DNA of 38,071 nt from an uncultured Acidimicrobiaceae bacterium (GTDB lineage Bacteria > Actinomycetota > Acidimicrobiia > Spongiisociales > UBA5794): NCBI GenBank assembly GCA_947258985.1, contig CAMYKI010000036.1, positions 1 through 38,071 of the forward strand. Direction: 5' to 3'. This document shows positions 1 to 38,071 of the stretch, piece by piece; position 1 is the stretch's first letter, and the number at the start of each line of letters is the position of its first letter. The position numbers and the translations under genes are program-made. The notes under the pieces were generated by a model, which was not told the origin of the DNA, did no database searches, and saw only the letters and a list, made by a program, of their open reading frames with translations.

Positions 1-483
1 CTCAAGGAAGCCGTCGATAACGACATTCCAGTTCTCGGCATATGTCTCGGGTGCCAGATGCTTGCCGACGCCCTCGGTGGACGGGCGTATCGGGGGGCGA
101 CACACGAGGTCGTATTTGAAGGGTTGGCGATTACCCAAGAGGCAACGGACGACCCAATCGTGGGCACCCTGAGCGAGCCCGTGTTGTCGTTCCACGGCGA
201 CACATTTGATCCGCCCCCCGGAGCAGCAATTCTGGCAACGACAGCGCGCTATCCGCATGCCTTCCGGCACGGAAGCGCGGTCGCCATTCAGTCCCACCCC
301 GAAGCCGGTGCCGGGATAACCCGCAGATGGGTGGAACGGTACGGGAGGGAGAAGCTCGTCGAAGAGGGGGTCGATCCAGACGAGCTGCTCGCGAAGGTGG
401 AGGAAGCGGACTCGCTCTTACAGCGAAGAGCTGCAGAGATGTTTGGCGCCTGGCTGGGCGAGGTCATCGCGGCCCAAGACTGA
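1..483 (+). CDS. Class I glutamine amidotransferase, 3' part
   Basis: The frame is open from the first base, so the 5' end lies outside the window; 160 codons are visible. The triad-type class I amidotransferase signature GICLGCQ is present with the nucleophile Cys at nt 43-45. The matching catalytic His and Glu lie in QSHPEAG (His at nt 295-297, Glu at 301-303). This family hydrolyses glutamine and passes ammonia to a synthase domain or partner. The C-terminal extension after the active site (GVDPDELLAKVEEA) resembles stand-alone GMP-synthase-like amidotransferases rather than GuaA, since no ATP-pyrophosphatase domain follows before the stop. The acceptor substrate cannot be told. The next gene is 42 nt downstream on the same strand. 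Confidence 0.85.
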   Translation, partial: LKEAVDNDIPVLGICLGCQMLADALGGRAYRGATHEVVFEGLAITQEATDDPIVGTLSEPVLSFHGDTFDPPPGAAILATTARYPHAFRHGSAVAIQSHPEAGAGITRRWVERYGREKLVEEGVDPDELLAKVEEADSLLQRRAAEMFGAWLGEVIAAQD

Positions 484-525
484 CTCGCCCGCGTGCGGCG
501 CTAGCCTCCAATATCGGAGGTCGCA

Positions 526-2640
526 GTGGACAGAATCGCTCGGATAATCGTCAACCACTCTCGTCGCATCCTTGCCTTGACAGGTCTGGTGACGCTGATT
601 GCGCTCTTGATGCTCTTCCGGATGGACTTCAACGGTGATGTCGCTTCTTTCGTCCTCGAGGGCAACGAGACCGGCGAGGAGTTCAAGGCGATCCAGGAGA
701 AGTACGGCGCGGCGGACCCGATCAATGTTGTTGTGTCCCTGGAAGAAGGGCAGACATTCGAGTCCAAGGAGAACCTGGTCATCCTGGCCCGGATCCGCGA
801 CGACATCGCCGCCGTCGACGGGGTTGGGGCCATCGCCTCGATAATCCCCGACGAGAACCCAATCACCGGTGGCGCGATCACGGCGTCGATGATTCAACTG
901 GCACCCGATGAGGTGATCGGCCAGCTGATCAAGCAGAATCCAGTGTCGGCGCTCTTGTTGAGTGAGGACGGTCAACACACGCTGCTGATGGTCAACCCGG
1001 AAGGCGAGGCTCTTGCCGTCGCCCGCGACGTTGGTGATGTCGAGGCTCCGGCGGGGTCCGAGCTCACCTTCTCCGGCAACCCGGTCGTGTTTGCCTCGGT
1101 CATCGACAAGATCTCCCTGTTTATCCTCTTCATCCCACCCGTGGTGATCTTCCTGCTGGTGGGGACGTTCTACGCGACGATCGGGGATCGCAGGCTCAGT
1201 GTGATGGCTCTGATACCCGCTGCGCTCGGTGCCATCTGGACCTTTGGCTTGATCTTCGGGCTGGGCAACAAGATAGATATCGTCACCGTGATTGTGCCGA
1301 TCTTCGTGATCGTTATGGGCTCGGCGGACGGGCTTCACTTCGTGACACATTTTCAGGAGGAATCGGAGAACCCTGATCCGGTGAAGCGGGTCAGCCTGGC
1401 GCTGTCCCATGTCGGTATCCCGATGATCCTCACCACGATCAGCACCGCAGCCGGGTTCCTGTCGCTGGTGGCGACCGGAGTCCGCCCAATCCAGCAGCTC
1501 GGGCTTTTCACCGCCATCGGCATAACCTTTGCCGGCATCATCTCCTTCTTCTCCCTGCCGGCGCTGCTCAGCCGCATCGATATCAAACCGCACCATCACG
1601 ATGCGCTTCTCGGACCGCGCGTCATCCGCGGCCTCAAGGCCGCGGTCAAGACTCGCCGGCCTGCCATCGCGCTGACGATCGTCCTGCTGGGGTTCAGCGC
1701 AGCCACATTGCCGGGACTGGACGTCAACCCCGATCAGCTCTTCTTCTTCAAGGACGACGACCCGGTCCGGGTGGCGTTCGCAAAGACCGAGGACATCTTT
1801 GGTGGGGCAACACCGCTGGTGGGGGAGTTCGTCTTCGATCCTGCTACCGGGACAGCACAGCTGGATTCGCTGCGGGTCGTGAGTGCCGAGCTGGAGGCCA
1901 TGCCCGGAGTGCGCAAGGTGTTCTCGCTTCCCGATCTGGCGCCGGCGCTGCCTCCTGATCAACTGGATGCGGTGCTGGCGGGTGAGGTCGCGCTGCCGGT
2001 TGGCGATCTCGTCAGCGAAGACGGCATGAGGTTCATGCTGTTGCCGTCCAACTTCACCACCGACGATCTGAGGGGATGGCTCGACTACGCCGAGGAGACA
2101 CCCGAGATCCGGGTGCTCACCGGCATGCCGGTTGTCTGGGACGAGATCGCCCGCCTGGTGCTGCGGGCTCAAGTCGTCTCGCTCGCCGTGGCCTTCATCA
2201 TGGTCACGATCATGCTGGCGCTTTCCTATCGGCGTTTGCGGGAAACGCTTGTTGCGCTGGTGCCGGTGGCGCTTACCGTCATGGTCATGCTGGGCTTTGT
2301 GGCCATCTCCGGCATTCAGTTGAACCTCTTGACGGCCGTGATCTCCGGGATCGTTATCGGTGTCGGCATCGACTACGCCATTCACTTCATTGCCGCCATC
2401 GACTACGCCCGTAGGGACGGCGATGGCTATGTGCTTCGAGCCGTCGAGAGGGCCGGACGGCCGATCGTTGCCAATGCTCTGGGTATCGCGTTGGCGCTTT
2501 CGGCGTTGTGGTTGTCGCCGCTCAAGATTCACCCTCAGGTCTCGATGATCATGTGGGTTGCCATGACCACGGCGGCGGCGACTGCGCTCATCGTCATCCC
2601 CGCATTTCTTCCCAGGGAGGGCATCACCGAGCCCGGCTGA
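526..2640 (+). CDS. MMPL/RND-superfamily exporter
   Basis: This 704-residue membrane protein has the RND/MMPL plan: one N-terminal helix (about residues 13-31), an extracytoplasmic loop to about 190, five helices (about 195-350), then a second helix (380-395), loop and five-helix block (about 545-695). The central helix of each half carries the expected charged motif, MGSADG near residues 264-269 and GVGIDYAIHF in the second half. These are the sites of proton relay in the family. Such proteins export lipids, drugs or other hydrophobic compounds using the proton gradient; the substrate here is unknown. GTG at 526 is preferred because GGAGGT lies at 516-521. A 46-bp palindrome begins 4 nt after the stop. 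Confidence 0.88.
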   Translation: MDRIARIIVNHSRRILALTGLVTLIALLMLFRMDFNGDVASFVLEGNETGEEFKAIQEKYGAADPINVVVSLEEGQTFESKENLVILARIRDDIAAVDGVGAIASIIPDENPITGGAITASMIQLAPDEVIGQLIKQNPVSALLLSEDGQHTLLMVNPEGEALAVARDVGDVEAPAGSELTFSGNPVVFASVIDKISLFILFIPPVVIFLLVGTFYATIGDRRLSVMALIPAALGAIWTFGLIFGLGNKIDIVTVIVPIFVIVMGSADGLHFVTHFQEESENPDPVKRVSLALSHVGIPMILTTISTAAGFLSLVATGVRPIQQLGLFTAIGITFAGIISFFSLPALLSRIDIKPHHHDALLGPRVIRGLKAAVKTRRPAIALTIVLLGFSAATLPGLDVNPDQLFFFKDDDPVRVAFAKTEDIFGGATPLVGEFVFDPATGTAQLDSLRVVSAELEAMPGVRKVFSLPDLAPALPPDQLDAVLAGEVALPVGDLVSEDGMRFMLLPSNFTTDDLRGWLDYAEETPEIRVLTGMPVVWDEIARLVLRAQVVSLAVAFIMVTIMLALSYRRLRETLVALVPVALTVMVMLGFVAISGIQLNLLTAVISGIVIGVGIDYAIHFIAAIDYARRDGDGYVLRAVERAGRPIVANALGIALALSALWLSPLKIHPQVSMIMWVAMTTAAATALIVIPAFLPREGITEPG

Positions 2641-2643
2641 GCG

Positions 2644-2689
2644 GTCTGGCGTACGTGAGCGCCGTATACGGCGCTCACGTACGCCAGAC
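2644..2689. repeat. 46-bp perfect palindrome, copy 1
   Basis: All 23 base pairs match around a central GTATAC (2664-2669). The outer arm reads GTCTGGCGTACGTGAGCGC. The same palindrome recurs at 14435-14480 with only the pair flanking GTATAC changed (C-G here, T-A there), so symmetry is kept. The downstream flank GG-x-GGAAC is also shared. It lies between two plus-strand genes and has no T tract, so it is not a standard intrinsic terminator. It could be a mobile palindromic (REP-like) element, a protein-binding site or an RNA hairpin. Confidence 0.9.
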
Positions 2690-2715
2690 GCGGTGGAACC
2701 AGTTAGCGTTGCGGC

Positions 2716-3840
2716 GTGATCGCAGTAAGAGTTCTCGTTTTCGCCGCCGGAGTCGCCATAGCGCTCTGGACGGTGTTGTCTGCGATCCGTACAACGGTGC
2801 TGCCGCGTAGCGCCCAGGTCACAATAAGCCGCTGGGAGTTTGGCACAATGCGTCGCCTCTTCGAGGTGATAGTCGGGAGCGGCGAGTTCACAGACCGCGA
2901 CCGGGTGATGGCGTTGTATGGGCCGACCAGCTTGATCGCACTTCCGATCGTGTGGCTCATCCTGATCGGGTTCTCCTACTCGCTGATGTTTTGGGCGCTC
3001 GATACCTCTTCGTTTGCCGACGCTATCGGCCTCAGCGGATCGTCGTTGACCACCCTCGGATTTGTCCCCGCCGAGACTCTTGCCGAGCAGCTCCTGGCAT
3101 TTACCGAAGCCGGCTGGGGTCTCATCCTCGTCGCTTTGATGATTACCTTCCTCCCCTCGATCTACTCGACCTTCTCCCGCCGAGAAGCGCAGGTGGCCAT
3201 GTTGGAAGTGAGGGCCGGTGACCCGCCGAGCGCGGTTGAGATGCTGCTGCGGCACCATCGCATCGGGTGGCTGGAGAACATGGACAACACGTGGATCGAT
3301 TGGGAACGCTGGTTCGCCGAGATCGAGGAGTCACACATGACGTTCCCAATACTCGCCTTCTTCCGCTCCCCGCAATCGCAGCGCTCATGGGTGACGGCAT
3401 CGGGTACGGTGATCGATGCCGGAGCTCTTTACGTATCCTGTCTCGAAGGGGTAAGGGTGGGACCGGCCGGCGTGTGCATCAGGTCGGGGTTCCTGGCCCT
3501 GCGCAACCTGGCCGACTTCTTCGGCATCGAATTCGATCCCGATCCTGGTTCGGGCGATCCGATTTCAATCACCAGAGAGGAATTTGACGAAGCCTGGCAA
3601 GCGATGAGCGAAGCCGGGATGCCGATGAAAGCAGACATGAACCAGGCGTGGCTGGACTTCAGAGGATGGCGGGTCAACTACGACACGGCGTTGTTGGCCC
3701 TGGCAGAAATCACGATGGCGCCTTACGCCCCCTGGAGTTCCGATAGGTCCTCGCCGAGTCATCGACGTCCCCGGCTACAAAGGTTCGGTATGAGGCTGCG
3801 TAATCGGCGGGGCGACCGCATCGGCGGCAAGTCGTCATAG
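2716..3840 (+). CDS. K+-channel-like two-pore-helix membrane protein
   Basis: This 374-residue protein has hydrophobic segments at about residues 5-25, 72-95 and 129-150. Between the last two lies a re-entrant-loop-like stretch, SGSSLTTLGF (107-116). That placement and the T-T-L-G-F sequence resemble the selectivity filter of two-TM potassium channels (TVGYG type). The remaining 220 residues are soluble, acidic and Trp-rich, with no recognised ligand-binding domain, and end in a basic tail. The start is GTG at 2716 with no clear Shine-Dalgarno sequence, so a leaderless or palindrome-linked message is possible. I infer an ion-channel-like membrane protein; the permeant ion and gating are not visible. 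Confidence 0.6.
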   Translation: MIAVRVLVFAAGVAIALWTVLSAIRTTVLPRSAQVTISRWEFGTMRRLFEVIVGSGEFTDRDRVMALYGPTSLIALPIVWLILIGFSYSLMFWALDTSSFADAIGLSGSSLTTLGFVPAETLAEQLLAFTEAGWGLILVALMITFLPSIYSTFSRREAQVAMLEVRAGDPPSAVEMLLRHHRIGWLENMDNTWIDWERWFAEIEESHMTFPILAFFRSPQSQRSWVTASGTVIDAGALYVSCLEGVRVGPAGVCIRSGFLALRNLADFFGIEFDPDPGSGDPISITREEFDEAWQAMSEAGMPMKADMNQAWLDFRGWRVNYDTALLALAEITMAPYAPWSSDRSSPSHRRPRLQRFGMRLRNRRGDRIGGKSS

Positions 3841-3873
3841 AATCCGGGTCTAGGGATTATTCCAGGAGGCCTT

Positions 3874-4761
3874 GTGGATCAGTCTGAGCCGTACGCGTCG
3901 ATGCGAGAGCGCGTTGTCGGCGAGCGCGGTGTTGTCATGGTGATGGGCGCCGCCAACACCGGCAAGACCACAATGGCCCGCTTGCTCCTCCAGGATGCGC
4001 TGGATGCCGGACGCTCTGTCGCATTCGTGGACTCCGATGTTGCTAGCTCGACGGTGGGACACCCGGCATGTGTCGGATTGCGCTGGGTGCGTTCCCCGGC
4101 CGATCTAGAGGACCTGTCGCGAGCGGATGCAATGCGCTTTGTCGGGTCGACGCAGCCTCAGGGCGTGGTGCTGCCGCACGTGGTGGCGACGGCGACCCTC
4201 ATCGACGAGGCCCGACAGGGTGCCGACTTTGTCGTCCTCGATACGAGCAGCGTGGTTTCGGGCGTCGTCGGCCAGACTCTCACCTATCACATCACAGAAT
4301 TGTGCGACCCCTCTCTGATTATCGCGATTCAGCGAGGCGAAGAACTGGAACCGGGGATCGGAATGCTGCGTCGCTTCCTGGGAGCTCGTGTTGCCAAATC
4401 CGAACCGCCTCCCGGTCTCAATGTCAAAGGACCTCTCGAACTGCGAGCTGGGCTCATCGATGCGTTCCGGGGAGCATTCGAGCCTGACCTGCAGCGGTGG
4501 CGGGTTCACTCATCAGTATTTGCCCCCACCCTGCCGGAGGCCTTTGATCTGTCGCGACTCGAAGGAATGCTCGTGGGCGTCCAGAACGAATCAGGTGCGT
4601 GCCTCGGGCTAGGGGCCTTGGAGCACGACGATGGTGTGGTCCGGGTCGCTACTCGGCACGGCAATCAGATGCGCGGTCTGCGCCTGGGTTCGATGCGGAT
4701 CGACCTCGACACTTACGAAACGAGCCGGGTTCGTCTTCGCCAGCTCATCTTCGGCGTCTAG
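3874..4761 (+). CDS. Clp1/Grc3-like P-loop (polynucleotide kinase-type) protein
   Basis: This 295-residue soluble protein begins with a P-loop, MGAANTGKTT (Gly25 to Thr33). It is followed by FVDSDVASSTVGHPACVGL, which matches the D-x-D-x-x-x-s-x-x-G-x-P pattern of the Clp1/Grc3 (NOL9) P-loop domain. A hydrophobic strand FVVLDTSS follows near residue 125. In archaea and eukaryotes this family phosphorylates RNA or DNA 5'-OH ends. The C-terminal part (from about 215) looks like a small beta domain. The GTG start has AGGAGG at 3864-3869. The gene follows the channel-like gene by 33 nt and may share its transcript. Kinase activity is an inference; other P-loop NTPase roles are possible. Confidence 0.6.
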   Translation: MDQSEPYASMRERVVGERGVVMVMGAANTGKTTMARLLLQDALDAGRSVAFVDSDVASSTVGHPACVGLRWVRSPADLEDLSRADAMRFVGSTQPQGVVLPHVVATATLIDEARQGADFVVLDTSSVVSGVVGQTLTYHITELCDPSLIIAIQRGEELEPGIGMLRRFLGARVAKSEPPPGLNVKGPLELRAGLIDAFRGAFEPDLQRWRVHSSVFAPTLPEAFDLSRLEGMLVGVQNESGACLGLGALEHDDGVVRVATRHGNQMRGLRLGSMRIDLDTYETSRVRLRQLIFGV

Positions 4762-4983
4762 CCGTACACCTTTCCCATCTCTGGGCCACCGGCGGTTCCT
4801 CTCGCCGACAGTCGCCCGGGAGAAGAGTGGCTCAATGCAAGAGCCCAAGGAACCCCGGCGACACGTTCCCCCGCACTTCCCCGGACGAGGTTTGTTTGCC
4901 TGAGCCCCTTGGGCTTTGCACTATCGAACCTAGGGGTTGCCGGCGACCGTTTCAAGTCCGTCGTTTGTGACCAAATCACAGTG

Positions 4984-5015
4984 TCTATTGATGTCAACTA
5001 GTATCTATTGATGTC
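4984..5015. repeat. Direct repeat TCTATTGATGTC, 20-bp period
   Basis: TCTATTGATGTC occurs at 4984-4995 and again at 5004-5015. The 20-bp offset places both copies on the same face of the helix. The intervening CAACTAGTA is A+T rich. It could be a tandem binding site for one protein or part of a DNA-unwinding region next to the DnaA-box-like cluster. Confidence 0.7.
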
Positions 5016-5037
5016 CGATTCAGCCGAAAATGACTCG

Positions 5038-5091
5038 ATTTCCACATATCCACAGCTATCCACAGGGGGTTGTGCACAAAGGGTGTTCACA
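5038..5091 (+). promoter_or_regulatory. Cluster of five DnaA-box-like 9-mers
   Basis: Compared with TTWTNCACA, five same-orientation sites occur: ATTTCCACA (5038), ATATCCACA (5046), CTATCCACA (5056), TTGTGCACA (5070), each with one mismatch, and GTGTTCACA (5083) with two. Clusters like this occur at replication origins and at DnaA-titrating or DnaA-regulated sites. No dnaA, dnaN, rpmH or parAB gene is in the window, so an origin cannot be claimed. Confidence 0.45.
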
Positions 5092-5155
5092 AGTAGTGCA
5101 AAGGGATTTTTCGCGTAGTCCGGTACCGCGAAAAGATAGCTTGGAAGTCGGCGCC

Positions 5156-6376
5156 CTACCGGCCCGAAATCCCGTCGTAGAGCTCGAGTAGGCGAGAAAC
5201 GGTGGCTTCCCATGAGAACCGTTTGGCGTTCTTCAAGGCGCCCCTGCGGAGCAGCTCCGCAAGCTGGGGATCGTGCAGGATGGCGTCGATTGCGGCGGCA
5301 TAGTCATTTGGGTCATGTCCGGTGACGAGCAGTCCCGACTTTCCATCCTCGATGATGTAGGGGAGACCACCGACGTTGGATGCGATAACCGGGGCCCCAC
5401 ACGATTGCGCCTCGGCAGCCACGAGCCCGAACGTCTCGGAGCGCGACGGCATGATCACGATGTCTGCGGCCCGGTAGAACGATGCGAGCTGTTCGTGGGG
5501 TACGGGTGAAACGAAGTGCACCCGGTCGACGATTTCCAGATGCGCAGCCAATTGACGCAGTCTGATGACTTCGGCCTCTCCGCTACTCCCGCTTGGTCCA
5601 CCGATGATGACCAGCTGCGCCGGCGAAGCGGATGGGCGAAGACGGGCCAGCGCCTCGATTGCGGTGTCTATGCCCTTGAGGGGTTGGATACGGCCGACAA
5701 AGAGGATGACCGGGCCCTCGCCCAGCCCGGTCCATCGTCTTGCCTCGATCCGGTCGCCCGGCCCGAAGATGTCGTGGCGAATGCCGGGCGGCGAAGTGCA
5801 CAGCGCGGCCGGATCGGCGGAGTAATGCTCGAGAAGATCCTCGAATTCGTACGGTGTGGATGCGACGACACAATCGCTACGCGCAATCACCTCTTCCTCG
5901 GTGAGAGTGCGAATCACGCCTTCTGAAGCAGTCTCAGGGTGACGAGTGAGGTCCTTGACCCGTCCGAGGGTGTGGAACGAGTTCGCCAGAGGGACGTTCA
6001 GCTTCTCCTTGAGGAGGACACCCGACCATCCCGACAGCCAGTAGTGGCTGTGGATCAGATCCGGGCGATGATCGTTTTGGTCTATCCAGGCCAGGGTGGA
6101 CTCCGTGAACTCGCCGACGAGACCGGGAAGGTCTCGTACCGGGAGCGGTTCCGGCGGCCCCGCTTCGACATGGACGACGCGGAAACTGGAACTCACCTCG
6201 ACGACCTCTGGGGTGAACTCGTCTGTGCGTCGGGTGAACACCGAGACGTCGACACCGCGAGCGGCCATTGCCAGGCCTAGTTCCTTTATGTAGACGTTCA
6301 TGCCGCCGGCGTCGCCGCTCCCTGGTTGCATGAGAGGGCAGCTGTGCAACGACAAATAGGCAACACGGGCGATCAT
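5156..6376 (-). CDS. GT4 glycosyltransferase, MshA-like
   Basis: This 406-residue GT-B glycosyltransferase of family 4 closely follows the MshA pattern. It has a start with HSCPLMQPGSGDAGGMNVY (residues 11-29), HSHYWLSG, and the donor-site motif SETFGLVAAE with the E-x7-E arrangement, then GAPVIAS. MshA transfers GlcNAc from UDP-GlcNAc to inositol 3-phosphate as the first step of mycothiol synthesis. Related GT4 enzymes instead make sucrose phosphate or glycolipids, and no mshB, mshC or mshD is nearby, so the exact acceptor is uncertain. It is the last gene of a five-gene minus-strand operon, and its ATG overlaps the upstream stop in ATGA. Confidence 0.82.
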   Translation of the reverse strand: MIARVAYLSLHSCPLMQPGSGDAGGMNVYIKELGLAMAARGVDVSVFTRRTDEFTPEVVEVSSSFRVVHVEAGPPEPLPVRDLPGLVGEFTESTLAWIDQNDHRPDLIHSHYWLSGWSGVLLKEKLNVPLANSFHTLGRVKDLTRHPETASEGVIRTLTEEEVIARSDCVVASTPYEFEDLLEHYSADPAALCTSPPGIRHDIFGPGDRIEARRWTGLGEGPVILFVGRIQPLKGIDTAIEALARLRPSASPAQLVIIGGPSGSSGEAEVIRLRQLAAHLEIVDRVHFVSPVPHEQLASFYRAADIVIMPSRSETFGLVAAEAQSCGAPVIASNVGGLPYIIEDGKSGLLVTGHDPNDYAAAIDAILHDPQLAELLRRGALKNAKRFSWEATVSRLLELYDGISGR

Positions 6377-7290
6377 GGCGTCGTCCCCGTGGTGGCGGTG
6401 ACCTCGTAGAGGGGTCGTGCCCGTGCCCCGAGTTTGAACTTGTAGGTCTCAGCGCCTTTGAGGAAGTCGAACAGGGTGCGCTCGGCGGCGATTGCCGTTT
6501 CGATCAGATGTGACAACACGACGTTGCCGGGGGAGAGGTGGCCAATGTCGGGTTCGAATGCGCTGTTGTATAGGTAGGAGGCCTTCTCATCTTCGAAAAA
6601 GAACACGGCGGCCGCCGGTAGGCCTGCACCGTCGACCAACACGTCGATCAAGCCACCTGCATTGGTGTGCAGGGCAAGGAAGAAACGCTCCATGTCGGAA
6701 GACATGAACGCACCCTTGTCGCCGGCCGAGCGGCGATGCAGGTCGGCAAAGAGGGCAACGGCTTCCGGCCCCTCCTGTCGGACCAGCGTTGCCTGCCCGC
6801 GCTCGTTGTCGAAGCGGCGTCGCTTCCTGCGCATCTCATGGCGCTCCTTCTTGCTGATGGCTGCCAGATACCCGTCGAAGCTGTCGGGGAGATCGAGTAC
6901 CGCGGCGACCTCGTGCTGGCGGACTGTTGGGGAGAGCCCGGCGTCGACAAGCGCGCCGGCAACCGCAACGGATGCTGCGGCCGGGAGGCTGTCCAGCCGG
7001 AAGCTGAACCCGTTCGGCAGGCCAGCGACCAGATCGACCAGGGCCGCAACCGACGCTGTTCCGAGAGGGGAGTGGTAGTCGGTCAGGTCCGCCTCGCCGG
7101 CGAATTCGATGACGGAGTCGTCGATCGTTAACACGGCAAGGCTGTCTCCCGATTCAGCGATCAGAAGGTCGCCGTGACCTCGTTGCTCCCACCAGGTCCG
7201 CAGCCAATCCCGCCCGGGAAACGGACCGACGAATTCGGCCACTGCGGGCATACCGAACGCCGCCGTCTGCCAATCCTGGTGGGTGGCCAT
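6373..7290 (-). CDS. GNAT-fold (BioF2/FemAB-like) acyltransferase
   Basis: This protein of about 305 residues has the BioF2-like GNAT layout: a divergent N-terminal half, then ISKKERHEMRRKRRRF, a basic segment characteristic of this family, and a C-terminal GNAT half with AAVFFFEDEKASYLYNSAF, LSPGNVVLSHLIE and FDFLKGAETYKFKLG. The last motif is typical of the BioF2-like/CelD group. Members transfer acyl or aminoacyl groups, often in envelope polysaccharide synthesis. I chose ATG at 7290 because it follows the asparaginase stop as TGAAATG; starts at 7305 and 7344 are in frame but overlap that gene. It shares an ATGA overlap with the glycosyltransferase, so the two may act on one product. Confidence 0.75.
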   Translation of the reverse strand: MATHQDWQTAAFGMPAVAEFVGPFPGRDWLRTWWEQRGHGDLLIAESGDSLAVLTIDDSVIEFAGEADLTDYHSPLGTASVAALVDLVAGLPNGFSFRLDSLPAAASVAVAGALVDAGLSPTVRQHEVAAVLDLPDSFDGYLAAISKKERHEMRRKRRRFDNERGQATLVRQEGPEAVALFADLHRRSAGDKGAFMSSDMERFFLALHTNAGGLIDVLVDGAGLPAAAVFFFEDEKASYLYNSAFEPDIGHLSPGNVVLSHLIETAIAAERTLFDFLKGAETYKFKLGARARPLYEVTATTGTTP

Positions 7291-7291
7291 T

Positions 7292-8233
7292 TCAGGTACC
7301 GCCATCGGCGATCGGCGAAATCGTGCCGACTTGGCGGCCCCCACCGAGGACCGGTATCCGTCTCACATCCTCGAGGGCCTCCACGGCCGCCTGCGGAAGG
7401 AGACCAAGTCGGATGGCCGCTTCGGCAAGAGCGGCCACAGCAATGGGCATGGCTCCCTCGTGGCTCTTGGCGGCTATGCCGAGACCATTGCGACCGGCGG
7501 CGACCAGACCTTGAGCCCCCACCTTCACCGGTCCTCCCCACCAGGCTGCGAACTGCCCGTCCGGCAGCGTGTTGCTGGCGATCAAGCCGGGGAAGCGGTG
7601 GCTGGCCAGGCGCGTTTGTTCGAAGCGGGCGTCCACCGAAAGCGTCCCGAACGCCCTGGCCAATCCGCCAAGGTTGCCCCGCAGTGTCGGCGCCCCGCAA
7701 CCGTCGACTCCCACCGGCTCGGGATGGGCTCCTGTGACCTCTTCGATCAGCGAGAGCACGCGCACCTGGATGGGGTGGGACCGGTCGAGGTATGTGGCTG
7801 TTGGCCAGCCGTGGGCGGCGCATGCTGCGAGCCAACCACTGTGCTTGCCCGAGCAGTTGTGGAACAACCTCTTCATATGACGATGCCCTGCCGCGATCAA
7901 CAGATCTTTCGCTCCGGGATCGCGAGGCCATGCCGCGGGACACTGCAGAGCGCCGGCGTCGAGTCCGGCCCGCCTCAGTATCGATTCGACGAGACTGAGA
8001 TGGATCGGGTAGCCGCCGTGGCTTGCACAGGTGACGGCGATCTCTTCCGGTGACAGATCAGCACCGCTTTCGAGCGTGACGGTCGCCTGGAAGGGCTTTA
8101 TTGCCGACCGGTAGTAGAAGGGGACGTCAGGGTCGCCCCAAATGGCCATGGTTTGGCCTGCAGCGTCGGTGGCGACGACAGATACGTCGTGCGTGGCTTC
8201 TACTTCGCCCGAGCGGACGGTAGCGAGGCGCAC
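7292..8233 (-). CDS. L-asparaginase II family protein
   Basis: This 313-residue protein matches the asparaginase II (AnsA-like, PF06089) family. Motifs are RSAIKPFQ (residues 42-49), ASHGG (70-74), NCSGKH (126-131) and DGCGAP (177-182), all hallmarks of this group. It probably hydrolyses L-asparagine to aspartate and ammonia in the cytoplasm; no signal peptide is seen. The start is GTG at 8233, overlapping the upstream gene's TAG by one base (TAGTG), so translation is likely coupled. The length matches the family. Confidence 0.85.
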   Translation of the reverse strand: MRLATVRSGEVEATHDVSVVATDAAGQTMAIWGDPDVPFYYRSAIKPFQATVTLESGADLSPEEIAVTCASHGGYPIHLSLVESILRRAGLDAGALQCPAAWPRDPGAKDLLIAAGHRHMKRLFHNCSGKHSGWLAACAAHGWPTATYLDRSHPIQVRVLSLIEEVTGAHPEPVGVDGCGAPTLRGNLGGLARAFGTLSVDARFEQTRLASHRFPGLIASNTLPDGQFAAWWGGPVKVGAQGLVAAGRNGLGIAAKSHEGAMPIAVAALAEAAIRLGLLPQAAVEALEDVRRIPVLGGGRQVGTISPIADGGT

Positions 8234-8631
8234 TAGTCGCCGAGAAGCTCGTTGACCGACGTCAGGCCGTCGCGATACCGCCTGGCAACCTCGTCGGTCA
8301 GTGTCTCCAGGGCTTCGTAAACCGAGCGGCGCTGCGTCGAGACCCGCTGTTCCGCGTCGGAGAGCATCTCTTGGATCGACAGCAGCTCGGCGTCCTCGAT
8401 GTCGGGGAGATGGGTGAGGAAATCGTCCGCAAGGACCCGGTCGATCGAACGTCTTCCATCGATCGGGACATCTGGTGGTTCAACGGGAAGCGTCTTCGGC
8501 ACCAGATAGTGAGACGGAGCGTCTGCAGAGCCGTCGGCAAGGATGTCGGGAAGGGCTTCGATGAGCGAACGGGTCTCCTCGCCGCTGCGTCGGCGTAGCT
8601 CGAACGAGAGAAGATCCATCCGGCCGTGCAA
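8233..8631 (-). CDS. RsiG-like c-di-GMP-responsive anti-sigma family protein
   Basis: The protein is a long helical hairpin resembling actinobacterial RsiG, which binds c-di-GMP and holds the sigma factor WhiG. RsiG uses E-x3-S-x2-R-x3-Q-x3-D motifs. Here the first helix has D-x3-S-x2-R-x3-H-x3-D (DAELSYYRRLLHGRMD) and the second has E-x3-S-x2-R-x3-Y-x3-E (EQRVSTQRRSVYEALE). The only ATG, GTG or TTG start in frame upstream is TTG at 8631, which cuts the first motif in half. The frame stays open upstream and reads like the family (ILDPDFTAAVNEIPLDELR) to at least 8760, so coding almost certainly begins between there and about 8840. Whether it binds c-di-GMP is unknown, since key residues differ. 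Confidence 0.7.
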   Translation of the reverse strand: MHGRMDLLSFELRRRSGEETRSLIEALPDILADGSADAPSHYLVPKTLPVEPPDVPIDGRRSIDRVLADDFLTHLPDIEDAELLSIQEMLSDAEQRVSTQRRSVYEALETLTDEVARRYRDGLTSVNELLGD

Positions 8632-8839
8632 CAGCCGTCGGTAATAGGACAGTTCCGCGTCCAGGTCTTCGCAGATCCCGCGTCTCTTGCGAAGCTCGTC
8701 GAGAGGAATCTCGTTGACGGCTGCGGTGAAATCGGGATCCAGGATCTGGTCGATGCGCCTGCGATGCTGCTTCAGGGTCTGCCCCTTCCAAGTGTCACTA
8801 TCAGGGTCCAGAGAGTACCAGTCCGAGACGTCAAGACCC

Positions 8840-9922
8840 TCAACACGCCGCGGCGAGCGTCGGATAGGGATTGACCGCGCTGCCGTGGCCGGGGTGAATC
8901 TGGAAGTGGAGGTGATGGGCCCCGCCGTATGCGTTGCCGGTGTTGCCGTTGTAGCCGATGACGGTTCCCCGGGTAACGAACGATCCCGCGGTTAGGCCCG
9001 CAGCCCGGCTGTCGAGGTGGGCGTAGTAGTAGCTGGCGCCGCTTCCCTTCAGCCAGATGGCGATACCGCCCAATCCGCCGCTGCTAAATCGGAGAGTGCC
9101 GTCCGTGACCGCGACGATGGGCACGCCCTTGTCCGCCATCATGTCGGTCCCTTTGTGGGTGCGCCCGCCGGATCGCGGATTGCCCCAGTCGTTTGTGAAG
9201 TGGACGGGGCCGGCGACCGGGCAGATGAAATCGGGGATGGTTCCGGGCGGTAGACCCCCGGCTGCGCCGCTCTTTTTGGCCGCCTCGGCGATCTTGCGGG
9301 CACGTTCAGCGGCTTCCCAGGCGCGGACCTCCGCGGCGTAATTGCTCCTGGCCTCCTCGTATATGGCGGTGCGTTCTGCGCGCAGCTCGTCGAGATCGGC
9401 GACCATTGCCGCCTGTTGCTGCTCGAGCTCGGCGACACGCTGGCGGTCCTGCTCCAACGTCGCCGTCTTGCGAATCAGGTCCCGGGTGATGGCGTCGAGC
9501 CGGTCGAGGGTGGCCGTACCCTTGTCCGCGGCCCGCCCGATGAGGTGTTGCGCCGTCAGGATGTCTTGGATGTTGGCGGCGTCGAGCGCCGACTCGAGGC
9601 TGCTGGAACCGCTGTTGATGTAGGCGTTGGTGACGAGGTCCTGGGCGGCATTGCGCAAACCGGAGAGGCTGTCTTCGTCCTCGTCGATGCGGCCTTCCAT
9701 ACGTCCGATGCGGTACTCGAGATCCTCGAGCTCGGCGTGGAGATTCACGAACACGACAAGTGCGGCCTCGAGCTCGGCGTCGGCCTGCTTGAGGGCATCG
9801 AAGGCGTTGTCCTTCTCCTCCTTGGCTTCCTCGATCGCGTCAGTTTGAGCCAGGGCTCCAGCCGGAACCAGCCCGAACAGCGCAATAAGAAGGATTGGAA
9901 GTAACGCGCGAGAACGTCGCAT
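8840..9922 (-). CDS. Secreted M23 (LytM) peptidase with coiled coil
   Basis: It starts with a signal peptide (MRRSRALLPILLIALFGLV, cleavage near AGALAQ). A roughly 180-residue coiled-coil region rich in Glu, Ala and Leu follows, then a Gly-rich linker and a C-terminal LytM domain. The zinc-site motifs are THKGTDMM (H-x3-D) and HHLHF (H-x-H), both intact. Such proteins cleave peptidoglycan cross-links or, when degenerate, activate amidases at division; here the site looks competent. ATG at 9922 is chosen because it directly precedes the signal peptide, with GGA 5 nt upstream; in-frame starts at 9931, 9946 and 9979 also exist. It heads the minus-strand operon and is divergent from crcB. Confidence 0.85.
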   Translation of the reverse strand: MRRSRALLPILLIALFGLVPAGALAQTDAIEEAKEEKDNAFDALKQADAELEAALVVFVNLHAELEDLEYRIGRMEGRIDEDEDSLSGLRNAAQDLVTNAYINSGSSSLESALDAANIQDILTAQHLIGRAADKGTATLDRLDAITRDLIRKTATLEQDRQRVAELEQQQAAMVADLDELRAERTAIYEEARSNYAAEVRAWEAAERARKIAEAAKKSGAAGGLPPGTIPDFICPVAGPVHFTNDWGNPRSGGRTHKGTDMMADKGVPIVAVTDGTLRFSSGGLGGIAIWLKGSGASYYYAHLDSRAAGLTAGSFVTRGTVIGYNGNTGNAYGGAHHLHFQIHPGHGSAVNPYPTLAAAC

Positions 9923-9996
9923 ATATTCCATGATCGGTTGGAGCATAGTGGCGACTTGAGTCCTATCCCACATTGCCAAGGCCTATCCTCCCGTCC

Positions 9997-10368
9997 GTGA
10001 TCAAGCAAGTCTTGTGGGTTGGCGCCGGTGGCGCAGTCGGAAGCGCCCTGCGCTACGTCGTCTGGCGAGCAATGGGCACGTCCGGCGGGTTCCCGTGGGC
10101 AACCGTTTTCGTCAATGTGACCGGCAGTTTTGTCCTGGGTCTGCTCGCCGGTCTCTATGCCGGCCGGGTGAGCCCGACCATGCGGTTGGCCGTCTTCTTC
10201 GGGTTGCTCGGCGGATACACCACCTTCTCCACGTTCACTGCCGAATCAATCGTGCTGGCGCGCACCGGCTCGACCGTCGCCGCTTTTGGGAACGTTGCCA
10301 TTTCTCTGCTCGCCGGCGTGACGGCAGCGTTTGCCGGAGTGATTCTCGGGGAGTCACTCGGCAGCTAG
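9997..10368 (+). CDS. crcB: CrcB/Fluc fluoride channel
   Basis: This protein of 123 residues has four hydrophobic helices and the Fluc signatures GGAVGSALRY near the N terminus, FVNVTGSFVLG and GLLGGYTTFSTFT. Fluc proteins form dual-topology dimers that let fluoride leave the cell. I chose GTG at 9997, which gives the usual short N terminus (VIKQVLWVGAGG); an upstream ATG at 9973 would overlap the long form of the divergent M23 gene. It is a single gene copy, so a homodimer is expected, unless a second copy lies outside the window. No fluoride riboswitch was recognised in the short upstream gap. The next gene converges on it after 37 nt. Confidence 0.88.
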   Translation: MIKQVLWVGAGGAVGSALRYVVWRAMGTSGGFPWATVFVNVTGSFVLGLLAGLYAGRVSPTMRLAVFFGLLGGYTTFSTFTAESIVLARTGSTVAAFGNVAISLLAGVTAAFAGVILGESLGS

Positions 10369-10405
10369 GTTTCGGCTTCTCCGCCGGTGGCGGCCTGCCG
10401 GTTGC

Positions 10406-11398
10406 CTAGGCGAACACCCATATGGCAGCCCAAAAGGCGGCGACGCCGAGGACGGCGCCGTCGAATGGGGTGAGAAGCCCCGGGGCGCGTGCGGTGTGTA
10501 CGACCGACCCCGTCCTGAGCAGCGACCCGAAGGCGCGGCCCGCGATCAAGCCGGCGGCGCTTGCGGCTGAAGCAAGAACCATTGTCGTGATGGCGAGAGT
10601 CTCAGCGGCGAGGCCGCTGATCAACCCGGCAATCACCGCACCGAGCACCATTCCGAGGTTGGGGTCCAAACCGCCCACCTCGCCTCCCGATTGCTGAACA
10701 CCCCAGGCGGCAAACCCGGCGGCCGCTGCTACCGCGATAGCGGCGTTGACCATCGGCACTGAGAACAGGTGGAGAAGGGTGAGGCTGCCGGTCGCTAAAC
10801 CGGCGAGAATCGCCAGGGTCATGGCTATCGAAAGCCCGCGAGTCGTACGTTGCTCGGGGTCGAGAACACTCCAGACAAGAGTGAACAGGATGGCCATGGC
10901 CATCCCTCCGGCGAATCCTTCGATGCCCCAACGGTACGAACCGTTGGCAACGGCCGTTGCCCCCACCATCAGCGGGGCAGGGTTGATCCGGGCGCCGCGA
11001 ATCCTGAGCACGTCGGTGGTATCCCACAACCATGCGAGGGCGGTACCGACCACCACAAAGATGAAGATGGCACTGTCGTCGAGGAGATTGGAGATGACGA
11101 GAGCGGCGAGAAGCGCTACCACGAGGAGTGCCCCGGAGCCCTCGGATACTCTGGTAGCCAAGGCTCCTCCGGAGACCGGGGGAATCAGAGCAATCTCGTC
11201 GGTGACGCCGACGGCGTCGGCCATATCGGCGGGTTCCCCGTTGACCCAGACCTTGGCCACACTGAGCCCGCGGCCGAAGTCTTTGCCGTATGCCTCGGTT
11301 GCCGCGTCGAGGACCTCGGCGACCGTGGATCCATCAAAGTCGGCCTGGCTGGTTCCAGCAGATTCCCTGAGGTTGGCAAAAAGGCGCAGCCTTGCCAT
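10406..11398 (-). CDS. MoaD/ThiS-like domain fused to CdsA-like membrane domain
   Basis: Residues 1-78 look like a complete MoaD/ThiS ubiquitin-like domain: FANLRESAG near the start, KVWVNGEPAD at about 49-58, and DEIALIPPVSGG ending in the diagnostic Gly77-Gly78. Instead of stopping there, the frame continues for 252 residues through 8-9 membrane helices. The last of these (GLLTPFDGAVLGVAAFW, about 307-323) resembles the C-terminal end of CdsA-type phosphatidate cytidylyltransferases, though the acidic pair is reduced to one Asp. In ordinary MoaD and ThiS the C-terminal Gly-Gly must be free to be adenylated and thiocarboxylated. The fused protein would need cleavage, or the domain may be only regulatory. 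Both domain assignments are from motif reading. Confidence 0.65.
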   Translation of the reverse strand: MARLRLFANLRESAGTSQADFDGSTVAEVLDAATEAYGKDFGRGLSVAKVWVNGEPADMADAVGVTDEIALIPPVSGGALATRVSEGSGALLVVALLAALVISNLLDDSAIFIFVVVGTALAWLWDTTDVLRIRGARINPAPLMVGATAVANGSYRWGIEGFAGGMAMAILFTLVWSVLDPEQRTTRGLSIAMTLAILAGLATGSLTLLHLFSVPMVNAAIAVAAAAGFAAWGVQQSGGEVGGLDPNLGMVLGAVIAGLISGLAAETLAITTMVLASAASAAGLIAGRAFGSLLRTGSVVHTARAPGLLTPFDGAVLGVAAFWAAIWVFA

Positions 11399-11513
11399 CA
11401 GCTGCTCGCCCTTGATCTGTTGATCGTCTCCACGGCCAGCAGCGTAGTCGCCGCAGGGAGCATGACTGATGACGGACCGGCCGCTCCTTGACGCGCTTCG
11501 AACCGTCGCTGAG

Positions 11514-12317
11514 TTAGCTGGCGACCGACGTGTTGTGCAGCCGGTCCACCAACTCAGCCTGTGAGTGCACTCCGAGCTTGCGGAAGATCGACTTCAGATG
11601 GTTGCGCACTGTGTGCTCGCTCACCTCGAGGATCTCGGCAATCGAGACCACACGATGGCCCTGCAACAGGTGTGTCACGACATCGCGTTCCCGGCGTGAG
11701 AGCAATTCGAGGTCCGGGTGAGTGGGAGCCGGTTCCGTGCTTGTACCCGAGGAAGCCAATCCGACCCTGCCCAGCTCGTCTGAGATGCGGCGCATGGCGT
11801 CTTCGAGTTCCCGTCGACGCGGATCCTGAATGACCCGCACTTCACCGGGAGCCGGACTGAAGATCCAGAGGAGAGCGGCGGACGGGCCGACTCCGTTGTG
11901 CATCGGGATGATCTTGGTCTGTGTGGGAATCGGCGTGCCGTCGAGGCTCATCAGGTTCCACTCGACCGTCTGCGGGCGGCGCGGAATGCGACCGTTGAGC
12001 GAGCGAGTGATGAAGCGGCGATATTCGCTTTGGTGCGGAAGGCTGATCCAACCAGGTGCTTCCTCATTCATGGCCGGGTCACATGCCTTGATCCCGACGA
12101 GATTGTCGAGAGACGGATTGGAGTACGTACATCTGCCGGTCTCGTCGGTGATAAGTACTCCGTCGCTCATGGCCTCGAGTAGCTCTTGAAGCGGTACCAC
12201 CACAGTGCCGGTCCCATTGCGTGCGGTCATGACACCCACCCGTTGTCGTGCTTGCGAATTGAATGCATCAGCTTTGCCCCCTGCCCTTTTCCGTTCTGGC
12301 CCTGTTGCGGCTGCCAT
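11514..12317 (-). CDS. PAS-domain LuxR-type transcriptional regulator
   Basis: The N-terminal part (about residues 40-155) reads as a PAS sensor: LLEAMSDGVLITDETGRC, YSNPSLDNLVG and VEWNLMSLDGTPIPTQTKI. A GerE/LuxR helix-turn-helix follows at about 206-262 (LSRRERDVVTHLLQG, VSIAEILEVSEHTVRNHLKS, FRKLGVHSQAELV). It has no receiver domain, so it probably senses a ligand, redox state or partner directly. ATG at 12317 gives the longest form; ATG at 12230, just before the PAS domain, is equally plausible, since neither has a strong ribosome-binding site. The 36-bp tandem array lies upstream of its start and could be its operator region. Confidence 0.82.
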   Translation of the reverse strand: MAAATGPERKRAGGKADAFNSQARQRVGVMTARNGTGTVVVPLQELLEAMSDGVLITDETGRCTYSNPSLDNLVGIKACDPAMNEEAPGWISLPHQSEYRRFITRSLNGRIPRRPQTVEWNLMSLDGTPIPTQTKIIPMHNGVGPSAALLWIFSPAPGEVRVIQDPRRRELEDAMRRISDELGRVGLASSGTSTEPAPTHPDLELLSRRERDVVTHLLQGHRVVSIAEILEVSEHTVRNHLKSIFRKLGVHSQAELVDRLHNTSVAS

Positions 12318-12446
12318 TCCTGGCCGGCTACCCCAACGATTCGACAGTAATTCGCAATGTCGATGGCCGGTAGGAGGGTTTCTGCTGACTCAGCATGGAC
12401 TAGTCATTTTTAGCGGTTGCCCGGATACCCAGAGTGGCGGTCTCCT

Positions 12447-12613
12447 GACGGCTGTGAACCCTGGGTTGGTAGCCCCGGATTTGACGGCTGTGAACCCTGG
12501 GTTGGTAGCCCCGGATCTGACGGCTGTGAACCCTGGGTTGGTAGCCCCGGATCTGACGGCTGTGAACCCTGGGTTGGTAGCCCCGGATCTGACGGCGGTG
12601 AACCCTGGGTTGG
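12447..12613. repeat. 36-bp tandem repeat array, 4.6 copies
   Basis: Units begin GACGGCTGTG at 12447, 12483, 12519, 12555 and 12591, the last cut after about 23 bp. They differ at only two positions. Each unit contains AACCCTGGGTT, an 11-bp palindrome around one central base, and GTAGCCCCGG. The array starts 4 bp beyond the ABC-transporter stop and ends 130 bp from the regulator's longest start. It has no unique spacers, so it is not a CRISPR array. A multi-copy protein-binding site or a slippage-prone minisatellite are the options. Confidence 0.92.
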
Positions 12614-12617
12614 CGTT

Positions 12618-14417
12618 CTAGGGGGCGAGCTGGCGGCCGTACAGGTCCGCATACAGGCCGTTCCCGTCAAGGAGGTCGGCGTGGGTGCCTTCCTCGACTA
12701 TGTGCCCCCCGGCCAGCACGATCAGCCGGTCGGCCTTGCGCACCGTGCTGAGACGGTGGGCGATGACGATCGTCGTTCTACCCTCCATCAGGCTCTCGAG
12801 CGCCGCCTGCACCTGGGACTCCGATTCTGCGTCGAGGGAGCTCGTCGCCTCGTCGAGAATCAGGATCGACGGGTCGGCGAGAAGCGCCCGGGCTATCGCC
12901 ACCCGTTGCCGCTGACCGCCGGAGAGTTTGATCCCCCGTTCGCCGACAATCGTTCCATAGCCCTCGGGAAACCCGGTGATGAAGTCATGGGCGTTGGCAG
13001 CCTGACAAGCTGCCACGAGTTCTTCGTCGGGTGCGCCGGGGCGGGCAACCCGAAGGTTCTCGGCGACGGTTCCGGAGAACAGCTCGACTTCCTGGGGAAC
13101 GGCAGCCATCCGAGCCCGCAGTTCTCTGATGCCTTGCTCCTTCACATCGGTGCCGTCTACGAGGAGCCGACCCTCCGTGACGTCGTAGAAGCGGGGAATC
13201 AGCTGGACGAGTGTGGTCTTTCCCGCCCCCGAGGGACCGACCAGCGCCACCATCTCCCCGGAGCCGACCTCGAGATTGATGCCGCTCAGGACCTCTTCTT
13301 CCCTGTCGGCGTATGTGAAACTGACGTTTTCGAAGCGTACGGTTCCGGCGGAATCAGGATTGGTGGTGGCGGCAACGCCGGCATCTTCAGGTTGCTCATC
13401 GAGCAGCTCGAAGATGCGGCGCGACGCACCCAGCGCCTCCTGGAGCTGTGCATACAGGCCGGTGAAGGTTCCGATGGCACCGGCGACCGTCAGCGTATAG
13501 AGGAGAAACGTCACAAGGTTGCCCGCGGTCAGGTCACCGGAAACGACGAGTCGTCCGCCCTGCCATAGGACGAGCGCCAGGGTGCTGAACATGGTGAAGG
13601 TCACGGCGGGCACGAAGATCGCTCGGAGTCTGGCCCGGCGCACGGCGACTTCATAGGAGGCCCGGATATCCTGATCGTAGAGTCGGGCGGTTTCCTCCTC
13701 AGCGGTGAACCACTTCACCACCCGAACTGAGGCGATGGCTTCTTCGGCGAGGCTGTTGGCGTCGGCGAGCTTGTCCTGGAAATCCGTTGACACCTTGCGG
13801 AGGCGTCTTCCGAAAAACGCGGCAGCGATGATCACGATCGGCAAGAACGTGAGAACCGTTAGCGACAGTCGCGGGCTGAGGAGTAGTAGCAAAATGATGC
13901 TGCCGATCAGGGTGATGCCTTGCGAGAGCGCTTGGGCTACGGCGGTGGAAACAGTTGCCTGGACGACGGCAGCATCCGCGGTGAGGCGCGATGTGATCTC
14001 GCCGGTCTTGCGCCTGTCGAAGAACGGCACGCTCAACTTCACGACACGCTCGAAGACGGCGCGCCTGAGATCGGCGACCACCCCTTCTCCCGCAATCGCC
14101 AGCCAGTAGGAGCGGAGGAAGTTGAACCCCGCTTGGGCGAGGAAGACCACGACAAGGATCACGGCGAACCTGTCGAGCTGGCTGGTGTCCTCGCTGCCGA
14201 CCTCTCCCAGAGCAGAGTCGACGAGATCGCCCATGATCCGGGGAAAGACCAGTCCCAGCCCGCTGGCGAAGGCAACGGCGATCGTTGCCGCGATGATTCG
14301 GCTGCGATAGGGGCGGGCGAAGGTGAAGAGTCGCCGCAGCTGGGCCAACTGCGCGACCCTCAGGCGGGGCGTGGTTCCTTCCTCTCGCGCTCTAGGCGCT
14401 CTTCGCATTGGCCGCAT
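12618..14417 (-). CDS. ABC exporter, fused membrane and ATPase domains
   Basis: This 599-residue half-transporter has a six-helix membrane domain (about residues 30-320) followed by a nucleotide-binding domain from about 350. The ATPase motifs are all intact: Walker A GPSGAGKTT, signature LSGGQRQRVAIARALL, Walker B ILILDEATSSLD and switch His in VIAHRLSTV. It matches the MsbA/LmrA-type exporters that work as dimers on lipids or hydrophobic compounds. No partner half-transporter adjoins it, so a homodimer is likely. The short basic N terminus has a second ATG at 14408. Its 3' end runs straight into the 36-bp repeat array. A 46-bp palindrome lies just upstream of its start. Confidence 0.9.
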   Translation of the reverse strand: MRPMRRAPRAREEGTTPRLRVAQLAQLRRLFTFARPYRSRIIAATIAVAFASGLGLVFPRIMGDLVDSALGEVGSEDTSQLDRFAVILVVVFLAQAGFNFLRSYWLAIAGEGVVADLRRAVFERVVKLSVPFFDRRKTGEITSRLTADAAVVQATVSTAVAQALSQGITLIGSIILLLLLSPRLSLTVLTFLPIVIIAAAFFGRRLRKVSTDFQDKLADANSLAEEAIASVRVVKWFTAEEETARLYDQDIRASYEVAVRRARLRAIFVPAVTFTMFSTLALVLWQGGRLVVSGDLTAGNLVTFLLYTLTVAGAIGTFTGLYAQLQEALGASRRIFELLDEQPEDAGVAATTNPDSAGTVRFENVSFTYADREEEVLSGINLEVGSGEMVALVGPSGAGKTTLVQLIPRFYDVTEGRLLVDGTDVKEQGIRELRARMAAVPQEVELFSGTVAENLRVARPGAPDEELVAACQAANAHDFITGFPEGYGTIVGERGIKLSGGQRQRVAIARALLADPSILILDEATSSLDAESESQVQAALESLMEGRTTIVIAHRLSTVRKADRLIVLAGGHIVEEGTHADLLDGNGLYADLYGRQLAP

Positions 14418-14434
14418 AGCCAGAGATGTTACGC

Positions 14435-14480
14435 GTCTGGCGTACGTGAGCGCTGTATACAGCGCTCACGTACGCCAGAC
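14435..14480. repeat. 46-bp perfect palindrome, copy 2
   Basis: This is the second copy of the element at 2644-2689, again with 23 of 23 pairs matching around GTATAC (14455-14460). The only change is the pair beside the core, T14454-A14461 instead of C-G. It lies in the divergent gap between the ABC exporter and the peptide-transport operon, 18 bp upstream of the exporter start. The downstream flank GGGGGGAAC resembles GGTGGAAC in copy 1. Confidence 0.9.
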
Positions 14481-14649
14481 CGGGGGGAACGTCTCGCACC
14501 TTCCTGTTTACGGATGTAGGCTCGCGCGATACGCAGCTTGCCTGGGAGGGGTCTTGCGTTTGTGATGCACCCCCAATCGGCGCCGGCTGTTGACCATGTC
14601 CGGAGATACTGGATGTGGTACGGAATGAGAAGGAAGGGGAAAGCCGCAG

Positions 14650-16383
14650 ATGAAAACAACCCTCAAGGCGTTGTGGATTCTCGTGGTATTCGCGTTGATC
14701 GCCGCAGCTTGCGGCGGGGACGACGACTCCGCTGATGAAACAACCACTACCGCAGCAGCTGCAGAGGAAACAACGACTGCAGCTCCGGAGGAGACCACCA
14801 CTGCTGCGCCAACCACGACGGCGGCGCCAAGCCCCGATTTCGAGGGCCTGGCCATCGATGCCGGTGGCTGTGATTACGGCGGCCGGGTCAACAAGATCTC
14901 GGCGGTCGACGAGTTCACCGTTCAATTCGACCTGTGCGGTCCGCATCCGGCGTTCCTGGCACAGATCGCCTTCGGTGTGTTCGGGATCCAGCCGGAAGAG
15001 CATCTCGCTGCGACGGGCGGTGCACCGCTCGACAATCCAGTCGGCACCGGTCCGTACGTGCTCAACGAGTGGGTGCGGGGCGACTCGGTCAACTACTCCC
15101 GCTACGACGACTACTACGGCGACAAGCCCGCTCATTCAACACTCGTGTTGAAGTGGGCGACTGAGAGCGCCGGAAGACTGTTGGAGCTGCAATCGGGCAC
15201 GGTGGACGGCATTACGTTCCCGGGCACTGAGGACCTTGCAGTGATCGAAGCCGATCCGAATCTTGCTCTGCTCAGCAAGCCTGAGCCGAACATCTTCTAC
15301 GTCGGGTTCACTAACACGTTCGAACCGTTCGACAATGCTGATGTCCGCAAGGCCATCGGCCTCGGCATCGACCGGCAACGGATCGTTGACATTTTCTATC
15401 CGACGGGTTCCGAAGCTGCTTCGCACTTCACACCCTGTTCGGTAGAGAATGGGTGTCAGGGCGAATCCTGGTACGACTTCGATGCGACGGCGGCCAAGGA
15501 CCTGCTGACTGCCGCCGGTTTCCCGGACGGCTTCTCGACGTCGATCTACTACCGCGATGTGACCCGTGGCTATCTGCCGACACCGGGTGACGTTGCAGCC
15601 GACATTCAGACCCAGCTTCGTGAGAATCTGGGCATCGAGGCTGAGATCGTCCAGATGGAGTCGGCGGAGTTCATCCAGGCCTGCTCGACGGCAGGTACCT
15701 GTGACGGAATCCACTTGCTGGGTTGGACGGGTGACTACCCGCACGTGACCAACTTCCTGGACTTCCACTTCGCGGCCGGCAACGCTCAGTTCGGCGATCC
15801 CCATCCGGAGATCTACGAACCGCTGGAGCAGGCTTCGCAGTTGTCCGACGCGGCAGCGGCCGCTCCGCTCTATGAGGCGGCGAACAACGCCATCAAGGAA
15901 CTCGTTCCGATGGTCCCGATCGCTCATGCCGGTGCCTTCTTTGGTGCCAGCGCTGCGGCCGAAGGCGCCAACGCTCCTCCGTGGGGACACGTCCAGCTCA
16001 ACCTGTGGGACAACGGCAGTGACACGCTGGTGTTCATGCAGGGCAACGAGCCCATCTCGCTGTACTGCTCGGATGAGACAGACGGCGAGTCGCTTCGTGC
16101 CTGTGGTCAGACCGTCGAGGCGTTGTACTCGTACGACACCGACGGCAACGTTCGTCCGCAGTTGGCCACCGAATGTGCGCCGAACGAAGACCTGAGTGCA
16201 TGGACCTGCACGCTCCGCCAGGGCGTGACGTTCCACGACGGGTCGACGTTCGATGCCAACGACGTTGTTGCGTCCTACTCGGCCGGCCTTGACTACGCCA
16301 ACCCGCTCCACGTGGGCAACAGCGGTGTGTTTGAGTACTACGACTACCTGTGGAATGGCCTGATCAACGCTCCTTCGGAGTAA
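14650..16383 (+). CDS. Peptide-type (SBP family 5) binding lipoprotein, circularly permuted
   Basis: A signal peptide ends in a lipobox with Cys21, followed by an Asp/Thr/Ala/Pro-rich linker (22-62). The rest reads as a DppA/OppA-type binding protein in the wrong order. Residues 64-458 match the usual middle and C-terminal parts (VDEFTVQFDL, GTGPYVLNEWVRGD, FDNADVRKAIGLGIDRQRI, VPIAHAG). Residues 460-577 match the usual N-terminal domain (LVFMQGNEPISL, ETDGESLRACGQTVEALYS, WTCTLRQGVTFHDGSTFDA). The protein therefore begins where a normal one is about 120 residues in, and ends there. Ten mature Cys residues other than the lipidated one could form disulfides. A ribosome-binding site (AAGGAAGGGG) precedes the ATG. 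It feeds the permeases encoded downstream. Confidence 0.85.
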   Translation: MKTTLKALWILVVFALIAAACGGDDDSADETTTTAAAAEETTTAAPEETTTAAPTTTAAPSPDFEGLAIDAGGCDYGGRVNKISAVDEFTVQFDLCGPHPAFLAQIAFGVFGIQPEEHLAATGGAPLDNPVGTGPYVLNEWVRGDSVNYSRYDDYYGDKPAHSTLVLKWATESAGRLLELQSGTVDGITFPGTEDLAVIEADPNLALLSKPEPNIFYVGFTNTFEPFDNADVRKAIGLGIDRQRIVDIFYPTGSEAASHFTPCSVENGCQGESWYDFDATAAKDLLTAAGFPDGFSTSIYYRDVTRGYLPTPGDVAADIQTQLRENLGIEAEIVQMESAEFIQACSTAGTCDGIHLLGWTGDYPHVTNFLDFHFAAGNAQFGDPHPEIYEPLEQASQLSDAAAAAPLYEAANNAIKELVPMVPIAHAGAFFGASAAAEGANAPPWGHVQLNLWDNGSDTLVFMQGNEPISLYCSDETDGESLRACGQTVEALYSYDTDGNVRPQLATECAPNEDLSAWTCTLRQGVTFHDGSTFDANDVVASYSAGLDYANPLHVGNSGVFEYYDYLWNGLINAPSE

Positions 16384-16406
16384 CGGTCACCCACAACAAC
16401 TACCTG

Positions 16407-16438
16407 AGAGGGGGAGGCGCGCAAGCGCCTCCCCCTCT
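16407..16438 (+). terminator. GC-rich hairpin after the binding-protein gene
   Basis: A 14-bp perfect stem (AGAGGGGGAGGCGC with its complement) is closed by a GCAA tetraloop. It begins 24 nt after the binding-protein stop. The following CTTGCTTGCCCTC is only weakly T rich, so termination is probably partial. Such hairpins in transporter operons typically stabilise the binding-protein message and reduce downstream permease expression. Confidence 0.75.
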
Positions 16439-16537
16439 TGCTTGCCCTCTCGCCATTGACGGGATGAACCATCGCCGGCGCCGATTTGGGTGCGTTCGCA
16501 TTCCGGCCGGCATGAAGCCCTAAGATCCCTGCCACGA

Positions 16538-17613
<1,076 letters not shown>

Positions 17614-17617
<4 letters not shown>

Positions 17618-18576
17618 GCAGACTCAGCCGTCGCGAGGCACTCGACAAGCTGGTGGCCGAAACCGAGTCCGCCGATCAGTTCTTCGAGAAGCCGGCCAGC
17701 CAGTGGCGCTTGGCGCTGCGCCGCTTTCGCGGCCGGAAGTCGGGCATGATCGGTCTGTTCCTGATCTCGGGACTCGTGTTGGTCGCCATCTTCGCCCCGC
17801 TCATTGCACCGTATGATCCAAACGCGGACCTGATCGGCGACGAAGACGTGCGACGCTATCAGGCGCCGTGCGTCCATCTTCTCGGGTGCCCGGAGGACCA
17901 GCCGGAACACCTCATGGGGATCGACGGCAACGTCCGGGACTACTTCTCGCGGGTCGTGTACGGTTCCCGGGTGAGCCTGACGTTGGGGTTCTTCACGGTG
18001 ACCCTGGCGCTCTTTGTAGGTGCCGGAATTGGGGCGGTCGCCGGCTACCTGGGTGGCTGGTTCGACAACATCGTCATGCGCTTCATGGACGTGATTCTGG
18101 GGTTCCCTTCGCTGCTGCTGGCGATTGCGATTGTCGCCGTCCTCGGCCCGGGTTTACGCAACGCGTTGATTGCGATCGCCATCGTCACCATGCCCGGCTA
18201 CGCCCGCGTCATGCGTGCCCAGGTTCTTGCCATCAAAGAGAGCGACTACGTCTCTGCCTCACGGGCACTGGGCAGCTCCCCCGGCCAGATACTGATACGT
18301 CGGGTCATCCCGAACGCCATGACTCCGTTGGTGGTGCTCGCCACGCTCGGCGTCGCTACCGCGATTCTGGAGGCGGCAGGGTTGTCGTTCCTCGGCCTGG
18401 GAGCCCAGCCCCCGCTGGCGGAATGGGGGTCGATGCTGGCTACGTATCGCAACCAGGTCTTCACCGCTCCGCACCTCGTCTTCTACCCGGGCCTCGCCAT
18501 CATGATCACTGTGCTCGGTTTCAACCTCATGGGCGACGGTATGCGCGACGCCCTCGATCCCTCCCTCAACCGATGA
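17614..18576 (+). CDS. Peptide ABC transporter permease, DppC-type
   Basis: This 320-residue permease has the N-terminal cytoplasmic segment and first helix (FRGRKSGMIGLFLISGLVLV) of the DppC/OppC group, then HLMGIDGNVRDYFSRVVYG, which precedes the core helices. The EAA region reads IKESDYVSASRALGSS and LEAAGLSFLGLGAQPP is diagnostic of the subfamily. It pairs with the DppB-type protein. A small extra stretch, CVHLLGCPED (about 87-96), holds two Cys residues on the outer side that might form a disulfide. It overlaps both neighbours by 4 nt (ATGA), as expected for a coupled operon. Confidence 0.9.
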
Positions 18577-19622
18577 CTGCACCGGCACCCACCAACGGCG
18601 ACCTCGGCGACGCAGCCGGCACCGAAACGGCTGAGCGGCTGCTCGACATAAAGGGCCTGAAGACGCACTTCGACACTCGCGATGGTGTTGTCCGTGCGGT
18701 AGATGCCGTGGACATCCACGTCGACCGCGGAGAGGTGCTGGGCATCGTCGGGGAATCAGGTTGCGGAAAATCCGTAACGGCGCTTTCGGTAATGGGCTTG
18801 ATCGCCCATCCGGGCGAGATAGTTGCCGGCGAGATCCTCTTCGGCGGTGAGGACATCGCCAAGATGAAGAAGTCGGAGGTCAGGAAGCTTCGTGGCGAGC
18901 ATATCTCGATGATCTTCCAGCAGCCCGCCGGTGCGCTCAACCCCGTATACCGGGCCGGGGCGCAGATCAAGGAAGTCTTCGAGCTGCACCGTGATTGGTC
19001 GAAGAATGTCGAGCAAGAAAAGGTGACCGAGATGCTCGCCAAGGTGGGCATCCCTGATCCCGAAACTAGGGCCAGGGCGTATCCGCACGAGTTGTCCGGT
19101 GGGATGGCGCAGCGGATCATGATTGCGATGGCGCTCGCCTGCGAGCCGGAGCTCCTAATTGCTGATGAGCCCACAACCGCATTGGACGTGACCATCCAGG
19201 CTCAGATCCTTGACCTGATCCGGGACCTCCAGGCCTCATCGAACACCGCGGTTCTGCTCATCACCCACGACCTGGGCGTTGTTGCCGAGATGGCTCACCG
19301 GGTGGCAGTGATGTACGCGGGTGAGATCGTCGAAGAATGCGATGTGCGCACCATCTTCAACGAACCGATGCATCCATATACCCAGGGTCTGATCGGTTCG
19401 ATCCCGGTGCTCGGCGTACTCAAGGACGTCCTCGACACCATCCCCGGAGTTGTACCTTCGCTGATAGACCTGCCGCCGGGATGCCGTTTCGCCTCCCGCT
19501 GTGTGGACAGGGTCCAGAACGATCTCGAGATCTGTACCAGCCAGAAACCCGAGCTACGGGAAGTGACGCCGGGTCACAATGTGCGCTGCTGGCTTTATCA
19601 GGATGGATCATCGGATGGCTGA
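18573..19622 (+). CDS. Peptide ABC transporter ATPase, DppD-type
   Basis: This protein has 349 residues from ATG at 18573, which overlaps the previous stop in ATGA. Motifs are Walker A GESGCGKSV, the Q-loop FQQPAGALNP, the signature ELSGGMAQRIMIAMAL, Walker B LLIADEPTTALDVT and the switch His in LLITHDLGVV. The C-terminal oligopeptide-ATPase extension contains PPGCRFASRC and later Cys residues, the pattern that binds a [4Fe-4S] cluster in DppD/F proteins. It powers the transporter together with the DppF-type ATPase. A 26-residue N-terminal tail rich in Ala, Thr and Glu precedes the first strand. Confidence 0.92.
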   Translation: MTAPAPTNGDLGDAAGTETAERLLDIKGLKTHFDTRDGVVRAVDAVDIHVDRGEVLGIVGESGCGKSVTALSVMGLIAHPGEIVAGEILFGGEDIAKMKKSEVRKLRGEHISMIFQQPAGALNPVYRAGAQIKEVFELHRDWSKNVEQEKVTEMLAKVGIPDPETRARAYPHELSGGMAQRIMIAMALACEPELLIADEPTTALDVTIQAQILDLIRDLQASSNTAVLLITHDLGVVAEMAHRVAVMYAGEIVEECDVRTIFNEPMHPYTQGLIGSIPVLGVLKDVLDTIPGVVPSLIDLPPGCRFASRCVDRVQNDLEICTSQKPELREVTPGHNVRCWLYQDGSSDG

Positions 19623-20631
19623 GAACCTCGTAGAGATGCGCGATTTGGTCAAGCAGTTCCCGGTCAAGGGCGGGCTCCTGCAGCGGGAGATTGCCACCGT
19701 CAACGCCGTCGCCGGGGTCGACCTCGACATCCCCAAGGGCGAAGCGATCGGTCTGGTGGGGGAGTCGGGTTGCGGCAAAACCACGTTGGGCCGGATGCTG
19801 GTGCGTCTTCTGGAACCGACCAGCGGCACCATCAAGTTTGACGGCGACGACATCACCCACGTCAAGGGGTCGAAGCTCAAGCCGTTCCGCCGCCGCATGC
19901 AGTTCATCTTCCAGGACCCCTACGGCTCGCTTGACCCGCGCACCCAGGTGGGTGATTCCATTGCTGAGGGTCTCCGGCTGCATGGGGTCGACAGCAAGGA
20001 CGAGCGGCACCAGCGGGTGACCAAGATGCTGGAGCTGGTCGGTCTTCGTGGGGCCCACGCCGGTCGCTATCCGCACGAGTTCTCCGGCGGTCAGCGGCAG
20101 CGTATAGGCATCGCCAGGGCGTTGGTGCTGAACCCGGACCTCGTCGTAGCGGACGAGCCCGTCTCGGCTCTGGACGTTTCGGTCCAGGCCCAGGTACTCA
20201 ACTTGCTCAAGGACTTGCAGTCGGAACTGAACCTGACCCTGCTGTTTGTCGCTCACAACCTTGGTGTGGTTGAGCACATCTCCGACAAAGTTGCGGTGAT
20301 GTACCTGGGGCGGATAGTCGAGATGACCGACCGTGAATCGTTGTATCGCCAACCGCTCCACCCGTATACGGAGGCGCTGCTGTCGGCGATTCCGATTCCG
20401 GACCCGGATCGTCCCAAAAATCGGCAGATTCTCGACGGTGAGATTCCCTCGCCGTTGAACCCCCCGGCGGGGTGCCACTTCCATCCGCGATGCCCAATCG
20501 CCCAGGAAGGCATCTGTGATGTCGACGTGCCCCGGCTGGCTGCCGCTGACGACAACGGCGACCATCTTGCGGCATGCCATCTCCGCACCGGCGACCATCA
20601 GCACCTCAACCGGAAGATCTACACTGACTGA
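19615..20631 (+). CDS. Peptide ABC transporter ATPase, DppF-type
   Basis: This ATPase of 338 residues carries Walker A GESGCGKTT, FIFQDPYGSLDPR (the characteristic Q-loop of DppF/OppF), signature EFSGGQRQRIGIARAL, Walker B LVVADEPVSALDVS and LFVAHNLGVV. The C-terminal PPAGCHFHPRC extension is the oligopeptide-type Cys motif. I chose ATG at 19615, overlapping the DppD stop by 8 nt, with AGGATGG about 10 nt upstream; ATG at 19603 is the alternative. The last 25 residues after the final Cys (HLRTGDHQHLNRK) are unusually His-rich and may be non-essential. It completes a five-gene uptake system. Confidence 0.92.
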   Translation: MAENLVEMRDLVKQFPVKGGLLQREIATVNAVAGVDLDIPKGEAIGLVGESGCGKTTLGRMLVRLLEPTSGTIKFDGDDITHVKGSKLKPFRRRMQFIFQDPYGSLDPRTQVGDSIAEGLRLHGVDSKDERHQRVTKMLELVGLRGAHAGRYPHEFSGGQRQRIGIARALVLNPDLVVADEPVSALDVSVQAQVLNLLKDLQSELNLTLLFVAHNLGVVEHISDKVAVMYLGRIVEMTDRESLYRQPLHPYTEALLSAIPIPDPDRPKNRQILDGEIPSPLNPPAGCHFHPRCPIAQEGICDVDVPRLAAADDNGDHLAACHLRTGDHQHLNRKIYTD

Positions 20632-20718
20632 CGGTCTATCTATTCCTGCGTTGGTCCTGCCGGTATTCCGGCACGCGCAACGCAAGAACAGAGAAGTTCG
20701 CCGGGTAGCATCGTCGGC

Positions 20719-21552
20719 ATGAATCTCCCCATCTCCTTTCTGTCCGATTTTGGCCGTGATGATGAATTTGTCGGGGTCGTCCACGGGGTCATCGCCCGCA
20801 TCGCACCCGAGGTGAGAGTCATCGACGTCGGCCACGAGTTTGCTCAGGGTGACATCCGGAGCGGGGCGCTCGCTCTGACGCGAGCCATTCAGTACCTCCC
20901 GCAAGGGGTGGCGCTTGCGGTCGTCGATCCCGGCGTCGGCACCGAGCGGAAAGCCATTGCCGCTCGAACTGAGTGGGGCACCCTCATCGGGCCCGACAAC
21001 GGCCTGCTGGCTCCGGCCGTTGCGATGGTGGGGGGTGCCGACAAGATCGTTTCGATCGAAAACCCGGAAGTGATGCTTCCGGCGCCGGGCGCCACGTTCC
21101 ACGGCCGCGATCTGTTCGGGCCGGCGGCAGCGGTCATTGCATCGGGCCAAGCCCATATCGATGACCTGGGCCCAGAGGTTGCTCTCGACTCAGTTCTTCC
21201 CCTGATGCTGCCGCTCGTCGAACACACTGAGAACGCCGTGGTTGGCGAGGTCCTCTGGGTCGACCATTTCGGGAACGCCCAACTCAATATCTCGCCCGAG
21301 GACCTACAACTCGTCGGGGTGGGTCCCGGCACCGAGATCGTGCTCAAGATAGGGTCCTCCGAGTTTCCCATCGATTGGGTGGATGCCTACGGCAACGTCG
21401 ATGACGGGGAGGGTTTGCTCCACATCGACAGCTACGGGCAGATAGCAGTGGCGGTGCGCAACGGGAGTGCGGTGGAGTCGTATCCGCTCGATGCCGGGAC
21501 TGCGGTGACGGTCCGCAGCGGCAAGCCGGGCCTGCACATTGCCGGCGCCTAG
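20719..21552 (+). CDS. DUF62 SAM hydrolase (SAM hydroxide adenosyltransferase)
   Basis: This 277-residue protein shows the full DUF62 pattern: LSDFGRDDEFVGVVHG at the N terminus, VVDPGVGTERKAIAA, IGPDNGLLAPA, ATFHGRDLFGPAAAVIA and VDHFGNAQLNI. The family shares its fold with fluorinase and chlorinase. However, most members use an Asp-Arg-His-activated water to split S-adenosylmethionine into adenosine and methionine. I see no insertion typical of the halogenases, so hydrolysis is the likely activity. No clear Shine-Dalgarno sequence precedes the ATG. The stop codon overlaps antisense with a possible small ORF. Confidence 0.85.
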   Translation: MNLPISFLSDFGRDDEFVGVVHGVIARIAPEVRVIDVGHEFAQGDIRSGALALTRAIQYLPQGVALAVVDPGVGTERKAIAARTEWGTLIGPDNGLLAPAVAMVGGADKIVSIENPEVMLPAPGATFHGRDLFGPAAAVIASGQAHIDDLGPEVALDSVLPLMLPLVEHTENAVVGEVLWVDHFGNAQLNISPEDLQLVGVGPGTEIVLKIGSSEFPIDWVDAYGNVDDGEGLLHIDSYGQIAVAVRNGSAVESYPLDAGTAVTVRSGKPGLHIAGA

Positions 21553-21635
21553 AAGCTGCGCAGAAGCCAGATCAGGGATGATCCCATGATGAGTACTAGG
21601 AGGCCGATGATGACGGCTGCGGTTCCGGGTCGCAT
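21549..21635 (-). CDS. Possible 28-residue single-helix membrane peptide
   Basis: The frame MRPGTAAVIIGLLVLIMGS continues to WLLRSF and would encode one transmembrane helix with basic ends. It fills the gap between the SAM hydrolase and the glutaredoxin gene, and its stop overlaps the hydrolase stop antisense (CTAG). There is no Shine-Dalgarno sequence, and its start lies 16 nt from the divergent glutaredoxin start. Its composition fits a real small membrane protein, but length alone gives weak support. Confidence 0.35.
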   Translation of the reverse strand: MRPGTAAVIIGLLVLIMGSSLIWLLRSF

Positions 21636-21650
21636 AGGGGCGCAACGATA

Positions 21651-21905
21651 GTGCGCCGTAGTTCGCTGCTGTTCCTGACCCGGCCCGGATGCGGCTTGTG
21701 CGATGAAGCGCTCCCGGTTGTCGAACAGGCGGCACGGTGGTTGCGGGTAGAACTGGTGGCTGTCGATATTGCAGCAGAGCCCGATCTCGAAGCGCACTAT
21801 CACCTGCGCATCCCCGTGCTCCTCAGTCACGAACACAAGGTTCTCGCAGAAGGCAGAATCGGCCGTTGCCAAGCCTGGCTGTCCGCAATCCGCGCCAGGT
21901 TCTAG
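21651..21905 (+). CDS. Glutaredoxin-like (DUF836) protein
   Basis: This 84-residue thioredoxin-fold protein has the redox motif C-G-L-C in LTRPGCGLCDEA (Cys14 and Cys17) and the cis-Pro in HLRIPVLL. These are the marks of the DUF836 glutaredoxin family. It probably acts in disulfide or mixed-thiol exchange in the cytoplasm. It starts with GTG and has no strong ribosome-binding site. It lies 65 nt upstream of rex on the same strand, an arrangement common in actinobacteria, which supports a redox role and the reading of both genes. Confidence 0.75.
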   Translation: MRRSSLLFLTRPGCGLCDEALPVVEQAARWLRVELVAVDIAAEPDLEAHYHLRIPVLLSHEHKVLAEGRIGRCQAWLSAIRARF

Positions 21906-21970
21906 CCGGATGAACCACTCTGGTTTCCGGGGAGATTTGGGCCCTATCTCGCACCACTAATCTCGCGTTT

Positions 21971-22588
21971 GTGAAAGGTTCTATCCCGGCTGCGACGGTT
22001 GCCCGATTGCCTCTGTACCTGCGTTGTCTGGGCGAGATGGCGGCGGGGCAGGACACCTGTTCATCCGAGCAGTTGGCCGACGGTGCCGGGGTGAACCCGG
22101 CGCAGGTGCGCAAGGATCTTTCGTTCATCGACCCTCCCGGTGTCCGTGGCGTCGGCTACGACGTTGCCGAGTTGCAGGCCTTGCTGCGGCGCGAGCTGGG
22201 ACTCACCAGGCCATACCGCGTAGCGATCGCGGGAGCCGGGAATCTGGGTAGCGCCCTGACGATGTACCCCGGCTTCAACGAGTCCGGCTTCGAAGTAGTT
22301 GCCCTTTTTGACACCGACAAGACCAAGATTGGGACGACGATCAACGCCTTGCTGGTTGAGCCTTTCGACAAGATCAGGGGAATCGTGGCGGCCAAGTCGG
22401 TCTCAATCGGGATCATTGCAACCCCCGCTGGTGCGGCTCAGGAGGTCGCCGATCGGTTTGTTGAGGCGGGTGTCCGGTCAATCCTCAATTTTGCGCCCGC
22501 CGTTCTCAAGCGAAGCTCCGCAGTCGAGGTAAAGAGGGTCGACCTGACCAGCGAGCTCCAGATCCTGGCCTACCACCAGAACCAGTAG
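21971..22588 (+). CDS. rex: Rex redox-sensing transcriptional repressor
   Basis: This 205-residue protein has a Rex winged helix (IPAATVARLPLYLRCLGEM, VNPAQVRKDLSFI, GVRGVGYDV) and a Rossmann domain with AIAGAGNLGSAL. The characteristic VALFDTDKTKIG, GIIATPAGAAQEVAD and ILNFAPAVL follow. Rex senses the NADH/NAD+ ratio and represses respiratory and fermentative genes when NAD+ is high, so the bc-type and oxidase-like operons nearby are natural candidate targets. I found no full TTGTGAA-n4-TTCACAA operator upstream of them. The start GTG lies within TTTGTGAAAGG, a half site. Its stop is 2 bp from the convergent PLP-enzyme stop. The usual downstream hemA is missing. Confidence 0.92.
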   Translation: MKGSIPAATVARLPLYLRCLGEMAAGQDTCSSEQLADGAGVNPAQVRKDLSFIDPPGVRGVGYDVAELQALLRRELGLTRPYRVAIAGAGNLGSALTMYPGFNESGFEVVALFDTDKTKIGTTINALLVEPFDKIRGIVAAKSVSIGIIATPAGAAQEVADRFVEAGVRSILNFAPAVLKRSSAVEVKRVDLTSELQILAYHQNQ

Positions 22589-22590
22589 CG

Positions 22591-23820
22591 CTACGACTCG
22601 AGGGCGTTCGCCAGGTCGCCGATTATGTCCTCGGCATCTTCCAGGCCGACGGAGATGCGAATCAGCCCGTCGGTTATGCCCGAGGCCGCCCGCTCTTCCG
22701 GCGGGACCACCCTATGGGTCATCGACGCCGGGTGCTCGACCAGAGTGTCTACGTTGCCAAGGCTCACTGCCAGGGCACAGATCTGAAGTTTGTCGAGGAA
22801 GTTCGTGGCGGCGTCGTAGCTGCCCAGATCGAAGGCAAGCATCGCTCCCGCAGCCGCCATCTGGCGCCGGGCAATCTCATGCTGGGGGTGCGACGAAAGG
22901 CCGGGGTAGTGGGTGGCTGCAACGCTCGGATGATCTTCGAGGAAAGTCGCTACCTTCATTGCGGTGGCGCAGTGACGCTCCATGCGGAGAGGCAGCGTTT
23001 TCAAACCGAGGTTGGTCAGCCAGCAGTCGATGGCGCTCGGTACTCCGCCGGTGAATCGCATTAGGGCGGAGATCTCGGTGTCCATGAAGTCTCGATCGGT
23101 GCTGACGACGGCGCCTCCGATGACGGTTCCGTGGCCATTGATGTACTTCGTTGTGCTGTGCACCACGACGTCGGCGCCCAATTGGAGCGGTCGTTGCAGC
23201 ACCGGGGTAGCGAATGTGTTGTCGACAATGAGCCGGGCGCCGTGGGCGTGGGCTATGTCGGCGGTGACCTCTATGTCGATGACCCGCAGAGTCGGGTTCG
23301 CTGGAGTCTCCAGGTACACCACCGATGTGTTCGGGTTCATCTCCAGCTGCTGCTCGAGTTCCTCAGGATCCAGCCAGGGAATGCGGTGGTTGGTTATCCC
23401 GTATTCGGGGAGTACGTCGGAGATGAGGTGATCTGCCGAGCCGTAGAGCACCTGCTGGGTGAGGATGTGGTTCCCGGCCTTTGCGGACCCCATGAGGGCG
23501 GCGCTGATTGCGGCCATCCCCGATGCGAAGATCTCGGCGGTGGCACCGTCTTCTGCCGTTCCGGCACCGTGGTTCTCCAATGCGGCCAGTTTTGTGGCAA
23601 GGGCGGCGCGGGAGGGATTGCCCGCCCGGGAGTAGATGAGGGCCTGAGTCTTGCCCGCGGTCCAGTCCTCGACCGCGGTCATATCGGCGAATGTGAACGT
23701 CGACGTCTGGTAGATCGGTGCGATATGGGCGCCGGACGGATCGTGGATCTCGCCGGCATGGATCGCCTGCGTCGCCATGCCTTGCTGTCGACCTGTCTGG
23801 CCGGCCTCTCGGTCACCCAT
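22591..23820 (-). CDS. Cys/Met-metabolism PLP enzyme (gamma-synthase/lyase family)
   Basis: This protein has 409 residues from ATG at 23820, which has GGGAGG at a good distance upstream. Family motifs are PIYQTSTF, YSRAGNPSRAALATKLAALE, FASGMAAISAALM, the cofactor-binding Tyr and Asp in LYGSADHL and VDNTFATP, and the PLP lysine in VVVHSTTKYINGHG. The last part (SLGNVDTLVEHPASMTHR) is typical of this fold. The group covers cystathionine gamma-synthase and lyase, methionine gamma-lyase and O-acetylhomoserine sulfhydrylase, which I cannot separate by eye. It lies downstream of the respiratory operon on the same strand and converges on rex. Confidence 0.88.
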   Translation of the reverse strand: MGDREAGQTGRQQGMATQAIHAGEIHDPSGAHIAPIYQTSTFTFADMTAVEDWTAGKTQALIYSRAGNPSRAALATKLAALENHGAGTAEDGATAEIFASGMAAISAALMGSAKAGNHILTQQVLYGSADHLISDVLPEYGITNHRIPWLDPEELEQQLEMNPNTSVVYLETPANPTLRVIDIEVTADIAHAHGARLIVDNTFATPVLQRPLQLGADVVVHSTTKYINGHGTVIGGAVVSTDRDFMDTEISALMRFTGGVPSAIDCWLTNLGLKTLPLRMERHCATAMKVATFLEDHPSVAATHYPGLSSHPQHEIARRQMAAAGAMLAFDLGSYDAATNFLDKLQICALAVSLGNVDTLVEHPASMTHRVVPPEERAASGITDGLIRISVGLEDAEDIIGDLANALES

Positions 23821-23891
23821 TTGAGCCTCCCTTTCGCTTCTCGCACACACGTCAGCCGACATCGACGCAGGGGTGAAGGGAGTCGCTCGGT

Positions 23892-24407
23892 CTAGACCTC
23901 GGGCTGTTCCTTCTCGTAACGATCGAGGGCGGCAACGAACATCAGGAAAAGGATCAGGGACGCCAGGGTCAACGCAATCGATGGTATCCGGATCTGAAAT
24001 GCGTTGAGGCCCTGCAGGTTGGCCGGGCGAAGACCACGTGGCGCGTAAACAACAAACAGCATCGAGCCGACGACCAGCCAGCCGAACGTGGCGGCGCCGG
24101 TGACGAGAAACGCCAGGCGTTTTCCGAGGTCGGTATAGAGGATCAGATAGCCGCTGCCGATGAACGCAACGATGGAGATGATCGTGATTGCTATGCCCCG
24201 AAGCGCAATCGCCGTGCTGGTGAGGTCCCCGTTGTCGTCCTTTTGCCCGAGGGTGGCGTCGAAGAGTGCGGCGAAGACGGAACGAACGGCGGGGACGAAG
24301 ACCGCAACGGCAAGAATCGCCGCGACGATTCCCATCCATTCGAGGGTGCTGATACCGCTCTGATCCGAGACGATTCTGGAGCGCAGATTTCGCAGAGCAG
24401 TCATCAC
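23892..24407 (-). CDS. Membrane protein with Flp-pilin-like N terminus
   Basis: Residues 1-50 read like a Flp/Tad-type prepilin: a basic leader, then SDQSGISTLEWMGIVAAILAV with the Gly-then-hydrophobic boundary and the Glu at position +5. Instead of ending, the protein continues with three further helices (about 70-90, 98-122 and 138-160) and an acidic tail. The ATG overlaps the upstream cytochrome gene's stop in ATGA, so it belongs to the respiratory operon. The function is unknown. It might be an accessory or assembly subunit, and the pilin resemblance could be chance. Confidence 0.6.
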   Translation of the reverse strand: MMTALRNLRSRIVSDQSGISTLEWMGIVAAILAVAVFVPAVRSVFAALFDATLGQKDDNGDLTSTAIALRGIAITIISIVAFIGSGYLILYTDLGKRLAFLVTGAATFGWLVVGSMLFVVYAPRGLRPANLQGLNAFQIRIPSIALTLASLILFLMFVAALDRYEKEQPEV

Positions 24408-26008
24408 ATTGACCTCTCGTACTTGACGATCAGCTCGATGTCTTCGAGGCTGAGCATGGCGCCGAACCCAGGCATCCCGCCCACCCCGCTGAGACCGTTG
24501 ACGCCGTACTGCTCGGACGCGTTGGCGCCGTTGATGATGAAAGCGATGTGATCGGCTTCATCCGGGAACTGCACGATGGTGCGTTCGTCCGTGAGGGCCG
24601 GGGCCCAGGCTCCGGACCCGGCGGTCTGCTCAAACTCGACTCCCGCGCTGTAGCCGGCGGTATGACAGCGGGCGCAGTAGGCGTTGAAGAGGCCAACTGC
24701 CCGTTCGGCTTCGCCGCGACTGAGGCCCGTATCCGTGGCTAACTGGTCGAAGTCGACGTCCCAGGCCCGCTCCTCGAGAGCAGCTTCGAGGTAGGCAATA
24801 CCGTCTACGACGGGCGCAGCGAACTGGTCGTTGCGGTCGGTGAGCAGGGACCATTCGAGGTGCTTGGCATCGAGGTGCGAGATGAAAGCCTCAGCAGAAT
24901 CGAGATCGGGAATCGGGTTGCCGGTGGCATCGGTCATCGAGAAAGCCGAGGTTGGGGAGAAGACGATATCGAACTCGGAATCCTGCACCGTGGAGACCTC
25001 GAGAGTGGCGGGATCAACCTGCCGCTTGGTGAGGGTGTCGAACGCGAGTTCAGCGAGGGCGGCGAGAGCCGGCTCAACGTCGTCGGTGAGGCCGTCCCTG
25101 TCGGCGTCGGGGCCCTCTTCATCGCAGGTCGTGCCTACCAGCGCCGCCGACTCATCGGTGCACGTACCGCTACCTCCGAGCAGGGCATCGATGTCGTCCG
25201 GCATACTGCGGATGGCGGAGAACTGAGCAGGACCGTCGACGATGTCCTGAAGCTTGGCTTCTTCGATCGCGATGCGCGCTTCGATGGCAGTTTCGGCGCC
25301 GCGGATTCTGTCGAGGGCGGCGAGTACTGCGTCGTCTGCTTGCGAGAATGCCTCGAGCTGGGTGACTTGCAGACTCTGGAGGTAGACGATGACCTGGTCC
25401 ACTTCCTGTACGGTCATGGCCCCGCCACCCTCGAGCCCGCTGGCGGGCATCGGGCTCCCTGAACGCCCATTGACGATCCAATGCCGGACCTCTTCCTCGC
25501 TGTACCGGAACAAGACATCGTTGATGCCGGGGGCGGACCAGTTGGCTGTGAGCCCGGATCGCTCTTCAACGATCGCGGCAACGCCTCCGCTCCCGTCCGG
25601 CCCGTGGCAGGCGCCACACTCGAATTTGACCCACCACTCCTCGCCAAAGTGCTCGTAATCCTCCTGGATCTCCTCAGCGGCTGCTTCCTGTCTGCCGGCT
25701 TCGTTCATGAAGTAGATGGGCATGATTATGGCGAGCACGGCGGCAGAGATGACGGCGGCCGTGAGCACTCTGGTCAGCCGGTCGTTCTCTAGCCGCTCGT
25801 TGTCCATGAAGAACTCTTGATTTGGGGCAGGTTGCTCAGGGGCTCGTGTGCGCCGGCGGCTGTTGATGATCAGATATCCGATCCAGACCAGGAATACCCC
25901 GACCACGACGGTCAGGACGACACTGCCCAAGCCGACGTTGCTTGGTCCCGCCGGAGTGCTGCTCTCAGCGGTTGCGACTATCGGGAGCAGGGATGCGATC
26001 AAAGACAC
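24404..26008 (-). CDS. Membrane-anchored diheme cytochrome c
   Basis: This 534-residue protein has two helices (about residues 26-48 and 82-101) and two heme c sites, CGACH (131-135) and CARCH (445-449). Candidate axial Met residues lie in GSPMPA (187) and GGMPGFG. Between the hemes is a long helical region and a calcium-loop-like DADRDGLTDD (301-310). It overlaps the Rieske gene by 10 nt, so it is probably the cytochrome c subunit of the quinol-oxidising complex, as the diheme QcrC is in actinobacteria. It is about twice as long as QcrC, and its hemes are 310 residues apart rather than in adjacent domains. It may pass electrons to the divergently encoded c-type proteins. Confidence 0.83.
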   Translation of the reverse strand: MSLIASLLPIVATAESSTPAGPSNVGLGSVVLTVVVGVFLVWIGYLIINSRRRTRAPEQPAPNQEFFMDNERLENDRLTRVLTAAVISAAVLAIIMPIYFMNEAGRQEAAAEEIQEDYEHFGEEWWVKFECGACHGPDGSGGVAAIVEERSGLTANWSAPGINDVLFRYSEEEVRHWIVNGRSGSPMPASGLEGGGAMTVQEVDQVIVYLQSLQVTQLEAFSQADDAVLAALDRIRGAETAIEARIAIEEAKLQDIVDGPAQFSAIRSMPDDIDALLGGSGTCTDESAALVGTTCDEEGPDADRDGLTDDVEPALAALAELAFDTLTKRQVDPATLEVSTVQDSEFDIVFSPTSAFSMTDATGNPIPDLDSAEAFISHLDAKHLEWSLLTDRNDQFAAPVVDGIAYLEAALEERAWDVDFDQLATDTGLSRGEAERAVGLFNAYCARCHTAGYSAGVEFEQTAGSGAWAPALTDERTIVQFPDEADHIAFIINGANASEQYGVNGLSGVGGMPGFGAMLSLEDIELIVKYERSM

Positions 26009-26898
26009 GATGGCCCCTGCGGATACGCGATCGTCTTGACCTGCGCCCGTGGTGTTTCGAGGACGTTGCCGGTGTCGATGATCAGGTTGCCCTGGGCGTC
26101 TTCCTCTAGAGCGAATCGGTCGAGGTTACGCGGCGCCGGCCCGGAGTCGTATTCGCCGTGGAAGTTGTACTTCGAGCCGTGGCACGGGCACTCAAATCCC
26201 TGAGAGGAGGCACACTCCGGCACCCGGCAGCCGAGGTGAACACACTTCTGCCAAAGGGCCATCAAACCCGAGTCGCCACCGTCGGCTCCGGCGACTGCGG
26301 GGATGCCCTCAAACGAGCTGCCGGGGATCGATGAGCCCTCCATCGGTACCAGCCAGGCTTGGGCTTCCGGGAAAAAGAGAGGCTTGATGGTGCCGTCGCC
26401 GGGTACCACCTCCGCGCGCAGCGCGGCGAGAGGGCCGGCGTTGATCTTGCTTCCGAAACCGCCCCTCAGCTTCGGCCAGAAGAACGCAAGCATGCTGATG
26501 CCGAGGGTGCCGAGGAAGCCTCCTCCGAAGAGCCCGAGAGCGGCACGGTTGAGGAACATGCGGCGGGTCACGCCGAGGTCCTCCTCCGATATCGCCTCGC
26601 GGTCGTCCTCGATGGCGGCAGGAACGGGCAACTCCTCTTCCCCGTCGGCGTCAACGGCGGGTACAACCTCGGCCTCGGGCTTTAGAGACGTCTGCTCGGG
26701 CTTCCGAGACGTCTGCTCGGGCTTCCGAGACGTCTGCTCGGGCTTCCGGGACATGTCCCGTTTGGCGGCGGCCTTGTCGAAATCGCCGACGATGGGGCCG
26801 GCGCTCGGACCCCGTTTCCACGCAACAGCAAACACGCCGGCGGCGACGAGAATCCCCGCACCGATGATGGCAGTTACGAATATGGCAGTTGCGCTCAT
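25999..26898 (-). CDS. Rieske [2Fe-2S] protein
   Basis: This 299-residue protein has an N-terminal helix (1-27), a charged linker with three copies of the heptapeptide SRKPEQT (50-76), a second helix preceded by twin arginines (TRRMFLNR, 111-118) and a C-terminal Rieske domain. The cluster ligands are in CVHLGC (219-224) and CPCHGS (237-242). Extra Cys residues at 229 and near the C terminus could form disulfides. It carries electrons from quinol at cytochrome b to the cytochrome c subunit. The two-helix, long N-terminal form recalls actinobacterial QcrA, which has three helices. It sits between the subunit-IV-like and diheme cytochrome genes. Confidence 0.92.
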   Translation of the reverse strand: MSATAIFVTAIIGAGILVAAGVFAVAWKRGPSAGPIVGDFDKAAAKRDMSRKPEQTSRKPEQTSRKPEQTSLKPEAEVVPAVDADGEEELPVPAAIEDDREAISEEDLGVTRRMFLNRAALGLFGGGFLGTLGISMLAFFWPKLRGGFGSKINAGPLAALRAEVVPGDGTIKPLFFPEAQAWLVPMEGSSIPGSSFEGIPAVAGADGGDSGLMALWQKCVHLGCRVPECASSQGFECPCHGSKYNFHGEYDSGPAPRNLDRFALEEDAQGNLIIDTGNVLETPRAQVKTIAYPQGPSCL

Positions 26899-26920
26899 GC
26901 TCTGGTCGAGTCCTTTTGCA

Positions 26921-27796
26921 TCAGAAATCGAAGAATATGCCGTCCACCCAGGGGAACGAGAAGTTGAACCCCGGTCCCCGGAAGAACGAGCCGTATATTG
27001 TCAAAACAGCCGAAGCGAAGACGAAGAAGCTGAAGACCATGATGGCCAGTTTGCGGTCAGATGGCCTTACAGACGGGTTCTTGTCTACGTAAGGGATAAT
27101 GGCCAGACCGATCATGCCAAACGTCGGGATGATTACCCCGGCGACCTGCGGATCGAAGTAGGACAGCAATTCCTGGAGCCCGAGGAAGTACCACGGAGCC
27201 TTCGACGGGTTGGGCTGCTCGTTGAAGTTGGCAAATTCGAGAAGCGGTGCGTCTACAAACACCGAGAAGATGATCAGGCCCGCCGTGACCACCATCAGGG
27301 CCACGAACTCGATGGCGAGCAGATGAGGCCACACGCTCACCTTGTCCTGTGGTGACGACTTGACCTGCTGAATGGCACCCGCCTTGACGACGGTGAGCAA
27401 TCGTTGCGTGGTTACTCCGTCGGGAATAGCCGGTGCCGCTGCGGGTGCGGCTGCCGCGGCTGGTGCGGCGGCCGGAGCGGTTGCTGCCGGTGCGCTTGCC
27501 GGGGCCCCTGCCATGGCCGGTACGGGCTTGCCCTCTCTGCGGGCTCTGCCTTCCATTGCCCTCTGGAGTAGTGGTACCGGCACACCGGTGGCTGCGGATT
27601 CTGCGTCGAGATCGCGTCCGGGTCCGGCAGCGGGTGCTGCCGGCGCTGGGGCGGGCTCGGGGCCAGCTGCGGGTTCCTTCGGGGCCGGAGGGGCTTCCCC
27701 TTTCAGCTCGGCGAGCACTTCTTCAACGTCGCGCCCTTCGGCTTTGGCACGCGCCTCGGCGGAGCGGCGAAGCAGGTGTTCGGGAAGCCCCGCCAT
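26921..27796 (-). CDS. Cytochrome b C-terminal (subunit IV-like) protein with linker modules
   Basis: The last 150 of 291 residues match cytochrome b subunit IV (PetD-like), with WPHLLAIEFVALMVV, NPSKAPWYFLGLQELL, VAGVIIPTFG and three helices. The N-terminal 130 residues are unlike PetD. They hold two short helical modules (LPEHLLRRSAEARAKAEG, 4-21, and VPVPLLQRAMEGRARREG, 72-89) joined by Ala/Pro-rich linkers. Both modules recur in the cytochrome c encoded at 32118-33131. The gene overlaps the cytochrome b6-like stop by one base (TAATG). It forms half of the quinol-oxidation site, and the long tether may dock a partner protein. Confidence 0.88.
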   Translation of the reverse strand: MAGLPEHLLRRSAEARAKAEGRDVEEVLAELKGEAPPAPKEPAAGPEPAPAPAAPAAGPGRDLDAESAATGVPVPLLQRAMEGRARREGKPVPAMAGAPASAPAATAPAAAPAAAAAPAAAPAIPDGVTTQRLLTVVKAGAIQQVKSSPQDKVSVWPHLLAIEFVALMVVTAGLIIFSVFVDAPLLEFANFNEQPNPSKAPWYFLGLQELLSYFDPQVAGVIIPTFGMIGLAIIPYVDKNPSVRPSDRKLAIMVFSFFVFASAVLTIYGSFFRGPGFNFSFPWVDGIFFDF

Positions 27797-28572
27797 TAGA
27801 GGGGCCCCGAGATTCCGCCGTCCTTGCGGACTCGCCAGAAGTGGACGGCCATGAAGATGACGATGATGAACGGCAGGAACAGGACGTGCAGGACGTACCA
27901 ACGCAGCAGAGTGTCGGGGGTGATCTGCACCCCTCCAATCAAAGCAAACGACACTTGATCGCCGATCACCGGTGCGTACGCACCCATGTTGCTTCCCACC
28001 GTGACCGCCCACAGTGCCAGCTGGTCCCAGGGGAGGAGATAGCCGGTGAACGAGAGCAGCAGCGTCAGCACCAGCAGAACGATGCCGACGACCCAGTTGA
28101 ATTCGCGGGGCGGCTTGTAGGCGCCGTGATAGAAGACCCGGGCCATGTGAAGGAACACGGTCAACACCATGAGGTGGGCGCCCCATCTGTGCAGATTCCG
28201 AACCAACTGCCCAAAGGCGACATCAGTGGCGAGAGCCTGGATGTCGAGGTAGGCCTGTGGTGAGGTCGGGCGGTAGTAGAACATCAGGAAGATGCCGGTG
28301 ATCGTCAGCAGGATGAATAGGAAGAAGCTGAGACCGCCGAGACAGAGTGTGTACGAGAGTCGCACGGCATGCCGCTTCACCTTCACCGGGTGGAGGTGAT
28401 AGAGCACGTTGTTCATGATCACGTAGGAGCGATTGCGCGGCGAGTCGGTGTAGCCGGCGCGGAAGGGCGAGCCGGGGCGGAATATGCTCGACCACACCTG
28501 ACTGGTGCGGACGTGATCGGCGGCCTGGGAGACTCGCTCCTTCAGACCGACCTTCCCGTTTCCGTTTGCCAC
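27796..28572 (-). CDS. Cytochrome b6-like (N-terminal cytochrome b) subunit
   Basis: This 258-residue, four-helix protein carries the heme b ligands His128 and His142 in the second helix (LHRWGAHLMVLTVFLH) and His229 and His244 in the fourth. The 14- and 15-residue spacings are as in cytochrome b6. Cys77 in SYTLCLGGLSF aligns with the Cys that attaches heme c-i (c-n) in b6f and Firmicutes b6c complexes. With the subunit-IV-like protein it makes the split form of cytochrome b. In typical actinobacteria QcrB is a single protein, so the split form is notable. The gene follows the ferredoxin gene by 24 nt. Confidence 0.92.
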   Translation of the reverse strand: MANGNGKVGLKERVSQAADHVRTSQVWSSIFRPGSPFRAGYTDSPRNRSYVIMNNVLYHLHPVKVKRHAVRLSYTLCLGGLSFFLFILLTITGIFLMFYYRPTSPQAYLDIQALATDVAFGQLVRNLHRWGAHLMVLTVFLHMARVFYHGAYKPPREFNWVVGIVLLVLTLLLSFTGYLLPWDQLALWAVTVGSNMGAYAPVIGDQVSFALIGGVQITPDTLLRWYVLHVLFLPFIIVIFMAVHFWRVRKDGGISGPL

Positions 28573-28596
28573 CTGTTCTCCTCAATCGTCCGTTTG

Positions 28597-29040
28597 CTAC
28601 CAGCGAATGCCGTACATGTAGCCGTTCTTGAAATCCCGGTCCCCAGTGTCGTACTCCCACGGCTTGCTGGTGAAATCTGCATTTTCGTCGGCAAGAGAGC
28701 CGGAGAATTTGCCCAAAGAGATGACACCTGTGGGGCAGCGGTCGATGCATAGTGCACATCTTGTGCAGGCGTCCTCATCGACGACGAAGAAGCCACCGTT
28801 CTCCTCTTGCGCCTTGGGGTCGTCGACGTTGGCCGCTTCAGAGATTGCGTCGATCGACAGGTAGTGGATGCACTTCCACGGGCAGATGTCGACGCAACCT
28901 TCGCAGAGGATGCACTCGGACTCGTTGATGTGAAGGAACTGCTTCGGCTTGACCGCTGCAGTCAGGTAGGAGCCTTCGACAACGGCGAGTTGGTAGTCAT
29001 CGCGGGTGTCGATGAGTTCCGTCCATGCCTCGTTCGCCAT
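28597..29040 (-). CDS. Ferredoxin-type protein, two [4Fe-4S] sites
   Basis: This 147-residue protein has two 4Fe-4S motifs: CILCEGCVDICPWKC (Cys43, 46, 49, 53, with an extra Cys57) and CTRCALCIDRCPTG (Cys92, 95, 98, 102). A 30-residue spacer parts them. The C-terminal tail (DRDFKNGYMYGIRW) lacks further ligands. No membrane helix is present. Its place in the operon between a membrane protein and cytochrome b6 suggests a cytoplasmic electron-transfer subunit of the complex, possibly linking reduced ferredoxin or another donor to the quinone-reducing side near heme c-i. That link is an inference from gene order. Confidence 0.85.
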   Translation of the reverse strand: MANEAWTELIDTRDDYQLAVVEGSYLTAAVKPKQFLHINESECILCEGCVDICPWKCIHYLSIDAISEAANVDDPKAQEENGGFFVVDEDACTRCALCIDRCPTGVISLGKFSGSLADENADFTSKPWEYDTGDRDFKNGYMYGIRW

Positions 29041-29045
29041 TGCCT

Positions 29046-29654
29046 CTACCTCTCGGCCTTCTGCAGGGGGCGGCCATATGTGGAAACCGACTTCTTCTCA
29101 GCCCGCCTCTTCTCCATCTTGGCCTGGATCTCGTCCCTCTTTTGCCAGTTGATCATCGCTGCAGCGACGGCTACGGTCGCAACGAGGACATACGTTCCAA
29201 CGATGATGTCCTTGAACGCAGATGCGGAGATGGCCAGCTCGTTGCCTCCGATGAGGTCGGCCGGGATTCGTACCCATACTTTCTGGTCGGTCCATTCCCA
29301 CACGGCCTGGGTGTATGTCAGCCACTCGTTGGGGATGACGCCGAACAGGATGATCATCAGCGCTGTGAACAGAAGTGCACCGATGGCCGACCGTGCCCAT
29401 GTCAGCGGTTTGCCGTACAGGAATGCCAGAGTTGTGCCTGCCATCAGAATTAGTACGCCGCCGAGCGAGACGAGCTGACCGATGAGTACCCATGCCCAGC
29501 CCCTGGGGATGTTGGGGTATATCTCACGACCAACATCGTCAAGTTCGGAGAGGCCGGTGAAGTGGGCCCAAAGGGCGCCGACCAATGCCAGGACAAGGCC
29601 AACCGCCATGGCTGCGACGCCGGGGTTGAAGTTTCTATCTCTGCCTTCAGCCAT
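29046..29654 (-). CDS. Four-helix membrane protein, first gene of bc operon
   Basis: This 202-residue protein has hydrophobic helices at about residues 12-32, 52-78, 86-106 and 146-168. A Trp-rich outer loop (NEWLTYTQAVWEWTDQKVW) precedes the last helix, and the tail is strongly basic. It has no His pairs or Cys residues that would bind cofactors. It begins the operon and ends 5 nt before the ferredoxin gene. I do not recognise the family. Position and topology suggest an accessory membrane subunit or ferredoxin anchor. Confidence 0.7.
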   Translation of the reverse strand: MAEGRDRNFNPGVAAMAVGLVLALVGALWAHFTGLSELDDVGREIYPNIPRGWAWVLIGQLVSLGGVLILMAGTTLAFLYGKPLTWARSAIGALLFTALMIILFGVIPNEWLTYTQAVWEWTDQKVWVRIPADLIGGNELAISASAFKDIIVGTYVLVATVAVAAAMINWQKRDEIQAKMEKRRAEKKSVSTYGRPLQKAER

Positions 29655-30245
29655 TTGTCAGTCCGACTCGACTCTTCTCAGGGTTGCGTCATTCTAAGCC
29701 CCGCGCACCGTCCCGTGGATCGCGAACGGCGCCGACAGTCCGCAACCATAGTGGGATGGCCATGTTGCGGGGGAATCACATCGACTCCACATTCCAGCCG
29801 TCGCCGCCCGATGGTTCCGGACGTGCACGAAGCATCAGTTTGGCACCGATGACGCACTACGTATGACGAGACGTCTACCCGTCTTTGCGCCAACCCGGGA
29901 CGCTTGGTACTTCGGCTTCGAGAGATCGAAGGTATGTGGTTATGGCGACGATCTGCTCGTGCGTAGAGGGTTCGTGGTTCCGTCAGGAGTCTGGGGGGCA
30001 AATCAGGAATACGACTCCCGAGATTGCGCTGTTCGCCCTTGCCGCCTTCTACGCGATCTGTCTCGTCCTGAACTGGTGGTACTGCCTGGACCCCAGGGGA
30101 GAATTCCAGAACCCGTGGGCGGGTACCAGCCGAGCCGGTGAGGGTCTCGCTGACGAGTTCGGGAATCTTCGTTTCGTCTGGCTATTCTGCCGGGGTCCGC
30201 GATGGACCGGCCGTGTCGATTCAGCGAGAAAGGGACTAGGCAAGG
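29655..30245. other. 591-bp divergent intergenic region
   Basis: This gap separates the divergent bc-type and oxidase-like operons, so both promoters should lie in it. I could not identify clear -35/-10 pairs or a full Rex operator. A short protein-like stretch (30011-30118) is described separately. No other credible gene is seen, though several short open frames cross it. Confidence 0.6.
30011..30118 (+). pseudogene. Possible remnant of NarK-type transporter C terminus
   Basis: One frame reads IALFALAAFYAICLVLNWWY followed by CLDPRGEFQNP. This resembles the last helix and tail of nitrate/nitrite transporters of the NNP (NarK/NasA) group, where NWWY plus a short polar tail is common. Nothing upstream in any frame continues the transporter, so it would be a relic. 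Alternatively it is a small single-helix protein starting at an ATG near 29942. The match is from memory. Confidence 0.3.
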
Positions 30246-30836
30246 GTGACTGCCGAGGTTTCGCAAGACAATCCAACGGAGACGTCTGAAACGGCAGCGT
30301 CTTCCCAAAGTGTTGCTCGTCACCATTTAGCGGCTTCGCTAGGTTTCTTGATCATTGGCGTCCTCATGCTGGCATTAGCCAGCGTGCAGTTCGTTGCTCC
30401 GGACCTGCTCAGCGGCTGGGGGCCGATCTCTTACGGCAGGCTTCGCCCGGCAGCGATCCACTTCCTCTTGTACGGATGGCTGACCCTCGGCCTCATCGGC
30501 GCCATCTACTACGCAGTACCGCGACTGACCGGCGAGAACCTCACCGATCCGGCGATCGCCCGCATCGGATTCATCTTGATGTCGGTCGGGTACGCGGTCG
30601 GCGGCGTCGCCATCTTGACCGGGCAGAGCGAGGGTGTCCGCTATCTCGAAGCGCCACCTCTGGCGGACCTGCTCGTCTTGTTGGGAATGATGGCGATGGC
30701 TCATTCCGTGGCTCGAACGATCGCCCGCCGCAACGACCGGGAACGAAGCCCGGCCGAGTGGTTCATGCTTGCGGCTGTGATCTGGCTGGTAGGGCTTCAC
30801 TTCATCGGCAACCTCTCGATGCTGGCGCTCCTGTAG
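30246..30836 (+). CDS. cbb3-oxidase subunit I-like, N-terminal half, ligand missing
   Basis: The 196 residues follow the first half of CcoN. They include GRLRPAAIHFLLYGWL in place of the canonical GRLRPLHTNAVIFAF, a YYAVPRLTG segment and the later WFMLAAVIWLVGLHFIGNL. The heme b ligand His of RPLH is Ala70 here, with the nearest His two residues on (His72). About five helices are present. The frame ends with TAG right where CcoN would continue into the helix carrying the CuB-ligand His (GHN motif). That helix, roughly 40 residues, is absent from both halves. The start GTG at 30246 follows AGGCAAGG. It shares TAGTG with the next gene. Confidence 0.75.
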   Translation: MTAEVSQDNPTETSETAASSQSVARHHLAASLGFLIIGVLMLALASVQFVAPDLLSGWGPISYGRLRPAAIHFLLYGWLTLGLIGAIYYAVPRLTGENLTDPAIARIGFILMSVGYAVGGVAILTGQSEGVRYLEAPPLADLLVLLGMMAMAHSVARTIARRNDRERSPAEWFMLAAVIWLVGLHFIGNLSMLALL

Positions 30837-32113
30837 TGCCTCGCCTGGTCGGCCTTGCCCGCTTCAAGCCGACTCGCATGTCGGTTGTCGGGTTCTGGGG
30901 TCTGGGCATCGCCTGGGCATTCACCGCTACTGCCGAATTGACCTTCACTCCCGCTCCCGATTGGTTGGAGACCGTTGGAGTGATGTTCTCGATGGCGTTG
31001 TTGTTGCCTATCGCCACGATCATCGTGGACATCAACGCTGCTGTTCGGGGGCGCCTCGATGATATCGCCGACAAGGACCGCGCTTCCCTGCGGCTGGTCT
31101 ATCTGGGACTTGGTCTCTTCGCCGCCCTGCCGGTCCTCACCCTGACCCAGGCGATGCGAGCATCGGGCGGTGTGGTCGGCTTCACCGACTGGGTCTACGG
31201 AGTCGAGGTTCTGGTTCTGCTCGGAGCCTTCAGCGCCTGGCTGTTTGCCTACGTCTATCACGTTGCGCCGCCGATGGTCACCCGGGACGCCCGTCGCGTC
31301 CAGCAGTGGCACCTCTGGCTGACGATCGACGGCGTAGCCATCGCGGTGTTTGCGATGATCGTCGGCGGCCTTGTTGTTGGATTCACCTGGGCCGGCGGAG
31401 GCGCCGACGGGGCGCCGGCGGTCGGTGATGGCTTCGAGTCCACCGCCGACGCGATGTGGAACTACGGGTTCGCCATCGCCCGGATGGTCGGGCTCATGAT
31501 CATTGCCGTTGCCCAGGCTCTGCTGTTTGCGTATGCGACCGTCGCCTGGCTGCTTTCCGATAACCGGGACGCAGTCCTGGCTGCCGACCCCGTGCTTGAC
31601 GCGGGCGGCCAGGAAGTCAACGAGGAACTCGAGGTCGTGGCGGAGGCTGAGCCGGGCTGGCTCCGGATCGGCACCATTGCCCTGGCGGCCGGTATCGGCG
31701 TGTTCTTGCTCATCGTTTTTCTCCCGTCGCTCGAATCCGAGCCGGCGGAACCGACGATCCTCGCCGACGAGTCGCGTCTGTTCGCCGAAGGCAGCGACGC
31801 TGCACTCGGCCGCGACGTCTACCTGCGTGAGGGCTGCACCAGCTGCCACACCCAGGTGGTCCGTCCCATCGTCACCGATCGCGGCCTGGGTCCGGTGAGC
31901 CTTGCCGGTGACTATGCCCACGAGCAACCCATGCTTCTGGGCGTGGCCAGGATGGGTCCCGATCTGATGCACATCGCCAGCCGCGGCGGAGTGACCGTCG
32001 AGCAGCTGAAGAACCCCCGTGAAGATCGCTCCTGGTCGACCATGCCGTCGTATGACTACCTCTCGGAAGCCGATCTGGCCGTGCTGGTCGCTTACCTGAA
32101 CGGGCTGAGGTGA
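30836..32113 (+). CDS. cbb3 subunit I-like C-terminal half fused to CcoO-type cytochrome c
   Basis: Residues 1-240 follow the second half of CcoN (FWGLGIAW, PDWLETVGVMFSMAL, FTDWVYG, VQQWHLWLTIDGV), but its metal ligands are gone. The CuB pair in GPHHLHYTALPDW is Ala33-Glu34 in TATAELTFTPAPDW, and the two heme ligands in IGHVH are Val123 and Val125 in YGVEV. A tether and helix (278-297) then lead to a monoheme domain with CTSCH (334-338), GDYAHEQPML and a probable Met ligand at 403, clearly CcoO-like (REGCTSCHTQVVRPI). It starts at GTG overlapping the upstream TAG. It should be an electron-transfer membrane protein, not an oxidase. Confidence 0.78.
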   Translation: MPRLVGLARFKPTRMSVVGFWGLGIAWAFTATAELTFTPAPDWLETVGVMFSMALLLPIATIIVDINAAVRGRLDDIADKDRASLRLVYLGLGLFAALPVLTLTQAMRASGGVVGFTDWVYGVEVLVLLGAFSAWLFAYVYHVAPPMVTRDARRVQQWHLWLTIDGVAIAVFAMIVGGLVVGFTWAGGGADGAPAVGDGFESTADAMWNYGFAIARMVGLMIIAVAQALLFAYATVAWLLSDNRDAVLAADPVLDAGGQEVNEELEVVAEAEPGWLRIGTIALAAGIGVFLLIVFLPSLESEPAEPTILADESRLFAEGSDAALGRDVYLREGCTSCHTQVVRPIVTDRGLGPVSLAGDYAHEQPMLLGVARMGPDLMHIASRGGVTVEQLKNPREDRSWSTMPSYDYLSEADLAVLVAYLNGLR

Positions 32114-32117
32114 TCTG

Positions 32118-33131
32118 ATGAATGAATTCCTGAATCAGATTGCAGCCGACACCGGGGTGCCTGCCGAACTCCTGGAGCGAGCGGCCCGGGCTCGAGCGAC
32201 ATCCCAGGGCGTGGACGTAGATGCTCTTGTTGCCGGATGGGCCGGTGGTGAGGCCCCCGCCTCGGCCCCCGCCCCCGCCGCCGCGCCGGCCGAAGCCGCG
32301 CCGGCCGAAGCCGCGCCGGCCGAAGCCGCACCAGCCGAAGCCACCCCAACCCCGGCACCTGCCGCTGATACCGGAGCGGGCAAACTGCCGGAAGCGCTGC
32401 TGCGCCGCAGTGCCGCTGCTCGCGCCAAGCGTGAAGGGCGGCCGCTCGATGAAGTTCTCGTGGAGATGGGACTGAGTCCCGATGGAGAAACGTCTGCGCC
32501 GGCCGCGGCCGAGACCACGGCACCGCAGACAACCGCAGTCGCGGAGGAAGCGGCGGAGGAGAGGGAGCCGGCCACCGAGGAACCCGCCGAGGAGGAACCG
32601 CAACCGGTTCTGGCCGGGTTCCCCAGGTGGCTGGCCGCTTCTTTCATCATCATTCCGATGATTGCGCTGCTGTACGCCGGGCTGGCGCCGCACGGACCGG
32701 ATTGTGGAACGTCCGGCGCGCTCGACGTCAACCCGCTGACCGGCGAGGTTCAGGACTGTGCCGGCGATGCCAGCCCGTTCTTCAGCCTGGGCCAGTCGAT
32801 ATATACAAGCCAGTGCGTTGCATGTCACGGAGCCGGTGGCGGCGGTGGTGTCGGCCCTGCCTTCACCGGCGGAGCGGTCCTCGCTACGTTCTCCGCCTGC
32901 AACGACCATGTCGAGTGGGTATCCATTGGCACGAACGATTGGCCGAGTCCGACCTACGGTGACAGCGGGAAGCCCGCTGGTGGTGGCGGTGTAATGCCCG
33001 GGTACCAGGGTTCACTCAGCGAAGAAGAGATCGCCGCGGTTTCCCTCTACGAACGGGTCGCCTTCGGTGGCGAAGATCTAGCCGTCGCCGAAGTCTCGTG
33101 CGGCTTTGTCGAGGGCGGCGAAGAGGGCTGA
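32118..33131 (+). CDS. Membrane-anchored monoheme cytochrome c with tether modules
   Basis: The 337 residues fall into three parts. The N-terminal 165 are soluble and hold two helical modules (VPAELLERAARARATSQG, 14-31, and LPEALLRRSAAARAKREG, 90-107), separated by Ala/Pro/Glu linker with PAEAA repeated (57-76). One helix follows at about 170-189. The outer domain then has a heme site CVACH (233-237), a Gly-rich loop and a candidate Met293 in GGVMPGY. Like CcoP it is a cytochrome c anchored next to a CcoNO-like protein. The N-terminal modules match those of the subunit-IV-like protein. It follows the CcoO-type gene by 4 nt. Confidence 0.82.
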   Translation: MNEFLNQIAADTGVPAELLERAARARATSQGVDVDALVAGWAGGEAPASAPAPAAAPAEAAPAEAAPAEAAPAEATPTPAPAADTGAGKLPEALLRRSAAARAKREGRPLDEVLVEMGLSPDGETSAPAAAETTAPQTTAVAEEAAEEREPATEEPAEEEPQPVLAGFPRWLAASFIIIPMIALLYAGLAPHGPDCGTSGALDVNPLTGEVQDCAGDASPFFSLGQSIYTSQCVACHGAGGGGGVGPAFTGGAVLATFSACNDHVEWVSIGTNDWPSPTYGDSGKPAGGGGVMPGYQGSLSEEEIAAVSLYERVAFGGEDLAVAEVSCGFVEGGEEG

Positions 33132-33151
33132 CCCGCCCCAAAGAACACCCC

Positions 33152-33201
33152 GGTTTTGGCGTCGCAAACCGGAATATATGCCGGTCTGCGACGCCAAAAC
33201 C
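33152..33201. repeat. 50-bp near-perfect palindrome upstream of MaoC gene
   Basis: 23 of 25 pairs match around an ATAT centre (33175-33178); the outer arm is GGTTTTGGCGTCGC. The sequence differs from the 46-bp family. It begins 20 nt after the cytochrome stop and ends 4 nt before the GGAGGAGG ribosome-binding site of the next gene. It could terminate the cytochrome transcript weakly, bind a regulator, or restrict ribosome access. Confidence 0.85.
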
Positions 33202-33217
33202 CTCTGGAGGAGGCGTT

Positions 33218-33679
33218 ATGGCCACAACCGTTCCCGCATCCGAGCTGCCTTCGATGGTCGGCACCGAACTCGGAGTGTCCGATTGGGTTTTGATCGAGCA
33301 GGACAGAGTCAATGCGTTTGCCGATGCGACCCTCGACCACCAGTTCATCCACATCGATCCTGAGCGGGCGGCGATGACACCGTTCGGGGGGACAATCGCT
33401 CACGGCTTCCTCACGCTGTCGCTTCTGCCGCACTTTCTCGAATCCGCCTCGCTGCCCGTCGAAGGCCTGCTGATGGCGATCAACTACGGGACGGACAAGG
33501 TCCGCTTCTTGCAGCCGGTCAAGGTGGGGCAGCGAATCCGCGGCCGGGCTGTGCTCTCGGGAGCCGAGGAGAAGCGCCCCGGACAGTGGCTCGTCAGGCA
33601 AACGGTCACAGTGGAGATCGAGGGAGAAGAGAAGCCGGCGATGGTTGCCGAGTTCCTCATGCTCTTTTTCGTCCAGTAG
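33218..33679 (+). CDS. MaoC-type (R)-hydratase / dehydratase
   Basis: This protein of 153 residues starts at ATG 33218, with GGAGGAGG at 33206-33213. It shows the hot-dog-fold hydratase pattern: FADATLDHQFIHIDPERA, which carries the catalytic Asp/His region, and PFGGTIAHGFLTLSLLP, then VRFLQPVKVGQRI. MaoC-like enzymes add water to enoyl thioesters or dehydrate (R)-3-hydroxyacyl-CoA. The substrate cannot be inferred. It is probably transcribed together with, or just after, the cytochrome operon and precedes the reductase-like gene by 44 nt. Confidence 0.85.
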   Translation: MATTVPASELPSMVGTELGVSDWVLIEQDRVNAFADATLDHQFIHIDPERAAMTPFGGTIAHGFLTLSLLPHFLESASLPVEGLLMAINYGTDKVRFLQPVKVGQRIRGRAVLSGAEEKRPGQWLVRQTVTVEIEGEEKPAMVAEFLMLFFVQ

Positions 33680-33723
33680 ACGCCGCGTTCGACATCTCTG
33701 CCGACGGCTAGCCTCGAATCCCC

Positions 33724-34743
33724 ATGATGAACCCCGATGTACTTGTTGTAGGGGGCGGCCCCGGTGGTGCCGCCGCCGGATACTGGCTGGCCCGCCGTGG
33801 CCTGTCGGTCGTGGTGGTCGAAAAGAAGGAGTACCCGCGGGAGAAGGCCTGCGGCGACGGCCTAACGCCGCGGGCGATCAAGCAGCTCGTCGACATGGGA
33901 TTCGACTTCGATGGTCACCATCGGATCGTCGGGTTACGTGCCTATGCGGGTGACACCCGGCTGGAGATGCCGTGGCCCGAGCATTCGATCTACCCCAACT
34001 GGGGCGCAGTGATCCGCCGGGCCGACCTGGACATGCAGGTCGCCGCGCTTGCCGAGAAGCAAGGAGCGGTCGTACTGACCGGTACCGAGGCGGTCCCGGT
34101 CGTCGAAGCCGGCGAGTTGACCGCGGTACAGCTGCGGCGCAAGGGTGCGGAGGCGGAGATCCTCAATCCGAAGATGGTGGTGATCGCCGACGGGTCGCTG
34201 TCTCGCTTCGGGCGCAAACTCGGTATGGAGCGGCGCAAGGACTATCCGTTCGCACTTGCGGTTCGCGGCTACTGGAAGAGTGACAATTCCGCCGACGGAT
34301 ATCTGGAAAGCCAGCTCGACATCCGCGACCGTGAGGGTCGCGCCATGCCCGGATACGGCTGGGTCTTCCCACTCGGTGATGGTGAGATCAACATCGGGGC
34401 AGGGGCGCTCTCCACGTTCAAGGGATGGAAGGATCTCAACACATCGCGGCTGATCGAGGCCTACGTGGCACAGCTTCCATGTCGGTTGGCCCCCGTTTCG
34501 GGCGTAATTGGGTGGCGGTGGGTGACTCGATTGGTGCCGTCAACCCGTTCAACGGCGAAGGCATCGACTACGCATACGAGACCTCCCGGCTTGCCTCGGG
34601 CTATGTCGCCGACGCCGTCGCCGGCAACGCAGGCGCATTGCGGGGCTACTCCGCTGCAATCGATGACATCTACTCCGACTACCTGCGGGTGGCCAGGACG
34701 TTTGCGATGGTCATCGGATACCCCGCCGTCATCCGTAGGCTGA
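33724..34743 (+). CDS. Geranylgeranyl reductase-like FAD protein, 5' part before frameshift
   Basis: Residues 2-252 match the geranylgeranyl-reductase/FAD-dependent family: the dinucleotide-binding GGGPGGAAAGYWLARRG, then EKKEYPREKACGDGLTPRA, then VIADGSLSRFGRKLG and YGWVFPLGDGEINIGAG. From about nt 34478 the frame turns to nonsense (CRLAPVSGVIGW) while the true continuation appears in the next frame. The family enzymes reduce isoprenoid double bonds of quinones or archaeal-type and other prenyl lipids. Either the gene is broken or the sequence has an error. Menaquinone side-chain reduction would fit the respiratory neighbourhood. Confidence 0.78.
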   Translation: MMNPDVLVVGGGPGGAAAGYWLARRGLSVVVVEKKEYPREKACGDGLTPRAIKQLVDMGFDFDGHHRIVGLRAYAGDTRLEMPWPEHSIYPNWGAVIRRADLDMQVAALAEKQGAVVLTGTEAVPVVEAGELTAVQLRRKGAEAEILNPKMVVIADGSLSRFGRKLGMERRKDYPFALAVRGYWKSDNSADGYLESQLDIRDREGRAMPGYGWVFPLGDGEINIGAGALSTFKGWKDLNTSRLIEAYVAQLPCRLAPVSGVIGWRWVTRLVPSTRSTAKASTTHTRPPGLPRAMSPTPSPATQAHCGATPLQSMTSTPTTCGWPGRLRWSSDTPPSSVG

Positions 34744-34892
34744 CGCATCTCGGGATGCAATCCCGTCCTCTGATGGAGTGGGCCTTCAAGGTGATGGCGA
34801 ACCTGCTCGAGCCGGAAGACAAGGGCTTGACGGAGCGCATCTACGGCACCATCGAATCCGTCGTCAAGGTGACACCCGACCCCGGCCGATGA
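34479..34892 (+). pseudogene. Geranylgeranyl reductase-like, 3' part after frameshift
   Basis: This frame (ATG at 34479) carries the missing rest of the reductase: RNWVAVGDSIGAVNPFNGEG, the FAD-binding GD motif, then IDYAYETSRLASGYVADAV and a C-terminal helical part. Between VAQLP in the first frame and SVGPRFG here, about 25-30 residues of the family are absent, so the lesion is a small deletion that also shifts frame, not a single-base slip. An assembly collapse or a genuine loss-of-function deletion would look the same. Confidence 0.75.
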
Positions 34893-34925
34893 AATCGGCT
34901 TGGAGTTGTTATCGAACTCCCTCCC

Positions 34926-34983
34926 CGGTTCTTGCGTAACTGGTGCCGGGGGTTCCGGGGTGGCACCAGTTACGCAAGAACCG
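34926..34983. repeat. 22-bp perfect inverted repeat, 14-nt loop
   Basis: The left arm (34926-34947) and right arm (34962-34983) pair perfectly over 22 bp; the core is TTCTTGCGTAACTGGTGCC. The loop GGGGGTTCCGGGGT is G rich. It lies between the convergent ends of the reductase-like gene and the next minus-strand gene, and it contains that gene's TAA. It lacks a T tract, but its place suits a bidirectional transcript end. Confidence 0.85.
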
Positions 34984-35680
34984 TTGGGTTTGGGGTGCGG
35001 CGGTACTCGATGGCGTTGCCACGTTTCCCGACGGGTTCGATGGCGGCGCAGTGACGGAGGCAGTAGGCCATCTGCTGCGCCAAACGGAGTGGTCGTTCCA
35101 CAGCCGATGCAAGGTCGGATGTGGTGAACGGCTCGGGCAGGTCGTCGGGGAGCAACGTGGCCAATGCCGGCACGTCTGCGATCGTCACCGTGCCCTCGAT
35201 CTCGACCAGCCTGCGCTCCATCACCACCCAACCTCGCCGCCGCCATGCCCGGGACGGGTCATGCTTGCGGTACTCGTCCTCGACGGTGAGCACGAGCTCT
35301 AACTCAAATCCGGGGTGGGCAATCAACTGGGGGATGCTCACCAGCTCGCTGAAGATGTCGATAGGGTCGCCCCGCTTCGGCGAGCGTCGTCGACTGACCA
35401 CCTCACCGTCGGCGTCGACCTTGACTATCGACTTTCGCACGGGAATCGGATAGAGCACCCTGACGTGGTGCCCGAAGTCGAGAAGCTCCTGCAACTTGCG
35501 CTTCATCGAAGAGAAGCCGCCCGTCTGGACCTCGATCAGCATTTCACCCCTGACGACGTCAATGACGTAGCCGGCGATGGGCACCTCGAACCTGTCCCCA
35601 TCCTGCGCACACCACTGCTTCAGCGAGGCGTGTAGCGGTCCCTCGCGCAGGGTTCCGATGTGGGGCGGGGAAGCAGTCAT
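34970..35680 (-). CDS. Possible PD-(D/E)XK nuclease-like protein with winged helix
   Basis: This protein has 236 residues from ATG at 35680. YVIDVVRGEMLIEVQTGGFSS (Asp41, Glu50, Gln52, Lys60) has the D-x8-E-x-Q form of a PD-(D/E)XK active site, with Gln in place of the usual Lys, as in some family members. The strand pattern and VRVLYPI agree with the fold. The C-terminal stretch (TTSDLASAVERPLRLAQQM, 187-205, then YCLRHCAAIEPVGKRGNAI) looks like a winged helix. I do not recognise a named family. Nuclease or DNA-binding activity is an inference. The stop lies inside a 22-bp inverted repeat. Confidence 0.6.
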   Translation of the reverse strand: MTASPPHIGTLREGPLHASLKQWCAQDGDRFEVPIAGYVIDVVRGEMLIEVQTGGFSSMKRKLQELLDFGHHVRVLYPIPVRKSIVKVDADGEVVSRRRSPKRGDPIDIFSELVSIPQLIAHPGFELELVLTVEDEYRKHDPSRAWRRRGWVVMERRLVEIEGTVTIADVPALATLLPDDLPEPFTTSDLASAVERPLRLAQQMAYCLRHCAAIEPVGKRGNAIEYRRTPNPTVLA

Positions 35681-35750
35681 CGCTCGGATCGTAACCCCGG
35701 TCGACCAACGCGCGGGTCCAATTCGACCGCGGACTCGCCCTGTGGAACGG

Positions 35751-36296
35751 TTAGTCCCTGCCGGCGAGGTCGGGTAGCTCGGTCTCGATATTGCGCACCC
35801 GTGGCGACATCCATCCCGCGATCGCCAGCAGCACCGTCCCGGCTCCGGCGAGGATATGGATGAGTCCAATGCCGCGGCCGGTACCCGTCCCGATGAGCTG
35901 CCCGATGGAGTCGGCAAGTATGCCGTCCACCTCGAGCGCCGGCTCGAACAGTCCGTCTGCCAGAGGCCCGGCGAGGAGGATCGCGATGGGGGAGATTGCC
36001 TGGGCGATCATTCGTCGCAGGGAAAACACACGGCCCTGGGCCCCCTCAACAACCTTGGTTTGCCAGACCACCTGGCTGGCGCCGTTGATGATCGGGCTGA
36101 GGAGGAATACCAACACCAAGGGAACAGCGATGACCACAACGGAGGCCCGGACCCCGGTGATTGCGATCAGGATGCCGGAGACGAGTATCCCGCCAAGTAT
36201 CGTGCGCAGCAGGTGTTTCGGCTCTCCATAGGCGCCCACGATCAGGCTTCCCACAACGGCGCCGACACCCGCCATCGAGAGGATGGCACCGAGCAT
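35751..36296 (-). CDS. MFS transporter, 5'-truncated at a sequence junction
   Basis: The 181 residues cover the last five helices of an MFS_3-type drug or metabolite exporter (GAILSMAGVGAVVGSLIVGAY, then LLRTILGG, INGASQVVWQTKV and GRVFSLRRMIAQAISPIA). A full protein would have about 400 residues. Upstream of Met1 the frame gives only NFWQLIP before a stop, with no transporter likeness. The loss coincides with the change from high-GC to A+T-rich DNA near 36300. The protein is therefore a fragment, not a complete gene, unless the missing half lies elsewhere in the real genome. Confidence 0.8.
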   Translation of the reverse strand: MLGAILSMAGVGAVVGSLIVGAYGEPKHLLRTILGGILVSGILIAITGVRASVVVIAVPLVLVFLLSPIINGASQVVWQTKVVEGAQGRVFSLRRMIAQAISPIAILLAGPLADGLFEPALEVDGILADSIGQLIGTGTGRGIGLIHILAGAGTVLLAIAGWMSPRVRNIETELPDLAGRD

Positions 36297-36430
36297 TGGT
36301 ATTAACTGCCAGAAGTTTTAGTCGTTAATAACTAAATGTTGCTGCAGACCAGATGACATCTGGGCACCTATAGTTAAATTTGTAACCCTCTGCCCATAAT
36401 TAAATATTGGCAAGAAACACAAATTTCTAG
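36297..36430. other. Abrupt composition junction
   Basis: High-GC DNA ends at about 36296-36300 and A+T-rich DNA (TAGTCGTTAATAACTAAATG and similar) begins at once. There is no recognisable transposase, terminal inverted repeat or target-site duplication at the junction, though one end cannot show duplications. The 130-bp stretch itself codes for nothing I can see. Confidence 0.7.
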
Positions 36431-36784
36431 TTAGCCGTTACAGGCAGGGTCCCCGGAGCCCGGCTCACACTCTGGCGGCTCAGGTTCGCACTCATCGCCC
36501 TCATCACACGGCTCAGGATCGCAAGGCAACAAATCATCTCCTGTGATTTTTGAAAAATTTGCCCTAACCCTATTGCACGCCTGTTCCGCAGCTTGGGGCT
36601 CGATATAATCACAGTCCATCGCTTCGCAATAGGCATTGCATAGTCCAAACGCAGCCCCACTATATTCACTGCATACCTCTTCCACAGCAGGAGTCAAACC
36701 ATCTGGAGTTTGTGCGTGAACTATTATGGGTGAAAGTAATGCTAGGACAAGCACACTTCTAATATTTGATAACAGATACTTCAT
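36431..36784 (-). CDS. Small secreted Cys-rich protein
   Basis: This 117-residue protein has a signal peptide (MKYLLSNIRSVLVLALLSP, cleavage near VHAQ). The mature part contains FGLCNAYCEAMDCD and ACNRVRANFSKITGDDLLPC, a motif pair I recall from small secreted proteins of marine proteobacteria. An acidic Cys/Pro tail (CDPEPCDEGDECEPEPPEC) follows. The even number of Cys residues suggests disulfides. The message has a strong AAAGGGGG site before the ATG. Function unknown. It does not fit an actinobacterial host. Confidence 0.65.
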   Translation of the reverse strand: MKYLLSNIRSVLVLALLSPIIVHAQTPDGLTPAVEEVCSEYSGAAFGLCNAYCEAMDCDYIEPQAAEQACNRVRANFSKITGDDLLPCDPEPCDEGDECEPEPPECEPGSGDPACNG

Positions 36785-37457
36785 GATGTACCCCCTTTAG
36801 TACGTTTTCATTTTATTTGATTCAAGACGCCTTAGACGCTCTTGAATTATCCCCATAGCCAATTTAACGGCTGAAACAATCATACTTTGTCGATTGATAG
36901 AGTACAAGTCGAACCTAAGCTCTAAAAGGTAAAAAAGGTCAAGAAACGATGATGGAAAAGGAGTGCAGCAGGATTATACCGAGTGCTATACCTGGAGCTC
37001 TGGAGGGTTGTTAGGCGGTTACTTTAATGACGGCTTCGGAGGGTGGATTCGCAAGCATCTGCAGGCATTTAACTCATTCCCTGCGAAGGGCAGAAGAAAG
37101 GGGCAAGAGGTTCCCTTCTATTTCTGTAAGCCGAATGTCGGCAAAGCGTATTTCCTATCTTGTAGGCGTGTTTAATAAAGATCAGATTCTCTGGTAACTG
37201 AGATTCGCCAGATGCCGCTGATCAACTTTTCATTGTAAATTGATGAGCAAAAATTGCTAACCGCAAAGTATGAACAGATCGTTGCAACTGAGCTTAGAGA
37301 TGACCTGTGATATGAATATGATTTATTTTTAGATATCTATCTCAAAGACTTAATAATAAATCTGAAGTTTTAGATAAGTTTCATGTAACTGGAATTTAAG
37401 AAAACAACCATTTATCCTATAGACCTCACTAACCATCTCACAAAGGGGGATACAACC
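36785..37457. other. 673-bp A+T-rich gap, no convincing gene
   Basis: The leader of the Cys-rich gene lies at the left and the leader of the next gene (AAAGGGGGATACAACC) at the right. A 70-codon frame (36963-37175, GTG start) is open and slightly GC-richer than its surroundings, but it has no ribosome-binding site or recognisable domain. The rest holds many stops in all frames. Divergent promoters for both flanking genes are expected here. Confidence 0.5.
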
Positions 37458-37961
37458 ATGAGACACATATTAGCAAGTCACATTAATACCCGGATAACCG
37501 GAGTGATGGCTTTACTTGTTTTCGCAATCGCAATGCCGTGGTCATCTATGACGTACTCCGCTGGCCAGGAAGGAATGGATATAAAGATTCGGGCACAAAA
37601 TCGATCAATAGACGACACTACTACATTTTGTGGATTAGGTGCGGGGCTTAAACGTGATCGGCTGGATGTAGATGTTTCGACAGATTCAGATGGGAATGCT
37701 GTAGGAACAGCACGGTTCGAGGACGGTAATGGTGCTGTAACACTTATGGACATTGATAATGTATTCGTTTTCTTTGGTGGGCTGGCGTTACAAGACTCCA
37801 TTTTGGGAAATACTGTCGCTATTTGGTTTGGAAAAATAGAAGGTGGCACAAACTACGCTCCTGCGCATATCAATGTTGAGTTTCCTAGAGGGTGTACGAA
37901 TTCAATGTCCACCTTTACAGTTGGTGAGGATAAAGTAACCCTTCAGATTAAGACAAACTAG
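37458..37961 (+). CDS. Secreted protein of unknown family
   Basis: This 167-residue protein has an N-terminal signal peptide (hydrophobic GVMALLVFAIAMPWSSM, about 16-32). The mature part is rich in beta-type sequence, with DVSTDSDGNAVGTARFEDGNG in the middle and two Cys residues (FCGLG and RGCTN) that could pair. A strong AAAGGGGG site lies at a good distance upstream of the ATG. I do not recognise the family. A small extracellular beta-sandwich protein is a reasonable reading. The coding style matches the A+T-rich segment and not the rest of the window. Confidence 0.65.
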   Translation: MRHILASHINTRITGVMALLVFAIAMPWSSMTYSAGQEGMDIKIRAQNRSIDDTTTFCGLGAGLKRDRLDVDVSTDSDGNAVGTARFEDGNGAVTLMDIDNVFVFFGGLALQDSILGNTVAIWFGKIEGGTNYAPAHINVEFPRGCTNSMSTFTVGEDKVTLQIKTN

Positions 37962-38041
37962 CGAAAAGCGTTAAATCTTGAATTTCTATAAAAACAATAT
38001 GCAATATTAACAATAACGTTAAGGGGGATTATTTGAAATGA

Positions 38042-38067
38042 GGCGGGTTAATCCCGCCTTTTGTTTT
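38042..38067 (+). terminator. Intrinsic terminator at window end
   Basis: GGCGGG and CCCGCC pair over 6 bp around TTAAT, followed by TTTTGTTTT, a classic intrinsic terminator for the secreted-protein gene 80 nt upstream. An AAGGGGG plus ATG (38038) just before it also looks like a start site, so a short leader peptide or a gene running off the window is an alternative. Confidence 0.65.
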
Positions 38068-38071
38068 CAGG

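Follow-up and report, generated by a model that had tools for sequence, protein, structure and literature searches.

The gene at 10406..11398 on the minus strand of the window, the whole stretch of 38,071 nucleotides analysed here, encodes a protein of 330 residues (the interval includes the stop codon) in which a MoaD/ThiS-type ubiquitin-like (Ubl) domain is followed by a membrane domain with the fold of CdsA. On balance, the gene probably encodes a membrane-tethered MoaD precursor, which would be cut after Gly78, thiocarboxylated and used by MoaE. That the fusion is real is a matter of near certainty. It is an ATG-started open frame with full-length orthologues, which in five named Acidimicrobiia MAGs are 73–81% identical to it over the full length.

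The protein can be divided into two parts. The Ubl domain comprises residues 1–78 (11165..11398, minus strand) and ends in PPVSGG, as the original prediction had it. Residues 5–78 match the Pfam ThiS family PF02597 with an E-value of 2e-9, a match that passes the curated cut-off. When the Ubl was compared to the PDB by sequence, the best match was SAMP1 (E 5.5e-7), and Foldseek, applied to the structure model, matched the front half to structures of SAMP1 and MoaD. The score of the domain against the NCBIfam moaD equivalog is 38.6 bits, which is below the cut-off of 66.15, and the name MoaD therefore rests on context.

The second part spans residues 79–330 (10409..11164, minus strand) and consists of an unconserved linker (residues 79–85, 11144..11164, minus strand) and the membrane domain. 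This domain is polytopic with eight predicted helices, one of which is about 40 residues long and probably makes two membrane passes. No convincing Pfam or NCBIfam model matched these 252 residues, and the Pfam search gave no match of PF01148 (CdsA) to the fused protein. The AlphaFold2 model, which was built with 87 relatives, has a mean pLDDT of 93.9 and falls below 50 at residues 78–80 only, that is, at the joint. In this model the back half finds the Thermotoga CDP-DAG synthetase 4q2g (TmCdsA) with a Foldseek probability of 1.00 and an E-value of 9.5e-3. A domain search of both halves thus places a MoaD/ThiS-type Ubl in front and a CdsA fold behind. Loop charges, when counted, are consistent with a Ubl on the cytoplasmic side, but some loops break the rule.

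The codons of Gly77 and Gly78 lie at 11165..11170 on the minus strand, and a putative processing site follows Gly78. Across 87 aligned proteins, P73, P74, V75, G77 and G78 are invariant and S76 varies once. Mean pairwise identity is 84% over residues 67–78 and 14% over residues 79–90, and in 79 of the 87, Gly78 is directly followed by Ala, Ser or Thr. The codons used for the two glycines are varied across the 87 genes and therefore, the constraint acts on the protein. Conservation that ends at Gly-Gly is the pattern that would be expected of a processing site, and a joint kept this strictly suggests a carrier that is cut free before use. Loss of the Gly-Gly in homologues, which was named beforehand as an observation that would speak against such a carrier, was seen in none of the aligned proteins. 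The fusion is retained as well; it is an old one and is fixed within one order of the Acidimicrobiia, a class of actinobacteria. In that order, the membrane half is present in 126 of 138 genomes, nearly always as a single copy, and 93 of the 95 loci that were read contain a full-length fusion in one frame. Of the two exceptions, one ORF is truncated where its contig ends and the other gene is split over two frames.

Other orders of the class encode this Ubl as a free protein of approximately 78–86 residues that ends in PPVSGG. When 37 of these proteins were read, 17 were found to stop exactly at Gly-Gly, while 20 extend by one to eight unconserved residues. The tailed copies suggest that free forms, too, are trimmed after Gly-Gly. 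Tails past the Gly-Gly on free MoaD orthologues include ST, YA, AVGVR and CGPTAGAR, and the tailed loci are L171, L173–L176, L178–L180, L184, L186, L188–L191, L193, L196, L198, L199, L207 and L212.

Some two dozen genomes have a separate CdsA-like gene just downstream of the free MoaD, and in genomes of family f18 this gene overlaps the MoaD stop codon. In a tree of the membrane domain, which has long branches and whose deeper joins are to be read with caution, the fused order (support 99) is opposite the unfused family (support 92), and true CdsA is apart from both. Three fusions are nested in the unfused family and need at least two further fusion events. Ubl–CdsA-like fusions from outside the order are L195, which has a long Arg/Pro-rich linker, and L200 and L203, which have short ones. 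When an alignment of the unfused CdsA-like proteins was compared to 396 genomes of the phylum, clear members were found within the class only; the leftover weak matches, with E-values of 1e-12 to 1e-8, include the true CdsA of the window's own genome.

The genes around the fusion are also partly conserved. Downstream of it on the minus strand is a cluster (5156–9979) that is found at around one half to three quarters of the order's loci and contains genes for an MshA-like GT4 glycosyltransferase (5156..6376; PF00534/PF13579; 37 loci), a GNAT protein, a member of the L-asparaginase II family (7292..8233; PF06089; 32 loci), an RsiG-like protein (8233..8631; PF22802; 28 loci) and an M23 peptidase with a coiled coil (8840..9979; PF01551), which is the neighbour of the fusion gene at 43 of some 60 loci. 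By eye, an RsiG-like ORF downstream of the free MoaD and an MshA-like gene near it can be found in other orders. A CrcB-like gene (9973–10368, plus strand) lies just past the downstream end of the fusion gene, in the opposite orientation. The window also holds two tandem repeats: one that separates the genes for a LuxR/PAS regulator from those for an ABC transporter (12445–12613; a 36-base unit, 4.7 copies, 97% matches), and one at 26674–26752 (a 21-base unit, 3.8 copies, 94% matches). No Rfam family was found within 9900–12700, and tblastn gave no plasmid match.

Putative partners of the Ubl are encoded elsewhere in the window's genome. These are one separate MoaE (G000:C7), in which the conserved lysine region is present, one rhodanese-ThiF E1, and one Prok-JAB (JAMM) protein (G000:C25, at about 58932–59426) with the motif E..HSHP..S..D intact. 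Two points weigh against the model. The rhodanese domain is at the N-terminus of this E1, whereas in MoeZR it is at the C-terminus, and both the E1 and the JAMM protein are encoded on contigs other than that of the fusion. Consequently, the linkage to a MoeB/ThiF-type enzyme that the original prediction had proposed to look for did not materialize: the enzyme is in the genome, unlinked to the fusion gene.

No further ThiS-family domain was found in this genome, even at E ≤ 10. The assembly is a draft of 150 contigs that is 92.9% complete, so that on this genome alone a missed free MoaD is possible. In a census done as a hand count over 69 sampled genomes, the fused domain is the sole ThiS-family match in 27, and 21 of those are at least 90% complete; G037 is assembled as one contig. 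MoaE is present in 24 of the 27, an E1 over the cut-off in 24 and a JAMM protein in 25. The E1 and JAMM genes are adjacent in seven (loci L217, L218, L219 and L221–L224). Among genomes outside the order, 166 have both MoaE and a Ubl of this family, 12 the Ubl only, 9 MoaE only and 70 neither. These counts are uncorrected for phylogeny and are due in part to reduced genomes lacking both. In this context, it is highly likely that the Ubl acts as MoaD.

A different use for the released Ubl, that is, CysO-type cysteine synthesis, tRNA thiolation or SAMP-like conjugation, instead of MoaE or besides it, is unlikely and is still the best of the alternatives. SAMP1 is the nearest PDB sequence, and both CysO adducts and SAMP conjugates are substrates of JAMM proteins. 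In addition, MoaE was undetected in a few well-complete genomes that bear the fusion (G091 and G111), of which G111 has the fusion, the E1 and an adjacent JAMM gene; a second role of the Ubl is therefore possible. Against such a use as the main one, the rhodanese on the E1 fits sulfur transfer better than conjugation, and the co-occurrence with MoaE outside the order is strong.

Somewhat less probable is that the Ubl stays attached and has a docking or regulatory role in the membrane protein, like the YukD-type Ubl in actinobacterial EccD, for which we know of no role as a sulfur carrier. The arrangement has a precedent, as YukD-like Ubl domains joined to 12 membrane helices are known (PMC1779556), and the membrane half keeps invariant residues of its own (W123, D126, G287 and G307). 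Docking, however, needs neither an invariant Gly-Gly nor an unconserved linker behind it, the free orthologues end at Gly-Gly, and an attached Ubl would leave the MoaE of the window's genome with no alternative ThiS domain to serve it. EccD, which shares with the protein described here a Ubl ahead of a polytopic membrane domain (PMC1779556), differs in both the Ubl family and the membrane fold.

The membrane half was originally described as CdsA-like and this description holds. In addition to the match to 4q2g, true CdsA reached 96% and the unfused family 94% in profile–profile comparison, and hhalign controls with reversed or shuffled profiles gave less than 1%, which rejects a chance likeness between membrane families. 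The unfused CdsA-like partner also folds as CdsA (4q2e, TM 0.70, probability 1.00). The signature of CDP-DAG synthases, S-x-x-K-R-x4-K-D ... PGHGG ... D-R-x-D, is a different matter. The S..KR....KD and PGHGG elements are absent from all 87 fused and all 29 unfused relatives, but are found in all 30 true CdsA proteins of the same order, 29 of which have the full signature. A separate gene for true CdsA was found in 67 of the 69 sampled genomes. As the signature is absent and the separate gene is present, the membrane half is not classed as a CDP-DAG synthase, and it can be said with considerable confidence from its sequence that it is not one. It is probably a non-catalytic partner.

The second alternative of the original prediction, that of a Ubl regulating a lipid enzyme, is weakened by the same findings. 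The membrane half could be an active cytidylyl- or lipid-transferring enzyme that is controlled or supplied by the Ubl, and both its CdsA fold and the conserved polar residues R184, D245, R295 and D313, all located in predicted cytoplasmic loops, would suit that role. With the signature missing from fused and unfused relatives alike, retained in true CdsA, and a separate CdsA gene in nearly every genome sampled, an active CdsA is rejected, and an enzyme of this kind is very improbable.

The Gly-Gly codons could also have a role in translation, acting as a ribosome-binding site for an internal restart that gives a separate membrane protein. This was considered for the window's GGAGGAGCCTTG, where the codons TCC GGA GGA GCC TTG resemble a ribosome-binding site before TTG, and the separate genes of family f18 do overlap, at TGATG. 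The variety of the glycine codons led to its rejection. In addition, 52 of the 87 genes are without a start codon in the next five codons, and the Gly-Gly end would stay unfreed, which leaves an internal start with hardly any probability. Finally, that an assembly error or a frameshift joined two genes is practically negligible: the separate-gene relatives that had been proposed as a sign of this do exist in other orders, but as an ancestral-type arrangement that shows no sign of an artefact, and the same fusion recurs throughout the order in more than 90 independent assemblies, including the single-contig genome G037.

The membrane-tethered sulfur carrier released by cleavage, the first alternative of the original prediction, is the better supported of its two because the Gly-Gly is invariant and the constraint on the sequence stops there, because free orthologues elsewhere in the class end in GG, and because MoaE, E1 and JAMM are present while another ThiS-family domain is absent. 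Cleavage itself is what we infer from these sequence patterns, and release of the Ubl by this means is likely. The proposed pathway begins with a Ubl–membrane polypeptide that would be made as a precursor, with the Ubl on the cytoplasmic side. A protease would then cut after Gly78, and the genome's own JAMM (Prok-JAB) protein is the likeliest candidate, an assignment towards which we lean slightly. The rhodanese-ThiF E1 would act on the freed carboxyl end by adenylation and thiocarboxylation, and the resulting MoaD-COSH would form molybdopterin synthase with MoaE.

In this pathway, the CdsA-like half would be a partner of MoaD that functions as an anchor, a reservoir or a gate on release. We infer this partnership because the pair recurs as neighbouring genes and has been fused more than once, and the job of this half is the weakest step of the model. 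A tentative extension is that a pseudoenzyme holds the MoaD precursor at the membrane and that release by JAMM sets the amount of active molybdopterin synthase, perhaps in response to a bound lipid or nucleotide. The CdsA-fold protein would then be a dedicated MoaD partner across a bacterial class.

Several known systems resemble parts of this model. In eukaryotic ubiquitin–ribosomal protein fusions, a Ubl precedes an unrelated protein and is cut off after Gly-Gly, although there the partner is soluble and the processing enzymes are eukaryotic. Another parallel is MoaX of M. tuberculosis, which is cut between Gly82 and Ser83, a cut needed for activity, by a protease that was not identified in that paper (PMC4326299). 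Both proteins have an N-terminal MoaD-type domain with an internal Gly-Gly at the junction, and Ser83 of MoaX corresponds to the Ala, Ser or Thr that usually follows Gly78. The partner in MoaX is MoaE, whereas here it is a CdsA-fold membrane protein and cleavage is putative. In Deinococcus radiodurans, DRJAMM cuts a MoaD-MoaE fusion and frees the C-terminal Gly (PMC8832034). The window's genome likewise holds a JAMM protein with an intact motif; the fusion partner is a different one. Cutting of ThiS or MoaD fusions by JAB proteins was proposed by Iyer and colleagues in 2006 (PMC1779556). CdsA itself (PF01148; 4q2e/4q2g) shares its fold and a remote sequence homology with the membrane half, minus the synthase signature. 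Among the open-access papers searched, none was found that connects MoaD to phosphatidate cytidylyltransferase or to Acidimicrobiia. Within that scope, a processed MoaD fusion is already known and the CdsA-fold membrane partner appears to be new.

If the model is right, MoaD also exists in a membrane-tethered form, and the synthesis of the molybdenum cofactor is linked to a membrane protein. The set of Ubl precursor, E1 and JAMM protease would resemble a minimal ubiquitin-type system with a single substrate, and would offer a natural setting in which to test whether a sulfur carrier must be released by proteolysis. It would also provide the first lead on the CdsA-like family, for which the searches here yielded no named function.
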